From the NCBI RefSeq assembly GCF_000024985.1, contig NC_013524.1, forward strand, positions 1 to 64,000: DNA of 64,000 nucleotides. The letters run 5' to 3'. Below are positions 1-64,000 of the stretch, in pieces; positions within the stretch are counted from its first letter, which is position 1, and the number at the start of each line of letters is the position of its first letter. The translations under genes were made by a program, and so were the position numbers. The notes beneath the pieces are model-generated. The model saw only the letters and a program-made list of their open reading frames with translations, was not told the origin of the DNA and searched no databases. This DNA is from Sphaerobacter thermophilus DSM 20745. GTDB taxonomy: Bacteria > Chloroflexota > Chloroflexia > Thermomicrobiales > Thermomicrobiaceae.

Positions 1-14
1 ATTATCCGGGGGTC

Positions 15-43
15 TTTACATAGGGGTAGGGACCCTGTAGACT
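15..43 (+). promoter_or_regulatory. Predicted sigma70 promoter of parA
   Basis: TTTACA at 15-20 and TAGACT at 38-43 are separated by 17 bases, placing a start near base 50 and a leader of about 28 bases before the GTG of parA. A GGGTC/GACCC inverted repeat (10-14 and 31-35) lies over the spacer and could be an operator; that is inference. Confidence 0.6.
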
Positions 44-77
44 TCATCAATTAACTTGGGCGCGAGCGGAGAGCGGT

Positions 78-905
78 GTGTCGCGGGTCCTGGCTCTAGC
101 GAATCAGAAAGGCGGCGTCGGCAAGACGACGACGGCAGTCAACGTCTCAGCCGATCTTGCGCGCCGCGGCCGGCGAATTCTCCTCATCGACCTTGATCCT
201 CAGGGCAACGCTACCAGCAGCCTGGGCGTCGACAAGCACGGGGTCGAGCGCTCCAGCTACGACGTGCTGATCGAGGGCCAGCCGGTGGTCGAGTGCCTGC
301 TCGAAGCCGTCCGCCCGCGGCTGGATCTGCTCGCGGCCAACGCCAGCCTGGCCGGGGCTGAGGTCGAGCTGGTCGGGGTGCGCAACCGAGAGTTCCGCCT
401 GCGGGAAGCGCTGGCGGAACCGCGCGCGGTCTACGATGCCATCGTGATTGACTGCCCGCCGTCGCTTGGCCTGCTGACGGTCAATGCCTTGACGGCCGCC
501 GACGAGGTCATCATCCCCATCCAGTGTGAGTACCTGGCGCTTGAGGGTCTGATGCAGCTCATCAACACGATCGACCTGGTCAAGCGGCGGTTGAACCCGT
601 CGCTCGACATCCTGGGCGTGGTGATGACGATGTACGACGCGCGTACGCGCCTGTCGGCGCAGGTCGTGCACGATGTCCAGCGCTTCTTCCCGACTCGGAT
701 GTTCCGGTCGGTGATCCCGCGCACGGTGCGACTGGCGGAAGCGCCCAGTTTTGGCCAGACGATCTTCGAGTACGACGCTGCGTCTCGCGCCGCGGCGGCC
801 TATACCTTCCTTGGCGGCGAGGTGGCGGCCCGGCTCGGGCTGGCGAGCGACGAGAGTGACAAAGAGGTGGGCGCGGCGGCTGCGCGCGGGGAGGCGACGC
901 CGTGA
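78..905 (+). CDS. parA: ParA/Soj family chromosome-partitioning ATPase
   Basis: Walker-type ATPase of the ParA/MinD family, 275 residues. The deviant Walker A motif KGGVGKTTT lies at residues 10-18, Walker A' (LLIDLDPQGN) near residues 35-44 and the DCPPSLGLLTVNAL switch segment near 123-136, all typical of Soj proteins that work with ParB on parS sites. The start is a GTG preceded by a purine-rich GCGGAGAG. No parB is visible next to it; guaB follows after 130 bases, which is not the usual parAB order, so parB must be elsewhere or upstream of the window. The Ala-rich C-terminal tail is weakly conserved. Family assignment is secure; the role in segregation is from family knowledge. Confidence 0.93.
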   Translation: MSRVLALANQKGGVGKTTTAVNVSADLARRGRRILLIDLDPQGNATSSLGVDKHGVERSSYDVLIEGQPVVECLLEAVRPRLDLLAANASLAGAEVELVGVRNREFRLREALAEPRAVYDAIVIDCPPSLGLLTVNALTAADEVIIPIQCEYLALEGLMQLINTIDLVKRRLNPSLDILGVVMTMYDARTRLSAQVVHDVQRFFPTRMFRSVIPRTVRLAEAPSFGQTIFEYDAASRAAAAYTFLGGEVAARLGLASDESDKEVGAAAARGEATP

Positions 906-909
906 GGCG

Positions 910-1020
910 CTCGACGTGTTGCGTACTGCGTGTTGCGTACTCCGTCTGGTGTGATCCGTGACCAGGAACGTCTAGCGCTTGATACGCAGTACGTCGTACG
1001 CGATACGCAAGGCGAAGCAC
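910..1020. repeat. TTGCGTA/CGTAC-rich inverted repeat between parA and guaB
   Basis: Short units such as TTGCGTACTGCGT are repeated on the left and appear inverted on the right (ACGCAGTAC, GATACGCAA). The same style of degenerate CGT-containing units flanks the GC-rich repeat cores at about 15234-15350 and 55193-55325, so this looks like another member of one dispersed family. Confidence 0.55.
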
Positions 1021-1032
1021 GCAAGGGAGTGA

Positions 1033-2571
<1,539 letters not shown>

Positions 2572-2598
2572 CGCGACGCACCAGTTTCCGTGCACCGA

Positions 2599-2631
2599 CC
2601 CCCGCTCCCGGTACGGGAGCGGGGGTTTTTT
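2599..2631 (+). terminator. Rho-independent terminator of guaB
   Basis: A perfect 12-bp stem (2599-2610 with 2614-2625) with a GTA loop is followed directly by six Ts (2626-2631). It is the only hairpin in the window with a classical T tract. Confidence 0.92.
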
Positions 2632-2710
2632 CATGCGAGGCGGTCTCCCGGGTTAGCGCCGCCACGTGCAGGCACGCTACCGCAGCATGATGGCGTCCGC
2701 GGCCATTACC

Positions 2711-2739
2711 TTGACACGAATAGGCTCACGTTCTATATA
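2711..2739 (+). promoter_or_regulatory. Consensus sigma70 promoter before the glycosyltransferase leader
   Basis: TTGACA at 2711-2716 and TATATA at 2734-2739 are separated by exactly 17 bases. The predicted start is near 2747, about 340 bases before the next gene. This is the closest match to consensus in the window. Confidence 0.75.
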
Positions 2740-2746
2740 TCATTAC

Positions 2747-3089
2747 GGGCGCGATCCTCGAAGTCGTCATGAGGGAAGAACCCCGCTTCCCTCTGATTCA
2801 GAGGGTCTGCCTCTGTGCGTCCGGCCGCATGTTCCTGTGCCTCTCAGGCACGGGATGTGCATAGAAACGGGCGGACGGCAGGGAGGGACAAACTCCCCGG
2901 AGTGGGGGAGGGTGACTCATTCGGTAGACCAGGGGCGCACAACGATTGATTCTCCTGCCCGGTGGCGCGGGTTTGCCGTGCTGGCACCGTAATTCGGTGC
3001 GCGCCACGGGCGATTCTGGGCGCCCGCCCGCGGGCGGGTGCTGAGTCCTTTGTGCACCCCGTGCGGTCGTGGGAGAAGGGATCAGTGCG
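2747..3089 (+). ncRNA. Long structured leader or independent small RNA, family not recognised
   Basis: The predicted transcript from 2747 has a near-continuous rod: CCCTCT/AGAGGG hairpin near 2790-2805, then CTCTG (about 2811) pairing with CAGGG, CGTCCG with CGGACG, and a long apical hairpin GCATGTTCCTGTGCC against GGCACGGGATGTGC. A GCACCG/CGGTGC hairpin and a GC-rich CCCGCCCGCGGGCGGG palindrome lie nearer the gene. No good reading frame with a ribosome binding site exists here. I could not match it to FMN, TPP, SAM, cobalamin, glycine, RNase P, tmRNA or SRP RNA by eye. It may be a riboswitch-like leader of the glycosyltransferase or a free-standing RNA such as a 6S-like RNA. Confidence 0.4.
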
Positions 3090-4259
3090 ATGCGAATCGC
3101 GCAAGTCGCACCGCTGTACGAGCGCGTGCCGCCGCGGTTGTATGGCGGGACGGAGCGCGTCGTGTACGCGCTGACGGAAGAACTCGTGCGGCGGGGGCAC
3201 GATGTCACGTTGTTCGCGACGGCGGACTCAATCACCTCAGCTCGGCTGGCGCCGATGGCGGAGGCCGGGATCCGGCTCGCGGGAATCAAAGAACCGCTGC
3301 CGCTGCACGTGGCGATGCTCGAAGAGGTCTATGCCCAGGCCGACCAGTTCGACATCATCCACTCCCACGTTGACGTGTTGGGCTTCCCCTTCGCGCGCGC
3401 GTCGGCGGTTCCGACGGTGTCCACCATGCATGGTCGGCTCGACCTGCCGGAATACCGGCGGGTCTTGTCCCGCTTCTCCGAGCAGCGTCTCGTCAGTATC
3501 AGCCACAGCCAGCGGAAGCCGGTGCGCGATCTGCCGCTGAACTGGGTTGGGACGGTCTACAACGGCATCCGGCTGGAGCACTTCCCCTTCCGCGATGAGC
3601 CGGAAGACCCGCCCTATCTCGTCTTCCTCGGGCGGATCTCGCCGGAGAAGGGGCCGATCGAGGCGGTGAAGGTGGCACGCGCGGTGGGCTTGCCGCTCAA
3701 GGTGGCGGCCAAGATCGATCCGGCCGATGCCGATTGGGCCGATGAGCATTTCCTGCCGATCCTCGAGGGCGGGGGCGTGGAGTTCCTGGGCGAGGTGGAC
3801 GAGCCGACCAAGGCGGCCTTGCTCGGTGGGGCCCTGGCCACATTGTTCCCGATTCAGTGGCCGGAGCCGTTCGGAATCGTCATGACCGAGTCTCTGGCGT
3901 GTGGCACGCCGGTCATCGCGCTGCGTGGCGGATCGGTGGAAGAGGTCCTGGTCGATGGTGTCACCGGCTTCATCTGCGACTCGCTGGAGGAGATGGCCGA
4001 GGCCGTCTCGCAGGTGGAGCGGATCGACCGTCGGGCCTGCCGCGCGCATGTCGAGGCGAAGTTCTCGGCGGCCGCGATGACCGACGGCTACGAGGCGATC
4101 TACGAGCGCGTGCTCGCGACCGAAGTCGCTGCGCGACCGGCCCTCACCATCCTGCCCCAGCAGCAGGGCGGAGCGGCTGATCGGGTGGTGCCATTGGCGG
4201 CCAAGCAGGACCTGGTGATGCCGAAGGTCGAGGAGCAGGCGGTGCCGGTCGGCGAGTAG
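3090..4259 (+). CDS. GT4-type glycosyltransferase
   Basis: Glycosyltransferase of the GT-B fold, family 4, 389 residues, predicted cytosolic or membrane-associated. The N-terminal acceptor half shows MRIAQVAPLYERVPPRLYGG and GGTERVVYALTEELVRRGH, typical of this family. The donor half has YLVFLGRISPEKGP and the EPFGIVMTESLACGTPVIA signature (E-x7-E) that binds the nucleotide sugar. The ATG at 3090 is preferred over an upstream in-frame ATG because GGGAGAAGGG sits just before it. It is a single gene behind a long structured leader. Acceptor and sugar cannot be told from sequence; trehalose, glycolipid or capsule synthesis are all possible. Confidence 0.88.
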   Translation: MRIAQVAPLYERVPPRLYGGTERVVYALTEELVRRGHDVTLFATADSITSARLAPMAEAGIRLAGIKEPLPLHVAMLEEVYAQADQFDIIHSHVDVLGFPFARASAVPTVSTMHGRLDLPEYRRVLSRFSEQRLVSISHSQRKPVRDLPLNWVGTVYNGIRLEHFPFRDEPEDPPYLVFLGRISPEKGPIEAVKVARAVGLPLKVAAKIDPADADWADEHFLPILEGGGVEFLGEVDEPTKAALLGGALATLFPIQWPEPFGIVMTESLACGTPVIALRGGSVEEVLVDGVTGFICDSLEEMAEAVSQVERIDRRACRAHVEAKFSAAAMTDGYEAIYERVLATEVAARPALTILPQQQGGAADRVVPLAAKQDLVMPKVEEQAVPVGE

Positions 4260-4282
4260 CGGCGGCAATGGGGCCAGGCGGC

Positions 4283-4310
4283 TTGACATCCCGCAAATCG
4301 ACGCTACACT
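4283..4310 (+). promoter_or_regulatory. Predicted sigma70 promoter of the amide cluster
   Basis: TTGACA (4283-4288), 16-base spacer, TACACT (4305-4310). The start would be near 4317, some 85 bases before the FmdB-like gene. Confidence 0.65.
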
Positions 4311-4400
4311 GGGTAGTATCACCACCTATCGGCGGAGAATGGACGATCCGCGCACCGTTCACCACCTTGCGCGGCTTCCAGCGAATACGAGGTGCGTCCC

Positions 4401-4670
4401 ATGCCACTCTATGCCTTCCGCTGCGACACCTGCGGCCCCTTCGATGTCCGCCGCCCCTTTGCCCAGGCACAGGAACCGGCACTCTGCCCGGTGTGTTCAG
4501 TGCCGGGGCAGCGCGTCCTGACTCCACCCGGGCTCTACCGGACCTCGCCGGGCTTGCGTCAGGCTCTGACGTTGGAAGAGCGCAGCGCGCATGAGCCGGA
4601 GGTCGTCACCCGACCACCCGGCGGGTTCCCAGGTCGTCCGTTTCACGTCCATGGCAATCACGTGCACTAG
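4401..4670 (+). CDS. fmdB: FmdB-family zinc ribbon protein
   Basis: Small protein (89 residues) opening with MPLYAFRCDTCG, the hallmark of the FmdB/CxxC putative regulatory family. Two CxxC pairs (C8/C11 and C29/C32) should bind one zinc ion. FmdB was named for its position beside formamidase genes, and here too a formamidase gene follows, which supports a regulatory or accessory role in amide use; no biochemical role is established. The His-rich end (HVHGNHVH) is unusual and could add metal binding. The ATG at 4401 fixes the start at the conserved MPLYAF. The stop codon lies inside a large palindrome described separately. Confidence 0.85.
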   Translation: MPLYAFRCDTCGPFDVRRPFAQAQEPALCPVCSVPGQRVLTPPGLYRTSPGLRQALTLEERSAHEPEVVTRPPGGFPGRPFHVHGNHVH

Positions 4671-4712
4671 AGACTGCATCGCACCCCGATCGGGGTGCGA
4701 TGCAGTCTCTAG
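4667..4712. repeat. Perfect 46-bp palindrome overlapping the fmdB stop codon
   Basis: Two 23-base arms with no spacer (centre CCCCGA/TCGGGG, ends CTAG) are exactly complementary. It could form a very stable RNA hairpin after fmdB or a DNA cruciform. There is no T tract after it (GACATCG), so it is not a standard terminator; it may limit read-through, protect the fmdB mRNA end, or be a protein-binding site. Confidence 0.9.
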
Positions 4713-4859
4713 ACATCGCGCAGCGCGCCGTGCGGGCGCTGACGAAGCGGACTAGCCGACATGACGTATCAGAGGGGAGGGAGAGAACGGCCGCCGCGTC
4801 GCTCACCGTGCATGTAGTGGAGGCGTCCGTGTGACGCATTCCCGAGAGGAGACGCAGTC

Positions 4860-6110
4860 ATGCCACCCGAGGTCGTCTTCAAGATTGATCAGACCAAGTC
4901 GATGCGCGATCAGGACGTTCCGGGACACAACCGCTGGCACCCGGACATCCCCGCCGTCGCATCAGTGAAGCCGGGCCAGGATTTCCGGGTCGAGTGTCGC
5001 GAGTGGACCGACGGTCAGATCGGCAACAACGACAGCGCCGCCGACGTGCGGGATGCCAAGCTGAACGTGGCGCACATGCTCAGCGGGCCGATCGAGATCG
5101 AAGGGGCCGAACCGGGTGACTTGCTGGTCGTCGATATCCTCGACATCGGTCCGATTCAGACTGAAACGACGGGACCCGCGCCGGGCCAGGGCTGGGGCTA
5201 CACCGGGATCTTCGCCAAGCACAATGGCGGCGGTTTCCTCACTGACCACTTCCCCGATGCCTACAAAGCGATCTGGGACTTCCACGGGATCTACGCGACG
5301 TCGCGTCATATCCCCGGCGTACGCTTCGCCGGGATCACGCACCCGGGCCTCTTCGGCACCGCTCCCTCGCACGAGTTGCTGGCGGAGTGGAACCGGCGCG
5401 AGCGGGCGTTGATCGAGAAGGACCCGAACCGCGTGCCGCCCCTGGCGCTACCGCCGGAGCCGGACGGTGTGCTGGCCGGCAAACTGACAGGGCCGGAGCT
5501 CGAGCGGATCGGGCGTGAGGGTGCGCGCACGGTGCCGGCGCGCGAGAACGGCGGCAACCACGACATCAAGAACTTCACCCGCGGCGCCCGCGTCTACTAC
5601 CCCGTCTTCGTGCCAGGCGCCAAGCTCTCCGGTGGCGACCTGCACTTCTCGCAGGGTGACGGGGAGATCACCTTCTGCGGCGCGATCGAGATGGGTGGCT
5701 TCATCGACTTCGGAGTCGACCTGATCAAGGACGGCATGAACAAGTACGGCATCACCACGAACCCGGTCTTCATCCCGGGCCCGGTGGAGCCGCGGTACTC
5801 GACCTTCCTCTCGTTCATCGGCTTCTCGGTAGATGAGCACAGCGGCGAGAACCTCTACATCGACGCCACTGTTGCCTACCGGCGGGCCTGCCTGAACGCC
5901 ATCGAGTACCTGAAGAAGTTCGGCTACTCGGGCGAGCAAGCGTACCTGCTGCTGGGTGCCGCGCCGATCGAGGGGCGGATCAGCGGGGTCGTCGATATCC
6001 CGAACGCCTGCTGCTCACTCTACCTGCCGGTCGAGATCTTCGAGTTCGACATCCGACCGAACGCGCAGGGGCCGACCATGGCCAACCGCGGCTCCGCCGC
6101 GCGCACCTAG
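4860..6110 (+). CDS. fmdA: Formamidase/acetamidase family amidohydrolase
   Basis: Member of the FmdA/AmdA family that hydrolyses formamide or acetamide to ammonia and the acid; 416 residues, the usual formamidase length. Recognisable family blocks are GHNRWHPDIP near residue 22, WTDGQIGNNDSAADV, GPIEIEGAEPGDLL, NGGNHDIKNFTRGARVYYPVFV and LHFSQGDGEITFCGAIEM. The ATG has GAGAGGAGA upstream. The zinc ribbon fmdB lies before it and an amide/urea channel gene after it, so the three probably form an amide-uptake and hydrolysis unit. A second, shorter paralogue is at 29694. This copy, with the longer loops, is the better formamidase match; substrate is inferred. Confidence 0.9.
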   Translation: MPPEVVFKIDQTKSMRDQDVPGHNRWHPDIPAVASVKPGQDFRVECREWTDGQIGNNDSAADVRDAKLNVAHMLSGPIEIEGAEPGDLLVVDILDIGPIQTETTGPAPGQGWGYTGIFAKHNGGGFLTDHFPDAYKAIWDFHGIYATSRHIPGVRFAGITHPGLFGTAPSHELLAEWNRRERALIEKDPNRVPPLALPPEPDGVLAGKLTGPELERIGREGARTVPARENGGNHDIKNFTRGARVYYPVFVPGAKLSGGDLHFSQGDGEITFCGAIEMGGFIDFGVDLIKDGMNKYGITTNPVFIPGPVEPRYSTFLSFIGFSVDEHSGENLYIDATVAYRRACLNAIEYLKKFGYSGEQAYLLLGAAPIEGRISGVVDIPNACCSLYLPVEIFEFDIRPNAQGPTMANRGSAART

Positions 6111-6124
6111 CCTCGGAGCCGAAC

Positions 6125-6154
6125 GGCGCGACCCCGGTTCGCTGGGGTCGCGCC
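6125..6154 (+). terminator. GC-rich hairpin after fmdA, no T tract
   Basis: An 11-bp perfect stem (6125-6135 with 6144-6154) and an 8-base loop follow the fmdA stop codon. Without a T run it may act as partial terminator or mRNA stabiliser between fmdA and the channel gene. Confidence 0.5.
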
Positions 6155-6216
6155 CGTACCCCGTCTCTATACTCGGGCAATCCGTGACTGCTGCCACGGG
6201 AAGTGTGAGCAGGCCG

Positions 6217-6732
6217 ATGATCGCGTTGATTCTTCTCTGGGTGGGAGCCGTTCTGTTCCTCAACGGGCTCTGGCTCCTCGGCCGGATTGGTGACCGCGAG
6301 ATCGCGGTGATCAACTTCTTCGTCGGCGGCGTGACGCTGCTGGCGGCGCTGGTCAGCGCGTTCCGCGGCGGGGCGACCTTCGACGACATCGGGTTCGGCG
6401 CGCTGGTCCTCCTGTTCTCGTTCACCTACATCTGGATAGGGATAAATCGCTTCCTCCAGACTGATGGGCGAGGTCTCGGCTGGTACAGCCTGTTCGTGGC
6501 CATCACGGCACTCCCGATCAGCATCGAGCTGCTGCGGGGTGCAACCACCACCTGGGACTACTGGCTGGGGCTGAACTGGCTCGCCTGGGCCGTCCTGTGG
6601 TTCCTCTACTGGGCACTCCTGGTGCCCAAGCGGGTCGGGGTCCAACTCGTTGGCGTGCTGACGCTGGCCGTCGGGATCGCCACCGCCTGGCTGCCGGCCT
6701 ACCTGCTGCTGCGCGGCTACATGGCGCTGTAG
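6217..6732 (+). CDS. AmiS/UreI family amide or urea channel
   Basis: Integral membrane protein of about 171 residues with six predicted helices, starting LILLWVGAVLFLNGLWLLG and containing INFFVGGVTLL and LLFSFTYIWIGINRF, features of the AmiS/UreI family of six-helix amide or proton-gated urea channels. It follows the formamidase and its hairpin by about 60 bases, so it likely lets short amides or urea enter for fmdA. The start could be the GTG at 6205 or the ATG at 6217; the ATG is chosen because the first helix begins directly after it and the GTG is too close to the GGGAAG motif. Transported substrate is inferred from context. Confidence 0.85.
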   Translation: MIALILLWVGAVLFLNGLWLLGRIGDREIAVINFFVGGVTLLAALVSAFRGGATFDDIGFGALVLLFSFTYIWIGINRFLQTDGRGLGWYSLFVAITALPISIELLRGATTTWDYWLGLNWLAWAVLWFLYWALLVPKRVGVQLVGVLTLAVGIATAWLPAYLLLRGYMAL

Positions 6733-6940
6733 GGCGTCGGGAGCGCGGGCATCGCACGGAGTCGGTGAGGCTCCGTCGGCCCTGACTGGCGGATGAGCAT
6801 CGCCACTCAGGAGAGGGCACGGATCGTCACGCGGGGTGTCACCCCGAAGGTTTCAATGCGGTGACCCTGACCGGACGGGAGCACGCCGCGTCCGCAGCGG
6901 TAGCCCAGTCCGCGAGCGGGTTGGTGTCCGCCGAGATCGC

Positions 6941-6978
6941 CCCGACCGTCATGCGTTCGGTGGCGCATGACGGTCGGG
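6941..6978. terminator. Strong hairpin between convergent units
   Basis: Fifteen-bp perfect arms (6941-6955 and 6964-6978) and an 8-base loop lie between the plus-strand channel gene and the minus-strand small membrane protein gene. It could end transcription from both sides, though neither side has a T run. The rest of 6733-7029 shows nothing gene-like. Confidence 0.45.
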
Positions 6979-7029
6979 TGAGGTTATCTGCAACGGCTCA
7001 ACCGTCGGACTTCGGCATCGTGCTCAGCG

Positions 7030-7209
7030 TCATGGTCTCCTTGATCGGCGGTCGATCAAGGTAAACGCGACCACCAGTGCGATCACGACAAGCAGAAGGC
7101 CGATCTCGAGTTCCATCGACCCAATCGCCCCAATGGCTGGTCCCAGCAGCAAGAGGAGCGCGAACGCGGTCGCCAGGATCAGAATCGTGACTCCGATCTT
7201 CGCCAGCAC
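7030..7209 (-). CDS. Small two-helix membrane protein, unknown
   Basis: A 59-residue reading frame with a GTG start (7209-7207) preceded by GAAGGGAGCC at good spacing. It begins MLAKIGVTILILATAF and holds two hydrophobic segments, residues about 5-27 and 35-52, ending in a basic tail DRRSRRP. It lies 64 bases downstream of the FtsX-like permease on the same strand and is followed by the 6941-6978 hairpin, so it may be the last gene of that operon. No family is recognised. An accessory or immunity role for the ABC cassette is possible but is only inference. Confidence 0.6.
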   Translation of the reverse strand: MLAKIGVTILILATAFALLLLLGPAIGAIGSMELEIGLLLVVIALVVAFTLIDRRSRRP

Positions 7210-7273
7210 CCGTCAGGCTCCCTTCGACGAATGGCGGGGCCAGTCATCCCCGCCGATTGCTCGCTCTGCCCCC

Positions 7274-9772
7274 TCACAGCGCGACGCGATCCGACGCGCG
7301 GATCTGGCGGCAGGAGAGGACGGTGGCGAGCAGCACGGCGAGGTAGAAGGCGGCGATCACCACGCCGATGACTCGCCAGGGGATGCTGAGCACGAAGTTG
7401 GGCATGACCATGGCCGTGACCACGACCGGGGGGATCGCCAGCGCCAGGACGACGACGGTGCTCACGGCGACGAAGAACGTGTTCTGGGCAAGGACGACCT
7501 GCTGCGCCCAGGTCGGCGTCAGCCCGATCGCGATCAGCGTACCCAGGTAGCGCCGCAGCGTCAGCACCTGGGCGCGTGCCACTGCGACGGCGCAGAGCAG
7601 CACGACGAGCATGAGCCCGGCGGCGGCAGTGAAGTATGCCCGTGGCACGAAGGGGTTGACCGTCTCGTAGAGGACAACCTGACGCGGGTCCAGTCCCGCG
7701 TCGAGAACCGCCCGCCGCGCGGCCCGCGCGTCGGCGTCTGAGACATCGGTGAACACGATCCCACCGTCCATGATCGGTAGGCCGAGCCGCTCCGCGGTCG
7801 CGGTTAGCAGGACGCCGTTGGTGCTCATCCGCCAGGCAGGATGGAGGCTCGCCGCGACCGCGGGGAGGCGCACCTCTTCCGCTCCCACTGCCGTGGGTGT
7901 GACGAGCACGCGCTCGCGGCCCTCGCGGTCGTCCCATGCGAGCATGCCGCCGTCAACAAGTACTGTCTGCTCCGTCTCGGTCAGGGGGCGCCCGATGAGC
8001 CGGCTGACGTCGTCCAACGTGTCGAGCGCGAGTACCGCGCCGAGACCGCTGCCATCGACCGCTACTGGCCCGTGCTCTCCCCATAGATAGCGGATCTGCA
8101 CGGTCGGGCGCGATACCCCGAGTTGTTCCCGCACCACCGCGAGTACCTCAGGCGTTGGGGCTTGGAACTTTCCACCAGTCTCGCTCACCAGGACCTGGTG
8201 AGGGGCGACATCCGGAGCGAGTCCTTCCTGGCCGGTCTTAATCATGGCGTCGAAGAGGATGACATACCCCAGTGGGAGACCGAGCACGGCGGCCAGCGCA
8301 GCGACCGCGATCGTAGTGCGGCTGCGGTTATGCACGAGCTGCTGGCGGGCTAGACGCAGACGCGGGCCTGTGTTCGGAAGCAGACGCATTGCCTGGTCGA
8401 CGACCTCGGGGACTAAGAGGAGGACTCCGACGGCGATAGTACCAGCGAGGACCATGGGGTCGGCGGCGGTGTCCACGTGAGGCGTCTGCAGGATCGCGGC
8501 GCAAGCGGCGAGCGTCGCCGCACCGTGCCGGGCGTGCTCTCCATAGCGTCGGGCCCGCGACGCTGAGGGGCGCGCGGTCGGTGCTTCCGGTACGGACGAT
8601 GGCTGCCGGTTGACCACGGCGAACCGGATCCACACAGTGCCGACAAGACATGCAGCGGCGGCGGATATACCGAGCCTGAGTATCGGATCGAGCAGGCTGG
8701 GGAAGGGACTGAGCGGCTGTGCCCACAGGTGAAAGCGTGATAAGACGCCGCGGGCGATGAGCCCAATTACCGCACCCACTGCCACGCCGGCTGCAAGCGA
8801 CGCCATGAGCCATCCGGTCACTGCTATGCCGATAGCTTTCGCCGCACGGCCGGGTGGCAGCCCAAGGGCCACGAGCAGGGTGCCGCTCCGGTGGAGCCGT
8901 CGCTGGCTGAGTCCAAAGGTCGCCAGCGATGCCAAGAAGGGGAGCAGCAGAGCCGGGATCCCGTAACTCGCTGGAATCCGCTCAATCCAGGGAGTCCGCC
9001 GTGTGCGACTGACGTCCGATCGATCCTGGGTTGTCGCCGCGACAGCGAGAGCCACGTCATCTCTCGGCTGACCGAGCTCGCGGGAGAGGAAGTCGCTCAC
9101 CGCGTCGATGACCGACTGGCGTTGGCTTCCCTCCCAAAAGAGAGTCAACATTGCGCTAATGGATGGGAAGTTGCGGAGAGCTGCCTCCCCGATGCTGGCG
9201 AAGGTGCCCGGTGCCGCCAGGATCGCGTGGTAGTCGCCGTAGCGGTCGTCAACGATGCCAACCACGGTGAACCGCTCATGCCCGGCGAGCACGGCAAGTT
9301 CTTCGCAGAGCTCTGCGAGCGATCCGTTCGAGGTATGAGCCACGACGACCTCACCGGGCTGCTCGGGCCAACGACCGCGGAGGAGGACATACCGGTTGGG
9401 GAATGGACTGCGTTCCCAGTCGGCCTCGGTGAACCACGTGGTTGGTGGGTCAACCTGAGCTGGCTCCACGTCTACCGAGGTCACCGTGACCATCGGTGCG
9501 GTCGCACCACCTGCGAGTGCCGTCGCCTCAATCTCGGCTGCGATCGAGGCGTTCTTGGGGGTCAGGGTTAGTGTATTGCCCAGATACGACCGAAAGGCGA
9601 AGCGCCCCATTTCCCGCTCCACGATCTGGTCGCCGGAGAGGGTGAGCGCACTCATCCCGATGAAGAGCGCGACCACGGTGGCACTGACCGCCGCCATTAA
9701 CCAGGTGGAGGTCGCCAAAGAGCGGCTGCGCATGAACCGGCGTCCGACGCGCAGGGTGGCCACGCCTCTCAT
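7274..9772 (-). CDS. FtsX/MacB-like ABC transporter permease
   Basis: Membrane permease of 832 residues with duplicated FtsX-type architecture. One helix lies near the N-terminus (about 23-45), then a large extracytoplasmic domain, a block of helices around 270-385, a second half starting with LARQQLVHNRSRTTIAVAALAAVLG, another external domain, and three C-terminal helices. Its ATG overlaps the stop of the ATPase gene as ATGA (9769-9772), so the two are translationally coupled and form one exporter or mechanotransmitting complex. Upstream in the same operon is a secreted cysteine-containing protein. The order secreted protein, ATPase, large FtsX-like protein resembles lactococcin-972-type bacteriocin loci, but sequence identity to those membrane proteins was not testable. 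Confidence 0.85.
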   Translation of the reverse strand: MRGVATLRVGRRFMRSRSLATSTWLMAAVSATVVALFIGMSALTLSGDQIVEREMGRFAFRSYLGNTLTLTPKNASIAAEIEATALAGGATAPMVTVTSVDVEPAQVDPPTTWFTEADWERSPFPNRYVLLRGRWPEQPGEVVVAHTSNGSLAELCEELAVLAGHERFTVVGIVDDRYGDYHAILAAPGTFASIGEAALRNFPSISAMLTLFWEGSQRQSVIDAVSDFLSRELGQPRDDVALAVAATTQDRSDVSRTRRTPWIERIPASYGIPALLLPFLASLATFGLSQRRLHRSGTLLVALGLPPGRAAKAIGIAVTGWLMASLAAGVAVGAVIGLIARGVLSRFHLWAQPLSPFPSLLDPILRLGISAAAACLVGTVWIRFAVVNRQPSSVPEAPTARPSASRARRYGEHARHGAATLAACAAILQTPHVDTAADPMVLAGTIAVGVLLLVPEVVDQAMRLLPNTGPRLRLARQQLVHNRSRTTIAVAALAAVLGLPLGYVILFDAMIKTGQEGLAPDVAPHQVLVSETGGKFQAPTPEVLAVVREQLGVSRPTVQIRYLWGEHGPVAVDGSGLGAVLALDTLDDVSRLIGRPLTETEQTVLVDGGMLAWDDREGRERVLVTPTAVGAEEVRLPAVAASLHPAWRMSTNGVLLTATAERLGLPIMDGGIVFTDVSDADARAARRAVLDAGLDPRQVVLYETVNPFVPRAYFTAAAGLMLVVLLCAVAVARAQVLTLRRYLGTLIAIGLTPTWAQQVVLAQNTFFVAVSTVVVLALAIPPVVVTAMVMPNFVLSIPWRVIGVVIAAFYLAVLLATVLSCRQIRASDRVAL

Positions 9773-10503
9773 AGCCGTGCGACCTCCCGCTGACGCAAAC
9801 GCCCGTCTACCATCTCGTACACCGTATCAGCGAACTCCTGACACATCGGGTCGTGCGAACAGACGACGGCCAGCGTGCCCTGGTCGCACAGTTTGCGGAT
9901 CAGGGCGAACAGCGCGCGTGAGTTGGCTGAGTCCAGGGAGCCGGTTGGCTCGTCGGCCAGCAAGACGCGGCGCTGGCCGACGAGTGCCCGGGCAATCCCG
10001 ACGCGCTGTCGCTGCCCTCCCGAGAGTTGGCTGGGCAGCCGGTCCTCAAGACCGGCCAGCCCGACGCGCTCGAGCTCGGCCAGGGCTGAGGCCCTGGCCT
10101 CCGCTCCTGTGAAACCGCGTACCTCCAGTGGCAGTGCCACGTTCTCCCAGGCGGTGAACTCATCGATCAGCAGGTGATCCTGGAAGACGACCCCAATCGT
10201 CTCCAGCCTCAGGCGTGCCCGGCCCCCCTCGTCGAGGGCGCCGACATCGACGCCGTTCACGTGGATCGTCCCGCTGTCCGCCACGTCCAGCCCAGCGATC
10301 AAGTTGAGCAGCGTGGACTTGCCCGAGCCACTAGCGCCGTAGATGCATACGAACTCGCCTGCATACGCGGAGAACGTCACGTCACGGACCGCACACACCG
10401 TCTCCGCCGGCGTCACGAATGCCCTGTGCAGCCCCGAGACGTCGAGCAGGGCAGGCGGGCCGAGACTCCCGGTCGTGGTCAGCAACCTCTGTTGGTTCGC
10501 CAT
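9769..10503 (-). CDS. ABC transporter ATP-binding protein, LolD/MacB type
   Basis: ATPase of 244 residues. Walker A is GASGSGKSTLL near residue 56, the Q loop is VVFQDHLLIDEFTAWENV, the signature is LSGGQRQRVGIARAL, Walker B is VLLADEPTGSLDS and the H loop VCSHDP. The DEPTGSLD wording is typical of the MacB/LolD/FtsE branch that partners FtsX-like permeases. Its ATG lies 25 bases inside the preceding secreted-protein gene with a GAGGT ribosome site, and its stop overlaps the permease start, so the operon is tightly coupled. Substrate unknown; the coupled secreted protein is the obvious candidate. Confidence 0.93.
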   Translation of the reverse strand: MANQQRLLTTTGSLGPPALLDVSGLHRAFVTPAETVCAVRDVTFSAYAGEFVCIYGASGSGKSTLLNLIAGLDVADSGTIHVNGVDVGALDEGGRARLRLETIGVVFQDHLLIDEFTAWENVALPLEVRGFTGAEARASALAELERVGLAGLEDRLPSQLSGGQRQRVGIARALVGQRRVLLADEPTGSLDSANSRALFALIRKLCDQGTLAVVCSHDPMCQEFADTVYEMVDGRLRQREVARL

Positions 10504-10838
10504 GAAGAGACCTCATCGCTGTTCCAGAAGGCAACGTTGTTATCACGTCCGAATGCATGGAACGTCTGGCAGTCTCCTGTGCCATCCCAGTTGTCGTATC
10601 CCGCTGCATTGGTGTTGCTGCCGTTGGCCCAAGAGTCCATCTGGTTGTTCGCGGCGCCAGACAGGGCTACTAGACCTCCCCCGCTCGGGCGCTCACCAAT
10701 CAGCCAGTTGAAGTCAGTGTTTCCCCACATGCACACATGTCCGCTATCGCATTCCTCGAGTTCTGCTTGTACGCTCCCAGCCGCGGCAACGGATGAGAGG
10801 GCCAGTGCGAGCGCTACGAGTAGGGATTTCTTGTGCAC
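10479..10838 (-). CDS. Secreted peptidase-inhibitor I36-like small protein
   Basis: A 119-residue precursor with a Sec signal peptide (MHKKSLLVALALALSSVAAAGSVQA, cleavage probably after the final A) and a mature part of about 94 residues with four cysteines. The pattern CDSGHVCMWGN, repeated N/W/G residues, and the end NNVAFWNSDEVSSWRTNRGC resemble the I36 (SMPI-like, beta-gamma-crystallin fold) inhibitor family. The GTG start has AGAGGGAAA upstream. It overlaps the ABC ATPase gene by 25 bases. It could be a protease inhibitor, cell-envelope binding protein or a bacteriocin exported or sensed by the coupled ABC system. Surrounding DNA is clearly more AT-rich than the rest of the window, suggesting transfer. 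Confidence 0.75.
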   Translation of the reverse strand: MHKKSLLVALALALSSVAAAGSVQAELEECDSGHVCMWGNTDFNWLIGERPSGGGLVALSGAANNQMDSWANGSNTNAAGYDNWDGTGDCQTFHAFGRDNNVAFWNSDEVSSWRTNRGC

Positions 10839-10919
10839 AGTTTCCCTCTAATGTCTGAATACCGATAGCCAAAGAAGGCGCATGACCTGCATCAGGCGCG
10901 CATCGTGAACACCTCCATT

Positions 10920-10968
10920 CAGCATGCAGTGATAATAGGACGATGACATGATAACCTGCTGCATACTG
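10920..10968. promoter_or_regulatory. Inverted repeat over the I36/ABC promoter, candidate operator
   Basis: CAGCATGCAG (10920-10929) and CTGCATACTG (10959-10968) are inverted copies with one mismatch. They flank the predicted -10 and start of the minus-strand promoter, a good position for a repressor site. Confidence 0.4.
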
Positions 10969-10977
10969 ATAAGTCAA
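10948..10977 (-). promoter_or_regulatory. Predicted promoter of the I36/ABC operon
   Basis: On the minus strand, TTGACT (10977-10972) and TATCAT (10953-10948) are 18 bases apart. The predicted start near 10940 gives a leader of about 100 bases. Confidence 0.6.
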
Positions 10978-11082
10978 TGAGTGAACTTGCTGTTGGGTGA
11001 TACGAGGGGCTTCATTGAAGCGGTGCTAGTCTGAGCGACTACTGTGCTTCGGTTCCGTGCTCTATCCCGCCGCACTGTCGCG

Positions 11083-11088
11083 TACAAT
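11083..11088 (+). promoter_or_regulatory. Possible -10 element (TACAAT) of the fdh operon
   Basis: TACAAT stands about 125 bases before the fdh start. No convincing -35 is present. The same TACAAT/TACAGT word precedes several other genes in the window. Confidence 0.3.
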
Positions 11089-11213
11089 GTCCGCGTCGGC
11101 GCGGCACACGGACTGCGGGGCATTCCCCCGACAGTGATCCGCCGCCCCGTCTTCAGCACCATCGGCGTTGGCCAGCGCCAACCTTCGGGTGGGATGCGCG
11201 CAGGGAGGGACTC

Positions 11214-14200
11214 ATGGGCATCGGTGGCCGGCTCAAGAACTACGTCGGGATGGTTCCCAACCCGATCAGTTCGAAGACGCGCCAGGTCGGCTCGCGCATC
11301 CGCGGCGCCGACGTGACCGTCAGCGTCTGCCCCTACTGCGCCGTCGGATGCTCTCAGCTCGTGTACGCCAAGGATGGGCGCATCATCGACATCGAGGGCA
11401 ACTACGAGAGCCCCATCAACGGCGGCACGTTGTGCCCTAAGGGCGCGGCGACCTACGGCCTGGTTTACAGCCCGAACCGGATTACCAAAGTCAAGTACCG
11501 GGCGCCGTACAGCGATCACTGGGAGGAACGCCCGCTCGACTGGGCCATGGAGCGCATCGCCCAGCTCGTCAAGCAGACGCGCGACGCGACCTACCAGGAG
11601 ACCGACGAGCACGGCACCGTCGTGAATCGCACCCTCGGCATCGGCCACCTCGGCGGTGCGACCCTCGACAATGAAGAGAACTACCTGATCAAGAAGCTCT
11701 TCGCGGGCGGGCTCGGGATCGTCCCGATCGAGAACCAGGCGCGGATATGACACTCCAGCACGGTGCCCGGTCTGGGCGCCCGACTCGGTCGCGGAGGCGC
11801 GACGACGACGCTGCAGAGCCTGGCGGACAGCGACTGCATCGTCATCATGGGCTCAAACATGGCGGAGAACCACCCGGTCGGCTTCCGCTTTGTCGTGAGA
11901 GCCAAGACCCGGGGGGCGACGGTGATCCACGTCGATCCGCGGTTCTCGCGCACATCCGCGCTGGCGGACCTCTATGTGCCGTTGCGGGCCGGCACGGATC
12001 TCGCCGTGCTCGGCGGGCTGATCAACTACGTCATCAACAGCGAGCGCTGGAATACCGACCCGTTCTTCAAGGAGTACGTGACGCACTATACCAACGCGTC
12101 GGTCATCATCAACCCGGAATACCAGGGGCCGGAGGATCTCGGCGGCATCTTCTCCGGGTACATCCCCGAGGAGCGACGGTACGAGACCGACACCTGGCAA
12201 TACGCGGGACAGGATGAGCGGCCTGCCGCGTCCGAGGACAAGGCGCAGACGGCCGAGCCGCGGCCGGAGTACATCGGGCGCCTCGACGAGCCGGTCCGCC
12301 GCGACCCGACGCTACAGGACCCGAACTGCGTCTTCCAGATCGTCAAGCGCCACTACGCGCGCTACACGCCGGAGATGGTGGAGCGGATCAGCGGCATCCC
12401 GCAGGACGTCTTCATCCGTCTGGCGGAGACGATCCTTGAGAACTCTGGGCGCGACCGGACCACGGCCTTCTGCTACGCGGTCGCCTGGACCCAGCACACG
12501 AACGGGACGCAGACCATTGGCGCGTGCGCGCTGCTGCAGCTACTGCTCGGCAACATCGGCCGGCCAGGGGGCGGCATCCTGGCCCTGCGCGGGCATGCAA
12601 CGATTCAGGGGAGCACCGACATCCCGACGCTCTACAACCTCCTGCCCGGTTATCTGCCGATGCCGATGGCGACCGCGCTGGAGCGGGACGAAAGCCTCGA
12701 CGCGTACCTGCGCCGCAACCGGCCCATGACCGGCGCCTGGTACAACACGCCCGCCTACCTGGTCAGCCTGCTCAAGGCCTGGTACGGCGACGCGGCGACG
12801 CCCGAGAACGACTTCTGCTACGACCTGGTGCCGAAGATCGGCGGCGACGCATCGTTCCAGGCCATGATCCCGATGATGAAGGACGGGATCATGAAGGGGC
12901 TGTTCGTCATGGGCATGAACCCGGCCGTGGGTGGGCAGAACGCCATCCTGGCCCGGGAGGGGCTGGCGAACCTCGACTGGCTGGTCGTCCGCGACGTGCA
13001 CGAGATCGAGACGGCCGCCTTCTGGTGGGACGCGCCGGAGGTCCGCGCGGGCAAGGTGCGCCCGCAGGATATCAAGACCGAGGTCTTCTTGCTCCCGGCC
13101 GCGCTGCCCGGGGAGAAGGAGGGATCCTTCACCAACACCCAGCGGCTGGTGCAGTGGCACGACAAGGCGATTGATCCACCGGACGACGTGCGCTCCGAGG
13201 TCTGGTTTGTCTACCACCTGGGCCGCCGCTTGAAAGAGCTGTATCAGGGGGACGATACGCCGAAGGGCCGGCAGATCGCCGCGCTTACCTGGGAGTATCC
13301 CACGGAAGGGCCGCACGACGAGCCGGTGGTCGAGGCGATCGTCAGGGAGATCAACGGCTACACCGTGGCTGACGGGCGCCTGGTGCCGGACTACACCGCG
13401 CTGCGGGACGACGGCTCGACGGCGTGCGGCTGCTGGATCTACTCCGGCATCATGCCGGAGGAGGGCCGCAACCGGGCGAAGGACCGCCGCGGCGACGAGC
13501 GCGCGTCGCTGGAGTGGGGCTACTCATGGCCGCGCAACGTGCGCCTGCTCTACAACCGTGCCTCGGCGGACCCGCAGGGCCGCCCCTGGAGCGAGCGCAA
13601 GAAGTGGATCTGGTGGGACGAAGAGGCCGGCCGCTGGACCGGCTACGACGTACCCGACTTCCCGGTCACCAAGCCGCCGGACTACACGCCCCCGCCGGGG
13701 GCGGTCGGGCTCGATGCCCATCCCGGGGATGCGCCCTTCGTCAACATGGCCGATGGCCGGGGCTGGCTCTTCGCGGCCTCCGGGCTGCGGGACGGTCCGC
13801 TGCCGACACACTACGAGCCGTGGGAGACGCCGGTCGGCAACCCGCTCTATCCGGAGCACCCGCGCAGCCCGGCCGCCAACCTGCTGGAGCGCCCGGACAA
13901 CCGCTACCATGAGATCGGCGATCCGCGCTTCCCGTACGTCATCACGACCTACCGCCTGACCGAGCACCACACCGCGGGCGGCATGTCGCGCTTCGTGCCC
14001 TGGCTGGCCGAGTTGCAGCCACACGGGTTCGTCGAGATCAGTCCTGAGCTGGCGGAGGAACTGGGGATCAACAACGGCGACTGGGTCGTGATCTCGACCC
14101 TCCGGGGCGAGACGGAGAGCCGGGCGCTGGTCACCGAGCGCCTGCAGCCGCTGGTGATCAACGGCAAGAAGATCCACCAGGTGGGCATGCCCTGGCACTT

Positions 14201-14354
14201 CGGCTACAGTGGCATCGCCAAGGGCGGCATCGCGAATGACCTCAGCGCGCTGGTCGAGGACCCGAACTCGCGTATCCACGAGGCGAAGGCGTTCACCTGC
14301 AATCTCCGTAAGGGCCGGCTGACGCGCAGCACCGACGAGGAGGGGCGCGGATGA
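11214..14354 (+). CDS. fdhA: Formate dehydrogenase alpha subunit, selenoprotein (UGA read as Sec179)
   Basis: Molybdenum/tungsten bis-MGD formate dehydrogenase catalytic subunit, 1046 residues when the in-frame TGA at 11748-11750 is read as selenocysteine. The [4Fe-4S] ligands are C39, C42, C46 and C74. The codon sits in NQARI-U-HSST, matching the NQARV-U-H of E. coli FDH-N, and the frame continues through GRGGATTTL, SNMAENHPVGF and the molybdopterin-binding C-terminal domain. A SECIS hairpin follows at the canonical distance. No twin-arginine signal is present at the N-terminus, unlike periplasmic FDH-N, so a cytoplasmic-side orientation or a missed upstream signal must be considered. The ATG has GGGAGGG upstream. 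The stop overlaps the beta-subunit start by four bases. Automatic callers would split this into two genes at the TGA. Confidence 0.93.
11762..11780 (+). promoter_or_regulatory. Bacterial SECIS element in fdhA mRNA
   Basis: GGTGCCC (11762-11768) pairs with GGGCGCC (11774-11780), presenting the loop GGTCT (11769-11773). The loop sequence and its distance, 18 bases after the UGA, are identical to those of E. coli fdhF, so SelB recognition is very likely. Confidence 0.88.
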
Positions 14355-15223
14355 GCACCAAGGTAATCCGCGACCAACCGGGCCGGACGGGTACGACCGG
14401 CGCCCGGCCAGGGGCGATGGGCTTCCTGACCGACACGACGCTGTGCATCGGCTGCAAGGCCTGCGAGGTCGCCTGCAAGCAGTGGAACCAACTGCCGATG
14501 GACGAGTTCGGGTTCACTGGCTACAGCTACGACAACACGGGCGACCTCAGTGGCACGACCTGGCGGCATGTCGCCTTCATCGAGCGCATCAGCGACAGCG
14601 AGGGGCGGCGCCCCACGTCGATGCGCGCGTTCCAGTCCAACTGGCTGATGATGAGCGACGTCTGCAAGCACTGCGTCAACGCCGGGTGCATGGAGGCCTG
14701 CCCGACCGGGGCGATCATCCGCACCGAGTTCGACACCGTGGTCGTGCAGCAGGATGTCTGCAACGGCTGTGGCTACTGCGTGCCGGCTTGCCCCTTCGGC
14801 GTCATCGCCCTTGACCTGGGCGACGGCCGGGCGCGCGTCGGTGACCACAAGGCCCACAAGTGCACGCTCTGCTACGATCGGCTGCGCGACGGTCTGGAGC
14901 CGGCCTGCGCCAAGGCGTGCCCGACTGACTCGATCCAGTTCGGGCTGGTCGAGGATCTGATGGACCGGGCGAAGCAGCGGGTGGCCGATCTGCGGGCGCA
15001 GGGCGTGGAGGAGGCACACATTTACGGCGACCGGGCGGTCGGCGGTACCGGCGGCATCGACGGGCTGAACGCCTTCTTCATCCTGACCGCGCCGCCTGAG
15101 GTCTACAACCTGCCCGCTCAGCCCGAACTGCCGCAGCGCAAGACGATCCCGGCCTCAGTGAGCACGGCTCTCGCGGCGGTGGCGTTCGCGGTGGGGGCGA
15201 TCCTGTCGCTGCGACGAAAGTGA
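14351..15223 (+). CDS. fdhB: Formate dehydrogenase FeS (beta) subunit
   Basis: Electron-transfer subunit of 290 residues with four [4Fe-4S] cysteine clusters: CIGCKACEVACKQ (near 34), CKHCVNAGCMEACP, CNGCGYCVPACP and CTLCYDRLRDGLEPACAKACP. A single hydrophobic helix at the C-terminus (about 265-285, ending LSLRRK) would anchor it in the membrane, as in FDH-N beta. It starts four bases inside the end of the alpha gene (ATGA), so the subunits are made together. It should pass electrons from the molybdenum subunit to the NrfD-type membrane protein encoded next. Confidence 0.95.
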   Translation: MSTKVIRDQPGRTGTTGARPGAMGFLTDTTLCIGCKACEVACKQWNQLPMDEFGFTGYSYDNTGDLSGTTWRHVAFIERISDSEGRRPTSMRAFQSNWLMMSDVCKHCVNAGCMEACPTGAIIRTEFDTVVVQQDVCNGCGYCVPACPFGVIALDLGDGRARVGDHKAHKCTLCYDRLRDGLEPACAKACPTDSIQFGLVEDLMDRAKQRVADLRAQGVEEAHIYGDRAVGGTGGIDGLNAFFILTAPPEVYNLPAQPELPQRKTIPASVSTALAAVAFAVGAILSLRRK

Positions 15224-15233
15224 GATGCGGGGT

Positions 15234-15350
15234 GCGTCATGCGTTATACGTCATCCGTGTTGCGTGTTCCGTGCCGCTCCCCTCTCCCCTGGTGGGCTCC
15301 GTCCGAGAGGGGTCGGGGGAGAGGGGGACGGTTGACCGATGACGTATGAC
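15234..15350. repeat. Composite dispersed repeat, copy A
   Basis: A GC-rich palindromic core (15279-15327: CCCCTCTCCCC, GGGCTCCGTCCGAGAGGGG, GAGGGGG) is flanked by inverted CGTCAT-type units (GCGTCATGCG on the left, GTATGACGCAC on the right). Related cores are at 52407, 55250, 58999 and 62334. It sits between the beta and membrane subunit genes of the fdh operon. Confidence 0.8.
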
Positions 15351-15369
15351 GCACGAGGAGGCGAGGAGG

Positions 15370-16401
15370 ATGGCGTACGAGCGGCGATGGGAGACGCGGC
15401 GGCGCGGCGGGCGCAGCGCCGGGGATGAGGCGCGAGAGACCTACTATGGCATCCCCGTGATCCACCGGGCGCCGTGGCGCTGGGAGATCCCGACCTACTT
15501 CTTCCTCGGCGGCATCGCTGGGGCCAGCTACGTCATCGCCGGAATCGCCCATGTGTTCGGTGGCGATGAGGAGCGGCCCGTGGTGCGCGCGGGGCGGTAT
15601 CTCTCCCTGGCAGCGCTCATCCCTAGCCCCATCCTGCTGATCCTCGACCTGGGCCGGCCGGAGCGCTTCCACCACATGCTGCGGGTCTTCAAGTTTCGCT
15701 CGCCGATGTCGGTCGGAACCTGGGGCCTGGTGGTCTTCGGCGCCTTCTCGACGCTGTCTGCCCTGATCCAGGCAGCGGAGGACGGTCTCTTCGGGCGCGG
15801 CACGCTGGTCGCGCGCCTGCTCCTGCGGCTGCCGTCGCACGCGATCGCGTTCCTCGGGCAGTTCCCGGCGTTCTTCGTCAGCGGCTACACGGGGGTGCTG
15901 CTCGCCGCCACCGCGGTGCCGCTCTGGACGAAGAACTACCTCCTGATGGGGCCGCTGTTTATCGCGTCCGCGCTGTCGAACGCCCTGGCGGCGATCACGC
16001 TGATCCTGACGGCGACCGGACGGGCCAGCCACCGGTCACTGCGGCGGCTGGAACGGTTCGAGACGGCCGTGATGGGGGTCGAGGCGCTGCTCCTGGCTGC
16101 GCTGCGGCTCAACTCGGGCAAGACCATCGCCCGGCCGATGCACGAGGGCCGTCTGGGCCGTATCTACCGCGTCGGCGTCCTCGGCACCGGGCTTGGCCTC
16201 CCGCTGCTGATCCAGGCTCCAGGGGCCTGGCTGGGGCGCCGCCTGCCGCGTGGGGTGACTGCGCTGGCCGCGCTCCTGACGCTGATCGGCGGGGCGCTCT
16301 TCCGCTACCTCATCGTCACCGCCGGCCACCGCTCGGCCGACGACCCTCAGGCGACGTTCGAGCTGACGCGGGCGCGCGAGAACGGGTCACGCCGGTCCTG
16401 A
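15370..16401 (+). CDS. nrfD: NrfD/PsrC-type membrane subunit of formate dehydrogenase
   Basis: Polytopic membrane protein of 343 residues of the NrfD/PsrC quinone-reducing family. It starts with a basic cytosolic segment, then YYGIPVIHRAPWRWEIPTYF (the conserved W-E-IP motif), GGIAGASYVIAG, DLGRPERFHHMLR and FRSPMSVGTWGL, and about eight hydrophobic helices. It should replace the cytochrome b gamma subunit and deliver formate-derived electrons to the quinone pool. The ATG at 15370 is chosen over 15346 because GAGGAGG stands directly upstream. It is separated from the beta subunit by a dispersed repeat but is on the same strand and functionally linked. Confidence 0.9.
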   Translation: MAYERRWETRRRGGRSAGDEARETYYGIPVIHRAPWRWEIPTYFFLGGIAGASYVIAGIAHVFGGDEERPVVRAGRYLSLAALIPSPILLILDLGRPERFHHMLRVFKFRSPMSVGTWGLVVFGAFSTLSALIQAAEDGLFGRGTLVARLLLRLPSHAIAFLGQFPAFFVSGYTGVLLAATAVPLWTKNYLLMGPLFIASALSNALAAITLILTATGRASHRSLRRLERFETAVMGVEALLLAALRLNSGKTIARPMHEGRLGRIYRVGVLGTGLGLPLLIQAPGAWLGRRLPRGVTALAALLTLIGGALFRYLIVTAGHRSADDPQATFELTRARENGSRRS

Positions 16402-17115
16402 TCCAGCGCGACTGTGCAGCATACCCTACTGAACCCGGTCTTCGGCACTAGTATCGACTCGACCAGCACCGCGCGGCGGCCGCTCCCAGTGCATGTGGCG
16501 GCCGCGGCGCGCCGCCGTCTTATCGAGACTGACGAAATACCGTGGTGCACCGGAGCTGTCACCGTCGCCCGGTCGCTGTCATCCTGAGCGGAGCCGGCCG
16601 GCGGCGCGAAGGATCTCGGGGTGGAATGGCCGCTCCCGCGCGAGATCCTTCGCTGCGCTCAGGATGACAGGCGTGATGGAGCGGGCTGCTGACGGGTTTG
16701 CCGGTTAGATCCTCGACGTTCATCGATGGCCGGGCGTAATGGGTACCTCGCCGTGTCGAGCAAGAACCAGATCAATGATTCCTGCAAGCCGCCGCGTATG
16801 CACTGGCGAACTTAGGCGCCTAAATGGCGAAGGCGCCGCGGCCAATGCTGCTTACCCTTCGGTACTGCTGCCCACGCTTGAGCGGACCAGTGTCCGGACC
16901 GAGCGGCTGATCGACTGGCCGCTTGAATAACCCCCCATGCAATGGTTCTTACGTCAGCGCCCAGGTCCTCATAGCTGTATTCAACGGCAGGTCGACCTTG
17001 CAGCGATCGCTAGCTGTGTGAGCATTGGGGCCGATGGGGAATGTTGCACTCAAGACCCATACCATGGATGCAGCCTTCACAACTACGTCGTAATCTGATT
17101 GCAGACTTAAGATGC
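16402..17115. other. 714-base gene-poor stretch after the fdh operon
   Basis: It holds a NotI-like palindromic pair GGCGGCCGC (16475-16483 and again near 16497-16505) that could form a terminator hairpin, and a dispersed repeat (16577-16669). From about 16740 the GC content falls and no reading frame with a ribosome site and plausible codon use is seen on either strand. The drop in GC marks the left edge of the island ending near 18600. Confidence 0.5.
16577..16669. repeat. Dispersed TGTCATCCTGAGCG inverted repeat, copy 1
   Basis: TGTCATCCTGAGCG at the left end is inverted at the right end (CGCTCAGGATGACA), with an inner pair CGAAGGATCTCG / CGAGATCCTTCG. Related copies are at 25514, 39794 and 41519. 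Confidence 0.85.
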
Positions 17116-17143
17116 TTGACCTCACCGGCGTGTCTGCTATTAT
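17116..17143 (+). promoter_or_regulatory. Predicted promoter of the Cys-rich peptide locus
   Basis: TTGACC (17116-17121), 16-base spacer, TATTAT (17138-17143). The start would be near 17150, about 60 bases before the first gene of the island. Confidence 0.65.
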
Positions 17144-17208
17144 GGATTTACCAGCCTTTACCATTTGGGCACGTCCTCTTTAGCTGAGAGGGGGCACGTA
17201 CGGGGAAG

Positions 17209-17910
17209 ATGCACTATTGCCTCGGCTTTGATGGCGATTGTGCGACCTGTACGAAGATGGCCCATGACCTTGAAGCCCTCTCTGCCGGGCGGCTCACGGC
17301 GCGCAACCGGCGCGATCCTGAGGTGCAAGGATGGCGCGAGCGCGCGCTTGGTCCCGACGCTCCCTGGACACCGACCTTGTTCCGCGTTGATGGCGACAAG
17401 GTCCGTGCATGGACCGGTCGTGGCATGGCACGAGAGCTGGTTCGTGTGCTCGGGCCACGTCGAGCTTTCCAGGCGATGCGGTTGTTCGATGACGTTAGCA
17501 TGCCGGCGACCACTAGCCGCCGCGCTTTCCTACGCAAGCTTGGTACGGCTGCTGCGATGGGTAGCCTGTTGGCCTTCGGCAAGCTGCCGAGTGTGGCAGC
17601 GAAGCCTGGAAAGGCGCATAATCCGACAGACGCCTTTGCCACGGTGAGGAGCGAGCGCCTTGAGACTGCGGCATTGCACTCACTGCGTGCGCAGGTCCGT
17701 GCTAACCGCGATGTCAAGCAGGTGCTAGCCAGCATACCGTATAAGGAACTGCCGCCTGCAGAGGAACTGAAGGCAGCACGGCACACGTTAGCGAATGGTG
17801 CCGAGTTGTTGACGATAGGCTGGGCCATCAATGAGAAGTACGTCGCGGGGCTCCACATTTTGCCGGAGCGGAGGATTCCTGGCATTCACGAGCATTCCTC
17901 TATGCGGTGA
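17209..17910 (+). CDS. DCC-like thioredoxin domain joined to an internal Tat signal; N-terminal part of a Cys-rich precursor
   Basis: The 233-residue frame has two parts. Residues 1-95 resemble the DCC/DUF393 thiol-oxidoreductase family: CLGFDGDCATCTKMAHDLEAL with a D-x-x-C-x-x-C motif (C11, C14). At 98-130 a complete twin-arginine signal follows (TTSRRAFLRKLGTAAAMG, hydrophobic core, SVAA). An ATG at 17500 would start just before this signal but lacks a ribosome site, so a fusion is favoured. Residues 131-218 look like a pro-region. The last residues (PERRIPGIHEHSSMR) do not fit, whereas a -1 shift at ATTTTG (17857-17862) continues smoothly into the next frame. It is probably the front of one exported precursor; function unrecognised. 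Confidence 0.7.
   Translation: MHYCLGFDGDCATCTKMAHDLEALSAGRLTARNRRDPEVQGWRERALGPDAPWTPTLFRVDGDKVRAWTGRGMARELVRVLGPRRAFQAMRLFDDVSMPATTSRRAFLRKLGTAAAMGSLLAFGKLPSVAAKPGKAHNPTDAFATVRSERLETAALHSLRAQVRANRDVKQVLASIPYKELPPAEELKAARHTLANGAELLTIGWAINEKYVAGLHILPERRIPGIHEHSSMR
17857..17862 (+). other. Likely -1 frameshift site joining the precursor to its Cys-rich end
   Basis: Frame 1 reads GLHIL up to TTG 17860-17862. Slipping back one base on the TTTT run gives GLHIL-AGAEDSWHSRAFLYAVNGEE, a natural continuation; the -1 frame is open from 17835 to 18221. It may be programmed frameshifting, an inactivating deletion or insertion, or a sequencing error. Confidence 0.6.
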
Positions 17911-18224
17911 ACGGAGAGGAGTCACTGACCCTCCTGGCAGCAAGCACAGACGGACAATTCAAGACCAGGGCGATCCAGCCTGCATCGGGCATTGACCCCG
18001 GAACTGGTGGTGGCAAGGATTGCTCCTGCGGAGTTTGGCACGAAAATAATTGCTGTTGGTTCTGCGATTCATGGGACCGTAGTTGCATCATCTGGAACTG
18101 CGCGGAGTGTGCGCTCTCTTGTTTCCAGCTCTGGACGTGCGCAGCGTGTATTATCGGCTGGTGCGGAATGGCCTCAGCAATCAGGTGCTGTACCCACTCG
18201 TGGTGGGCGAAGTGTTATTGCTAG
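17907..18224 (+). CDS. Extremely cysteine-rich peptide (16 Cys), candidate bacteriocin-like product
   Basis: From a GTG that overlaps the previous stop as GTGA, this 105-residue frame has a leader part ending GIDPGTGGGKD and then about 66 residues with 16 cysteines and 8 tryptophans (for example DCSCGVWHENNCCWFC). The frame is open upstream to 17835, where it reads SWHSRAFLYAVNG, so it is more likely the C-terminal domain of the preceding Tat-signal protein. A Cys-rich end on a Tat-exported precursor recalls halocin C8 of haloarchaea, but the cysteine spacing was not matched in detail. Its TAG stop lies 12 bases before the next gene, whose AGGAGG fits in the gap, which supports the frame being real. 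Confidence 0.7.
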   Translation: MNGEESLTLLAASTDGQFKTRAIQPASGIDPGTGGGKDCSCGVWHENNCCWFCDSWDRSCIIWNCAECALSCFQLWTCAACIIGWCGMASAIRCCTHSWWAKCYC

Positions 18225-18236
18225 GCAGGAGGCGAC

Positions 18237-18581
18237 ATGTTCCACTACCTGCGCACTGCTTTGCACTGGAGGCTGGTGCGCGCTGCGCTCTTCTCGCTCC
18301 TAGCCGGTGCAAGCACAGTCGGATTCTCGGCTGTGCCGCTTTCAGCGGTGTTAGCCGGGTTGCTGGTCGGGCTGATCGCCGGGTCCTGGTGGGCCCTAGC
18401 ACTAGCACCACTCGGGTTCGTCATCGGCGGACAGCTGGCTCCGATGCTGGGCCTGCCAGCCTCCACGCTGGAGCTACTGGACTGGGTTCTGGTTATCGCT
18501 CTTACCCTCGCTGGAGCGACTGGGGGAGTGACCATCGGGCGCTACCTAGCGGGACGACCTACCCCCGAGAATTCACGCTAG
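18237..18581 (+). CDS. Small polytopic membrane protein of the Cys-rich locus
   Basis: A 114-residue hydrophobic protein with three or four predicted helices (about 14-30, 33-50, 52-68 and 80-100) and a perfect AGGAGG ribosome site. It follows the Cys-rich frame by 12 bases, so it is co-transcribed. No family was recognised. By position it could be an immunity or export partner of the Cys-rich peptide, as small membrane proteins often are in bacteriocin loci; this is inference. The hairpin at 18606-18640 closes the unit. Confidence 0.75.
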   Translation: MFHYLRTALHWRLVRAALFSLLAGASTVGFSAVPLSAVLAGLLVGLIAGSWWALALAPLGFVIGGQLAPMLGLPASTLELLDWVLVIALTLAGATGGVTIGRYLAGRPTPENSR

Positions 18582-18605
18582 GGACGTTGGTCTGCTGATT
18601 TGTTC

Positions 18606-18640
18606 GCAGCCCCCGACGAAGCGAGTTCGTTGGGGGCTGC
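18606..18640 (+). terminator. Hairpin closing the Cys-rich locus
   Basis: A 15-bp stem (18606-18620 with 18626-18640, one G-T pair) and a GCGAG loop lie 24 bases after the last stop. The following GTCATCTT is only weakly T-rich. Confidence 0.7.
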
Positions 18641-18765
18641 GTCATCTTGCCCGCACGCGTGCGATTGTTCTTGGTAGCCCTCCACAGCCCACACAAAGCG
18701 GGGCCGGGCACCTAGCTGGCACTACCGTGTAAGGACCGTCCACAGACACCGTCAGCGGCTGCCTG

Positions 18766-21716
<2,951 letters not shown>

Positions 21717-23741
21717 ATGGGACAGGTGCTCGTCGGCGTCGATACGGGCGGGACGTTCACCGATTTCGTGCTGGTGGAGAACGGGACGGTCCGGGTGCAC
21801 AAGGTCCTGTCGACGCCGGATGACCCGGCCCGAGCGATCCTGCAGGGGTTGGAGGAGCTCGGCGTCGGGGAGGGGCTGGCTGCGGTCGTCCACGGCTCGA
21901 CGGTGGCGACCAACGCCGTGCTCGAGCGCAAGGGGGTGCCCACCGGGCTGGTGACCACGGCCGGGTTCCGCGATGTGCTGGAGATCGGTCGGCAGACTCG
22001 CCCGGCGCTCTACGACCTTCGGGTCGAGCGGGAGCCGCCGCTGGTGCCGCGCGAGCGCCGGTTTGAGGTCGTAGAGCGGCTGGATGAGCGGGGCGGCGTG
22101 CTGACGCCGCTCGACCCGGAGTCGGTGGCCGCGGCGGTTGCCGCGCTTCGCGAGGCCGGGGTGAAGTCGGTCGCGGTGTGTCTCCTCTTCAGCTTTGCGA
22201 ATCCGGAGCATGAGGCGGCGGTGGCTGAGGCGGTGCGCGCGGCTGGGATGCATGTTTCGGCCTCGCACGAGGTGCTGCCCGAGTTCCGCGAGTACGAGCG
22301 CACCAGCACGGTGGTGCTCAACGCCTACGTCGCCCCGCTCATGGACCGCTACCTGCGCCGTTTGGAAGACGAGTTGCCGCGCGGGGTGCCGCTGCGGATC
22401 ATGCAGTCTAACGGCGGCTCGATCTCGGCGGCGACGGCCCGGCGTGAGGCGGCGCGCACGCTGCTCTCCGGCCCGGCGGCCGGGGTGGTCGGGGCGGCCT
22501 ACGTTGCGAGCGCCTCCGGCTTCGAGCAGACGATCACCTTCGACATGGGGGGCACGTCGACCGACGTGGCGCTGATCGACGGCGCCATCACCGAGACGAC
22601 CGACGGCAAAATCGGCGGCTACCCGAGCAAGTTGCCGATGATCGACATCCACACCGTCGGCGCGGGCGGCGGCAGCATCGCCTGGTTCGACACCGGCGGT
22701 GCGCTGCGCGTCGGGCCGGTTTCGGCAGGCGCCGATCCGGGTCCGGCGGCCTACGGACGTGGGGGCGAGGCGCCGACGGTGACCGATGCCAACGTCGTGC
22801 TAGGGCGGCTGATCCCCGAGGGGTTCCTCGGCGGCGGTATGGCGCTCGATGTGGCGGCGGCGCGACGCGCGCTCGGGACCGTCGCCGAGCGCCTTGGGAC
22901 GAGCCCTGAGGCGGCGGCGCTCGGGGTGATCCGCGTGGCGAACGCCAACATGGAGGCGGCGATCCGGGTCATCTCCGTGGCGCGCGGGCACGACCCGCGG
23001 CGATTCACGCTGGTGGCCTTCGGCGGCGCCGGGCCGTTGCATGCGTGCGAACTGGCGGCCAACCTGCGTATCCCGCGGGTGCTGATTCCGGCAACGCCGG
23101 GCGTGCTCTCAGCGCTGGGAATGCTCGCGGCCGACGTGGTCAAGGATTACGTGCGCACCGTGATGGTCCCGGCGACGGGAGCCGCCGAGGTGGTCGACCC
23201 GGTGCTGGCGGAGCTGGCCGATCAGGGGCGTGCGGACCTGCTGGCCGAGGGGCTTCCCGACGAGCGCATCACCATCGAGCGAATGCTCGACCTGCGCTAT
23301 GTCGGCCAGTCGTACGAGCTGGTGGTTCCCTACGAGGGAGACATGGCCGCGGCAATTGCGGCCTTCCACGCGGCCCACGAGCGGCGCTTCGGCTACAGCG
23401 ACCCGGCCGAGCCGGTCGAGGTGGTCAACTGCCGGGTCAAGGCGCGCGGGCTGGCCGAGCGGCCGGAGCTGCCGCGGCGTGAGGTCGACCCCAACGCTCG
23501 GGTCGAACCGCTCATGCACCGGCCGGTCGTCTTCGCCGGGGCTGACGGACCGGAGACGCGGGAGACGCCGATCTACGACCGGGCCACCCTGGTGCCGGGG
23601 GCGCGGCTGCGCGGCCCGGCCGTGGTGACGCAGTACGACACGACGACGGTCGTGCCGCCAGGCTGGGGCGGCTGGGTGGACGCGGTGGGCAATTTGATCC
23701 TGGAGCCGACGCCGGAGGAGGGGGCGCGCGATGGCGATTGA
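21717..23741 (+). CDS. hyuA: Hydantoinase/5-oxoprolinase family subunit A
   Basis: ATP-dependent hydantoinase/oxoprolinase alpha-type subunit, 674 residues. The sugar-kinase-like nucleotide fold shows GVDTGGTFTDFVLVE at 7-21 and ITFDMGGTSTDVALI near 270, with GGGSIAWFD and GGAGPLHACELA further on. Together with HyuB it opens cyclic amides such as hydantoins or 5-oxoproline (or, in acetone-carboxylase relatives, carboxylates ketones) at the cost of ATP. The ATG has GAGGTGAGGG upstream. The next gene, the partner subunit, overlaps by 11 bases. Exact substrate cannot be read from sequence. Confidence 0.92.
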   Translation: MGQVLVGVDTGGTFTDFVLVENGTVRVHKVLSTPDDPARAILQGLEELGVGEGLAAVVHGSTVATNAVLERKGVPTGLVTTAGFRDVLEIGRQTRPALYDLRVEREPPLVPRERRFEVVERLDERGGVLTPLDPESVAAAVAALREAGVKSVAVCLLFSFANPEHEAAVAEAVRAAGMHVSASHEVLPEFREYERTSTVVLNAYVAPLMDRYLRRLEDELPRGVPLRIMQSNGGSISAATARREAARTLLSGPAAGVVGAAYVASASGFEQTITFDMGGTSTDVALIDGAITETTDGKIGGYPSKLPMIDIHTVGAGGGSIAWFDTGGALRVGPVSAGADPGPAAYGRGGEAPTVTDANVVLGRLIPEGFLGGGMALDVAAARRALGTVAERLGTSPEAAALGVIRVANANMEAAIRVISVARGHDPRRFTLVAFGGAGPLHACELAANLRIPRVLIPATPGVLSALGMLAADVVKDYVRTVMVPATGAAEVVDPVLAELADQGRADLLAEGLPDERITIERMLDLRYVGQSYELVVPYEGDMAAAIAAFHAAHERRFGYSDPAEPVEVVNCRVKARGLAERPELPRREVDPNARVEPLMHRPVVFAGADGPETRETPIYDRATLVPGARLRGPAVVTQYDTTTVVPPGWGGWVDAVGNLILEPTPEEGARDGD

Positions 23742-25323
23742 GCCGGAGGTGCTGGTCGATCCGGTCAGCCTGGAGATCTTCCGCAGTGCGCTGACGGCGA
23801 TCGCCGAAGAGATGGGCGCAGTGCTGACGCGGAGCGGCTACTCGCCCAACATCAAGGAGCGCCGCGACTTCTCCTGCGCCCTGTTCGACCGCCAGGGGCG
23901 GCTGCTGGCGCAGGCGGCCCACATCCCGGTCCACCTGGGCGCCATGCCCGACTCGGTCGCGGCGGCGCTGGCGGCTTTCGACACGTTCGCGCCGGGCGAC
24001 GTGGTCGCGCTCAACGACCCCTTCGCCGGGGGGACTCACCTGCCTGACATCACCCTCATCTCCCCGATCTACGTGACCGTCGACGGAGAGTCGGTCCTGG
24101 CCGGCTTCGCGGCCAACCGGGCGCACCACGCCGACGTCGGCGGCATGTCGGCCGGTTCGATGCCGGTGGCCAGTGAGATCTACCAGGAGGGGATCATCAT
24201 CCCGCCGATCAAGCTCTGGGAGGCGGGACAGCCGAACCGGGCCGCGCTGGCGCTGCTGCTGCGCAACGTGCGCACGCCCGACGAGCGGCGTGGCGACCTG
24301 ACGGCGCAGGTGGCGGCCAATCGCACCGCCGAGCGGCGCCTGCAGGAGCTGGTCGAACGCTACGGGTTGCCGACGGTCGAGGCCCATGGAGAGGCGCTCA
24401 TCGCCTATGCCGAGCGGATCACGCGGGCGACGATCGAGCAGATCCCGGACGGGGTGTACCGCTTCACCGATTACCTCGACGACGACGGGATCAACGGGCG
24501 CCCGCTGCCGATCGTGGCGACCGTGACGGTCGAGGGCGGCACGATGACGGTCGACTTCAGCGGCAGTGCCCCGGAGGCGGAGGGGAGCATCAACGCCGTC
24601 GCCTCGGTTGCCAAGTCGGCGGTGTACTACGTGGTCCGCTGCCTGATGCCGCCCGACGCGCCGATGAACCACGGCACCTTCGCGCCGGTGACCGTCCACG
24701 CCCCGGAGGGGACGGTGGTCAATGCCCGCCCGCCACGGCCGGTGGCCGGGGGCAACGTCGAGTGCTCGCAGCGCATCACCGACGCCGTGCTGGGGGCGCT
24801 GGCCCAGGCGCTGCCCGGTGTCATCCCGGCCGCGAGCCAGGGGACGATGAACAACGTGACGGCCGGGGGGATTGACCCGCGCACAGGCCAGCCCTTCGCC
24901 TACTACGAGACGATGGGCGGCGGCATGGGCGCGCGCCAGGGGCTCGACGGGCTCTCGGGCGTTCATGTCCACATGAGCAACACGCTCAACACCCCGGTTG
25001 AGGCTTTCGAGTACGCCTACCCGATGCGCATCGGTGCCTACCGGCTGCGCGACGGCTCCGGCGGGGCCGGGGCGGCGCGCGGCGGCGACGGGTTGGAGCG
25101 GGAAATCGCCTTCCTGGTGCCGACCGAGGTGACGCTGCTGACCGAACGGCGGCGGCTGGCCCCCTGGGGGCTTCAGGGTGGTGAGCCGGGTGCACCCGGT
25201 GAGAACCTGCTCGTGCGCAACGGCGAGGTCACCAAGCTCCCGGGTAAGGTGCGCTTTTCGGCACGCCCGGGCGACCGCCTGGTGATCCGCTCCCCCGGCG
25301 GCGGCGGCTGGGGCAAGCCGTAA
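23731..25323 (+). CDS. hyuB: Hydantoinase/5-oxoprolinase family subunit B
   Basis: Partner subunit of 530 residues with the family markers ERRDFSCALFDRQGRLLAQAAHIPVHLG, GDVVALNDPFAGGTHLPDIT, VGGMSAGSMP and NPRPVAGGNVECSQR-like NARPPRPVAGGNVE. It overlaps the end of hyuA by 11 bases, so the pair is translationally coupled. The glycine-rich end (GGAGAARGGDG, SPGGGGWG) is typical of HyuB. With two formamidase-like genes, an asparaginase-type hydrolase and an amidase elsewhere in the window, it adds to an amide-degrading gene set. Confidence 0.93.
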   Translation: MAIEPEVLVDPVSLEIFRSALTAIAEEMGAVLTRSGYSPNIKERRDFSCALFDRQGRLLAQAAHIPVHLGAMPDSVAAALAAFDTFAPGDVVALNDPFAGGTHLPDITLISPIYVTVDGESVLAGFAANRAHHADVGGMSAGSMPVASEIYQEGIIIPPIKLWEAGQPNRAALALLLRNVRTPDERRGDLTAQVAANRTAERRLQELVERYGLPTVEAHGEALIAYAERITRATIEQIPDGVYRFTDYLDDDGINGRPLPIVATVTVEGGTMTVDFSGSAPEAEGSINAVASVAKSAVYYVVRCLMPPDAPMNHGTFAPVTVHAPEGTVVNARPPRPVAGGNVECSQRITDAVLGALAQALPGVIPAASQGTMNNVTAGGIDPRTGQPFAYYETMGGGMGARQGLDGLSGVHVHMSNTLNTPVEAFEYAYPMRIGAYRLRDGSGGAGAARGGDGLEREIAFLVPTEVTLLTERRRLAPWGLQGGEPGAPGENLLVRNGEVTKLPGKVRFSARPGDRLVIRSPGGGGWGKP

Positions 25324-25366
25324 CGTCCCACGGTGCACACGACAAGCAGACATTGACATGGGAAAC

Positions 25367-25395
25367 CCGCCCGCATCGGTGCACGATGCGGGCGG
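25367..25395 (+). terminator. Hairpin after hyuAB, no T tract
   Basis: Perfect 12-bp arms (25367-25378, 25384-25395) around GTGCA, 44 bases after the hyuB stop. Confidence 0.55.
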
Positions 25396-25513
25396 ATCGC
25401 TTACTGGAATTGAACGTGTGCGTGAGGCGGGTTGAGGGGCCGTGCCCGCCGCAGGCTGCTGATACCGAGCGAGGGTGATTGCTTGCGCTCGTGTCATTCT
25501 GCGCTTGTCTTCG

Positions 25514-25560
25514 TGTCATCCTGAGCGAAGCGAAGGATGACATACACTGCTCAGGATGAC
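25514..25560. repeat. Dispersed TGTCATCCTGAGCG repeat, copy 2 (short)
   Basis: GTCATCCTGAGC with GCTCAGGATGAC at the far end and CGAAGGATGACA between. It lies in the 374-base gap between hyuB and the ferritin-VIT gene; the rest of that gap shows only the hairpin at 25367-25395. Confidence 0.8.
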
Positions 25561-25697
25561 CCATGCGGGAGAGCCTAACCGCACGTGACATGAGCGCAGA
25601 CGGGTCATTGACTCATGCCGAAACACGCCCCGTATGGCGCCATGCCTGCTGTGCGCTTATCATGCGCCTGCGGACCCGATCAGGGAAGGGAGGACCG

Positions 25698-26825
25698 ATG
25701 ACAGCCGCGGATATCGAGCGCTACCGACGCAATCTGCAGGCAGAGATCGAAGGGGTGGCTCTCTACCGGACGCTGAGCGAGGTCGAGCCGTCGCCGGAGC
25801 TGGGCACGGTCTATGCGCGCCTGGCGGAGACCGAGGAGCGGCACGCTGCGTACTGGCGCGACAAGCTGCGCGAGGCAGGAGCGACCGGTCCTGAGCCGGG
25901 GATTGGCTGGCGTACCCGGTTGCTGATGTGGCTCGCGCGGCGGTTCGGTCCGGCACTGGTGCTGCCGACGGTGATCGGCAACGAGCAGAGCGACAGCCAC
26001 AAGTACGACACACAGCCCGACGCCCGCGGTGCCGGGCTCGCGGCCGATGAGCGCTCGCACGCCCGCCTGTTCCGCATGATCGGGCGGGTGACTCCGTCAG
26101 GCGTGCCCGGGAGTGCGATCGCCCAGTTCGAAGGGCGTCACCGAGCGGCCGGGGGCAACGCTCTGCGCGCTGCGGTGCTCGGGGCCAACGATGGCCTGGT
26201 ATCGAACGTCAGCCTGGTCATGGGCGTGGCGGGCGCCGACCTGGCGCCCCGGAGCATCCTCGTGACCGGCCTTGCCGGGCTGCTGGCTGGTTCCCTCTCC
26301 ATGGCGATGGGCGAGTGGCTCTCGGTCCAGAGCGCGCGGGAACTCTATGAGCACCAGATCGCGGTCGAGCGGGAAGAGCTGGAAGCCTTCCCCGACGAAG
26401 AGATCGAGGAGCTGACCCTTATCTTCCGTTCGCGCGGCATGGACGAAGCGGCCGCTCGGGCGCTGGCTCAACGGATGACCGGCGACCCCGCTGTCGCACT
26501 TGACACACTTGCGCGCGAGGAGCTGGGGATCAACCCGGAGGAGCTGGGCGGCTCTGCGTGGGAGGCCGCGATCTCCTCGTTCCTGCTCTTCGCCATCGGC
26601 GCAATCATCCCGGTCTTCCCGTATTTCTTCACGGGCGGCCTGACCGCCGTGGGGATCAGCCTCGCCCTGACGGCGGTCGCGCTCTTCCTCATCGGCGCCG
26701 GGATCACCGTCATCACGGGCCGCAACGCTCTCTACTCCGGCCTTCGGCAGGTCGCCATCGGCAGCGCCGCCGCGCTCATCACCTTCGCGATCGGCCGCCT
26801 CGTCGGCGTCAGCATGATCGGCTGA
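25698..26825 (+). CDS. Ferritin-like domain fused to VIT1/CCC1 metal transporter
   Basis: A 375-residue protein in two parts. Residues 1-140 form a ferritin-like (rubrerythrin-type) four-helix segment with metal ligands in EIEGVALY, ETEERHAAYW and ADERSHARLF. Residues about 150-375 are a VIT1/CCC1 domain (AAVLGANDGLVSNVSLVMGVAG, GSLSMAMGEWLSVQSARELY) with five helices, the iron/manganese exporter family. The ATG at 25698 follows GGGAAGGGAGG; an earlier in-frame ATG has no such site and adds unrelated residues. Similar fusions (MbfA/Erv1) export iron and limit peroxide stress, which suits the peroxiredoxin encoded nearby. Metal is inferred. Confidence 0.9.
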   Translation: MTAADIERYRRNLQAEIEGVALYRTLSEVEPSPELGTVYARLAETEERHAAYWRDKLREAGATGPEPGIGWRTRLLMWLARRFGPALVLPTVIGNEQSDSHKYDTQPDARGAGLAADERSHARLFRMIGRVTPSGVPGSAIAQFEGRHRAAGGNALRAAVLGANDGLVSNVSLVMGVAGADLAPRSILVTGLAGLLAGSLSMAMGEWLSVQSARELYEHQIAVEREELEAFPDEEIEELTLIFRSRGMDEAAARALAQRMTGDPAVALDTLAREELGINPEELGGSAWEAAISSFLLFAIGAIIPVFPYFFTGGLTAVGISLALTAVALFLIGAGITVITGRNALYSGLRQVAIGSAAALITFAIGRLVGVSMIG

Positions 26826-26858
26826 GGGGCGCGCTGCTCCATAGGGCTGCCGGCAAGC

Positions 26859-26889
26859 GGGCGGCGACGGCATCACGGCGTCGCCGCCC
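26859..26889. terminator. Hairpin between convergent genes
   Basis: Eleven-bp GC arms (26859-26869, 26879-26889) and a 9-base loop lie between the ferritin-VIT stop and the asparaginase-type gene on the other strand; it could serve both. Confidence 0.5.
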
Positions 26890-26921
26890 AGCGTGCTGTC
26901 GCTTATTCGATGCGCGTCGTC

Positions 26922-27893
26922 CTACTCCTCCCGTAGGGGGACGTGGATCCGGGGGCGTTCTTCGTAGTCGTCCATCTCGGTTGTTTGGAAGACATAGCGG
27001 GCGGCGAGGCTGGTGGAGGCGGCGGCGACGTTGCCGTGCCGGTCCATGGCGACGATGTTCATGACGTTGTCGCGCTCGGCGTAGGGGTCGACGAGGGCAC
27101 GCAGGTCGAGCATCGCCGTGCGGAGGGCGTCCTCCAGCGTCATGCCCTGGCGCAGGTAGGTGACGACGCTGTGGGCGGAGGCGGCTCGGATCGCCATCTC
27201 GCCGCGGCCGGTGCAGGCGGCGGCGCCGAAGCGCGAGTCGGCGTAGTTGCCGGCGCCGATGATGGGAGAGTCGCCCAGGCGGCCGGGCCACTTGAAGCCC
27301 CAGCCGCTGGTGGAGACGGCGCTGGCGATGTTGCCCTGGGTGTCGCGGACGATGACGTTGGTGGTGCCGAAGATCTCCTTGTGGAGGAGCTTCGTCCAGT
27401 CCTTGACGACGCTCATGTAGAGGCTGAACTGGTCCTCGTAGGTTTCGCCCTCTACCGGTCCGCCGTCCTCACCGAGGATGTGGCGCCGCCACTCCTGCTC
27501 CGCCTCCTCGGTCAGGAGGTTGGCGGTCTGGAAGCCGTGGACGCGGGCGAAGAGCTCGGCACCCTCGCCGACCAGCATCACGTGGGGCGTGACCTCCATG
27601 ACCTTACGGGCGATCTCGATCGGGTGGGGGTAGTTCTTGACGGCGCCGACCGCGCCCGCCGCGAGGGTCGTGCCGTCCATGATGCTGGCGTCGAGCTCGA
27701 CCTGCCCGAGGATGTTGGGGATCCCGCCCGTGCCGACGCTGTGGTCCTCGAGGTTGTCCTCGATCACTTTGACCGCCGCAACGGCGGCGTCGAGCGCGCT
27801 CCCGCCCGCGCGCAGGATCTCCATCGCCGCGGGGAACCCGACCCGGGAGTTGTAGCTCCCGACGATGACGCCGACCTGTGCTCCGCTTCCCAC
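26922..27893 (-). CDS. N4-glycosylasparaginase/isoaspartyl peptidase family Ntn hydrolase
   Basis: A 323-residue Ntn-hydrolase precursor of the asparaginase-2 family, expected to cleave itself into alpha and beta chains. The probable nucleophile is T177 in IFGTTNVIVRDTQGNIA, followed by STSGWGFKWPGRLGDSPIIGAGNYAD, which matches the glycosylasparaginase beta-chain start and substrate-binding arginine/glycine loop; CTGRGE completes the site. The usual HDTIG is FGTTN here, so the side residues differ. No signal peptide. It releases aspartate and ammonia or GlcNAc-amine from asparagine-type substrates; bacterial substrate unknown. A TACAAT element (27972-27977, minus) is 79 bases before the start. 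Confidence 0.87.
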   Translation of the reverse strand: MGSGAQVGVIVGSYNSRVGFPAAMEILRAGGSALDAAVAAVKVIEDNLEDHSVGTGGIPNILGQVELDASIMDGTTLAAGAVGAVKNYPHPIEIARKVMEVTPHVMLVGEGAELFARVHGFQTANLLTEEAEQEWRRHILGEDGGPVEGETYEDQFSLYMSVVKDWTKLLHKEIFGTTNVIVRDTQGNIASAVSTSGWGFKWPGRLGDSPIIGAGNYADSRFGAAACTGRGEMAIRAASAHSVVTYLRQGMTLEDALRTAMLDLRALVDPYAERDNVMNIVAMDRHGNVAAASTSLAARYVFQTTEMDDYEERPRIHVPLREE

Positions 27894-27971
27894 CTCGCTG
27901 CCCTTCCCTCTCCGGGTGCCGCGCCCGGCGCTCCGGGCGCGGTTTCGCTTGCGCTCCGATCTCGTGCCGGG

Positions 27972-27977
27972 ATTGTA
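27972..27977 (-). promoter_or_regulatory. Possible -10 (TACAAT) of the asparaginase-type gene
   Basis: Minus-strand TACAAT about 79 bases upstream of the ATG, within the gap after the peroxiredoxin gene. No -35 match. Confidence 0.35.
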
Positions 27978-28004
27978 GCCGAAGCCGGACGGCGTGGGCG
28001 GTGG

Positions 28005-28472
28005 TCAGTCGCTGAGCTGGTCGAGGTGGGTGAGGAGGTCATCGACGGTGGGGATGTCGCGCATCGAACGGCCGTCGTGGCGGAAGCGGATCACCCCGGC
28101 GGGTTCGACGATGAGCACCGCCGGCATGCGGCCGAAACGGAGCAAGCGGACCTGCTGGCCGTAACGCCTGGCTACCGCGTGGCCGGGGTCGGTCAGGCCG
28201 GGGAAGGGGATGTGCTCCCGCTCCCAATAGGTGCGCACGGCATCCGGGCGGTCTGGAGCGATGGCGAGGATCTCAGCGCCGCGCTCTTGGAACTGCTGAT
28301 AGTTGTCGCGCAACTGCGCGAGCTGCCGGCGGCAGTGTGGTCAAAGCAGCCCGCGTAGGAACACCAGCACGACGGGGCCGCGCTGGAGCACCTCAGAGAG
28401 GCGGATATCCCGCCCGTGCGTGTCGCGCAGCGTGAAATCCGGCGCAGTCGTCGGGTGTTCGGGACGGATCAC
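28005..28472 (-). CDS. Selenocysteine peroxiredoxin-like (AhpC/TSA) protein, UGA at codon 44
   Basis: Read through the TGA at 28343-28341, this frame gives a 155-residue thioredoxin-fold protein of the AhpC/TSA peroxiredoxin-like family: HPTTAPDFTLRDTHGRDI, VVLVFLRGLL-U44-PHC47-RRQLAQL, then GAEILAIAPD, PFPGLTDP and PAVLIVEPAGVIRF. Sec replaces the first cysteine of the family's CPxC active site. The GTG start overlaps the stop of the upstream alpha/beta hydrolase gene (GTGA) with AGAGGAGC before it, so coupling fixes the start. A hairpin with an AGTT loop lies 26 bases after the UGA. It probably reduces peroxides or disulfides in the cytosol. Default gene callers would give only a headless fragment from 28313, losing the active site. 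Confidence 0.85.
28306..28321 (-). promoter_or_regulatory. Candidate SECIS hairpin in the peroxiredoxin mRNA
   Basis: On the minus strand TCGCGC (28321-28316) pairs with GCGCGA (28311-28306) around AGTT, 26 bases after the UGA and within the range known for bacterial SECIS. A second small hairpin CTGCC-GCC-GGCAG (28335-28323) lies closer. The fit is weaker than for fdhA. Confidence 0.5.
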
Positions 28473-29467
28473 AACGTGCTCCTCTCGCTCGCGCGCTGTT
28501 CGATATGGTCCAGGAAATCCTCGATGAACTCGACGAAGTCCTCCGGCTTCTCTTCCTGGGGCAGGTGCCCCGTGTGTTCCATGAACACGAACATGAACAG
28601 GTCGGGTACGGCGGTCATCCGGAGCACCTGGCGCGGGTTCACGATGCGGTCGTACATACCGAAGATCGCCATGAACGGGACCTGGAGCTCTCCGAACCGG
28701 TCCAGCAGGCCCAGCGGTCGGGTGGCGCGGAGGGCGCAGGCGAGTGCCGCATCCCAGCCATCTACCTGGAGCGCCGTCAGGTACCCCTTGATGAGATCGT
28801 CGGTCACGACGGCGCGGTCATAGACGGCGTAGCGCAGGATGTACGCTGCCCGCGACGCGGCGGATTGGGCGACGCGGGGGAGCACCCGGTCCAGGCCGGG
28901 TGCACGCACGAGCAGGGCCAGCGAGCGGCGCAGGGACGGTGGATCCAGCGCGGGCGTGACGAGGACCAACCCGCTGACCCGTTCGGGGTACTTCAGCGCC
29001 GCGAGCATGGCGATGCGGGCGCCCGCGGAGTGCCCGACGAGCACGGCGCGGGCGATCCCGAGGCGGTCAAGCAACGCGATGGTGAGGTCGGCCTGGACCT
29101 CGGGGTCGTACGGGTTGCCACGCGGCCAGGCGTCCGGGGCGGGCCGTGCGGTCAGGCCGTAGCCGGGGAGATCGAAGGCCACCACGGTGCCGCGGCGCGC
29201 TAGCGGCGGCAGCACCCGGCGCCAGATGAACGCGCCGGCCGCGAAGCCGTGGATCAGCACCACGGCCGGGTCACCCTGGCCTGCGAGCTTGGCGTGGACC
29301 CGGAGCCCGTCGACATCGATGAAGACGCTGTCGTCGTCCGCCAGCGCCTCCGGCGGGAGGAGCGTGCGGGGCGGGGCCGGATCGGCGCGGCGGCGGGCCA
29401 CAGTCATGAGCGCCACCGGCGCCGCAGCGCCGAGCGCGAGCGCGGCAAGCCGGTACCGTCGCTGCAT
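28469..29467 (-). CDS. Alpha/beta hydrolase, membrane-anchored or exported
   Basis: A 332-residue alpha/beta-hydrolase fold protein. The N-terminal hydrophobic segment (LAALALGAAAPVALMTVA, preceded by RR) is a probable anchor. The oxyanion stretch is VVLIHGFAAGAFIWRRVLPPLA, the nucleophile elbow is GHSAG (near residue 147), and the C-terminal His lies in MEHTGHLPQEEKPEDF. The lid and acid region follow ALRATRPLGLL. Its stop overlaps the start of the Sec peroxiredoxin (GTGA), so both are made from one mRNA, perhaps together handling oxidised or haloperoxidase-type substrates; this is inference. Substrate is not identifiable. Confidence 0.87.
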   Translation of the reverse strand: MQRRYRLAALALGAAAPVALMTVARRRADPAPPRTLLPPEALADDDSVFIDVDGLRVHAKLAGQGDPAVVLIHGFAAGAFIWRRVLPPLARRGTVVAFDLPGYGLTARPAPDAWPRGNPYDPEVQADLTIALLDRLGIARAVLVGHSAGARIAMLAALKYPERVSGLVLVTPALDPPSLRRSLALLVRAPGLDRVLPRVAQSAASRAAYILRYAVYDRAVVTDDLIKGYLTALQVDGWDAALACALRATRPLGLLDRFGELQVPFMAIFGMYDRIVNPRQVLRMTAVPDLFMFVFMEHTGHLPQEEKPEDFVEFIEDFLDHIEQRASERSTL

Positions 29468-29538
29468 TCGCCGAGCCTCCTCTCACGAGCGTCGTGCCCA
29501 GCCTACCCCGAAAAACAGTGATCCGACCAGATCCGGAC

Positions 29539-29567
29539 TTTACATAGTGTGTGGGCGCCGCTAGGCT
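29539..29567 (+). promoter_or_regulatory. Predicted promoter of the second formamidase-like gene
   Basis: TTTACA (29539-29544), 17-base spacer, TAGGCT (29562-29567), very like the parA promoter. The start would be about 120 bases before the ATG. Confidence 0.5.
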
Positions 29568-29693
29568 GAGATGTACAACCCATCGGCCATGCGTACCGGC
29601 CAGGCGTATCCTACGCGACGCTCGATCCCTCGCCTGCCGGGCGGAGCGGCGGAACGCGCCGGTTTGGGTGCGCCCATGCGAGAGGAGCGGAGC

Positions 29694-30818
29694 ATGCCCG
29701 CCACGATCCAGCGCATCGCGATCGACCCCACGCGGCCGCTCGCCGCTCAGGCGGAGACGGGCCACAACCGATGGCATGAGGACGTCGCCCCCGTGCTCGT
29801 CGTCGACCCAGGGCGGACCGTGGTCGTCGAGACGCGCGACGCCTTCGATGGCCAGCTTAACCCGCAGTCCACCGCCGCCGACGTCGCCCGGCTGGACCTG
29901 GGGCCGGTCCACCCGCTCACCGGCCCGATCTACGTCAACGGCGCGGCACCCGGCGACTTGCTGGAGGTCAAGCTGCTCAACATCGAGTGCGACCCCTGGG
30001 ATGCCTGGGGCTACACCGTCGAGGTGCCTGGCTTCGGCTTCCTCCGCGACCTCTTCCCCGAGCCATACATCGTCCACTGGAACCTCTACGGTGACTACGC
30101 CGAATCGCCGCAACTGCCGGGGATTCGCATCCACGCCGCTCCGTTCCCGGGCATCGCCGGGCTGGCGCCGTCCGCTGCGCTGCGGGAGGAGATCGCCCGA
30201 CGTGAGGCGGACCTGGCGGCGCGCGGCGGGTTTGTCCTGCTGCCCGATCCCACCGGGGCGGTGCCGCCGAGCGGGCCGATCGCGGAGCAGGGGCTACGCA
30301 CCATTCCCCCGCGCGAGACCGGCGGGAACATCGACATCAAGCACCTGACGCCCGGGGTGAGCATGCTGCTGCCCGTCTACGTTGAGGGCGGACTCTTCTC
30401 GACCGGCGACGTCCACTTTGCGCAGGGTGACTGTGAAGCATGCGGGACGGCCATCGAGATCCGCGCCGCACTGCACCTGCAGTTCAAGGTTCACAAGGGT
30501 GAGGCGGCGCGGCGTGGTATTCGCTCGCCCCAGTTCTTCCGGGACGACTACTTCGCCGACCCGACACTGGCGGTGCCGCGGCGTTTCTACGCCACGACGG
30601 GGTTCTCGGTCACCGACGGGATCAACGAGTCGGAGAATCTCACGATGGCGGCGCGGAATGCACTGCTGGCGATGATCGAGTACCTGGGCACGCGTGGCTA
30701 CGACCCGCAGCAGGCGTACGCGCTCTGTAGTGTGGCGGTCGACCTCCACGTGAGTCAGGTGGTCGATGTGCCGAACTTCATCGTCTCGGCGCTGCTGCCG
30801 CTCGACATCTTCATCTGA
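29694..30818 (+). CDS. Acetamidase/formamidase family protein, second copy
   Basis: A 374-residue member of the FmdA/AmdA family, about 40 residues shorter than the gene at 4860. Shared blocks are GHNRWHEDVAP, GPIYVNGAAPGDLLEVKLL, GGNIDIKHLTPGVSMLLPVYV and GDVHFAQGDCEACGTAIE. The ATG has AGAGGAGCGG upstream. There is no fmdB or channel beside it. The shorter loops and different GDCEACGTAIE segment suggest an acetamidase-like rather than formamidase-like preference, but this cannot be settled by eye. It is transcribed alone in front of the hydrogenase operon. Confidence 0.88.
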   Translation: MPATIQRIAIDPTRPLAAQAETGHNRWHEDVAPVLVVDPGRTVVVETRDAFDGQLNPQSTAADVARLDLGPVHPLTGPIYVNGAAPGDLLEVKLLNIECDPWDAWGYTVEVPGFGFLRDLFPEPYIVHWNLYGDYAESPQLPGIRIHAAPFPGIAGLAPSAALREEIARREADLAARGGFVLLPDPTGAVPPSGPIAEQGLRTIPPRETGGNIDIKHLTPGVSMLLPVYVEGGLFSTGDVHFAQGDCEACGTAIEIRAALHLQFKVHKGEAARRGIRSPQFFRDDYFADPTLAVPRRFYATTGFSVTDGINESENLTMAARNALLAMIEYLGTRGYDPQQAYALCSVAVDLHVSQVVDVPNFIVSALLPLDIFI

Positions 30819-30852
30819 CGAATGTCCGTCGGCGAAGGGCTAGCACTCGCGT

Positions 30853-30899
30853 AATTCCTTGTCTGATTGCTTGACAAGTCAAGGAAATACAGTTAGAGT
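30853..30899 (+). promoter_or_regulatory. Hydrogenase operon promoter with overlapping inverted repeat
   Basis: TTGACA (30871-30876), 17-base spacer, TAGAGT (30894-30899) give a strong sigma70 match in a locally AT-rich patch. ATTCCTTGTC (30853-30862) is inverted as GTCAAGGAAAT just after the -35, and TTGAC-AA-GTCAA is itself palindromic, so a regulator could bind over the -35. Confidence 0.65.
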
Positions 30900-31015
30900 A
30901 GTCGCAACTACCGCGATCGAGGGGCGGTTGTCGCACCAGCGCGCTTCCCGGCGACCGCAGCCGGGTGGCGCGCTGTACACCTTCGGCCCCCGGCCACAAG
31001 GAAGGGACGGCGTCC

Positions 31016-32083
31016 ATGGCTACGCCCGGTGCTCCCTCCCCGACGCCGACCGGTCAAACCCCCGCGGTTTCTGATGTCCACATCCTCTGGACCTCCGAGG
31101 GCATGAGTTGCGATGGCGACACGGTCTCGATCACGGCCGCCACGCAGCCGAGCCTCGAGGATGTGTTGCTCGGCGTCATTCCCGGTCTCCCGCGCGTGCA
31201 CCTGCACAACAAGGTACTTGCCTACGAGACGGGTGAGGCCTTCCTCGAAGCGTTCCATCAGGCGGCGCGTGGCGAGTTGGAGCCCTTCATCCTGGTCGTC
31301 GAGGGCTCCATCCCCAACGAGGAGATCAACGGCGACGGCTACTGGACCTCGATGGGCAACGACCCGGCCACTGGTGAGCCGATCACTCTCAACACCTGGC
31401 TCGATCGCCTGGCGCCGCGCGCCTGGGCCGTGGTCGCCATCGGCACCTGCGCCACCTACGGCGGGATCCACGCCATGGCGGGCAACCCCACCGGCTGCAT
31501 GGGCCTGGCCGACTACCTCGGCTGGGACTTCCGCTCGCGGGCGGGCATCCCGATCGTGAACGTGCCCGGCTGCCCGGTGCAGCCCGACAACTTCATGGAG
31601 ACGCTCCTCTGGCTGCTGTACCAGGCTGCGGGGCAGGCACCGATGATCCCGCTCGACGACAAGCTCCGGCCGACCTGGCTCTTCGGCAAGACGGTCCATG
31701 AGGGGTGCGACCGGGGCGGCTACTACGAACAGGGCGACTTCGCGCTCGACTACAACTCGCCCAAGTGCCAGGTCAAGGTCGGCTGCTGGGGCCCGGTCGT
31801 AAACTGCAATGTCCCCAAGCGGGGGTGGATGGCCGGCATCGGCGGCTGCCCCAACGTAGGCGGCATCTGTATCGCCTGCACCATGCCGGGCTTCCCCGAC
31901 AAGTTCATGCCGTTTATGGATGAGCCGCCCGGCGGCGTCCTCTCGACTGCGCTGAGCGGCACCTACGGCACCGTCATCCGCCGCCTGCGCAGCATCACAA
32001 ACGACACCGTCAACAAGGAGCCGCAGTGGCGACGCCGGGGACCCGCGCTCACTAGCGGGTACAACCCGACCTGGCCACGCTAG
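31016..32083 (+). CDS. hhyS: Group 1h-type [NiFe] hydrogenase small subunit
   Basis: FeS subunit of 355 residues of the high-affinity, oxygen-insensitive [NiFe] hydrogenase group (1h, formerly group 5). The first cluster motif is GMSC32-D-G-D35, where Asp replaces the usual second cysteine, as in the Ralstonia and actinobacterial group 1h enzymes whose proximal cluster has three Cys and one Asp. Further ligands lie in GTCATYGG, NVPGCPVQPDN, HEGCDRGGYYEQG, CWGPVVNC and GGCPNVGGICIACTMPGFPD. There is no Tat signal, as known for this group. The ATG at 31016 follows AAGGAAGGG. It lets the cell scavenge trace H2, as shown for Thermomicrobium. Confidence 0.95.
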   Translation: MATPGAPSPTPTGQTPAVSDVHILWTSEGMSCDGDTVSITAATQPSLEDVLLGVIPGLPRVHLHNKVLAYETGEAFLEAFHQAARGELEPFILVVEGSIPNEEINGDGYWTSMGNDPATGEPITLNTWLDRLAPRAWAVVAIGTCATYGGIHAMAGNPTGCMGLADYLGWDFRSRAGIPIVNVPGCPVQPDNFMETLLWLLYQAAGQAPMIPLDDKLRPTWLFGKTVHEGCDRGGYYEQGDFALDYNSPKCQVKVGCWGPVVNCNVPKRGWMAGIGGCPNVGGICIACTMPGFPDKFMPFMDEPPGGVLSTALSGTYGTVIRRLRSITNDTVNKEPQWRRRGPALTSGYNPTWPR

Positions 32084-32100
32084 GGGAAGGAGCGGCGCTC

Positions 32101-33888
32101 GTGGCGACGCGAACTGAGACCCCGGCCGAAGCTCGCAAGCTCGTCAGCATGGCCTGGGATCCCATCACCCGCATCATCGGCAACCTGGGTATCTACACCA
32201 AGATCGACTTCGACAACCGTGAGGTCGTCGAGTGCAAGAGCACGTCGTCGATCTTCCGCGGCTACAGCGTCTTCATGAAGGGGAAGGACCCGCGCGACGC
32301 CCACTTCATCACCAGCCGTATCTGCGGCATCTGTGGGGACAACCACGCCACCTGCTCGATCTATGCCCAGAACATGGCCTACGGCATCCAGATGCCGCCT
32401 CTGGCTGAGTGGATCGTCAACCTGGGCGAGGCGGCCGAGTACATGTTCGACCACACGATCTTCCAGGACAATCTCGTCTTCGTCGACTTCTGCGAGCAGA
32501 TGGTGAAAGAGACGAATCCCCGGTTGCTGGAACGTGCCGAGTCCACGCCGGCGCCGCACGCCGACATCCACGGCAAGCGCACCATCGCCGACATCATGCG
32601 CGCCTTCAACCCCTTCACCGGCGACATGTATGTGGAAGCCCTCCAGATGAGCCGGCTGACGCGGGAGATGTTCTGCCTGATGGAGGGGCGCCACGTCCAC
32701 CCTTCGACGCTCTACCCGGGCGGCGTCGGCACGATGCCGTCCCCGCAACTCTTCTCCGACTACCTCGTGCGGCTGATGCGCTTCCTCGACTTCGTCAAGC
32801 GCCTCGTGCCGATGAACGACGATCTCTTCGACTTCTTCTACGAGGCGATGCCGGGCTACGAGGAGGTGGGCCAGCGGCGCATCCTCCTCGGCTGCTGGGG
32901 CTCGTTCATGAACCCCGAGTTCGCCGACTACCGCTACGACCACATGACGCAGTGGGGTCGGGCGATGTACGTGACGCCCGGCATCGTCGTGGACGGCGAA
33001 CTGATCACCACAGACCTGGTTGAGATCAACCTCGGCATGCGCATCCTCCTCGGCAGCTCCTACTATGAGGACTGGACCGATCAGGAGATGTTCGTCACCC
33101 ACGACCCGCTGGGCAACCCGATCGACCGGCGGCACCCGTGGAACCAAACGACGATCCCCAAGCCGCAGAAGCGCGATCTGGAGGGCGGGAACTATAGTTG
33201 GGTAATGAGCCCGCGCTGGTACGACCGCCGCACCGGCGACCACCTGGCGCTCGATACCGGCGGTGGTGCGCTTGCCCGTCTCTGGGTCACGGCGCTGGCC
33301 GGGTTGGTCGATGTCGGCTACGTCAAGGCCACCGGGAACAGCGTCCGAATCAACCTGCCGAAGTCGGCTGCCTTCCCTGAGATGGAGTTCGAGTGGAAGG
33401 TTCCCCAGTGGTCGAACACGATCGAGCGGGACCGCGCGCGGGCCTACTTCGTGGCCTATGCCGCTGCGATCGCCTTCTACTTCCTGGAACAGGCGATGGA
33501 CCATGTCCGCCGAGGCGACCTGCGGGTCTTCCAGGAGTTCGAGGTGCCGGACGAGGCGATTGGCTGCGGCTTCCACGAGGCGGTGCGCGGGGTGCTGTCG
33601 CACCACCTGGTGATCCGGGACGGCAAGATCGCGAACTACCATCCGTACCCGCCAACGCCCTGGAACGCCAGCCCGCGGGACTCCTACGGCACGCCCGGCC
33701 CCTACGAGGACGCGGTGCAGGGGCTCCGGATCTTCGAGGAGAACGGGCCGGAGAACTTCAAGGGGATCGACATCATGCGTACGGTGCGCAGCTTCGATCC
33801 CTGCCTTCCCTGCGGGGTGCACATGTATCTGGGCAACGGCAAGCTGATCGAGCAGCGACACTCACCGTTCCTCGGTGCCGGTCGCTAG
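32101..33888 (+). CDS. hhyL: Group 1h-type [NiFe] hydrogenase large subunit
   Basis: Catalytic subunit of 595 residues. The nickel ligands are in RIC75GIC78GDNHATC (L1) and DPC568LPC571GVH574 (L2). A 21-residue C-terminal tail (MYLGNGKLIEQ onward) after H574 should be removed by the maturation protease encoded in the same operon. The GTG start lies 17 bases after the small-subunit stop with GGGGAAGGAG between. Both subunits, the protease and hypABC are on one strand with little spacing, so they form one long operon. Electrons probably enter the respiratory chain through the associated FeS proteins. Confidence 0.96.
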   Translation: MATRTETPAEARKLVSMAWDPITRIIGNLGIYTKIDFDNREVVECKSTSSIFRGYSVFMKGKDPRDAHFITSRICGICGDNHATCSIYAQNMAYGIQMPPLAEWIVNLGEAAEYMFDHTIFQDNLVFVDFCEQMVKETNPRLLERAESTPAPHADIHGKRTIADIMRAFNPFTGDMYVEALQMSRLTREMFCLMEGRHVHPSTLYPGGVGTMPSPQLFSDYLVRLMRFLDFVKRLVPMNDDLFDFFYEAMPGYEEVGQRRILLGCWGSFMNPEFADYRYDHMTQWGRAMYVTPGIVVDGELITTDLVEINLGMRILLGSSYYEDWTDQEMFVTHDPLGNPIDRRHPWNQTTIPKPQKRDLEGGNYSWVMSPRWYDRRTGDHLALDTGGGALARLWVTALAGLVDVGYVKATGNSVRINLPKSAAFPEMEFEWKVPQWSNTIERDRARAYFVAYAAAIAFYFLEQAMDHVRRGDLRVFQEFEVPDEAIGCGFHEAVRGVLSHHLVIRDGKIANYHPYPPTPWNASPRDSYGTPGPYEDAVQGLRIFEENGPENFKGIDIMRTVRSFDPCLPCGVHMYLGNGKLIEQRHSPFLGAGR

Positions 33889-33921
33889 CGGGCCGATGCC
33901 CGCTGTGGGAGGGAAGGCGAC

Positions 33922-34794
33922 ATGGTAGGTCGCACCGGCACCCGCCCAGACGACCGCGCGGCCCGGCTGGATGCGATGCTGGCCAGGATCGAGTCGTTCC
34001 CGGAGCCGGAGCTGCGCGACCAGGCGCTGGGCGCCATCCAGGAGCTGCTCGCCTTCTACGGTGATGGGCTGGGCCGCGCACTGGCGATCCTCGTCGCCCG
34101 CGATCCCACGCTCCCCGCTGCGCTGGCCGAGGATGAGCTGGTCGCGCACATCCTGCTGCTGCACGGGCTCCACCCGGTCCCGGTTGAGGAGCGGGTGGGG
34201 CAGGCGCTGGACCGGGTCCGGCCCTACCTCCACTCCCACGGCGGCGACGTGGATCTGCTTGAGATCGTGGATGGTGTGGCGCGTGTTCGGCTGCGGGGCA
34301 CCTGCCGCGGCTGTCCGGCCTCGGCGGTGACGCTCCGGCTCGCCATCGAGCGCGCGGTCCACGAGCTGGCGCCGGACCTGGACGGGATCGAAGCCGTCAC
34401 CGATGATGCGCCCGTACCCCGCGAGCCGGGGATCCTGGCGAACGGGGCCGCCGGAGCCGCGGCCGGGGACTGGACAACCGTCGGACGGCTCGAGCTGCCC
34501 CGGGGCGAGGCGCGGCTCTGCCGGGTGGAGGGCGTCAGCCTGCTGGTCCTCGACCTCGACGGCACCCTCTACGCCTATCGCGACGGTTGCCCCCGCTGTG
34601 GCACGTCGCTGGCCGGGAACCGGCTCGCGGGGCAGGTGCTCGTCTGCCCCGGCTGCGGGAGCCGCTACGACGCGCGCCTGGCGGGGCGTTGCCTGGACGC
34701 ACCCGAGCACTACCTGGAGCCGGTCCCGCTGCTGGTCGACGCCGGGATCGTCCGGGTGGCTCTGCCCACCGTGACACCGGAGGCGGCGTCATGA
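33922..34794 (+). CDS. NifU C-terminal domain joined to a Rieske-position zinc ribbon
   Basis: A 290-residue hydrogenase-associated protein. Residues 1-85 are helical and unassigned; 90-160 match the NifU C-terminal domain (HSHGGDVDLLEIVDG, GTCRGCPASAVTL, the CxxC that carries an FeS cluster); 190-285 look like a Rieske fold (LYAYRDGCPRCGTSLAG, LVCPGCGSRYDARLAG) but with four cysteines in place of the Cys/His pairs, so a rubredoxin-like or zinc site is expected. It may insert FeS clusters into the hydrogenase or carry its electrons. It ends with ATGA shared with the next gene. Confidence 0.82.
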   Translation: MVGRTGTRPDDRAARLDAMLARIESFPEPELRDQALGAIQELLAFYGDGLGRALAILVARDPTLPAALAEDELVAHILLLHGLHPVPVEERVGQALDRVRPYLHSHGGDVDLLEIVDGVARVRLRGTCRGCPASAVTLRLAIERAVHELAPDLDGIEAVTDDAPVPREPGILANGAAGAAAGDWTTVGRLELPRGEARLCRVEGVSLLVLDLDGTLYAYRDGCPRCGTSLAGNRLAGQVLVCPGCGSRYDARLAGRCLDAPEHYLEPVPLLVDAGIVRVALPTVTPEAAS

Positions 34795-35432
34795 GCGACC
34801 GTGGGACGCCGATCACCCGCGGCAACCTCGCCGCGCTGCGCCGTTACGCCCGGCCGGAGCCACTGGAGCGCTGCGACCTCTGCGCGGAGCCGATCCCGGC
34901 CGAGCACCGCCACCTCCTGGATGTCACCGCGCGGCAGTTCCTCTGCGTCTGCTATGCCTGCTCCCTGCTGTTCGACCGCGAGGCAGCCAGTGACGGCAAG
35001 TACCGTCTCGTCTCGGACCGGCACCTCGACCTGGGCGGGCTACCGATCGACGACGCGGCATGGGCACGACTCGGTGTCCCGGTCGGCATGGCGTTCTTCG
35101 CCTACAGCTCGCCCGCGGGCCGGATGCTCGCCTATTACCCGAGCCCGATGGGCGCGACCGAGTCGGAAATGGATCAGGCGGAGTGGGAGGCGTTGGTGGC
35201 GCAGCAGCCGATCCTGCGGACGCTGCAGCCGGATGTCGAGGCGCTGCTGGTCAACCGCGCACGGGGCGCTCGGGACGCCTTCATTGTCCCGCTGGACCAG
35301 TGCTTCGCGCTGGTAGGGGTGGTGCGCCAGCACTGGCGCGGCCTGAGCGGTGGAAGCCAGGTGTGGCGCGAGATCGACGCGTTCTTCGTCGCGCTGCGTT
35401 CCCGCAGCAAGCCGGCACCGCCGGCGGACTGA
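34791..35432 (+). CDS. Hydrogenase-associated protein, DUF5947-like
   Basis: A 213-residue protein starting at the ATG that overlaps the previous stop (34791-34794). It opens with a zinc-finger-like pair, CDLCAEPIPAEHRHLLD and FLCVCYACSLLF, and continues with VGMAFFAYSSPAGRMLAYYPSP and LLVNRARGARDAFIVPLDQCFALVG. Similar proteins accompany group 1h hydrogenases in actinobacteria; I believe this is DUF5947, from memory. Its tight coupling to the NifU-like gene suggests work in FeS or NiFe assembly or in electron transfer. No catalytic motif is evident. Confidence 0.78.
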   Translation: MSDRGTPITRGNLAALRRYARPEPLERCDLCAEPIPAEHRHLLDVTARQFLCVCYACSLLFDREAASDGKYRLVSDRHLDLGGLPIDDAAWARLGVPVGMAFFAYSSPAGRMLAYYPSPMGATESEMDQAEWEALVAQQPILRTLQPDVEALLVNRARGARDAFIVPLDQCFALVGVVRQHWRGLSGGSQVWREIDAFFVALRSRSKPAPPAD

Positions 35433-35461
35433 CGGGCCGGCGCCCCGAGGGAGGAACCGCG

Positions 35462-35689
35462 ATGTTTAAAGAGCGGACCATCGCCAACATCCGGGTCGGG
35501 AAGCCGAAAGTGCGGCCCGACCTGCCATCGCACGTCCCCGGTGTGCGACAGGGGAACGAGCCGGGGAGCTACGACAGGACTCCGGGTCTGCTGGAGGGTG
35601 GGAAAGTCACCGCGCGCCGGTCGACCGGGATCAACTCGCACGCGCGCAACCCGATCGACCAGCGCAGCCCGAACCTGCCACCGCCGTAA
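35462..35689 (+). CDS. Small hydrogenase-operon protein, unknown
   Basis: A 75-residue, basic, proline- and glycine-rich frame starting MFKERTIANIRVGKPKVRPD with GAGGGAGG upstream. It has no helix-forming or hydrophobic run and looks largely disordered (PNLPPP at the end). It sits 29 bases after the DUF5947-like gene and 38 before the next, within the operon. No family known to me; a chaperone or linker for the hydrogenase is conceivable. Confidence 0.65.
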   Translation: MFKERTIANIRVGKPKVRPDLPSHVPGVRQGNEPGSYDRTPGLLEGGKVTARRSTGINSHARNPIDQRSPNLPPP

Positions 35690-35727
35690 TGCGGCGGCGG
35701 CACGACGCATGTCACGCGGGGGGCCTG

Positions 35728-37053
35728 ATGGACGATGTGCAGCGCCTGGCCGAGACACTGCTCTATGAGGGCTACATCCTGTGGCCCTACCGACGCTCGA
35801 CCACCAAGAACCAGCAGCGCTGGACGATCGGGGGCGTCTACCCCCGCGCCTACAGCGATGCCGGCGGGGGCACCGACCGCTGGTGGGTGAAGGCGGAGTG
35901 CCTCGTCCGTGGGGCGAAGCCGCGGGTCACGGTCACCATCCGCTTCCTCCAGGTCGTCGCGCGGCAGGTTGGTCGTCTGGAAGCCGACGGGGGGCTGACC
36001 TACGTCGACGAATTGCAGGTGGGGGACGCGCGCTTCGTCGCCTGGGAAGAGGCGCGGGAGCACGCGGTCCGCATCGAGCCGCGCGACCTGGCTACGCTCG
36101 CAGCGCCGCATCGTGTGCCGGTGCACATCCCGGCCGGGTCGGATCGGGAGCCGCTGCTGGCCGCGGATGGCACCGAGGTCGGAGCGCTGGTGCGCCGCTG
36201 GGAAGCGCTCGACGGGCTCGTAGATGTGGCGGCCGCTCCGGTACAGCCCGAGGTCTTCCGACTGACCGTGCGGTTCGAGAACACGTCGGCCTGGGAGGGC
36301 ACCGAGCGGACCGGCGCGCTGGCGCGTACCTTCGTCGCGGCTCATGCCATTCTGGAAGCCGACGGCGGCGAATTCGTCTCGCTCCTCGATCCGCCGGGCG
36401 AGTTGGCAGCCGCGAGCGCGGCCTGCGAGAACGCAGGCGTCTGGCCGGTTCTGGCCGGCGAGCCGGGAACGGCCCGGACCATGCTCGCCTCGCCGATCAT
36501 CCTCTACGACTATCCCCGGCTGGCGCCGGAGAGCCCCGGCGACCTGTTCGACGGGACGGAGATCGACCAGCTCCTCATCCTCAGCATCCTCGGCCTCACC
36601 GATGAGGAGAAGGAGGAGATGCGCGCGGCCGACCCACGGGCGCGGGAGATCCTGGAGCGGACCGAGCGGCTGACGGCCAGTGATTTCGCGCGGCTGCACG
36701 GGGCGATCCGCGAGTTCCAGATGCTGCGACCGGAGCCGGACGTCAGCCCGGCATTCGCTGCGCTCGAGGCGCCCGCGCCGGAGAGCGTTCGGATCGGGGG
36801 TGTGGAGGTCCGGCCGGGAAGCCGGGTGCGGCTGCGACCGCGGTCGGGCGGGGACGTCTTCGATCTCGCGCTGGCCGGCAGAATCGCCATCGTGGAGAGC
36901 ATCGAGCAGGACCACGAGGAACGCATCCACCTGGCGGTGACGATCGAGGACGACCCGGGGCGCCACCTGGCTGAGGCGGGCGTGCTCGGGCACCGGTTCT
37001 ACTTCGGGCTCGACGAGGTGGAGCCGCTCGGGCCGGAGGAGGGGCCGCCATGA
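35728..37053 (+). CDS. Large hydrogenase-operon protein, unknown
   Basis: A 441-residue soluble protein beginning DDVQRLAETLLYEGYILWPYRRST. There are no cysteine clusters, membrane helices or nucleotide motifs. The middle (VEVFRLTVRFENTSAW-like, PGELAAASAACENAGVWPVLAG, ASPIILYDYPRLAPESPGDLFDGTEIDQLL) is the most conserved-looking part; ESPGDLFDGTEIDQ may form an acidic surface. The ATG at 35728 with GCGGGGGG is preferred over the earlier 35689. Its stop overlaps the protease gene start (ATGA). Homologues are found with group 1h hydrogenases (family knowledge, unsure of name), so assembly or structural function is likely. Confidence 0.75.
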   Translation: MDDVQRLAETLLYEGYILWPYRRSTTKNQQRWTIGGVYPRAYSDAGGGTDRWWVKAECLVRGAKPRVTVTIRFLQVVARQVGRLEADGGLTYVDELQVGDARFVAWEEAREHAVRIEPRDLATLAAPHRVPVHIPAGSDREPLLAADGTEVGALVRRWEALDGLVDVAAAPVQPEVFRLTVRFENTSAWEGTERTGALARTFVAAHAILEADGGEFVSLLDPPGELAAASAACENAGVWPVLAGEPGTARTMLASPIILYDYPRLAPESPGDLFDGTEIDQLLILSILGLTDEEKEEMRAADPRAREILERTERLTASDFARLHGAIREFQMLRPEPDVSPAFAALEAPAPESVRIGGVEVRPGSRVRLRPRSGGDVFDLALAGRIAIVESIEQDHEERIHLAVTIEDDPGRHLAEAGVLGHRFYFGLDEVEPLGPEEGPP

Positions 37054-37568
37054 CGCCCCGCATCCTCGTCGCCGGGATCGGCAACATCTTCCTGGGCGAC
37101 GACGCCTTCGGCGTCGTGGTGGCCCGGCGGCTGGCGGAGCACCCGCTGCCGCCGGGGGTCGAGGTGCGCGACTTCGGGATTCGCGGACTCGACCTGGCTT
37201 ATGCGCTGTCCGACGGCTGCGATGCCGCCATCCTGGTCGACGCGATGCCGCGCGGGGGCGTGCCCGGCACGCTGTACCTGATCGAGCCAGACGCACCTGA
37301 AGCAATTGACGCTGCCGGGCCGGCGCTGGCGGCGCACAGCGTCGATCCAATGGCCGTGTTTGCCCTGGCGCAGACGCTCGGCGGATGCCCGGAACGGCTG
37401 TTCGTGGTGGGCTGCGAGCCGGGCGCGGTCGCGCCGGTGCCGGATGATCCCGACGGGCTGAGCCCGCCGGTGCGGGCTGCGGTCGACGAGGCAGTGAACA
37501 TGATCGAGTCCCTACTCGTGCGTCTGCACGACGGCCGGCCAGCGGTCGCGCCGCAGGGCCCGGCGTAG
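37050..37568 (+). CDS. Hydrogenase maturation protease (HyaD/HybD family)
   Basis: Endopeptidase of 172 residues that removes the C-terminal tail of the large subunit after nickel insertion. GIGNIFLGDDAFGVVVA near the N-terminus, VDAMPRGGVPGTLY in the middle and AHSVDPMAVFALA supply the three nickel-sensing ligands of the HybD family (acidic, Asp, His); the first is Asp where HybD has Glu. VGCEPGAVAP is the conserved GCEP motif. It overlaps the preceding gene by four bases and matches the 21-residue tail seen in HhyL. Confidence 0.93.
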   Translation: MTPRILVAGIGNIFLGDDAFGVVVARRLAEHPLPPGVEVRDFGIRGLDLAYALSDGCDAAILVDAMPRGGVPGTLYLIEPDAPEAIDAAGPALAAHSVDPMAVFALAQTLGGCPERLFVVGCEPGAVAPVPDDPDGLSPPVRAAVDEAVNMIESLLVRLHDGRPAVAPQGPA

Positions 37569-37589
37569 CGAGTACCGGAGAGGAGCGTA

Positions 37590-37721
37590 ATGATGGAGGT
37601 CCTCCGCGCGCTGCGTAACGCCCTCCTCGTGATCATCTGCCTGACGCTGATCGGGATGCTCATCGCGCTGGTGGCGTCGCAGGCGGACGTGCGCCGCTAC
37701 CTGCGCGTGCGGCAGATGTAG
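37590..37721 (+). CDS. 43-residue single-helix membrane protein in the hydrogenase operon
   Basis: A short frame with GAGAGGAGCG before the ATG. It reads MMEVLRALRNALLVIICLTL, then a continuing hydrophobic run to about residue 30 and a basic end (RRYLRVRQM). One transmembrane helix with basic flanks on both sides is predicted. It lies 21 bases after the protease gene and 11 before hypA. Possibly the DUF6893 small protein known from similar operons, from memory. It might anchor the hydrogenase to the membrane. Confidence 0.7.
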   Translation: MMEVLRALRNALLVIICLTLIGMLIALVASQADVRRYLRVRQM

Positions 37722-37732
37722 CAGGCGGTGCG

Positions 37733-38077
37733 ATGCACGAGCTAGCCCTGAGTGCCTACCTGCTGGAGTCGGTTGAGGAGCGCGCCCGCGAGGCGGGCGC
37801 GCGGCGCGTCGTTGCGATCAACCTCGTTGTGGGGGATCGCTCGTGCGTCGAGGAAGAGGCGTTGCGCTTCTGCTTCGAGCTGCTGAGTCCGGGGACGCTG
37901 GCCGAGAGGGCGCAGCTGGCGCTGCGGTGGGTGCCGATGCGCTTCTGGTGCAACACCTGCGCCGCCGAGTACACGCCGGACCTTGCGGGCTTCCACTGCC
38001 CCCGCTGCGGGACCGTCGGTGGGGTGTTGGACGACGGCACGGATGTGCTCATCGAGAGCCTGGAGATCGAAACATGA
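37733..38077 (+). CDS. hypA: Hydrogenase nickel-incorporation protein HypA
   Basis: A 114-residue nickel metallochaperone. MHEL at the start holds His2, the nickel ligand; the zinc domain has two CxxC pairs, WCNTC and HCPRC. It hands nickel to the large subunit together with HypB, whose gene starts inside its last codon (ATGA). Confidence 0.95.
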   Translation: MHELALSAYLLESVEERAREAGARRVVAINLVVGDRSCVEEEALRFCFELLSPGTLAERAQLALRWVPMRFWCNTCAAEYTPDLAGFHCPRCGTVGGVLDDGTDVLIESLEIET

Positions 38078-38757
38078 CGGTGCAGCGGGTCAAAGTGGTG
38101 CAAAGTCTCTTCCACGCCAACGACCAGGCGGCCGAGGCGATCCGCACGCGCTGCGATGAAGCGGGGGTGGTCGCGGTCAACCTGCTGGCCGGGCCGGGGG
38201 CAGGGAAGACCAGCCTCATCACGCGCACGATCGCGGCGCTGGCCGGGGTGGCGCGTGTCGGCGTCGTCGAGGGGGACATCGCCGGGAGTGTGGACACGGA
38301 GCGTGTCCTGGCGGCGGGGGCGGTCGACGCGGTCCAGGTCAACACCGGTGGCGGGTGCCACCTGGAGGCCGGCATGCTGGCGCGTGCCCTGGACGACCTG
38401 GACCTGGGAGCGATCGACCTGCTCATGGTCGAAAACGTGGGAAACCTGATCTGTCCCACGCACTGGGACCTCGGTGAGCACGCGCGGGTGTGCCTTGTCA
38501 GCGCGGCCGAGGGGGACGACAAACCGGTGAAGTACCCGGATGTCTTCGCGCGGAGCGACGCCATCGTGCTCAACAAGATCGACCTGATCGATCTGGTCGA
38601 CTTCGACCGAACGCGCTTCTACGAGGCGGTCCGCGCGCTCAACCCCGATGCGCCGGTCTTCGAGGTCTCGTGCCGCACCGGTGCCGGGCTCGAGGCTTGG
38701 GTCGACTGGCTCCGGGCGCGCCTGGCGGCGCGGGTCGCGGGTGGAGAGGTTGGCTGA
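38074..38757 (+). CDS. hypB: Hydrogenase nickel-incorporation GTPase HypB
   Basis: SIMIBI GTPase of 227 residues. P loop GPGAGKTSLI (39-48), VEGDIAGSVDTER switch, GGGCHLEAGM (Cys/His nickel-zinc site), VENVGNLICP, and NKIDL for guanine. The N-terminal His-rich or CxxCGC metal-storage extension of some HypB proteins is absent. Overlaps hypA by four bases. Confidence 0.96.
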   Translation: MTVQRVKVVQSLFHANDQAAEAIRTRCDEAGVVAVNLLAGPGAGKTSLITRTIAALAGVARVGVVEGDIAGSVDTERVLAAGAVDAVQVNTGGGCHLEAGMLARALDDLDLGAIDLLMVENVGNLICPTHWDLGEHARVCLVSAAEGDDKPVKYPDVFARSDAIVLNKIDLIDLVDFDRTRFYEAVRALNPDAPVFEVSCRTGAGLEAWVDWLRARLAARVAGGEVG

Positions 38758-38758
38758 G

Positions 38759-39001
38759 ATGTGCATCCCGCTGGTGGCGCGCGTCCGCAGCGTGAGCGAC
38801 GGCGTGGCCGAGGTCGAGCTGATCGAGGGAGAGGTCGTCCAGGTCAGCACCGCGCTCTTTCCTGACGTAGCGGTTGATGAACACGTCCTGCTCGACCGCG
38901 GCCTGATCATCGAGGTGGTGACCCCGGAAGAGGCCGAGCGGCTGCTGTCCTTCTTCGCCGACCTCGCGTCGCTCTGGGAAGAGGAGGACGCCCGTGCGTG
39001 A
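38759..39001 (+). CDS. hypC: Hydrogenase maturation chaperone HypC/HupF
   Basis: An 80-residue HypC-family chaperone starting MCIPLVARV; the N-terminal cysteine after Met is the residue that binds the Fe(CN)2CO precursor with HypD and the large subunit. VDEHVLLDRGLIIEVVTPEEAE is the usual C-terminal helix. It starts one base after the hypB stop. HypD, HypE and HypF, needed for cyanide ligand synthesis, are not encoded in this operon and must be elsewhere. Confidence 0.92.
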   Translation: MCIPLVARVRSVSDGVAEVELIEGEVVQVSTALFPDVAVDEHVLLDRGLIIEVVTPEEAERLLSFFADLASLWEEEDARA

Positions 39002-39767
39002 CGCGACCACGCGGTTGGAGACGGTATCCGGCGGGCCGGTGCGGGCGATCACCGGGACAACCCGCTTCATCCGCTATGCGTTCATGCCGAACCGGCTGCG
39101 CTACTGTGGGGGCGACGATAACCGCACGCTGTTCGACTACGCACTGGCGATGGTGCGTGAGCCGCCATTGGAGCAAATGCTGGCGCGCTTCACCGGTGCG
39201 CTACCGTACCTCCGGCTCATCGCGCGCGAGAACGGCATCCCTGACCCGTTCGACGAGCGCGTTGTGGAGGCGTACTGGATCGGGAATGAGCTCCTGGAGC
39301 GGGTCGAGGCCCGGCAACTCTACGACGCGCTGGATGAGCGCTTCGGCAAGCAGCTCTCACCCCGGCTGCGGGCGCTGGTACTCGGCAAGGCGCCGGCCGG
39401 GGCGCGGCCGCACCATACTTTCCACGTCTTCGACGTGCATGCTCGGGTTGGCGAGTTGGAGCACTCGCTGGAAACCATGGACCAGTGCCGCATCAGCTGG
39501 GGGCGTGTCCGGGCGGTCGACGGCGCGGAGTTGGTCGTCGACCGGCAGCCGCTTGTCCTGGTGGACGGAAAGCTGGCGCTCGGTCCGGCCGAGACGGTGC
39601 GGGTGACGCGCCAGGTCGACGGCCGGGGCTTCGCCGACGCGGCCCAGCCGGGCGAGTTGGTGTCGCTGCACTGGGGCTGGGTCTGCGAAGTGCTGACGCC
39701 GCACCAGCAGGTCACGCTCGCGCGATACACCGCGCACCACCTGGCGCTGGCGAACCAGACGCTGTAG
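38994..39767 (+). CDS. Hydrogenase-associated protein, DUF6390-like
   Basis: A 257-residue soluble protein whose GTG overlaps the end of hypC by eight bases with GAGGAGG before it. FIRYAFMPNRLRYCGGDDNRTLFDYA, FTGALPYLRLIARENGIPDPFDERVVEAYWIGNELL and HHTFHVFDVHARVG are the conserved-looking stretches. I recall DUF6390 for relatives in actinobacterial hydrogenase clusters. The HxFHVFDVH histidines might bind metal. It ends the operon; the role is unknown but linkage to hypC suggests large-subunit maturation. Confidence 0.78.
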   Translation: MRDATTRLETVSGGPVRAITGTTRFIRYAFMPNRLRYCGGDDNRTLFDYALAMVREPPLEQMLARFTGALPYLRLIARENGIPDPFDERVVEAYWIGNELLERVEARQLYDALDERFGKQLSPRLRALVLGKAPAGARPHHTFHVFDVHARVGELEHSLETMDQCRISWGRVRAVDGAELVVDRQPLVLVDGKLALGPAETVRVTRQVDGRGFADAAQPGELVSLHWGWVCEVLTPHQQVTLARYTAHHLALANQTL

Positions 39768-39793
39768 CGACAGCGCCGATCCCCAAGAAACCC

Positions 39794-39915
39794 TGTCATC
39801 CTGGGCGAAGCAAAGGATCTCTCGCGGGTGCGGCCACGCACCGGAGAGATCCTTCGGCTCGGACGGAGTCGCCGGGTGCGGCTGGCCGCCGCTCCCGGCT
39901 CTGCTCAGAGTGACA
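39794..39915. repeat. Dispersed TGTCATCCTGAGCG repeat, copy 3
   Basis: TGTCATCCTGGGCGAAG at the left end and CTCAGAGTGACA at the right, with inner AAAGGATCTCTCGC / GGAGAGATCCTTCGG. It fills the gap between the convergent hydrogenase operon and cofE; the rest of 39916-40042 shows nothing. Confidence 0.8.
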
Positions 39916-40042
39916 TAATCCCACCCTTGAGTGTCCTCAGCGTGAGACGCACCCAAGCGATCACCCGAACCCCGGGTAACAGCGTTGGGAGCGGGGGCAT
40001 CGTGCCGTGTCGCCGCTTCGCACGTGACGGCGGTCGAGGCAG

Positions 40043-40798
40043 CTAGCGGAACAGATCCCGCTCCGGCTCCATGACGAGCGCGCGGGCGTTGCCGTCGCCG
40101 GGCTGGTAGTCGTAGCCGCGCACGATGGCCACCGGCCGGCGCGCCAGCTTGCCCATGACTAACTCTGCGGCCGAGGCGATCTCATCGGCAACGGCGATCA
40201 CGGTGGCGCGCAGCTCGTATCCCTGCTCATCGTATTGTCCACGGTAGTCGAGGAGCGGCTCCATCCCGGCCACGCCCACCGCGACGTTCACGATGCCCTT
40301 GCGCCAGGGTCGGCCGAACGAGTCGGTGATGATCACGGCGATCTCGACGCCCGCACGTTCGGCGAGCCCGCGGCGGATGCGCTCGGCCGAGGCGTCGGGG
40401 TCGACCGGCAGGAGCGATACCTGGTCCGGGGCGGAGACGTTTGAGGCATCCACCGCGGCGTTGGCGCAGACGAAGCCGTGGCGCGTCTCGGCGATGATGA
40501 GGCCGTTGGCCATGCGCACAATCCGCCGCGCCTCGCGCAGCACCACCTCGACCTGGCGCGGGTCCTTGCCGAATTGTTCCGCCCACTCGCGAGCGAGCAC
40601 GGACGGCTCGATTTCCCGGAGGTCGACCAGTTGCCCCTCGGCCTTGGAGACCAGCTTCTGGGTCACGACGACAATGTCCCGATCCGCCAGGGTGAGCCCG
40701 CTCTGTTCAAGGCCGTGGGCGATCAGGTTGGCCAGGTCGTCCCCAGGCCGTGCCTCCGGCACATGGTCGACGCCGATGATCCGGACCTCGGCGCTCAT
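40043..40798 (-). CDS. cofE: Coenzyme F420-0:L-glutamate ligase
   Basis: GTP-dependent ligase of 251 residues that adds gamma-linked glutamates to F420-0. Family features: DIVVVTQKLVSKAEGQLVDL (metal-binding), RIVRMANGLIIAETRHGFVCANAAVDASN, LLPVDPDASAERI and ITDSFGRPWRKGIVNVAVGVAG. It is the stand-alone CofE form without the FbiB nitroreductase domain. The next gene upstream encodes a PPOX-fold protein of the type that often uses F420, so the pair fits F420 metabolism. Confidence 0.94.
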   Translation of the reverse strand: MSAEVRIIGVDHVPEARPGDDLANLIAHGLEQSGLTLADRDIVVVTQKLVSKAEGQLVDLREIEPSVLAREWAEQFGKDPRQVEVVLREARRIVRMANGLIIAETRHGFVCANAAVDASNVSAPDQVSLLPVDPDASAERIRRGLAERAGVEIAVIITDSFGRPWRKGIVNVAVGVAGMEPLLDYRGQYDEQGYELRATVIAVADEIASAAELVMGKLARRPVAIVRGYDYQPGDGNARALVMEPERDLFR

Positions 40799-40851
40799 CT
40801 CTGCGATGCCTCCTCAGCGCATCGCCGCCCGCCCGCGAGGGCTCGCGGCGC

Positions 40852-41247
40852 TTAGAACCCGTGGGCGGACACCCGGTCGATGGAGATGTGCAGCGTGATG
40901 CGTTTCTGGCGGCGGAACTCCGCGACTTGCCGCTCGGCCGTCTCCGGGTCGTGGTAACGATGGGCGAGCGCGGCGATGTCGGCCTGTGCGATCTCCTGGT
41001 CGTCGACCAACTCGGCGCGGCCGGTGATGGTCACGTAGCGGTATCCGTCCTCGACGCAGATCGACACGCGGGGGTCGCGGCGCAAGTTTGCCGATTTGAC
41101 CCGTCCCTCGGACGTGTTCATCATGATCGTGTTGCCGCGTAGCTCATACCACATCACCGACTGGTGCGGCGCGCCGTCGGCACCGATGGTGGCGAGCACC
41201 GCAAACCGCGGCTCGTTGAGGAATGCGCGGACCGCCTCTGACATCAT
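40852..41247 (-). CDS. PPOX-class split-barrel protein, probably F420- or flavin-dependent
   Basis: A 131-residue pyridoxamine-5'-phosphate-oxidase-like split barrel: FLNEPRFAVLATIGADGAPHQSVMWYEL, NTSEGRVKSANLRRDPRVSICVEDG and YRYVTITGRAEL. Such PPOX-class proteins with this RxxNLRRDPR pattern commonly bind F420. It is 53 bases upstream of cofE on the same strand, which supports F420 over FMN. Reaction unknown. Confidence 0.87.
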   Translation of the reverse strand: MMSEAVRAFLNEPRFAVLATIGADGAPHQSVMWYELRGNTIMMNTSEGRVKSANLRRDPRVSICVEDGYRYVTITGRAELVDDQEIAQADIAALAHRYHDPETAERQVAEFRRQKRITLHISIDRVSAHGF

Positions 41248-41472
41248 CCTGGAAGCCTCCTCATAGTCGTTCGAGTCACGCGAGTAGTGCGGGCGAACCC
41301 CGGCGCGTCTGGATCACGCCGGGAACCCAAGGGTCTCAACCGATCGACACTACGTAGCATTCCGGCCATCCGAGGCGCGCACCATCTCCCTCCGCGGGTC
41401 GGTGCCTGGCGCCCCTCCCGGGTCACGCACTCTACCAGAAACGAGGAGCCTGCGCCCTCCTGGCTTGCACGA

Positions 41473-41513
41473 CGCGAGGGACGGGAAGAACCGCGTCCTT
41501 CCCGTCCCTCGCG
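41473..41513. repeat. Perfect 16-bp-arm hairpin
   Basis: CGCGAGGGACGGGAAG (41473-41488) is inverted at 41498-41513 around a 9-base loop. It adjoins the degenerate dispersed repeat and could end transcription between the PPOX and KimA-like genes or be part of the repeat. Confidence 0.75.
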
Positions 41514-41518
41514 ACGTG

Positions 41519-41604
41519 CTGAGCAGAGCGAAGGATCTCGTTCCCCGGCAGCCATCTCGGTCGGAGATCATTCGAGTCCGCCGCCCGCGATGGCAGGGAT
41601 GACA
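41519..41604. repeat. Dispersed TGTCATCCTGAGCG repeat, copy 4 (degenerate)
   Basis: GAGCAGAGCGAAGGATCTCG on the left and CAGGGATGACA on the right are recognisable pieces of the family; the left end is lost. The whole gap 41248-41615 holds this, the 41473 hairpin and no gene. Confidence 0.6.
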
Positions 41605-41615
41605 TGGCAGCCTCG

Positions 41616-43493
41616 TCACGACGAGACGTGGTAGGGGACGGTGGTGACGATGATACCGGGATGCGTCCAGAGGGCGGTGCGCAGGCGCCACGCGGTCTGG
41701 TTGTGGAGAGGCAGTTCGTAGAGGTGGGCGGGCACGAACTCGGGCACGACCACCATTAGCGTGTCTCCCTTCTCGGCGTGGAGTTGCTCGATGTAGGCCA
41801 AGAGCGGGCCGACCAGCTCCCGGTAGGGTGACTCGATAATCACCAGCGGCAGGTCGAGCTTCGCGTCGCGCCATTGCTGGCGAAGCTGCTCTGCCTCCGC
41901 CGGGTCGCTGGTGACATGCACCGCCGTGACGTCCCCGGTGATCTCGCGGGCGAAATCGAGCGCGCGGATCGTCGCGCGGTTGTACCCGGCGATGGGCACC
42001 ACCGCCGCCAGCGGTCCTGGCCAGGATGGCCGCTCGGACGCGGCCGGCTCGGCTGGGACGGCGAGCTGGGCGGCGACCCGCTCGTAGTGGCGGTGGATCC
42101 TGGTCAGCAGCCAGATGAGCAGGGGCTGGATGCAGATCACGATCCAGGCACCGGACAGAAACTTGGTCGCGATGATGATGAGGGTCACGATTCCGGTGAC
42201 GGCGGCGCCGGTCCCGTTGATCAGCATACCGATGGTGCGGTGACGGCCGGGTGGCTCGCGGCGCCACCAGCGGTACGTCATGCTGGCCTGGGACAGGGTG
42301 AAGGCGGTGAAGACACCGACCGCGTACAGCGGGATCAGGGCGTTGACGTTGGCGTGGAAGACCACGACCAGCACTGCGGCGGCGAGCCCCAGGGCGATGA
42401 TGCCGTTCGAGAAGGCCAGGCGATCCCCGCGGTAACGGAACTGGGTGGGTAGGTAGCGGTCCCGTGCCATGAACGAGGCGAGGCGGGGGAAGTCGGCGAA
42501 GCTCGTGTTCGCGGCCAGGAACAGAATGCCCGCCGTCGTTGCCTGGATGTAGAGGTAGAAGGGTGAGTCGTCGACGACGGTGCGTGCGAGCTGCGAGAGG
42601 ATGGTCTGATCCTCGCTCGGCGTCAGGTGGAAGTGGTAGGAGAGCACGGTGATGCCGAGGAAGAGCGAGCCGAGGATCGCCACCATCCAGCCGAGGGTGC
42701 GGGCGGCGTTCTTCGCCTCGGGTGGCTGGAAAGCGGGGACGCCGTCCGAGATCGCCTCGACGCCGGTCAGCGCGGTGCAGCCGGAGGAGAAGGCCCGCAG
42801 GATAAGGAAGAGGGTGATCCCCTGCTGCGCCGGTGGGACAGGATGGCTCGCCGGGTGCGGCTCGAACAGGCCGAACCAGGCGGCGCCAATGCCCAGCGGG
42901 ATCAGGATCGCCATGCCGGCGATGAAGAGGTAGGTAGGCACGGCGAAGAGCGAGCCGCTCTCCCGGATGCCGCGCAGGTTGCCGATCACCAGAGCCAGGA
43001 TGGCCAGCACGGCGATTTCGACCCGGTACGGTTTTAGTCCGGGCGCGGCCGAGGTGATGGCGGCGACGCCCGAGGAGATGCTCACCGCGACCGTCAGGGT
43101 GTAGTCGATCAGCAGCGAGGTCCCGGCGACCAGGGCCGGGCCGGTGCCGAGGTTGTCCTTGGTCACGATGTAGGAGCCGCCGCCCTGGGGATAGGCGAAG
43201 ATCGTCTGGCGGTACGAAAAGCCGACGATGACGAGCAGCGCGGCGATGGCAAGTCCGATCGGGATGACATAGCCGTACGCTGCCGCACCGGCGAGGACGA
43301 GGATCAGCAGGATTTCCTCGGTGGCATAGGCGGTCGAGGAGATGGCGTCGGAGCTGAGAATCGCCAGCGCCTTCGTCTTGGTCAGGCGCTCATGTGCCTC
43401 CTGCGCCGTGCGGAGCGGCGGGCCGATGAGCAGCCGGCGGAGCTGGCGGTAGAGACGCCCGATGCCGCTGCCGGGCTCGGTCGGTTCGGCCAC
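41616..43493 (-). CDS. KimA-like APC permease with C-terminal universal-stress-type domain
   Basis: A 625-residue APC-superfamily transporter with twelve helices and a cytosolic C-terminal domain. The opening RLTKTKALAILSSDAISSTAYATEEILLIL is characteristic of the KimA/YdaO group of potassium importers; YPQGGGSYIVTKDNLG is helix 3. After residue about 470 an alpha/beta domain (AAVVPIAGYNRATIRALDFAREITGDVTAVHVT) resembles a UspA fold, the place where KimA binds c-di-AMP. Potassium uptake is the likely task. The GTG start lacks a good ribosome site and the frame remains open and protein-like upstream (GDRYIRVVRSTDL) to a TGA near 43690, so the true start may be earlier. Confidence 0.87.
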   Translation of the reverse strand: MAEPTEPGSGIGRLYRQLRRLLIGPPLRTAQEAHERLTKTKALAILSSDAISSTAYATEEILLILVLAGAAAYGYVIPIGLAIAALLVIVGFSYRQTIFAYPQGGGSYIVTKDNLGTGPALVAGTSLLIDYTLTVAVSISSGVAAITSAAPGLKPYRVEIAVLAILALVIGNLRGIRESGSLFAVPTYLFIAGMAILIPLGIGAAWFGLFEPHPASHPVPPAQQGITLFLILRAFSSGCTALTGVEAISDGVPAFQPPEAKNAARTLGWMVAILGSLFLGITVLSYHFHLTPSEDQTILSQLARTVVDDSPFYLYIQATTAGILFLAANTSFADFPRLASFMARDRYLPTQFRYRGDRLAFSNGIIALGLAAAVLVVVFHANVNALIPLYAVGVFTAFTLSQASMTYRWWRREPPGRHRTIGMLINGTGAAVTGIVTLIIIATKFLSGAWIVICIQPLLIWLLTRIHRHYERVAAQLAVPAEPAASERPSWPGPLAAVVPIAGYNRATIRALDFAREITGDVTAVHVTSDPAEAEQLRQQWRDAKLDLPLVIIESPYRELVGPLLAYIEQLHAEKGDTLMVVVPEFVPAHLYELPLHNQTAWRLRTALWTHPGIIVTTVPYHVSS

Positions 43494-43741
43494 GACGTAG
43501 CGCGGCTCGGCTGAGCGGGGGCGCAGGTCGGTGGAGCGTACGACACGGATGTAGCGGTCCCCTGGGTGCGTGCCGCGAACCGTCTTCTTGGCCGGTACGC
43601 TTGGCTGGGACTCCTCGCTTCCGGTATCGTGTGGGTCTTGCTCGCTCGTCGAACGTGTCTCCCCCGCGGAGGTGGCAATACCGAGGGCTCAAGATAGCAG
43701 AGGGCGTGCCCCGGTGCATGGCGGCGGGTAGCCCGGACGGC

Positions 43742-44413
43742 TCAGTAGCCGGTCCACGGGTGTGGCGGAATCGGACGCCCCGCGAGCGGCTCGCCCTCGT
43801 CCTGGGACCACTCGCCGTAGTAGACGTGGATGTGTTCCGACGAGGTCAGTTCCGGCGACTCGGGCGGGCTGGCCTCGTGGCTGACGAGGCTGGCATAGCG
43901 ACCCCGGTAGAAGAGCAGCGGCTGCCCCTCCGGGTCGTCCACGCGCAGGCCGACCACCCGCCCCACGACGATGATGTGATCGCCGCCGTCCAGGATCTCC
44001 GCCACGCGGCAACTGATCCCGGCAAGTGAGCCGACGAGATAGGGGACGCCCGCCCACTCTGCGAAGCGGTGCTCGGGCGGCGTGGCCGGGCGCCAGGAGC
44101 GGGCGAAGAAGCGTGACAGCGGCTCCTGCGTGTCGCGCAGGATATTGACGCCGAACGCCCGCGCCGTCTGGATGTAGCGAGCCGTGCGCGCCCGGCGATC
44201 GATTGCGACCAGGATCAATGGCGGGTCGAGCGAGAGCGACATCACGGCGTTGGCCGTCATGCCATGGACGCCCTCATCGCTGTAGAGCGAGATGACCGTG
44301 ACACCGGTGGCCAGGTAGCCCAGCGTGCGCCGGAAGGCAAGCTGGTCAACGTCGCTCCCTGCTCGGTCAGACGGGGCCGGCGGAACTGGTTCCATGCGCC
44401 CAGAGGGATCCAT
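43742..44413 (-). CDS. Flavin reductase-like FMN-binding protein
   Basis: A 223-residue member of the flavin-reductase-like split-barrel family: RTLGYLATGVTVISLYSDEGVHGMTANAVMSLSLDPPLILVAID is the diagnostic FMN-binding start, and ISCRVAEILDGGDHIIVVGRVVGL the conserved middle. The C-terminal 40 residues (HIHVYYGEWSQDEGE) are an extension. It reduces flavin with NAD(P)H, usually for a partner monooxygenase, or is an independent flavoenzyme; no partner is next to it. Confidence 0.87.
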   Translation of the reverse strand: MDPSGRMEPVPPAPSDRAGSDVDQLAFRRTLGYLATGVTVISLYSDEGVHGMTANAVMSLSLDPPLILVAIDRRARTARYIQTARAFGVNILRDTQEPLSRFFARSWRPATPPEHRFAEWAGVPYLVGSLAGISCRVAEILDGGDHIIVVGRVVGLRVDDPEGQPLLFYRGRYASLVSHEASPPESPELTSSEHIHVYYGEWSQDEGEPLAGRPIPPHPWTGY

Positions 44414-44448
44414 GCTGCTCTGCTCACCTCTCTGCCGGTGTGGCGCGG

Positions 44449-44835
44449 CTAGCGGCGCGCCCTCCGTGATGTGCGGCTGACGGCCAGCACGAGTGTGGTC
44501 AGCGCCACCAGGCTGGCGAGCGCGATCCGCGTGTAGTCCACGATCGGGAAGAACTCCGCGCGGTCGCCGGTGACGTCGATGAAGCCGACCGGGCGTGCCT
44601 GCACGCCGCCCCCGGCACCACCGCCGCCGCCGCTGCCCTGGCCCTGTCCGTCCGGCCCGGTACCCGAGCCACCGCCCGCGCCGAGCCCAAAGCCGTAGCG
44701 CACTTCCGATACCGGGATCACCGTGCGCCCCGCGGCTTCATACGCCGGACCAAAGACCAGCTGCGAGCCTACTGAGCCGGTGATGCGGTCGACCACCGAG
44801 CGGGCGAGGTCGTTGATCGTCGTCGATACCTCCAT
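44449..44835 (-). CDS. GerW/YtfJ-family protein with C-terminal helix
   Basis: A 128-residue protein of the YtfJ/GerW family. MEVSTTINDLARSVVDRITG begins the conserved helix; IPVSEVRYGFGLGAGGGSGTG is the glycine-rich core; ARPVGFIDVTGDRAEFFPI is the C-terminal strand; a hydrophobic segment (LASLVALTTLVLAVS) then gives a membrane anchor. In Bacillus the relative is a spore protein, but non-sporing bacteria also have it and its task there is unknown. The ATG at 44835 with GAGGGAGTG is preferred over an upstream start. Confidence 0.82.
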   Translation of the reverse strand: MEVSTTINDLARSVVDRITGSVGSQLVFGPAYEAAGRTVIPVSEVRYGFGLGAGGGSGTGPDGQGQGSGGGGGAGGGVQARPVGFIDVTGDRAEFFPIVDYTRIALASLVALTTLVLAVSRTSRRARR

Positions 44836-44969
44836 GATGACACTCCCTCGACTATCCCTGCAAGCAGGGTCAACCCGCGTGTCCGGCGGCGCGCGGTACG
44901 CACCCCGTATGGCACCCATCTTACTCCCCTGGTCCACTCACCGCAGCCCGCGCTCGGCGAGTGGCCGGT

Positions 44970-44975
44970 TACAAT
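44970..44975 (+). promoter_or_regulatory. Possible -10 (TACAAT) of the universal stress gene
   Basis: TACAAT lies 38 bases before the USP start. No -35 match, as for other TACAAT sites here. Confidence 0.4.
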
Positions 44976-45012
44976 AGCCGCAGGCGCGGTTCCGGAGTGG
45001 AGGGAAGAGGCC

Positions 45013-45957
45013 ATGACATCTATCGGCACGATCGTCGTCCCCCTCGACGGTTCGCAGCTCGCGGAGACGGCCCTTCCCTATGCAGCGGCGCTGGCGCGGG
45101 CAGTGGGCGCCGAGATCGTGCTCTTGCGGGTCGTCGAGGAGATGCGGCCGCTCTACGATGCGCGGCGGCGGGAGGTGGTGTGGGTCGATCCCGCGAACCC
45201 GCGCCAGGAACTCCTGTCGCCGGAGCTCTTGGGCGCCGCGGTGGAGCGGCTGGCCGGGCTCGGCTTGAAGGCCCAACCCGTGGTGCGGCTGGGTGACCCA
45301 CGCAAGGAGATCCTGGCCGAAGCCGAGCAGCACGCGGACCCGGTCATCGTGCTGGCGAGCCACGGGCGCGGCGGCTTGGGGCGGGTACTGCTGGGCAGCG
45401 TCGCAACGCGGGTGCTGCAACTGTCGACCTGCCCGGTCCTGGTAGTCCGCGCGCGGGAGACGGACGCGCAGCCGGCTCATGTCGCATTCACCCAGATCGC
45501 GGTGCCGCTTGACGGGTCGCGCGAGGCCGAGCAGGCGTTGCCGATCGCACTCGACCTCGTGCGTGCCACCGGCGCGACGCTCCAGCTTGTGCGCGTGGCC
45601 GAGACCTTCCGGCACGAGTTGCCCGAGGATCCGGGACCCGTGCTCCGTACTCCCTCATATGAGGCGATCCTGCAGCGCTTCGATCAGATGGAAGCCGAGG
45701 CGCGCGACTACCTGCAGGCGACCGCGGAGCAACTTCGCGAGCAGGGGCTCACCGTGACCGTCGAAGTCCGCAGCGGCGATCCCTGGGACGAGCTGCTGGA
45801 CTACACCCGGACGACCCGGCCGGACCTGATGGTCATGACCACGCACGGCCGGGGCGGCGTGGCGCGCTGGTTCTTCGGCAGTGTCGCCGACAGGCTGCTG
45901 ACGCACTCCGACGTGCCGCTGCTCCTGATCCGCGTGCGGGAGGCGGAAGGAGACTGA
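45013..45957 (+). CDS. Tandem universal stress protein
   Basis: A 314-residue cytosolic protein made of two UspA domains, about 1-150 and 160-314. Each has the ATP-binding signature G-x2-G-x9-G-S: GRGGLGRVLLGSVATRVL and GRGGVARWFFGSVADRLL, preceded by VIVLASH and LMVMTTH. Starts IGTIVVPLDGSQLAETALPYAA. Such proteins bind ATP and support survival under starvation or redox stress. The ATG has GGAGGGAAGAG upstream. Confidence 0.93.
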   Translation: MTSIGTIVVPLDGSQLAETALPYAAALARAVGAEIVLLRVVEEMRPLYDARRREVVWVDPANPRQELLSPELLGAAVERLAGLGLKAQPVVRLGDPRKEILAEAEQHADPVIVLASHGRGGLGRVLLGSVATRVLQLSTCPVLVVRARETDAQPAHVAFTQIAVPLDGSREAEQALPIALDLVRATGATLQLVRVAETFRHELPEDPGPVLRTPSYEAILQRFDQMEAEARDYLQATAEQLREQGLTVTVEVRSGDPWDELLDYTRTTRPDLMVMTTHGRGGVARWFFGSVADRLLTHSDVPLLLIRVREAEGD

Positions 45958-45989
45958 GTCCCTGGCGAGAAGGTTCCCACGGCGTGGTG

Positions 45990-46205
45990 CATGCCCGGGG
46001 GATGGGCGGTGTGAGGTTCCCCGCGGTGAGGATCCCCGCGCCGTGGTTGGGGCCCGGGGGTAAACCCCCGGGCTGACCACTCGAAGCCCACTGAAGGGGC
46101 TGGGGACGTGGAGCTCCGCTGGTGCTAGAGCGAGTCAGTCTAGGTGCGGGAGAGCCCCTTCAGTGGGCATTCCTTTATTCAGCCCGGCGGCTTGAGCCCC
46201 GGGCC
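45990..46205. repeat. Long inverted dispersed-type repeat after the USP gene
   Basis: GCCCACTGAAGGGGCT (46086-46101) is inverted exactly at 46153-46168, and an outer pair CCCGGGGGTAAACCCCCGGGCTGA / TTCAGCCCGGCGGC...CCCCGGGCCC flanks it. The left part has repeated GGTTCCCCGCGG / GGATCCCCGCGC units. It occupies nearly the whole 297-base gap between convergent genes. Confidence 0.75.
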
Positions 46206-46254
46206 CTAACTTGCCGGTGGGTACCTGATGCCGGCGTGTTAGCTCTGCCCCTGG

Positions 46255-47529
46255 CTATACCCGGCGGTAGGTGGGGCTGAGAACGGCAACGCTGCCGATG
46301 ATGGCGGCCAGGAGGAACCCGGCGACACCGATGGTGATTGGTGCTCCGAACTGATCGACCAGCCAGGAGATCGGCACCGTGCCGAGCGGCATTATGGCGA
46401 AGGTCATCATGTAGAGGCTCATGACCCGGCCGTGGAACTCGTGCTCGGTGTGGTGCATGATCAGGGTCGAGTTGAGCGTGGCGTAGCCGGAAGAGGCCGC
46501 CCCGGCGATCGCGATCGCGACCAGCGCCAGCGGGTACGACCCGCCGAGGGCGAAGACGGCGAGGGCCAGGCCGAACATCAGCCCGAGCGATAGCTGTACG
46601 AGCCCTTTGCGTCCCAGCCCGGTGGCGCTGGCGATGCCCAGCGATCCAGCGAGCGCTCCGAGCCCGTTGACGGCCATGAGCGTACCGAGACCCTCGGAGC
46701 CGACTTCGTAGACGTCGATCGCGAAGACCGGCATGACCTGGACATACGGCAGGCCCAGGAGGACCGGCACGGTGGCGAGCGCGAGCAGCATCCGCAGGAT
46801 CGGGTGCTGCCATACGTAGCGGAGCCCCGCTTTCAGTTCAGACAGTCCGGTCCCGCGCGGCGCGCGGGCGGGTCGGCCGGGCGGCAATAAGAAAAGCATC
46901 AGGACCACGATGACGTACATCGCCGCCATCAGGGCGAAGATGCCGCCGGCGCCAATGAACGGGACGGCGATCAGGGACCCAGCTAGAGCCGGTCCCACCA
47001 CACGGCTCATGTTCATCCCGGCGTTGTTGAGCGCGATGGCGTTCATCAAGCGGGCGGGGGAGACGATCTCCGCGACGAACGCCTGCCGCGTCGGCATGTT
47101 GAAGGCGAACGCGATACCCTGGACTGCAGAGACGGCGATCAAGTGCCAAACCTCGATCTTGCCGGTGATGACGAGCACGGCGTTGACGAGTGCGGCCAGC
47201 CCGATTGTGCTCTGCGTGAAGAAGAGGACGGTACGTTTGGGCATCCGGTCGGCGACGACGCCTCCGATGAGTGAGAAGACAAGCATCGGCACCCCTGAAC
47301 CGGCTGAGATCCAGCCGAGGGCGGTCGCCTCGCCGGAGATGGTGTAGGCCACGTATCCCACCGCGACCTGGCCCATCTGCATGGCCAGCATCGACGGGAG
47401 CATGCCCAACCAGAGGATGCGGTAGGGCCGCTCACGGAACGCGGCGAAGGGTCCCTGTCGCTCCGCGACCACAGCCCCGGCGTCACTGGCCGGGGCTGTC
47501 GACTCGGACGCGTGTCTCCTGACAGCCAA
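46255..47529 (-). CDS. MFS transporter
   Basis: A 424-residue major facilitator protein with twelve predicted helices and the loop 2-3 motif GGVVADRMPKRTVL (G-x3-D-R-x-G/P-R/K). FAFNMPTRQAFVAEIV and NAIALNNAGMNMSRVVGPALAG place it in the enterobactin-exporter-like (EntS/MFS_3) subgroup of multidrug or siderophore exporters. An extended -10 (TGGTACATT, 47592-47597) precedes it. Substrate unknown. Confidence 0.88.
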   Translation of the reverse strand: MAVRRHASESTAPASDAGAVVAERQGPFAAFRERPYRILWLGMLPSMLAMQMGQVAVGYVAYTISGEATALGWISAGSGVPMLVFSLIGGVVADRMPKRTVLFFTQSTIGLAALVNAVLVITGKIEVWHLIAVSAVQGIAFAFNMPTRQAFVAEIVSPARLMNAIALNNAGMNMSRVVGPALAGSLIAVPFIGAGGIFALMAAMYVIVVLMLFLLPPGRPARAPRGTGLSELKAGLRYVWQHPILRMLLALATVPVLLGLPYVQVMPVFAIDVYEVGSEGLGTLMAVNGLGALAGSLGIASATGLGRKGLVQLSLGLMFGLALAVFALGGSYPLALVAIAIAGAASSGYATLNSTLIMHHTEHEFHGRVMSLYMMTFAIMPLGTVPISWLVDQFGAPITIGVAGFLLAAIIGSVAVLSPTYRRV

Positions 47530-47888
47530 GCGTGTGCTCTCCCGTGTGACGCGGGGTCCGGACGTTCGGTCCAGCCCCAGGCGTACCTTTCAATGTACCA
47601 GGGTCGTGCCAGATGCGCCAGTAGGTGACCATCGTGGCTCGGTGCCTCGGTACCTCTCCTTGTCGTCATCGTGCTCCTGCTGTATCAAGGGCACGAGAAC
47701 CGGGTGCTGGTGCCGAGGTAGGTGTACGGCAGCAGGCTCCATCTGCTGACGCTCGCGATGTTCAGGGCGCTCCTGGTAGGCGTGGAGCTGGCTGGTGTCG
47801 TGGGCGCGCTCACCGCTCAGGGGCTGAGCGCCGCGCTCCGATTCGTGTCGGCGCCCCGCCGGGGTCTGTGCTGCGGAAGGGGGAACGC
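47530..47888. other. Divergent intergenic region, 359 bases
   Basis: It separates the MFS gene (minus) from the VOC-DinB gene (plus). It contains the minus-strand extended -10 at 47592-47597 and the ribosome site of the plus gene (GGAAGGGGG). No reading frame looks genuine and no strong hairpin was found. Confidence 0.45.
47592..47597 (-). promoter_or_regulatory. Extended -10 (TGGTACATT) of the MFS gene
   Basis: Minus-strand TACATT with TGG before it, 63 bases from the start. No -35 match. Confidence 0.35.
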
Positions 47889-48743
47889 ATGCGAGACGTC
47901 AGGCAGCCGATGACCGCGGTGCGCGTGTCCGATGTCGCCGCGAGCCTCCGCTTCTATGTGGACATGCTGGGGTGCAACCTGGTTCGGCACGACACCGGCG
48001 CGGACCTCGCCGTGGTGGACGCCGCCGGGTATGCGATCTTGATCGCCGGCCCCGCTGCAGGGGACATAACCCATGAGCTGCACACCGTGCGGGAAGTGGT
48101 CAAACCGGGCGGGAGTGTTCACATCTTCGGCGGTGATCTGGGCGCCCGACGGGCCGCCTTGGCCGACCGCGGCGTTGCGGCGACGCTCATCGAACGGCCC
48201 TGGGGCGACCGGCAACTGCAGGTGACCGATCCCGACGGGTACTCAGTCGTTTTCTGGACCATCGTTGAGCGAACGCCGGAGCAGGTGCTGGATCTCTATG
48301 CGTCCGGTGTCGACGCGCTGGAGAGGGCGCTGGACGGGCTGAGCGAGGCGGATCTGGACCTGGCGCGCGAGCCGGGCGCATGGACGATCCGCCAGATCGT
48401 GCACCACCTGGCGGATGCCGAGACCGCGGCGTTGGGCGGGCCGAAGTTCGCGCTCGCAGAGCCAGGTCGCGTGTATCATGGGAACCGGTACAGCCAGGAT
48501 GTGTGGGCTGAGCGTCTCGACTACGCCGGGCGGGATATCGGCCCGTCCGTCGTGCTCTTCAAGGCGATCCGTGCGCACATGCTCCAACTGGTGCGACACG
48601 TGCCGGATGCCTTGGAGCGGCATACGGTCGATGCCTCCGGAGCGCCATCGCTGCCGGTCGGCCGTATTCTTGGGATGCTGGCTAGCCACGCGCTGGAGCA
48701 CATCGAAGAGATCGAGGAGACGCGGCGGCGATACGGACGCTGA
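47889..48743 (+). CDS. VOC (glyoxalase-fold) and DinB domain fusion
   Basis: A 284-residue two-domain protein. Residues 1-125 are a vicinal-oxygen-chelate domain (TAVRVSDVAASLRFYVDMLGCNLVRHD, WGDRQLQVTDPDGYSVVFW). Residues 130-284 are a DinB-like four-helix metal domain (GVDALERALDGLSEADL, PGAWTIRQIVHHLADAETAA, MLASHALEHIEEIEETRRRYG) with His ligands in IVHHLAD and SHALEHI. Both folds bind divalent metals; the combination is seen in thiol or antibiotic-resistance transferases. The ATG at 47889 follows GGAAGGGGG. Reaction unknown. Confidence 0.87.
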   Translation: MRDVRQPMTAVRVSDVAASLRFYVDMLGCNLVRHDTGADLAVVDAAGYAILIAGPAAGDITHELHTVREVVKPGGSVHIFGGDLGARRAALADRGVAATLIERPWGDRQLQVTDPDGYSVVFWTIVERTPEQVLDLYASGVDALERALDGLSEADLDLAREPGAWTIRQIVHHLADAETAALGGPKFALAEPGRVYHGNRYSQDVWAERLDYAGRDIGPSVVLFKAIRAHMLQLVRHVPDALERHTVDASGAPSLPVGRILGMLASHALEHIEEIEETRRRYGR

Positions 48744-48882
48744 TGCGTGGGATCGGGGCACCCGGGCCGCCGCGTTCATGATTGGGTTGCGAAAAACGCC
48801 GCCGGTTACGACACTATAGCCCGTCGCGCTTGCCGCGGCTGGCGGTGCGCAGTGAGGTGGACTTGATTGGGGGACTGGTCCA

Positions 48883-50523
48883 GTGCGGTATGAGCAATGG
48901 TTCGCACGACGACTCGATCGCCGGACACTGCTGCGGCTGGCTGGCGGGGTGGCTCTCGCGGTGCCGGCTGCGTCGCTGCTGGCGGGCTGCGGCGCCGGGA
49001 CGGACGGTGGCGGCGGGTCGGCAGTGACCTCGACTCCGGACCAGTCCACCGGGGCGGAACCGCGTCGAGGTGGGACCCTGCGCGTCGCCCTGACCGGTGA
49101 GCCACCGAACCTCGACCTGCACCAGACGACCGACTCGATCGTCCTCCTCGTAACCGGCCACATGTACGAGACGCTCTTCACCTGGGACGAGCGCTACGAG
49201 CCGGTGCCGCTGCTCGCCGAGTCGCACGAGGTCAGCGACGGCGGCCGCCGGATCCTGGTTCGCCTGCGCCAGGGCGTTCCCTTCCACAATGGCGAGGAGA
49301 TGCGGGCCGAGGATGTGATCGCGTCGATCGAGCGTTGGGGGCGTGTCGTTGGGCTGGGCCAGGGCTTGATGGCTGTGACCGAGTCGCTCACGGCGGTTGA
49401 CCCCTACGCCGTGGAGTTCCGGCTGCGCGAGCCGTTCGGCACCTTCCCCACGGCGCTCTCCCGGGCGCTTCAGGGCTGCGCGATCTACCCGAAGTCGGTG
49501 CTGGACCGGTCTGACGATACCCGCCTGGCGGAGTTCGTGGGGACCGGGCCGTACCGCTTCGTCGAGTGGCTCACGGACCGGCACATCCTCCTGGAGCGCT
49601 TCGACGGCTACGCCAACCCGCCCGGCGAGACGAACGGCTACGCGGGCCACAAGGGGCAGTACCTTGACCAGATCGAGTTCATCCCGGTGCCGAACGAGGC
49701 GTCGCGTGTCGCCGGGCTCCGCTCGGGCAACTACCACTACCTGGAGACGATCAGCACCGACCATTACCCGACGTTGAAGGACGACCCGGCCGCCGCGGTG
49801 GACCTGCTGCCGCCCGATGCCTGGCTCAATATCGTGCTCAACCTGCGCTCGCCCATCACCGGCGACCTCCAGATTCGGCGTGCGATCCAGCTCGCGCTCG
49901 ACCACGAGCCGATCATGCAGGCCGCGTTCGGGGAAGACTTCTATGAGCTGACGCCGACGCTACTTCCCGGCGCGGCTGCCTGGTACTCCGACGCGGGAGC
50001 CGATCGGTTCAACCCGCGCCAGCCGGACGAGGCGCGGCGGCTGCTGGAGTCCTCGGGCTACGACGGATCTCCGTTGCGGATTCTGACGACGCAAGAGATC
50101 CAGCAGGAATACAACGCCGCTGTCGTCTTCAAGCAGCAGTTGGAGCAGGTTGGCTTCACCGTCGATCTCCAGGTGTACGACGGCGCGACCCTCAGCGACC
50201 TGCGCGACGACGAGACGGCCTGGGAGGCGTACCTCGCAACAGCGAGCTTCCGGCCGGATCCGGTGCTGCGCAACCTGACCTGCTCGGCGACCGGCTGGTG
50301 GTGCACGCCGGAGAAGGACGAGCTGCTGGCTCAACTGCAGACCGAGTCCGACTTTGAGAAGCGTGTCGAGATCTGGGCGCAGGTGCAGGAGCGCTTCTAC
50401 GAGGAGGTGCCGCGGCTGAAGATCGGTGACGCGCGGCGGATCCTTGTGCGCTCGCCCAAGCTCCACGGCGTCGGACCGACTGAGTTGCAGCCCGACTTCT
50501 CCAACGCGTGGCTGGAGAAATGA
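48883..50523 (+). CDS. ABC transporter substrate-binding lipoprotein, peptide/nickel family 5
   Basis: A 546-residue extracytoplasmic binding protein. The signal combines twin arginines (LDRRTLLRLAGG, residues 11-22) with a lipobox LLAGC, so C36 is probably lipidated after Tat export. GTLRVALTGEPPNLDLHQTTDS, VLVRLRQGVPFHNGEEMRAEDVIASIERW and TGPYRFVEWLTDRHILLERF are typical of family 5 (DppA/OppA/NikA). The next two genes encode its permeases; the permease ATG overlaps this stop. Ligand is unknown; oligopeptide is the default. Confidence 0.92.
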   Translation: MRYEQWFARRLDRRTLLRLAGGVALAVPAASLLAGCGAGTDGGGGSAVTSTPDQSTGAEPRRGGTLRVALTGEPPNLDLHQTTDSIVLLVTGHMYETLFTWDERYEPVPLLAESHEVSDGGRRILVRLRQGVPFHNGEEMRAEDVIASIERWGRVVGLGQGLMAVTESLTAVDPYAVEFRLREPFGTFPTALSRALQGCAIYPKSVLDRSDDTRLAEFVGTGPYRFVEWLTDRHILLERFDGYANPPGETNGYAGHKGQYLDQIEFIPVPNEASRVAGLRSGNYHYLETISTDHYPTLKDDPAAAVDLLPPDAWLNIVLNLRSPITGDLQIRRAIQLALDHEPIMQAAFGEDFYELTPTLLPGAAAWYSDAGADRFNPRQPDEARRLLESSGYDGSPLRILTTQEIQQEYNAAVVFKQQLEQVGFTVDLQVYDGATLSDLRDDETAWEAYLATASFRPDPVLRNLTCSATGWWCTPEKDELLAQLQTESDFEKRVEIWAQVQERFYEEVPRLKIGDARRILVRSPKLHGVGPTELQPDFSNAWLEK

Positions 50524-51470
50524 TCGCATACGTGCTCCGGCGTATCCTCTTGCTGGTGCCGATCGCGCTTGTGGTCGGCACCGTCGCTTTCCTGTTGCTG
50601 CACGTCATCCCGGGCGACCCGGCCGCCGTCATGCTTGGCCCCGAGGCGACGCCGGAGCAGGTGGCGGCACTGCGCGAACGGATGGGGCTAGACGAGCCGC
50701 TGGCGGTGCAGTACCCGCGCTGGCTCGCGCGCCTTGCCCGGCTTGACCTGGGCACCTCGATCTTCCTCGACAAGCCGGTCACGGAGGCGATCCGGGAGCG
50801 GGTCGGGCCGACGGTGCAACTGGCACTGTACGCGCTCCTGATCGCCGTCGCCGTCGGTGTTCCGGCGGGGGTTGTCGCCGCGCTGCACCAGGACCGGCTG
50901 CTCGACCGGGCGCTGATGCTCTTCGCCATCAGCGGCACCGCGATCGCGGACTTCTTCCTGGCGATCCTGCTGATCCTGCTCTTCTCGGTGACGCTGCGCT
51001 GGCTGCCGTCCGGTGGCTACGTGGAGTTCAGCGTCGACCCGGTGGGCCACTTTCAGTCGATGCTGCTCCCGGCTATGGCGCTCGGCCTGTCGATCGCCGG
51101 TCTTCCGGCGCGTCTGGTCCGGTCGACATTGCTCGAAGTGTTGCGGGAGGACTACATCCGGACCGCGACCGCCAAGGGTCTCGATCTGGAAGCGGTCGCC
51201 TTCCGGCACGCGCTGCGCAACGCGCTGCTGCCGGCAGTTACGGTGCTGGGTTACGCGCTCGGTGACCTGCTGGGCGGCGCGGTGGTGGTGGAGACGGTCT
51301 TCGGGCTGCCGGGCATGGGGCAACTGGTGGTCAACAGCATCGCCCGGCGCGATTTTCCGGTGATCCAGGGGGTCGTCATGGTCTTCGCCGGGATCTACCT
51401 CCTGTGTAACCTCCTGGTCGACGTCCTCTACGTCTACCTCGACCCGAGGGTGCGCTATGCCGGCGGGTAG
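50520..51470 (+). CDS. Peptide/nickel-type ABC permease 1 (DppB-like)
   Basis: A 316-residue permease with six helices. MIAYVLRRILLLVPIALVVG starts the first helix; GDPAAVMLGPEATPEQVAALRERMGLDEPLAVQY is the conserved N-terminal loop; EAA motif in HALRNALLPAVTVLGYALGDLLGGAVVVE. The ATG is within the ATGA shared with the binding-protein stop. It forms a heterodimer with the next gene's product. Confidence 0.93.
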   Translation: MIAYVLRRILLLVPIALVVGTVAFLLLHVIPGDPAAVMLGPEATPEQVAALRERMGLDEPLAVQYPRWLARLARLDLGTSIFLDKPVTEAIRERVGPTVQLALYALLIAVAVGVPAGVVAALHQDRLLDRALMLFAISGTAIADFFLAILLILLFSVTLRWLPSGGYVEFSVDPVGHFQSMLLPAMALGLSIAGLPARLVRSTLLEVLREDYIRTATAKGLDLEAVAFRHALRNALLPAVTVLGYALGDLLGGAVVVETVFGLPGMGQLVVNSIARRDFPVIQGVVMVFAGIYLLCNLLVDVLYVYLDPRVRYAGG

Positions 51471-52395
51471 GGCAGGCGCGGTCGCCCGGGCCAGGCTGCG
51501 CTCGCGCCCGCGCGGCTGGCGGGCTACCTACGTCAGGGATCGCCGGCGCGCCTGGTACCGCGTGCTGCTCTCCTCACGGGTGGCGATACTGGCGCTGGCG
51601 TTTCTGATCGGCGTTGTGCTGACGTCGGTCCTGGCACCCCTGCTGGCACCGGCCGATCCCCAGGTGGCGAACCCGGCGGTGCGACTGCGCGGCCCGTCGG
51701 CGGAGCACTGGCTCGGCACCGACGATCTGGGGCGGGATGTCTTGAGCCGCCTGCTCTACGGTGGACGCATCTCGCTGCTGGTCGGCACCTGCGTCACGGT
51801 GGTTGCGGTGGCAGTCGGTGCCGTGCTCGGACTGCTCGCCGGATACTTTACCTGGCTCGACGGGCTCCTGATGCGGTTGCTGGACGGCGTGATGGCCTTC
51901 CCCGGCGTCTTGCTCGCCATCGCCATCGTGGTGGGGTTGGGACCGGGCGTGGACACCGTGGTGATCGCACTGGCGCTCGTCTACACCCCGGTGGTCGCCC
52001 GCCTGATCCGCAGCACGACGCTCGTCATCAAGCGGATGCCCTACGTCGAGGCGGCCCGCTGCGTCGGGCTGTCGAACGGGGCGATCCTGTGGCGCTATGT
52101 CCTGGCCAACTCGGTGTCGCCGCTGATCGTTCAGGCCACGTTCATCGTGGCCTATGCCATCCTGGCCGAGGCGTCACTCTCGTTCCTGGGCGCGAGCGTC
52201 AATCCGGAGGTGCCGACGTGGGGGAACATGCTGCGCGATGGTCAGCGGCTCCTATCGCGCGCCTGGTGGGTGGCACTCGTGCCGGGAACGATGCTCTTCC
52301 TGACTGTCTTCGCGCTCAACATCCTGGGAGACCTGCTCCGCGACGCGCTCGACCCCCGATCACAGGAGCGCCGCGAGGATGCGGTGGTGAAGTAG
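51457..52395 (+). CDS. Peptide/nickel-type ABC permease 2 (DppC-like)
   Basis: A 312-residue permease with a basic N-terminus and six helices: HWLGTDDLGRDVLSRLLYGGRISLLVG is the DppC signature and CVGLSNGAILWRYVLANSVSPLIVQ the EAA loop. It overlaps permease 1 by 14 bases. No DppD or DppF ATPase gene follows; a dispersed repeat and the opposite-strand carboxylase genes come next, so the ATPases must be encoded elsewhere. Confidence 0.93.
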   Translation: MPAGRAGAVARARLRSRPRGWRATYVRDRRRAWYRVLLSSRVAILALAFLIGVVLTSVLAPLLAPADPQVANPAVRLRGPSAEHWLGTDDLGRDVLSRLLYGGRISLLVGTCVTVVAVAVGAVLGLLAGYFTWLDGLLMRLLDGVMAFPGVLLAIAIVVGLGPGVDTVVIALALVYTPVVARLIRSTTLVIKRMPYVEAARCVGLSNGAILWRYVLANSVSPLIVQATFIVAYAILAEASLSFLGASVNPEVPTWGNMLRDGQRLLSRAWWVALVPGTMLFLTVFALNILGDLLRDALDPRSQERREDAVVK

Positions 52396-52406
52396 GGGTT
52401 TTCTTA

Positions 52407-52455
52407 CCCCTCACCCCCAACCCTCTCTCGGACGGAGCCCACAAGGGGAGAGGGG
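52407..52455. repeat. Dispersed GC-rich repeat core, copy B (reverse orientation)
   Basis: CCCCTCACCCCC, CTCTCTCGGACGGAGCCCACA and AGGGGAGAGGGG in order. It fills the gap between the convergent permease and carboxylase genes. Confidence 0.85.
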
Positions 52456-52462
52456 TGTTGTG

Positions 52463-54406
52463 TTAGTCGGTGGGGTCGAGGGCGAGTTCGACGAGGATGT
52501 CCCCGGCGTCGACTTGCTGATCGGGGTAGCAGTGGATGCTGCGGACGCGACCGGGGGCGGGGGCGCGGAGGACGACCTCGATCTTCATAGCGCTCATGAT
52601 GACCAGGGGCTCACCCTCTGCGACCGGCGCGTCGGATTCAGCCGGGACGCGCAGGATCTTCCCCGGGAGCGGCGCGCGGATCGTGTCGTCGGCACGGGCG
52701 GCGGCGCGGCTTGCCTCCGGTGCGCGGCGCCCCGGGCGGGCCAGCCACCGTCCCTCGGCCGTGGCCATCTCGATCGTTCCGTCGTCCCGGCGTGCGATAG
52801 CGGCGGTGCCGACCTCGTCGCCGTAGGCCACCGTCCAGAGCCCGTCGCTGCCGCGCCACCAACGGAGCGGAGCCTGGCCCTCGCCGTCGTCAGCGGTCCA
52901 GATTCCACCCTCCCGCTCCACGACGATGACTCGTTCCCAGTCGGCGTCGACGCCGTGGAAGGCGATCTCGGCGCCACCGGCGAGGCGGAAGGGACCGATC
53001 CGCTCCCACGGGTCGCTGCTCGGCGGGCGGTCCAGCGCGGTGGCGAGGAGCGCGGCGGCCGCGAGCCGCGGCGGGGGACCGGCGGGAGGCGGGACCGTCG
53101 CCGCGGTCGTGGTGGTGTAGGCACCGGCGCGCACCTCAGGGGCGTCGAGCAGAGCGATCAGCCAGGGCCGGTTCGTTGCGACGCCGGCCACGCCGGTGCG
53201 GGTCAGGGCGTCGCGCAAGCGGGTGAGCGCCTCGTCGCGGTTCGCGCCCCAGGCGATCAGCTTGGCGATGAGCGGATCGTAGCGGTCGGGGACGACGTCC
53301 CCGGCGGCATAGGCGGCGTCCACCCGGAGTCGTGGCGCTGTGGGCAGCGCCAGGACGGTGAGCCTGCCGGGGCTGGGCAGGAAGTGGCGCGCCGGGTCTT
53401 CGGCGTAGAGCCGGGCTTCGATAGCGTGGCCGTGCGGCGCCGGGGCGCACTCGGGGAGCGGGCGGCCCTCGGTCAGATCGAGCTGGAGCGCGACCAGATC
53501 CCATCCGATCACCGCCTCGGTCACGGGATGCTCTACCTGCAAGCGAGGGTTCACTTCGAGGAAGGCGATGGTCCCGTCGGCGCCGTAGAGGAACTCGATG
53601 GTCGCCAGGCTCACCAGCCCGACCGCTTCGGCCACCGCGATGGCATAGGTATGGAGCCGCCGGCGTGCTTCGTCCGACAGGTTCGGCGCGGGCGCCTCCT
53701 CAATCACCTTCTGGTGGCGCCGCTGCAGCGAACACTCGCGGTCACCGATGGCGATGGCTCGTGTGCCGTCCCCAGCGACCTGTACCTCGATATGCCGTGC
53801 GCTGTCCAGGAAGCGCTCTAGGTAAAGCACCGGCCCGGCCCCGGCGGCCTCCGCCTCGCGGCGGGCCGAGGCGACCGCTTCCGTCAGCTCCTTCGGGTCA
53901 TCCACACGCCGCAAGCTGGTGCCGCCTCCACCCAGAGCCGCTTTGACCAAGACCGGATAGCCGATGGCCTTCGCAGCGGTGCACCACTCCTCCGGGGCGT
54001 CCCCCAGCGGCTCGCTGGCGGAGAGAACCGGGACTCCGGCCTCAACCGCGGCCCGTCGGGTCTCCACCTTGTCGCCGCAGCGCTCCAGCGTCTCCGGGCT
54101 GGGGCCGAGGAAGCGGATGCCGGCCGCGGCGCAGGCGCGGGCAAGCGCGGGGCGCTCGCTGAGGAACCCGTAGCCGGGGTGGAGGAATATGGCCCCGGCC
54201 CGGCGCGCCGCCGCGACGACGGCGTCGGGGTCCATCTCACTCCCGGCCGGCCCGACGACCTCGACCCGGCCGATAGCGCGCGCCGCGAAGCCGTCGGCGT
54301 CGGGCTCGCCGCAGAGCAGGACGGGCTCGTAGCCCCGCAGCCGGCAGGTGGCAGCGATCCGGACTGCGATCTCCCCGCGGTTGGCGATGGCGACCCGGCG
54401 AGTCAT
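52463..54406 (-). CDS. mccA: Biotin carboxylase/BCCP subunit, methylcrotonyl-CoA carboxylase type
   Basis: A 647-residue biotin-dependent carboxylase alpha chain. The ATP-grasp biotin carboxylase half starts RRVAIANRGEIAVRIAATCR and has HPGYGFLSE, GGGGTSLRRV, ECSLQRRHQKVIEEAPAP and FLEVNPRLQVEHPVTE; the end is a biotinyl domain with the target lysine in SAMKIEVV, where the usual AMKM is AMKI. The ATG at 54406 overlaps the hydratase stop as TGATG, so it is translated after that gene. With the carboxyltransferase at 55325 it should carboxylate 3-methylcrotonyl-CoA in leucine breakdown; acyl specificity is inferred. Confidence 0.92.
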   Translation of the reverse strand: MTRRVAIANRGEIAVRIAATCRLRGYEPVLLCGEPDADGFAARAIGRVEVVGPAGSEMDPDAVVAAARRAGAIFLHPGYGFLSERPALARACAAAGIRFLGPSPETLERCGDKVETRRAAVEAGVPVLSASEPLGDAPEEWCTAAKAIGYPVLVKAALGGGGTSLRRVDDPKELTEAVASARREAEAAGAGPVLYLERFLDSARHIEVQVAGDGTRAIAIGDRECSLQRRHQKVIEEAPAPNLSDEARRRLHTYAIAVAEAVGLVSLATIEFLYGADGTIAFLEVNPRLQVEHPVTEAVIGWDLVALQLDLTEGRPLPECAPAPHGHAIEARLYAEDPARHFLPSPGRLTVLALPTAPRLRVDAAYAAGDVVPDRYDPLIAKLIAWGANRDEALTRLRDALTRTGVAGVATNRPWLIALLDAPEVRAGAYTTTTAATVPPPAGPPPRLAAAALLATALDRPPSSDPWERIGPFRLAGGAEIAFHGVDADWERVIVVEREGGIWTADDGEGQAPLRWWRGSDGLWTVAYGDEVGTAAIARRDDGTIEMATAEGRWLARPGRRAPEASRAAARADDTIRAPLPGKILRVPAESDAPVAEGEPLVIMSAMKIEVVLRAPAPGRVRSIHCYPDQQVDAGDILVELALDPTD

Positions 54407-55179
54407 CAGTGCGTCACCCATGCGGCGTCGCGCTTCTCCAGGAAGGCGCGCATTCCCTCTTGCCCCTCCTCGCTGGCGCGCCGCTCTGCCAGGGTGCGGA
54501 TCGTCAGGTCCCGTGCCTCGCCAACGCCCAGACCCTGCACCTGATCGAGCAGGCGCTTGACGGAACCGAGGGCACCCGGCGCAGCCCGCCCGAGAGCGCC
54601 GACGATCTCGTCCACCGCCGCGTCGAGTGCGTTGGCGGGGACGACTCGGTGGACCAGCCCGATCCGCAGTGCCTCGGCGGCGTCGAAGGGGGCGCCGGTG
54701 AGGAAGTGTGCCTGCGCCGCCCGGCGCCCGATGGCGCGGAGCACGAAGGGGCTGATGACGGCCGGGACCAGGCCGATCCGCACCTCGGTGAAGCCGAAGC
54801 GAGCGTCGTCGGCCGCGACCACGATGTCGGCCGCGGCGACCAGCCCGGCACCACCCGCCAGGGCAGCCCCCTGCACCCGCGCGATGACCGGCTTAGGCGA
54901 GTCGACGATTGCCTGGAGCAGGCGAGCCAGCAGTTCACCATCGGCGGCGAGAACGGCCGGGTCCTCTGCCTGGACAAACTCGGTTAGGTCGGCACCGGCG
55001 CAGAAGACCGGCCCGGCTCCGGCCAGGACGATGCAGCGGACGTCATCGCGGTCAACGGCCCCCATGATCGCGCCGTGCAGCGCCCGCAGCAGATCCCGCC
55101 CCAGCGGGTTCCGCTTCTCCGGCCGGTTCAGGGTCAGCCACAGTGCCGGCCCGCGTTGTTCGGTGCGGAGGGGGTCCAT
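54406..55179 (-). CDS. Enoyl-CoA hydratase/isomerase, methylglutaconyl-CoA hydratase candidate
   Basis: A 257-residue crotonase-fold enzyme: LTLNRPEKRNPLGRDLL, FCAGADLTEFVQ (oxyanion), ARVQGAALAGGAGLVAAADIVVAADDARFGFTEVRIGLVPAVI. Between carboxylase subunits mccB and mccA it most likely hydrates 3-methylglutaconyl-CoA to HMG-CoA, the step after MccAB. It overlaps mccA by one base. Isovaleryl-CoA dehydrogenase and HMG-CoA lyase are not in the window. Confidence 0.9.
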   Translation of the reverse strand: MDPLRTEQRGPALWLTLNRPEKRNPLGRDLLRALHGAIMGAVDRDDVRCIVLAGAGPVFCAGADLTEFVQAEDPAVLAADGELLARLLQAIVDSPKPVIARVQGAALAGGAGLVAAADIVVAADDARFGFTEVRIGLVPAVISPFVLRAIGRRAAQAHFLTGAPFDAAEALRIGLVHRVVPANALDAAVDEIVGALGRAAPGALGSVKRLLDQVQGLGVGEARDLTIRTLAERRASEEGQEGMRAFLEKRDAAWVTH

Positions 55180-55192
55180 GGGTGTCTCCTCG

Positions 55193-55325
55193 TGTGTGCG
55201 TCATACGTCATGCGTCATCCGTCATCCGTGATGCGTGTTCCGTGTCTCTCCCCTCTCCCCTGGTGGGCTCCGTCCGAGAGGGGCCGGGGGTGAGGGGGAC
55301 GCGTGACGCATCACGCATGACGCGT
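55193..55325. repeat. Composite dispersed repeat, copy C
   Basis: The GC-rich core (55250-55298) is flanked by arrays of GCGTCATACGTCATGCGTCAT-like units on the left and their inverse on the right, the same build as copy A. It splits the leucine-degradation operon between the hydratase and the carboxyltransferase. Confidence 0.8.
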
Positions 55326-56932
55326 CAAATCCGCAGCACCCCGTACTCCGTCGGCGGGATGGGAGCGTTGAGGGCGGTCTGCAGCGCCAGTCCGAGCACC
55401 TGTCGGGTCTGGCGCGGGTCGATCACCCCGTCGTCCCAGAGCCGCGCGGTGGCGAAGTAGGGGCTTGTCTCCTCGGCATAGCGCGCTTCGACCTCCTGGC
55501 GCAGGCGCTCCAACCCGGCCTCGTCTAGCGGCTCGCCGCGGCTCGCGGCCGCACGCTGGCGGATCGTGACCAGCACGCCGGCTGCTTGCTCGCCCCCCAT
55601 CACGCCGATCCGGGCGGTCGGCCAGCTAAAGACAAACCGCGGGTCGTAGGCCCGGCCGCACATCGCGTAGTTCCCGGCGCCGTACGACGCGCCGATCATC
55701 ACGGTCAGCTTCGGCACCTGCGCCACCGCGACCGCCGCTACCATCTTCGCACCGTCGCGCGCGATCCCCTCGTGCTCGTAGCGTTTCCCGACGATGAAGC
55801 CGGTGATGTTCTGGAAGAAGATCAGCGGGATGCGCTGCTGGGCGCAGAGCATCACGAAGTGCGCGCCCTTGCGGGCCGAGTCGCTGAACAGCACGCCGTT
55901 GTTCGCCAGCACGCCGACCGGGATGCCGTAGAGGTGACCGAAACCGCAGACGAGCGTCTGGCCGTAGTCGGCCTTGAACTCTCGCAGCCGGCTGCCGTCC
56001 AGGATGCGGATCAGAACCTCGCGCGCGTCGTAGGGGCGGCGCGGTTCCGGCGGGACGATGCCCAGCAGATCCTCGGGGTCCTCCTGCGGATCGACGATCG
56101 GCTCCCGCTCGAAGGGTAGCGGGGGCGGCGCGGGTCGAGGTTGGGCCAGCAGATCGTGGGCGATGGCGAGCGCGCTGGCCTCGTCGTCGGCCACGTAGTC
56201 CACCACCCCGCTGACCCGGCCGTGGACGTCGGCACCACCCAGCTCCTCAGCGGTCACCTCCTCGCCGGTGGCGGCCTTCACGAGCGGCGGGCCGCCGAGG
56301 TAGATCGTGCCGGTGCCACGCACGATGACCGCTTCGTCGCTCATGGCCGGCACATAGGCCCCGCCGGCCGTGCAAGGACCGAGAACCACCGCCACCTGGC
56401 GCAGCCCCTGCGCCGAGAGGAGTGCCTGGTTGCGGAAGATCCGCCCAAAGTGGTCACGGTCGGGAAAGACCTCGCTCTGCAGCGGGAGGAAGGCGCCGCC
56501 GGAGTCGACCAGATAGAGGCACGGCAAGTGGTTGGCGAAGGCGATCTCCTGGGCGCGCAGGTGCTTCTTGACGGTGATCGGGAAGTAGGTGCCGCCCTTG
56601 ACGGTCGGGTCGTTGGCGACGATGACGACCTCCCGGCCGCCGATCCGACCGATGCCGGTGACGATCCCGGCCGCCGGTGCCTCGCCGTCGTACATGTCCT
56701 CCGCGGCGAGGGGAGATAGTTCGAGGAAGGGGCTGGCCGGGTCGAGAACGCGCTCGATCCGCTCGCGAACCGGGAGTTTGCCGCGCTGCCGCTGGCGCTG
56801 GTGGGCCAGCTCGCCGCCGCCGGCCTGAGCGCGCCTTAGCCGCGCTTGCAGCTCTTCGATGGCCTGGAGGTTCGCCTCACGGTTGGCCTGGAACTCGGGA
56901 TCGGACCGGTTGACCCGACTGGTGAGCCGCAC
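55325..56932 (-). CDS. mccB: Carboxyltransferase subunit, methylcrotonyl-CoA carboxylase type
   Basis: A 535-residue carboxyltransferase with N and C crotonase-like domains. [47 protein letters not shown] (typical of MCC beta rather than PCC beta), [38 protein letters not shown] and [37 protein letters not shown]. It heads the minus-strand operon mccB, hydratase, mccA. The extended -10 TGCTACAGT (57033-57028) lies 96 bases upstream. Confidence 0.94.
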
Positions 56933-57027
56933 GGACTGCTCCTCTCCTCGTCGAGCGGAGGCGCTGGCGCCGCTGCCGGCCGTGCCCGCCTACAGGATGG
57001 CCTCCCTGGCCCCCGCAGGCCACCGCT

Positions 57028-57033
57028 ACTGTA
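57028..57033 (-). promoter_or_regulatory. Extended -10 (TGCTACAGT) of the mcc operon
   Basis: Minus-strand TACAGT with TGC before it, 96 bases from the start; same word as before the M14 gene. Confidence 0.4.
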
Positions 57034-57071
57034 GCACTAAACCGGCCGGGGTTGGATACCCAGGGTTCCTG

Positions 57072-58052
57072 CTATCGCAGCCGCGTGGTCAGGGACCAGG
57101 CGGCCCACCGCCGGGTGGGGCTCTCAGCGAAGGCGCCCGGTGCCAGTCCCCAGGTCCAGGCCCGTGGTGCGTGGGCAGTGCCCCCCAACCCGGTGGTGTG
57201 AGCGTGCCCGGTGGGTTCCGGGGTGGCGGGCGGGGAGAGTATCGCGAAACCGTGGTCGAGGAGCACGGTGGCGTCGTCGTACCAGCGCTCACTGGTGGAG
57301 CCGAGGAGGACGACGATCACCCGGCGGCCGTCGCGCTCAGCGACCTCGACGAGGCAGTGGCCGGCGGCTCTGGTCCAGCCCGTCTTGCCGCCGATGATGC
57401 CGGGGTAGCGCTCCCAGAGCTTGTTGGTGCTCTCGTAGCGGTGGCCTTCGCCGGAATAGTCGTGGGCGCCGAAGATCGGGGCGAGGACCGGGGATTCGAG
57501 GACCGCGCGGGTGACCAGCGCGAGGTCGTGAGCGCTACCGAAGTGGTCCCGCGCATCCAGGCCATGCGGGTTCACTACCCGGGTGTCGGTCAGGCCAAGG
57601 CTGACGGCTCGCTCGTTCATCCAGTCGATGAAGCGCCCGCGTGCGGCCTGGTCGTCTGCATGTGGGCTGCCGCCGACCGCGCGGGCAATCGCCAGCGCCG
57701 CGTCGTTGCCGCTCGGCAAGAGCAGCCCGTAGAGGAGGGTGCGCAGCGAGAGCCGCTCTCCCTCCCGAAGCCTCGCGCTGGAGCCACGGATCAGGTCCGA
57801 CCGCATCACCGTGACCACTTGCTCGAGGTCCGCCCGCTCGACGGCGACCAGTGCTGTGAGCATCTTGGTGAGGCTCGCGATCGCCGTGCGCTGGTGCGGT
57901 TCCTGGGCGTCCAGCACGTCGCCGGACGCCCCATCCATGACGATCCAGTTCCGGGCGGCGACATCGGGCCGCGCGGCAGCCGGCCGCGCGGTGAGCACTA
58001 TGTGAATCGGCAGCACGAGAACGGCCAGGAGGAGGACGCGAAGACGACGCAC
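57072..58052 (-). CDS. D-alanyl-D-alanine carboxypeptidase, S11 family
   Basis: A 326-residue penicillin-binding protein of the PBP5/DacF group. A signal sequence spans residues 1-28. The three active-site motifs are S60-L-T-K63, S114-G-N116 and KTG in IIGGKTGWTRAAG. It trims the terminal D-Ala of peptidoglycan stem peptides outside the membrane. The usual amphipathic membrane-binding C-terminal tail is not obvious; the end is short and basic (RRWAAWSLTTRLR), so the protein may be soluble or loosely bound. Confidence 0.93.
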   Translation of the reverse strand: MRRLRVLLLAVLVLPIHIVLTARPAAARPDVAARNWIVMDGASGDVLDAQEPHQRTAIASLTKMLTALVAVERADLEQVVTVMRSDLIRGSSARLREGERLSLRTLLYGLLLPSGNDAALAIARAVGGSPHADDQAARGRFIDWMNERAVSLGLTDTRVVNPHGLDARDHFGSAHDLALVTRAVLESPVLAPIFGAHDYSGEGHRYESTNKLWERYPGIIGGKTGWTRAAGHCLVEVAERDGRRVIVVLLGSTSERWYDDATVLLDHGFAILSPPATPEPTGHAHTTGLGGTAHAPRAWTWGLAPGAFAESPTRRWAAWSLTTRLR

Positions 58053-58099
58053 GGGAGCCTCCTTCCGTTCCCGTGACGGGAGGACGGCAGTGCTGCCAG

Positions 58100-58930
58100 T
58101 CAGTAGCGCACGGTGTCACCCTGACCGGCGGTATCGATCCGGTGTGGCTCGGCGGCCCGCCAGTTGAGCCGCTCGATGTCGGCACGGAGCCCGGCGAGCA
58201 AGTAACGCAACTCGCTGGCCATGCCACACAGCCGGAAGCCCTCGGCCAGCCGCTGATTGACGCCGTCGGCGTTGCTGCAGTGGATGCCGGGCACGACGCC
58301 GAACCGGACCGCGGTTTCGCGCACGTGATTGATCGCCTCGACCACGCGCGGGATGTCGCACTCCAGCGGGACGCCCAGCCCCAGCCCCATCGAGGCCGCC
58401 AGATCGTTCGGGCCGATGAAGCAGGCGTCGACGCCCGGGACGCTCAGAATCTCGTCGACACGCTCGACCGCGTCGATGTGCTCGATCTGGAGAACGAGGA
58501 GGATCTCGTCGTTGGCATGGCGGTAGTACTCGCTGGCCGTGGTGTCGAAACTGAGCGCGTGGCGGCCGCCGCCGACGCTGCGGTTTCCCAGCGGGTGGTA
58601 GCGGGTCGCCTCGACCGCCCGCTCGGCTTCCTCGCGGCTCTTGACCATCGGGACGACGATGCCCCAGGCCCCGGCGTCGAGCACGCGCTTGAACCACATC
58701 GGGTCGTTCCACGGGATGCGCACCATCGGGGCAGTGGGCGTCGCTGCCACGGCCATGAACATCTGCGCCATGGTGCGGATGTCGATGGCATAGTGCTCGG
58801 TGTCCACCACCACCCAGTCGAAGCCTAGACGGCCAATGAACTCGGCCGCCTCCGGGCTGGGCAGTGCCAGCCAGGTGCCGACCGATGCCTCACCTGCGAG
58901 CAGGCGTCGCCGCACATGGTTCCCCCGCAT
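58100..58930 (-). CDS. HpcH/HpaI aldolase family protein
   Basis: A 276-residue class II pyruvate-type aldolase. VGTWLALPSPEAAEFIGRLGFDWVVVDTEHYAID, MVRIPWNDPMWFKRVLDAGAWGIVVPMV, LVLQIEHIDAVERVDEIL and DACFIGPNDLAASMG hold the conserved Arg, Glu and Asp metal ligands. It should cleave or form 2-keto-3-deoxy or 4-hydroxy-2-oxo acids. It lies 47 bases upstream of the carboxypeptidase gene with no known link. A TACAAT element (58983-58978) precedes it by 48 bases. Confidence 0.92.
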   Translation of the reverse strand: MRGNHVRRRLLAGEASVGTWLALPSPEAAEFIGRLGFDWVVVDTEHYAIDIRTMAQMFMAVAATPTAPMVRIPWNDPMWFKRVLDAGAWGIVVPMVKSREEAERAVEATRYHPLGNRSVGGGRHALSFDTTASEYYRHANDEILLVLQIEHIDAVERVDEILSVPGVDACFIGPNDLAASMGLGLGVPLECDIPRVVEAINHVRETAVRFGVVPGIHCSNADGVNQRLAEGFRLCGMASELRYLLAGLRADIERLNWRAAEPHRIDTAGQGDTVRY

Positions 58931-58977
58931 CGGCTCTCCGTCCTTTCTTTGATCCCGTGCCTCGCCGTGTGCGCGGC

Positions 58978-58983
58978 ATTGTA
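58978..58983 (-). promoter_or_regulatory. Possible -10 (TACAAT) of the HpcH-type gene
   Basis: Minus-strand TACAAT 48 bases from the start. No -35 match. Confidence 0.4.
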
Positions 58984-58998
58984 GCGCGGGACCGGTTA

Positions 58999-59040
58999 CC
59001 CCTCACCCCCTAGGCCCCCTCTCCCACAAGGGGAGAGGGG
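58999..59040. repeat. Dispersed GC-rich repeat core, copy D (shortened)
   Basis: CCCCTCACCCCC, GGCCCCCTCTCCCACA and AGGGGAGAGGGG; the central GGACGGAGC of the other copies is missing. It lies in the gap behind the S9 peptidase gene. Confidence 0.75.
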
Positions 59041-59052
59041 GGAACGGGGCAA

Positions 59053-61002
59053 CTAGGCGGGCTCGCCGAGGTAGTGCTTGAACCAGTTCAGGATGCGCGT
59101 GAAGACGTCCTCGCGGTGCTGCGGCGGACCCAGGCGCAGCATGCCGTGCGACCCGCCCGGGTAGCGGACGAACTCGACCTCGCAGCCGGCCTTCAGCAGC
59201 GCGATGAACATCTGCTCCCCTTGCCCGATCGGGCAGCGCTCGTCCTCCTCTCCGTGGATGATCAGCGTCGGCGTCGTCGCACGGTGGGCGAACGTCGACG
59301 GCGACTGTGCCGCGAACTTCTCCGGGATCTCGTGGGGCCGGCCACCCCACTCGAGCTCGCCGAAGGTGTGGCTGATGTCGCTCGTGCCGTACATCGACAC
59401 CAGGTCGAAGCAGGGCGCGCCGCAGACGGCTGCCTTGAAGCGATCCGTCTGCCCGATGGTCCACGCCGTCATGTAGCCGCCGTAGCTGTAGCCCCAGATG
59501 CCGGTCCGCTCGCGGTCAGCGTATGGGCGCTCCAGCACCGTGTCGAGGACCGCCATCAGGTCCTTGAAGTCCTCGCCGCCCCAGTCCTGGAGGACCGCCT
59601 GCGCGAACTCGCGGCCGTAGGAGCCGGAGCCGCGCGGGTTCGACATCACCACCAGGAAGCCGTTGGTGGCCAGAATCTGCTGCCACGGGGTGAACGTGTA
59701 GCCATAGAAGCCCTGCGGGCCACCGTGGACGTCGAGGATCACCGGGTAGCGCTTGTTCGGGTCGAAATCGGGCGGCGTCAGGAGCCACGCCTCGATCGTG
59801 TACCCGGCCCGCTCGATCTCGAAGCGCTCCCAGTTGGCCGGCGGGTGCTCGGTCAGGACCTGCGTGTTGTACCCGGTGACGACCGTCGTCTGGTTGGTCT
59901 GCGTATCGTGGACGGCGATCTCACCGATCTCGGAGAAGCTGGTGTGCCCCTGAACAACGTAGCGCCGGTCGCGGTCGACGCTCATCCCGGCGTGCGTCGC
60001 TTCCCAGCGCACCACCGTCTCAATAGCGCCGGTCTCAGCGTCGATGGTATAGAGGCCGCTGGCACCGGCCCGGATCGCATGGAACAGCACCCGGCGATCG
60101 TCGAGCCAGACCGGCTGAGCCGGAGCGCCGCGGCCGGGCTCGCCGCCAACCGGGCTCACGTCCAGGTCGTCCGTCAGACGCGTGGTCGTGCCGCTGGCGA
60201 CGTCGTAGACGAAGAAGTCGTCCTGGAACGAGTGCTCGGTGTCACCTGCGTAGATGATCCGGTCTCCGGAGGGCGACCAGGCCCAGACACTGATGACGCC
60301 GGTCTCCGGGCCGATGCGGATCTCCTCGCCGCCGTCGACCGGGAGCAGCGCGAGGTAGGAGCACATGCCGTTCAGGATCGGGACGCGGACCGAGACGAAC
60401 CGACCGTCCGGCGACCACTGGGGGAAGAGGTGGTCGCGCAGTTCACGGCTCAGCCGGCGTCGCTCACCGGTCTCGACGTCGACGACGAACGTGTGGAAGC
60501 GCACGTCGTTCAGGTAGCCGCGGCCGTCCTGCTTATAGTCGATGCGTCGCGTGACCCGCACCTTCGGCGGCGCATCCTTGTCGGGCGGTGTCTCGTCTGG
60601 GTTCTCCGGGTCGAAGGTGGTGGTGTAGGCGATGCGGGTGCCGTCGGGAGACCAGGCGAGGTCGCTGATCGCCTGGTTGTGCCGCGTGATCTCGCGCGCC
60701 TCCCCCGGTCGGTCCAGGTCGAGCACGAAGATGCCGGCCTTTTCGACCCGGTTCGAGACGAAGGCGATGCGCCTGCCGTCCGGCGACCAGACGCCGCCGC
60801 TGTTCCGCTCGCCGCTCCAGGTGAGCCGGCGCGGGTTGCTGCCGTCGATCCCACAGAGCCAGATCTGGCTGGAGCCCTTCTTCGTCTCGCGGTCGACGGC
60901 GCTGAGCGTGTACAGGATCTGCGTCCCGTCCGGAGACACCTGCGGTTCACCGGCCATGGTGAGTCCATAGACGACGAGCTCCGGGGTGATGGGCTGTGCC
61001 AT
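59053..61002 (-). CDS. S9 family prolyl oligopeptidase/acylaminoacyl peptidase
   Basis: A 649-residue serine peptidase with an N-terminal beta-propeller (TolB-like repeats such as SPDGTRIAY, SPDGRFVSV, SPSGDRIIY) and a C-terminal alpha/beta-hydrolase domain. The catalytic triad is S506 in GYSYGGYM, D587 in HGEEDERCP and H619 in GGSHGMLR. No signal peptide, so cytosolic peptide or acylated-peptide trimming is likely. The ATG at 61002 with GGAGGG seven bases upstream is preferred; earlier in-frame starts lack a site. A TATCCT element is at 61048-61043 on the minus strand. Confidence 0.93.
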   Translation of the reverse strand: MAQPITPELVVYGLTMAGEPQVSPDGTQILYTLSAVDRETKKGSSQIWLCGIDGSNPRRLTWSGERNSGGVWSPDGRRIAFVSNRVEKAGIFVLDLDRPGEAREITRHNQAISDLAWSPDGTRIAYTTTFDPENPDETPPDKDAPPKVRVTRRIDYKQDGRGYLNDVRFHTFVVDVETGERRRLSRELRDHLFPQWSPDGRFVSVRVPILNGMCSYLALLPVDGGEEIRIGPETGVISVWAWSPSGDRIIYAGDTEHSFQDDFFVYDVASGTTTRLTDDLDVSPVGGEPGRGAPAQPVWLDDRRVLFHAIRAGASGLYTIDAETGAIETVVRWEATHAGMSVDRDRRYVVQGHTSFSEIGEIAVHDTQTNQTTVVTGYNTQVLTEHPPANWERFEIERAGYTIEAWLLTPPDFDPNKRYPVILDVHGGPQGFYGYTFTPWQQILATNGFLVVMSNPRGSGSYGREFAQAVLQDWGGEDFKDLMAVLDTVLERPYADRERTGIWGYSYGGYMTAWTIGQTDRFKAAVCGAPCFDLVSMYGTSDISHTFGELEWGGRPHEIPEKFAAQSPSTFAHRATTPTLIIHGEEDERCPIGQGEQMFIALLKAGCEVEFVRYPGGSHGMLRLGPPQHREDVFTRILNWFKHYLGEPA

Positions 61003-61155
61003 GCTTGTCCCTCCAACGTCTTCTCGACTGAGCGCCGGAGCGAGGATAGCGGCGAACGAAACACCAGGCAACAGGTGTGGGACGCGGTTCAGTGCGTCAT
61101 GCTATCGTCTGCGCATCCACACCGCAGCCGTTGAGCCGAGGGTGAAGGAGGCCCA

Positions 61156-62319
61156 ATGATCCAGATCGACCGCCGCCACCTGCGCGAGACGCTGGCCGAC
61201 CTCGTCCGTATCCCGTCGATCAACCCGGACCTTGTCCCCGGTGCGGGCGGTGAGCGCGAGATCGCCGAGGCGATCGCCGCGAGGCTTCGCACCACACCCG
61301 GGATCACGGTCGAGCTGCAAGACGCCGGGGGCGGGCGGCCGAACGTGATCGCCATCGTCGGCGAGGGCTCGGGACGGCGGCTGATGCTCAACGGCCACAT
61401 GGATACCGTCGGCGTCGCCGGGATGGCCGACCCCTTCTCGGCACGCGTCGAGGACGACCGGCTCTACGGCCGCGGGGCGTTCGACATGAAGGGGTCGCTG
61501 GCGAGCATGATCGTGCTGCTCGAAGCGATCGCTCGGGCCGGTGAGTTCCCCGGCCAGCTCATCGCGACCTTCGTTGTCGACGAGGAGTACGCCAGCATCG
61601 GCACCCAGGCGATCTGCCGTGAGATCGACCGCTGGCGCCCCGACGCCGCGCTGGTGCTGGAGCCGACCGACCTCAACATCGGCGTCGCCCATAAGGGCTT
61701 CGTCTGGGCCGAGATCGTCACCCGTGGTCGTGCGGCCCATGGCAGCGACTTCCGCGCGGGCGTCGACGCAATCGCCCATATGGGCCGCGTGCTGGTCGAG
61801 CTGGAGCGCCTCGGCGCCGACCTGCTCGCCCGGACGCCGCACCGGTACGTCGGCCCGCCGTCGATCCACGCCTCGCTGATCTCCGGCGGCCAGGAGCTCT
61901 CCTCCTACCCCGAGGAGTGCTGCCTCCAGATCGAGCGCCGCACCGTCCCCGGCGAGACAGCCGCGCAGGTCGAGGCGGAGTTGCAGGCCATCCTCGACCG
62001 GCTAAGCGCCGAGGACGACCAGTTCAACGCCACCCTCACGATGGGAGTGGTGCGGGAGCCGTTTGAGATCAGCGAGGACGCTGAGATCGTCCGGGTGCTC
62101 GGCCGCGCCGTGGAGCGCGAGCTGGGGCAGGAGCCGGTGGTCTATGGCGGCTTCGGATGGATGGACTCGGCCCTGCTGGCCGCCGCCGGGGTTCCGACGG
62201 CGATCTTCGGCCCCTCCGGGGAGGGGGCCCACGCGTTGGTCGAGTGGAGCGACCTTGCTTCCCTGGAGGCCGTCACCCGTGTCATCGCCCGCGTCGCCTA
62301 CGACTTCTGCGGGATGTAG
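61156..62319 (+). CDS. M20 family metallopeptidase (ArgE/DapE-like deacylase)
   Basis: A 387-residue di-zinc amidohydrolase. The zinc motifs are NGHMDTV (near 79), YGRGAFDMKGSLASM (near 106), VVDEEYASIGT (catalytic Glu, near 141) and the C-terminal FGPSGEGAHALVEW. A dimerisation lid domain lies between about 185 and 295 (AHGSDFRAGVDAI). It removes acyl groups from N-acyl amino acids or cleaves dipeptides. The ATG has GTGAAGGAGG upstream. Exact substrate unresolved. Confidence 0.92.
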   Translation: MIQIDRRHLRETLADLVRIPSINPDLVPGAGGEREIAEAIAARLRTTPGITVELQDAGGGRPNVIAIVGEGSGRRLMLNGHMDTVGVAGMADPFSARVEDDRLYGRGAFDMKGSLASMIVLLEAIARAGEFPGQLIATFVVDEEYASIGTQAICREIDRWRPDAALVLEPTDLNIGVAHKGFVWAEIVTRGRAAHGSDFRAGVDAIAHMGRVLVELERLGADLLARTPHRYVGPPSIHASLISGGQELSSYPEECCLQIERRTVPGETAAQVEAELQAILDRLSAEDDQFNATLTMGVVREPFEISEDAEIVRVLGRAVERELGQEPVVYGGFGWMDSALLAAAGVPTAIFGPSGEGAHALVEWSDLASLEAVTRVIARVAYDFCGM

Positions 62320-62333
62320 GCGGTGCTGGGGAT

Positions 62334-62381
62334 CCCCTCACCCCCGCCCCCTCTCGGACGGAGCCCACAATGGGAGAGGGG
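62334..62381. repeat. Dispersed GC-rich repeat core, copy E (reverse orientation)
   Basis: CCCCTCACCCCC, CCCCCTCTCGGACGGAGCCCACA and TGGGAGAGGGG; lies between the convergent M20 and signal peptidase genes. Confidence 0.85.
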
Positions 62382-62413
62382 AGGACAGTGTTCAGCAGCA
62401 GGCTGAGGGACGC

Positions 62414-63049
62414 TCAGAGCGTGCCGGGAGGCCAAAGGGAGAGCCAGACCTGACCCTTGATTGCACTGATCGGTACGGGGCCGAAGTCGCGCGAGTCGCG
62501 CGAGTTGCTGCGGTTGTCCCCCATCACGAACACGTACCCTTCCGGGATAACCTGCTCGTTCCCGGCCCTGAGGAAGCGGCCCGGTCGGGTCGTGGCCATG
62601 CCGTTGATGTAGGGTTCATCGAGCCGCTCGCCGTTCACATAGAGTGCGCCGTCGTGGATTGATACCCGATCGCCGGGGAGTCCGACGACGCGCTTGACAT
62701 AGGGTTTCCCGCTGGCGTCGTGGGCGTCCAGGATCACGATGTCGCCACGGCTGGGCTTCCCGAAGGGGTACACCATGCGTTCGCCGTCGCGTTCGACGAA
62801 GGGGAGGGCGTCGAGGATGCCGTTGACGTCGATGTGCAGATAGGCGTGCCGACCCACGAGCAGGAGCTGACCCGGCTGGAGCGCCGGAACCATCGACGTG
62901 CCCTCCACCCGGTACGTCAGGACGACCGCGCGGATCAGCACGAAGATGATGACGGCGGTGAGCAGCGTCTGCACGATCTCGCGGAGCGCGCTCCGGTCTT
63001 GGGCTTGCTCCTGCTGCCCTGCTGCCTGCTTGTCGCTGCCGGTTGCCAT
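62414..63049 (-). CDS. lepB: Signal peptidase I
   Basis: A 211-residue type I leader peptidase with one N-terminal helix (LLTAVIIFVLIRAVVLTY, about 27-44). The catalytic Ser lies in EGTSMVPALQPGQ, the general-base Lys in YVKRVVGLPGDRV, and the box E motif is GDNRSNSRDSRDFGPV. It cleaves Sec signal peptides outside the membrane. The ATG at 63049 puts the helix at the normal distance; a much longer upstream reading is not supported. Confidence 0.94.
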   Translation of the reverse strand: MATGSDKQAAGQQEQAQDRSALREIVQTLLTAVIIFVLIRAVVLTYRVEGTSMVPALQPGQLLLVGRHAYLHIDVNGILDALPFVERDGERMVYPFGKPSRGDIVILDAHDASGKPYVKRVVGLPGDRVSIHDGALYVNGERLDEPYINGMATTRPGRFLRAGNEQVIPEGYVFVMGDNRSNSRDSRDFGPVPISAIKGQVWLSLWPPGTL

Positions 63050-63207
63050 CCGCGTCCGTGTCCCCTCGTCGAAGTGGTGTCGACCCTGCTGCGCCTGAGG
63101 ATACCCCATCGCGCCGCAGTGGCGGGTGAACACCGGGCCATGCCTGCTGGCACCACGTGTGCGGGCTGCGTAGGAGATGTGTCCCGACCGCGAAAGGAGT
63201 GGAACCC

Positions 63208-63477
63208 ATGACGGCGCAGCGCACCGAAGGCGAAGGCCAGGAGCCAACCCATACCCACCCGGCGGTCACCCATTCGCACGATCACTACCACGTCACGCAC
63301 CACCACACGGGCGGTGCCGGGGATCCGCTCGAGCACCGGGTCTACTGGCACACCCATCCGCACAACCACAACGAGCTCACGCATAGCCACGACTACGATC
63401 GGGACGACGAGGAGCAGCACCACGGCCGTGAGGCCCACGTGCACGACCATGCCGCCCCGACCCAGTCGCCGGCCTAG
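63208..63477 (+). CDS. Histidine-rich probable metal-binding protein
   Basis: An 89-residue soluble protein in which 21 residues are histidine, in runs such as HSHDHYHVTHHH and HTHPHNHNELTHSHDYD, with many acidic residues. No signal or helix. AAAGGAG precedes the ATG. It could store or buffer nickel, zinc or cobalt; nickel would fit the hydrogenase, but nothing near it links the two. Low-complexity composition prevents family assignment. Confidence 0.75.
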   Translation: MTAQRTEGEGQEPTHTHPAVTHSHDHYHVTHHHTGGAGDPLEHRVYWHTHPHNHNELTHSHDYDRDDEEQHHGREAHVHDHAAPTQSPA

Positions 63478-63565
63478 GTCCAGGAGCGCCGGCATCCTTG
63501 CCGGCCCCCGTGCTGCCCTGGTGACACAGGACGGGAGCCGATGAGACGCGGGCGCTCCTGACGCC

Positions 63566-64000
63566 CTAGAGCGGCGGGCGGCGCGTCGCGAAGTCGGTTG
63601 TCGCCTCGTAGGCGCGGGCCGCGCGGCAGATCGTTGCCTCATCGAACGGCCGGCCGATCAACTGGAGGCTGGCGACCGGCTGGTTCTGGTCATTGAAGGC
63701 GCAGGGGAGCGCGATCGCCGGCTGGCCCGACAGATCGACCGGGCAGGTGTAGCGCACCATGCAGTCCAGCGTCGTTTCCTCCACCCCGTCGATGGTGACC
63801 GTGTCCTGACCGATCGGGACGGGCGGGTGCGGGAGCGTCGGCGTCGCGATGACGTCGCACTGCTCCATGGCCGCGCGGAAGCTCTGCTTGATCATCGTGC
63901 GTAGCCGCTGGGCTTTGAGGTACATCGGGCCCGAGATGGCCTCGCCCGCTTCCAACAGGACTCTTATGTCGGGGGCGTACTTGTCCGCCCGCGTCCGCAG
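63566..64000 (-). CDS. Amidase C-terminal part, runs off the window
   Basis: The frame stays open to the window edge, so only the last 144 codons of an amidase-signature (GatA/AmiE-like) enzyme are visible; the Ser-Ser-Lys catalytic part lies beyond base 64000. The visible part, RLRTMIKQSFRAAMEQCDVIATPTLPHPPVPIG and CPVDLSGQPAIALPCAF, is the standard C-terminal region of amidases. It hydrolyses amides to acids and ammonia, in line with the other amide genes here. Substrate unknown. Confidence 0.9.
   Translation of the reverse strand: MRTRADKYAPDIRVLLEAGEAISGPMYLKAQRLRTMIKQSFRAAMEQCDVIATPTLPHPPVPIGQDTVTIDGVEETTLDCMVRYTCPVDLSGQPAIALPCAFNDQNQPVASLQLIGRPFDEATICRAARAYEATTDFATRRPPL

Follow-up and report, generated by a model that had tools for sequence, protein, structure and literature searches.

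A frame-split gene for a probable bacteriocin-type precursor in Sphaerobacter thermophilus DSM 20745 and its one-frame relatives

There are two described systems that resemble the locus presented here. Halocin C8 is a hydrophobic, cysteine-rich peptide located at the C-terminal end of its precursor and exported by the Tat pathway. The fulvocin C-related bacteriocins, collected in the NCBIfam model NF033852, are closer. In their proteins a thioredoxin-like domain comes first, followed by a Tat signal, then a pro-domain and finally a short cysteine-rich tail. We have found the same order in the thermophilic soil bacterium S. thermophilus, in a gene whose DCC-Tat region is homologous to their leader. 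The differences are in the second half, where neither the pro-domain nor the cargo of our gene matches the model, the cargo exceeds theirs in length and in cysteine density (16 in 67 residues) and the reading frame is broken. The original prediction had compared the gene with halocin C8 precursors. What stands is a resemblance to the halocin C8-like TIGR04449 / TIGR04450 fusions in Tat export and in the cysteine-rich C-terminal peptide. However, TIGR04449 (24-bit threshold) found no match in the window or its genome, our gene has a thioredoxin-like domain ahead of the Tat signal and the membrane gene is separate instead of being a fused immunity domain; the nearest named family is instead that of the fulvocin C-related bacteriocins. 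Two of the relatives described below gave sub-threshold halocin C8-like matches (TIGR04449 / TIGR04450). We found no description of the general layout in the literature searched, and the searched family libraries have a name for no branch other than the fulvocin C-related one.

The window, that is, the whole stretch of DNA analyzed, comprises bases 1-64000 of a 1.25 Mb contig, in a genome of 3,993,764 bases in two contigs. The features of the locus are the following:

16412-18773, no strand: segment of ~2.36 kb that includes the entire locus; two congeners lack it between the corresponding flanking genes
17116-17143, + strand: sigma-70-type promoter-like site, TTGACC-16-TATTAT (consensus scan, 10/12 matches)
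17209-17910, + strand: frame-0 part of the precursor, from ATG 17209 to TGA 17908-17910 (open reading frame and homologues)
17209-17466, + strand: DCC-like thioredoxin-fold domain with a CxxC motif, DGDCATC (AlphaFold, fold matches, weak PF04134 similarity in relatives)
17512-17601, + strand: internal Tat signal (TIGR01409, conservation of the arginines in relatives)
17602-18020, + strand: pro-domain, split between frame 0 and the -1 frame (its homologues are the pro-domains of L007, L008, L045 and Thermomicrobium roseum)
17835-17907, + strand: interval of the frame change (stop positions in both frames)
17862-18224, + strand: -1 frame part with the end of the pro-domain and the cysteine-rich tail, to the TAG (translation)
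18021-18221, + strand: cysteine-rich cargo, 67 residues long, of which 16 are Cys and 8 Trp (composition count)
18237-18581, + strand: 114-residue multi-transmembrane protein, probable immunity partner (hydrophobic segments, arrangement in relatives)
18606-18640, + strand: inverted repeat 3' of the membrane gene (visible in the sequence)

The frame-0 part encodes the thioredoxin-like domain, the Tat signal and the first half of the pro-domain, followed by an overrun of 15 residues up to the TGA. For its first 86 residues a thioredoxin-like fold is predicted (AlphaFold pLDDT about 90-96 for 17209-17466); the CxxC has the position usual in DCC proteins, with its cysteine codons at 17239-17241 and 17248-17250. 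Fold comparison gave thioredoxin/GST-fold matches with VIA Z-scores of 4-6, which show only a shared thioredoxin-type arrangement. Foldseek with the full model of the relative L008 gave no match at E below 0.001. The DCC1-like thiol-disulfide oxidoreductases of PF04134 have in common with our gene the FDGxCxxC motif that ends the first strand and the thioredoxin-like fold. The window gene itself had no match to this model (cut-off 27.8 bits), its relatives reached up to 19.4 bits, still below the cut-off, and, unlike in PF04134, the domain serves here as a leader ahead of a Tat signal. This signal is made of SRRAFLRKLG, a hydrophobic stretch and an alanine-rich cleavage zone, and scored 17.4 bits with TIGR01409 (cut-off 16.7). 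Across 17 relatives the first of the twin arginines is invariant and the second is conserved in at least 90%. The gene thus has an N-terminal CxxC domain followed by a Tat signal, in agreement with the DCC-like domain and internal Tat signal originally proposed.

We have found both open reading frames at the predicted positions, and the two-frame observation is real. The -1 frame is open after TGA 17832-17834 and is closed by TAG 18222-18224, overlapping frame 0 by 72 nt. The joined protein has 338 residues, and the count of 16 cysteines and 8 tryptophans proposed for its C-terminal domain was reproduced in the last 67. As for the slip at ATTTTG (17857-17862), the change of frame was borne out but its exact site was not, as it may be anywhere between about 17835 and 17907 and ATTTTG is one choice among these. 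Codon usage, which had been set as a test of the cysteine-rich frame, gave a divided answer: scored in 120-base windows, it was on the side of frame 0 as far as about 17809 and of the -1 frame in windows whose first base lies between 17869 and 17989, but over the cysteine tail it separates the frames poorly. When the codons of the zero frame were shuffled, a stop-free -1 frame appeared in 5e-5 of the trials and one that had in addition at least 16 cysteines in none; a chance overlap of the frames was rejected on this basis.

A full-length alignment with relatives is obtained with the joined reading alone. Against T. roseum it covered residues 1-316 with 146 bits (129 for frame 0 alone), and against L008 residues 1-338 with 136 bits (122 for frame 0 alone). 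The bulk of the similarity falls before the break, and after it the similarity to single relatives is weak. For the best match of the pro-segment the observed score was reached by 5 of 1000 shuffles; for the best of twelve comparisons of the cysteine tail it was reached by none of 1000, several of the other comparisons not being significant. A combined profile of pro-domain and cysteine tail gave the joined protein -3.1 bits vs 0.9 for frame 0 alone, under a strong bias correction, and the joined protein beat most shuffles. In the model of L008 the position of the break is inside the predicted folded pro-domain.

Relatives were collected by a search with the leader (alignment A1), and we define the family of DCC-Tat Cys-rich precursors by the relatives in A1/A4. 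They are found in the same taxonomic family as S. thermophilus, widely in Chloroflexota and also in Rubrobacter and Streptomyces, and those of T. roseum (a finished record), Rubrobacter and Streptomyces are borne on plasmids. Most intact relatives have, in one frame, the CxxC domain, the Tat signal, a variable pro-domain and the cysteine-rich tail, which is the exact layout of the single precursor that had been predicted for the window. Whether the homologues are fused in one frame, a check proposed from the start, can be answered affirmatively for at least 13 of them: L006, L008, L017-L019, L021, L022, L044, L046, L047, L072 (T. roseum), L073 (R. radiotolerans) and L074 (Streptomyces). The window gene has the cysteine-rich cargo in the -1 frame and not, as the one-frame members do, in the open frame of the leader. 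Among the closest known counterparts is the hypothetical protein of T. roseum DSM 5159, TRD_RS12315 (WP_012642562.1), collinear with the window protein over 316 residues. It has 339 residues vs 338, likewise 16 cysteines in the tail and, as in the window, a gene for a small transmembrane protein downstream (103 residues, 9 nt after the precursor). The differences are that it is one open frame and that a response-regulator gene is located directly upstream, where none was seen in the window. A close intact orthologue of the exact cargo of the window was not found among the searched relatives; the search of the phylum with the cysteine tail gave only weak, composition-like matches, searches of Pfam, NCBIfam and PDB sequences with it gave nothing useful, and a scan of viral contigs with the leader found no relative.

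Two relatives connect the family to bacteriocins. L018, from another Chloroflexota class, and L074, from Streptomyces, matched NF033852 with 107.9 and 102.6 bits respectively, and the matches cover their pro-domain and tail. Neither part of the window gene matches this model (35-bit whole-protein threshold) and its cargo matches no bacteriocin model; its N-terminal part matches Streptomyces plasmid proteins annotated as fulvocin C-related. In 300 genomes of the phylum the NF033852 profile gave no match, but the controls were likewise silent and the known carrier was not matched, so that this is no proof of absence. In two Streptomyces plasmids (L075 2501-2753 and L076 2501-2759) the similarity to the leader begins further upstream than the start annotated for the fulvocin C-related CDS, and either this start is misannotated or the gene is broken.

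The coupled membrane-protein gene that had been predicted starts 12 nt after the precursor stop and its product has about three hydrophobic segments. Of 20 loci, 14 have a small multi-transmembrane gene whose start is within 200 nt downstream of the precursor; in the controls this happened at 1 of 114 window ORF ends and at 6.5% of random points. Upstream of L006-L009 there is a gene for a LuxR-type or similar HTH regulator. Genes for S8 serine peptidases, which are candidates for maturation, are found near the precursors of T. roseum (L072 1-175) and Rubrobacter (L073 22-1419). The NF033852 relatives and the small multi-transmembrane gene downstream together point to a precursor of the bacteriocin type that is probably paired with an immunity protein, in agreement with the earlier reading. 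The pattern is the one expected for a secreted antagonistic peptide and the protein that protects from it, and from it we infer an antimicrobial role and immunity. It is possible, with a distinctly smaller probability, that the tail is another kind of exported peptide (for example metal-binding or structural) and the precursor intact in principle, since no activity is known, the cargo matches no model and some relatives bear other cargo such as the HExxH protease-like L031 and L035. Two relatives with the same leader bear fulvocin C-related cargo, though, and the fast change of cargo, the paired small membrane genes and the frequent decay fit antagonistic peptides. The finished-looking genome G264 alone has nine copies of the leader (L017, L026, L028, L030-L035), with cysteine-rich, non-cysteine and HExxH protease-like (L031, L035) cargo, and several of them contain stops.

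Regarding the break itself, a real and recent indel is the best reading, an error in the record comes second and recoding third. The first is preferred because there is no slippery site, the RNA in pseudoknot-free folding behaves like its shuffles, the homologues are in one frame, other copies are broken differently and the record is polished. Specifically, L007 (HRbin28) has a +1 shift at 2296-2310, just before the cysteine tail, a place at which the closely related L008 and L045 keep the frame; in-frame stops are found in L009, L020, L026, L031, L032, L041 and L050, and deletions in L005 and L003. Weighing against this reading, the two open reading frames of the locus show no further lesion, so that either the break is new or the gene is in some way still expressed. 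A sequencing error, with a true gene of one open frame, seems unlikely to us. It would explain a lone lesion in an otherwise intact gene, located beside short G and T runs, and clone-based reads of genes toxic to E. coli can pick up lesions; but the record is a finished Sanger and 454 assembly, Illumina-polished, with a stated error of <1 in 100,000 (PMC3035262), and related copies in other genomes are often broken too. The same report gives 40 annotated pseudogenes for the genome (PMC3035262). As for phase variation at a homopolymer, it was discarded, the longest local run being of 4 bases.

The original prediction had the joined precursor made by programmed -1 frameshifting, which would yield it at a set ratio, and this is not supported. 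A programmed event calls for a slippery sequence, in most cases also for a structure that stimulates it, and for conservation. Apart from the break both frames are clean, joining them gives a sensible protein and the overlap extends over 72 nt, as such a mechanism would have it. Against it, the overlap contains no X_XXY_YYZ heptamer. A slip at ATT TTG would leave the P-site tRNA re-paired with one of three bases, and where re-pairing in the P site is perfect, which happens just once (GGG at 17848), the A site has no match. In pseudoknot-free folding the downstream RNA is no more stable than expected from shuffles (z -1.08, 30 of 200 as good). Besides, T. roseum and other relatives have the gene in one frame, and L007, the other copy with a shift, moves in the opposite direction and at another place. 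A Tat-exported bacteriocin-type precursor made by non-canonical recoding and dosed by frameshifting is very improbable. Equally hard to sustain are two separate proteins, the first stopping at TGA 17908 and a 105-residue cysteine-rich peptide restarting at the overlapping GTG 17907 (GTGA): this overlap, rejected as evidence for two genes, arises wherever A, G or T stands before a TGA, no ribosome-binding site is seen ahead of the GTG, the peptide would be without the Tat signal and one half of the pro-domain, and the relatives found include none with a two-gene build.

We consider it probable, judging from the sequence, that the locus is a horizontally gained bacteriocin-type precursor whose present allele was recently frame-broken, with loss of function. 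In the intact form, the cytoplasmic CxxC domain would help to oxidise or fold the cysteine-rich cargo in cis; an oxidoreductase-like domain attached to a Tat cargo suggests disulfide formation in cis before export, and the Tat pathway exports folded proteins. The folded product would then leave the cell by this pathway, a signal peptidase and an extracellular protease would free the tail, the disulfide-rich peptide would act on competitors and the small membrane protein would protect the producer. In S. thermophilus, a small indel in the pro-domain would make the ribosomes end at 17910, so that the cysteine tail would not normally be made. The frame split most likely reflects a mutation that inactivated, not long ago, one member of a peptide family that is widespread and has been little described. 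The split itself is probably ordinary decay, and of more interest is the family that it exposes, in which a CxxC domain ahead of an internal Tat signal, a swappable cysteine-rich cargo and paired small membrane proteins recur throughout Chloroflexota and in some Actinomycetota.

The acquisition that had been proposed for the locus agrees with the comparison of congeners. In two of them (G015 and G016) the flanking NrfD-like and peptidase genes are 35-42 bp apart, which makes the ~2.36 kb of the window extra at this site. The lower GC also stands, with 56-64% in the locus vs 68.1% in the genome. Of the strong promoter claimed for the gene there remains a putative one, TTGACC-16-TATTAT, a consensus score being no evidence of function. 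The closing hairpin is visible at 18606-18640, but it has no T run and is absent from the hits of the terminator scan.

A second, decayed copy exists in the same genome (L003 5488-5720, G000:C2 about 694487-694719), and it has in common with L005, from G016, a deletion by which the beginning of the pro-region has become joined to the membrane gene. The membrane gene of the window is 85% identical at the DNA level to the decayed copies. Compared with the decayed congener copy, there were 60 differences over 306 aligned bases, distributed 21/7/32 on codon positions 1/2/3, a pattern as expected for a leader that would have been long under selection. Forty-two of the 60 are C to T or G to A, with the base of the congener copy given first and that of the window copy second. 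Upstream of the gene, the window contains at 16500-16730 a dispersed repeat with many copies in its own genome and in G015. The fragment at 16780-16945 is about 75% identical to sequence that in L003 and L005 is located downstream of the decayed copies, while here it is found upstream of the gene.

Follow-up and report, generated by a model that had tools for sequence, protein, structure and literature searches.

The window analysed here comprises the first 64,000 nucleotides of the second contig (NC_013524.1) of Sphaerobacter thermophilus DSM 20745, whose genome of 3,993,764 bases consists of two contigs (2,741,033 and 1,252,731 bases). The earlier note on this DNA had placed a hidden selenoprotein gene at coordinates that proved correct, though it left the strand, which is minus, unstated. 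From GTG 28472 the frame runs through an in-frame TGA and, with that codon read as selenocysteine (Sec, U44), on to a terminal TGA, giving 155 residues (Table 1). The proposal that the frame is intact on either side of the TGA was borne out by this single reading and by a match to PF00578 (AhpC-TSA) across the UGA (residues 9-130, E 1.4e-29, 103 bits against a cut-off of 26). Coupling of the GTG start to the upstream gene also held, with an overlap of 4 nt (GTGA) between the start and the stop of an alpha/beta hydrolase gene and an AGGAG ahead. Under the standard code the same frame becomes a 43-residue ORF and a 102-residue ORF starting at TTG 28313, downstream of the active site.

Table 1. 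Features of the peroxiredoxin-like (Prx-like) gene, its surroundings and fdhA in the window
Feature	Position	Strand	Basis
Putative Prx-like selenoprotein gene (155 residues + stop), UPHC motif	28005..28472	minus	PF00578
Predicted Sec codon UGA (U44)	28341..28343	minus	UGA column shared by 16/16 family orthologues; Cys in CxxC homologues
Putative SECIS apical hairpin, 25 nt past UGA	28305..28322	minus	6-bp core 28306-28321, loop AGUU 28312-28315; covariation, held-out model, bSECIS limits
Codon of Cys47, partner of U44, peroxidatic-Cys column of peroxiredoxins	28332..28334	minus	Invariant in alignment A3; alignment to 2cx3 and 3c71
Codon of Pro117	28122..28124	minus	Aligned with P of the RLPDTFIVD stretch in thioredoxin-family 3hdc; Arg in true peroxiredoxins
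Terminal stop TGA	28005..28007	minus	End of Sec-read frame
AGGAG, ribosome-binding-site-like, ahead of GTG start	28479..28483	minus	Read from sequence
Upstream alpha/beta hydrolase	28469..29467	minus	PF00561; stop overlaps selenoprotein start by 4 nt
Sec UGA of formate dehydrogenase alpha subunit (fdhA)	11748..11750	plus	Motif ARI-U-HSSTV

With the window hydrolase as tblastn query (E 1e-5), 8 of 16 loci from the same family (L023, L024, L029, L031-L035) had a hydrolase no more than 1.5 kb from the orthologue, and the same search found none at the remaining 8; in Thermomicrobium roseum a hydrolase is annotated beside the selenoprotein gene. As the pairing is not constant, a functional link between the two genes was set aside and no function was drawn from the neighbour. 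At a distance of about 2.5 kb from this locus, the window encodes the small subunit of a NiFe-hydrogenase (30965-32083, plus strand).

The genome possesses the machinery for Sec. The earlier note had made its reading depend on selA, selB and selC, and all three were present above cut-off: selA (527 bits, above the curated cut-off), selB (358.7 bits, cut-off 242) and selC, encoding tRNA-Sec (74.1 bits, gathering 47). selD also exceeded its curated cut-off and has one in-frame TGA (L017, G000:C1:928852-929787; motif CAG-U-ASK), with a hairpin that differs again from the others. Within the window, fdhA (11019-14351, plus strand) contains a Sec UGA as previously noted, and its hairpin has a GGUCU loop, unlike that of the Prx-like gene. 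Outside the window, a second AhpC/TSA protein with an in-frame UGA (L097, G000:C2:1241475-1241891) has Sec at column 47; its motif SSG-U and an Arg at the peroxiredoxin Arg column indicate that it is apparently a true peroxiredoxin-type selenoprotein.

Standard annotation tends to split the gene in two. The expectation that gene callers would lose the active site was realized in T. roseum, though the loss from a start at TTG 28313 is 53 residues and not the 44 first given; a caller that chooses the upstream ORF keeps only 43 residues. In the T. roseum record (NC_011961.1) a single CDS is listed at this locus, a hypothetical protein of 42 residues whose end coincides with the Sec UGA, and no CDS follows before 546023 in the PLSDB gene table, which can be incomplete. 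The window protein fell short of the cut-off of every NCBIfam model, the best match being that for a SelL-related redox protein (NF040769; 78.7 against 120).

Conservation of the UGA codon and its hairpin

We searched 61 genomes with the window protein, 21 of which belong to the same family. An orthologue was found in 16 of these 21, and in all 16 the UGA occupies the same column, down to 39% identity, and is the sole stop inside the protein (an extra TAA in G016 and a second TGA in G009 are natural protein ends). The five family genomes without an orthologue are 54-84% complete, and every family genome at least 85% complete (15/15) has both the gene and selB; in G014 (81% complete) the gene was present and selB was not found. 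T. roseum also carries the UGA-containing gene. The orthologue clade is all Sec, with support of 97/98, and no Cys orthologue was found within the Thermomicrobia clade. The nearest named relative found was a Sphaerobacter metagenome-assembled genome, at 84% identity to the window protein. For three pairs within the genus, dN/dS before and after the UGA was 0.32/0.38, 0.26/0.42 and 0.31/0.47, that is, below 1 on both sides (0.26-0.32 before, 0.38-0.47 after). The stretch separating the UGA from the next possible start, residues 45-53, contains P45, C47 and L51, all invariant in the protein alignment (A3). L035 was left out of that alignment, as its stretch ran beyond a TAA stop, L053 was excluded from the counts as a copy of L024, and one of two copies of equal score was used for G002.

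T. roseum and all 16 family orthologues have a hairpin 25 nt after the UGA, with an AGUU loop that becomes GGUU in L027 and L030. In the family alignment 96.2% of cells were paired, three of the seven pairs showed compensatory, two-sided changes, and the covariation score exceeded those of 500/500 shuffles and all slid controls. Since the hairpin lies within coding sequence, part of its conservation reflects protein constraint. In L029, L037 and L049, however, a stem change that gives Ala, Thr or Ser on one side is matched on the other by a third-position change that leaves the Arg codon synonymous (CGC/CGU/CGA), so protein constraint alone is insufficient to account for the covariation. We also trained a model with the genus left out, on the other 13 orthologues only, so that the window sequence was held out. 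This model scored the window site at 51.3 bits (E 4e-14 across 142,484 bases), and the runner-up in the window reached 7.5 bits. It recovered the UGA site in 12/12 other U44 loci at 10.4-43.1 bits, of which the weakest was not significant, found no site in L097, and weakly matched the Cys codon in 2 of 11 non-Sec loci (L085 and L086; 13.8 and 10.7 bits). A genome search with model R1, meant to reveal other genes bearing this SECIS, returned 28 matches, of which we inspected seven (L055-L058, L060-L062). One was the gene itself, the best of the others (C2:793439, 25.5 bits) has UGC at its start instead of UGA, and the other five appeared chance-like.

Limits given for bSECIS elements in the available text of a recent review are a loop of 3-9 nt, a stem of 4-16 bp, a G in loop positions 1-2, a distance of 16-37 nt from the UGA and a minimum free energy of at most -7.5 (PMC13188914). 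In our own simple implementation of these limits, which is not bSECISearch, the window hairpin falls within them (AGUU loop, 6 bp, 25 nt, -9.4 kcal/mol), as do 27 of 30 Sec rows versus none of 14 non-Sec rows; the three Sec rows outside the limits as coded were L083, L087 and L092. The codon for Leu54 was UUG in all 23 U44 rows with Leu54 and in none of the five non-Sec rows with Leu54, and L097 also uses it; across seven ORFs from the window, the share of UUG among Leu codons is about 5%. Folded singly, the window hairpin did not stand out, with z of -0.84 to -2.00 and an equally good fold in 17% of synonymous recodings. Rfam gave no matches at gathering across the whole window, and its SECIS families gave none at the UGA site even at E 10; these nulls are uninformative because the fdhA SECIS itself scores only 23.4 against a gathering threshold of 63. 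The case for a SECIS element here is a comparative one.

Active site and wider relatives

Among wider homologues, the U44 column holds a Cys codon (TGC/TGT) in L042, L043, L048, L084, L085, L086 and L089, and Cys in the distant rows L098-L100, whereas true peroxiredoxins (L046, L051, L052, L054) have Thr or Ser. The claim that the TGA stands at the first active-site Cys of the family was therefore right for CxxC relatives, whose first Cys it matches, but the peroxidatic-Cys column is that of C47, and U44 replaces the Thr/Ser of peroxiredoxins. UGA occurs at this column in further subfamilies of the order and class (L039, L040, L041, L044, L045, L047, L049, L050, L083, L087, L092, L094). Two Prx-like loci from another family of the order (L047 and L049, family f2) carry UPTU, with two UGAs 9 nt apart, followed at 25 and 16 nt respectively by a single AGUU hairpin, so that both Sec codons may be served by the same SECIS; UxxU is among the motifs listed in reviews, in the text available (PMC13188914). 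Another Prx-like subfamily of about 230-250 residues (L039, L040, L041, L044) carries UPYC, and its AGUU hairpin lies 16 nt from the UGA, versus 25 nt, in a different codon register.

An AlphaFold2 model built from three rows (mean pLDDT 85.6) was closest by VIA-align to AhpE and other peroxiredoxins (Z 21.0), with ResA at Z 19.1. Ranked by Foldseek E-value, ResA-type oxidoreductases, including a ResA variant with CPHC, were at the top for the same predicted model. The motif of typical peroxiredoxins, PxxxT/SxxC, is absent, with R40 in place of Pro and U44 in place of Thr/Ser, as is their catalytic Arg, the Arg column of TxxC homologues being occupied by Pro117. R40 was found in 28/28 and P117 in 26/28 U44 rows, whereas all four TxxC/SxxC rows have P40 and R117. 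UxxC thus replaces TxxC/TxxU, with U44-P-H-C47 aligned to the Thr and Cys columns. The peroxidatic Cys of 2cx3 falls in the C47 column, and the pair U44/C47 aligns to 3c71 and P117 to 3hdc, as in ResA/thioredoxin-like proteins, a correspondence of sequence position. The aligned Pro of 3hdc we take to be the thioredoxin-type cis-Pro. The description 'peroxiredoxin-like' accordingly fits the fold (PF00578, AhpE) better than it does the chemistry. As judged from these alignments, the active site is thioredoxin-like rather than peroxiredoxin-type. Selenol:disulfide oxidoreductase chemistry on a peroxiredoxin scaffold is the function that we favour, with some reserve.

Interpretation and relation to known selenoproteins

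The best overall explanation, to which we assign a probability of about 85%, is an intact Sec gene whose product combines a peroxiredoxin-type body with a thioredoxin-type site and selenol chemistry. SelB and Sec-tRNA would decode UGA 28343-28341 as Sec, directed by the hairpin at 28322-28305 (loop AGUU) 25 nt downstream. The product would have a U44-P-H-C47 site and Pro117 at the thioredoxin cis-Pro position on its peroxiredoxin-type body. We postulate that the U44 selenolate would attack an oxidized substrate, either a protein or low-molecular disulfide or possibly a hydroperoxide, and that C47 would then resolve the intermediate to a U44-C47 selenenylsulfide, which would be re-reduced by one of the cell's thiol systems, for instance thioredoxin. 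As no signal peptide or anchor was seen in the window protein by eye, its location is probably cytoplasmic.

Decoding of the UGA as Sec is close to certain on the comparative evidence, and two alternatives to it carry little weight. If the locus were a pseudogene, a sequencing error or a true stop, only the 43-residue fragment or the 102-residue protein from TTG 28313 would be made, and the Table 11 ORFs do end or begin there, just as the T. roseum record has only the N-terminal piece. This is nonetheless very improbable given a UGA in 16/16 orthologues, purifying selection on both sides, the conserved residues 45-53 and a hairpin that covaries. Reading of the UGA as Trp or by a near-cognate tRNA is less probable still; readthrough alone would also preserve the frame, and nothing specific was found in its favour, whereas CxxC homologues have Cys and never Trp at the column in the rows examined, selA/B/C/D are present, and the SECIS-type hairpin that follows the UGA is missing, judged by identical criteria, from 14/14 non-Sec homologues. 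The central claim of the earlier note, a hidden selenoprotein, was thus upheld by the selA/B/C/D genes, the Sec/Cys column, the conserved and covarying SECIS and the UGA shared by the orthologues, and the selenoprotein gene is real and conserved, and very probably functional.

The main rival to the disulfide oxidoreductase reading concerns chemistry and accepts Sec decoding: a true peroxidase, in which hydroperoxides would be reduced by C47 or U44, with resolution by its partner. PF00578, the nearest folds (AhpE/Bcp, with AhpE at Z 21.0 vs ResA at 19.1) and the alignment of C47 with the peroxidatic Cys of 2cx3 all speak for it. We consider it unlikely, as R40 and U44 break the PxxxT/SxxC signature and Pro117 stands where the catalytic Arg would be, while TxxC/SxxC relatives retain P40 and R117 in 4/4 rows.

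The disulfide oxidoreductase reading places the gene among selenoproteins already described. UxxC Prx-like selenoproteins have been in the literature since 2005 (PMC1088965), and the available text of a review lists Prx-like thiol:disulfide oxidoreductases as predicted with high confidence and not verified (PMC13188914; for context see also PMC1794560, PMC12013277 and PMC4607533). The Prx-like UxxC/UxxU selenoproteins, known as the Sargasso Sea 'Prx-like protein' and 'Prx-like 1' of the GOS data, share with the window gene PF00578, UxxC rather than TxxU, a bacterial SECIS and Cys homologues (PMC1088965, PMC2398784, PMC13188914), a likeness drawn from the accessible descriptions and not sequence to sequence. 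The window gene belongs to this published UxxC kind of Prx-like thiol:disulfide oxidoreductase and is no new system, and a small selenium-containing redox enzyme of known kind is almost certainly encoded. In the parts of the Prx-like selenoprotein literature that were available we found no description of the Thermomicrobia clade, the UP[HYV]C motif or the AGUU/GGUU loop. Nor was a published description of the window gene found in open-licence literature without supplements, although the Prx-like entry in a 2016 survey table (28 / 32) may include it (PMC5029168). Blastococcus saxobsidens has a likewise AhpC-type selenoprotein, which uses UAG rather than UGA for Sec, and a figure legend in the available text names S. 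thermophilus D1CAV3 among the aligned proteins, which may be the window gene, L097 or a third gene (PMC5330540).

Other families are more distant. ResA/TlpA proteins have a CxxC that aligns with U44/C47, and they include the top Foldseek matches, the CPHC variant among them, but the window protein has Sec for Cys, lacks a signal peptide or anchor by eye, and scores 55.9 bits against a cut-off of 170 for ResA (NF002854). The 1-Cys peroxiredoxin AhpE and Bcp/PrxQ are closest by VIA-align Z (21.0) and share the AhpC-TSA domain, yet the window protein retains none of their catalytic Pro, Thr and Arg. The best NCBIfam match, NF040769, covers residues 9-105 at its below-cut-off score; L050 passes that cut-off, and together with L092 it forms the sister branch in the tree. 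Eukaryotic SelL carries UxxU, whereas the window gene has UxxC.

A further possibility, to which we give a little less than an even chance, is that Thermomicrobia hold an obligate-Sec subfamily with its own SECIS dialect (AGUU/GGUU loops and a fixed, rare UUG), in which the peroxiredoxin body now serves as a selenol:disulfide oxidoreductase, remodelled around a DsbA-like UPHC site. With no NCBIfam model reaching its cut-off, public annotations would systematically miss such a subfamily. The analysis recovers a gene with its active site where annotation splits it, in a thermophilic lineage for which we found little selenoprotein literature. The 16-genome alignment and the covarying hairpin could seed an NCBIfam or Rfam model and so correct annotation across these genomes. 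The linked changes from Thr to Sec, Pro to Arg and Arg to Pro make the choice between peroxidase and disulfide reductase testable with one purified enzyme.
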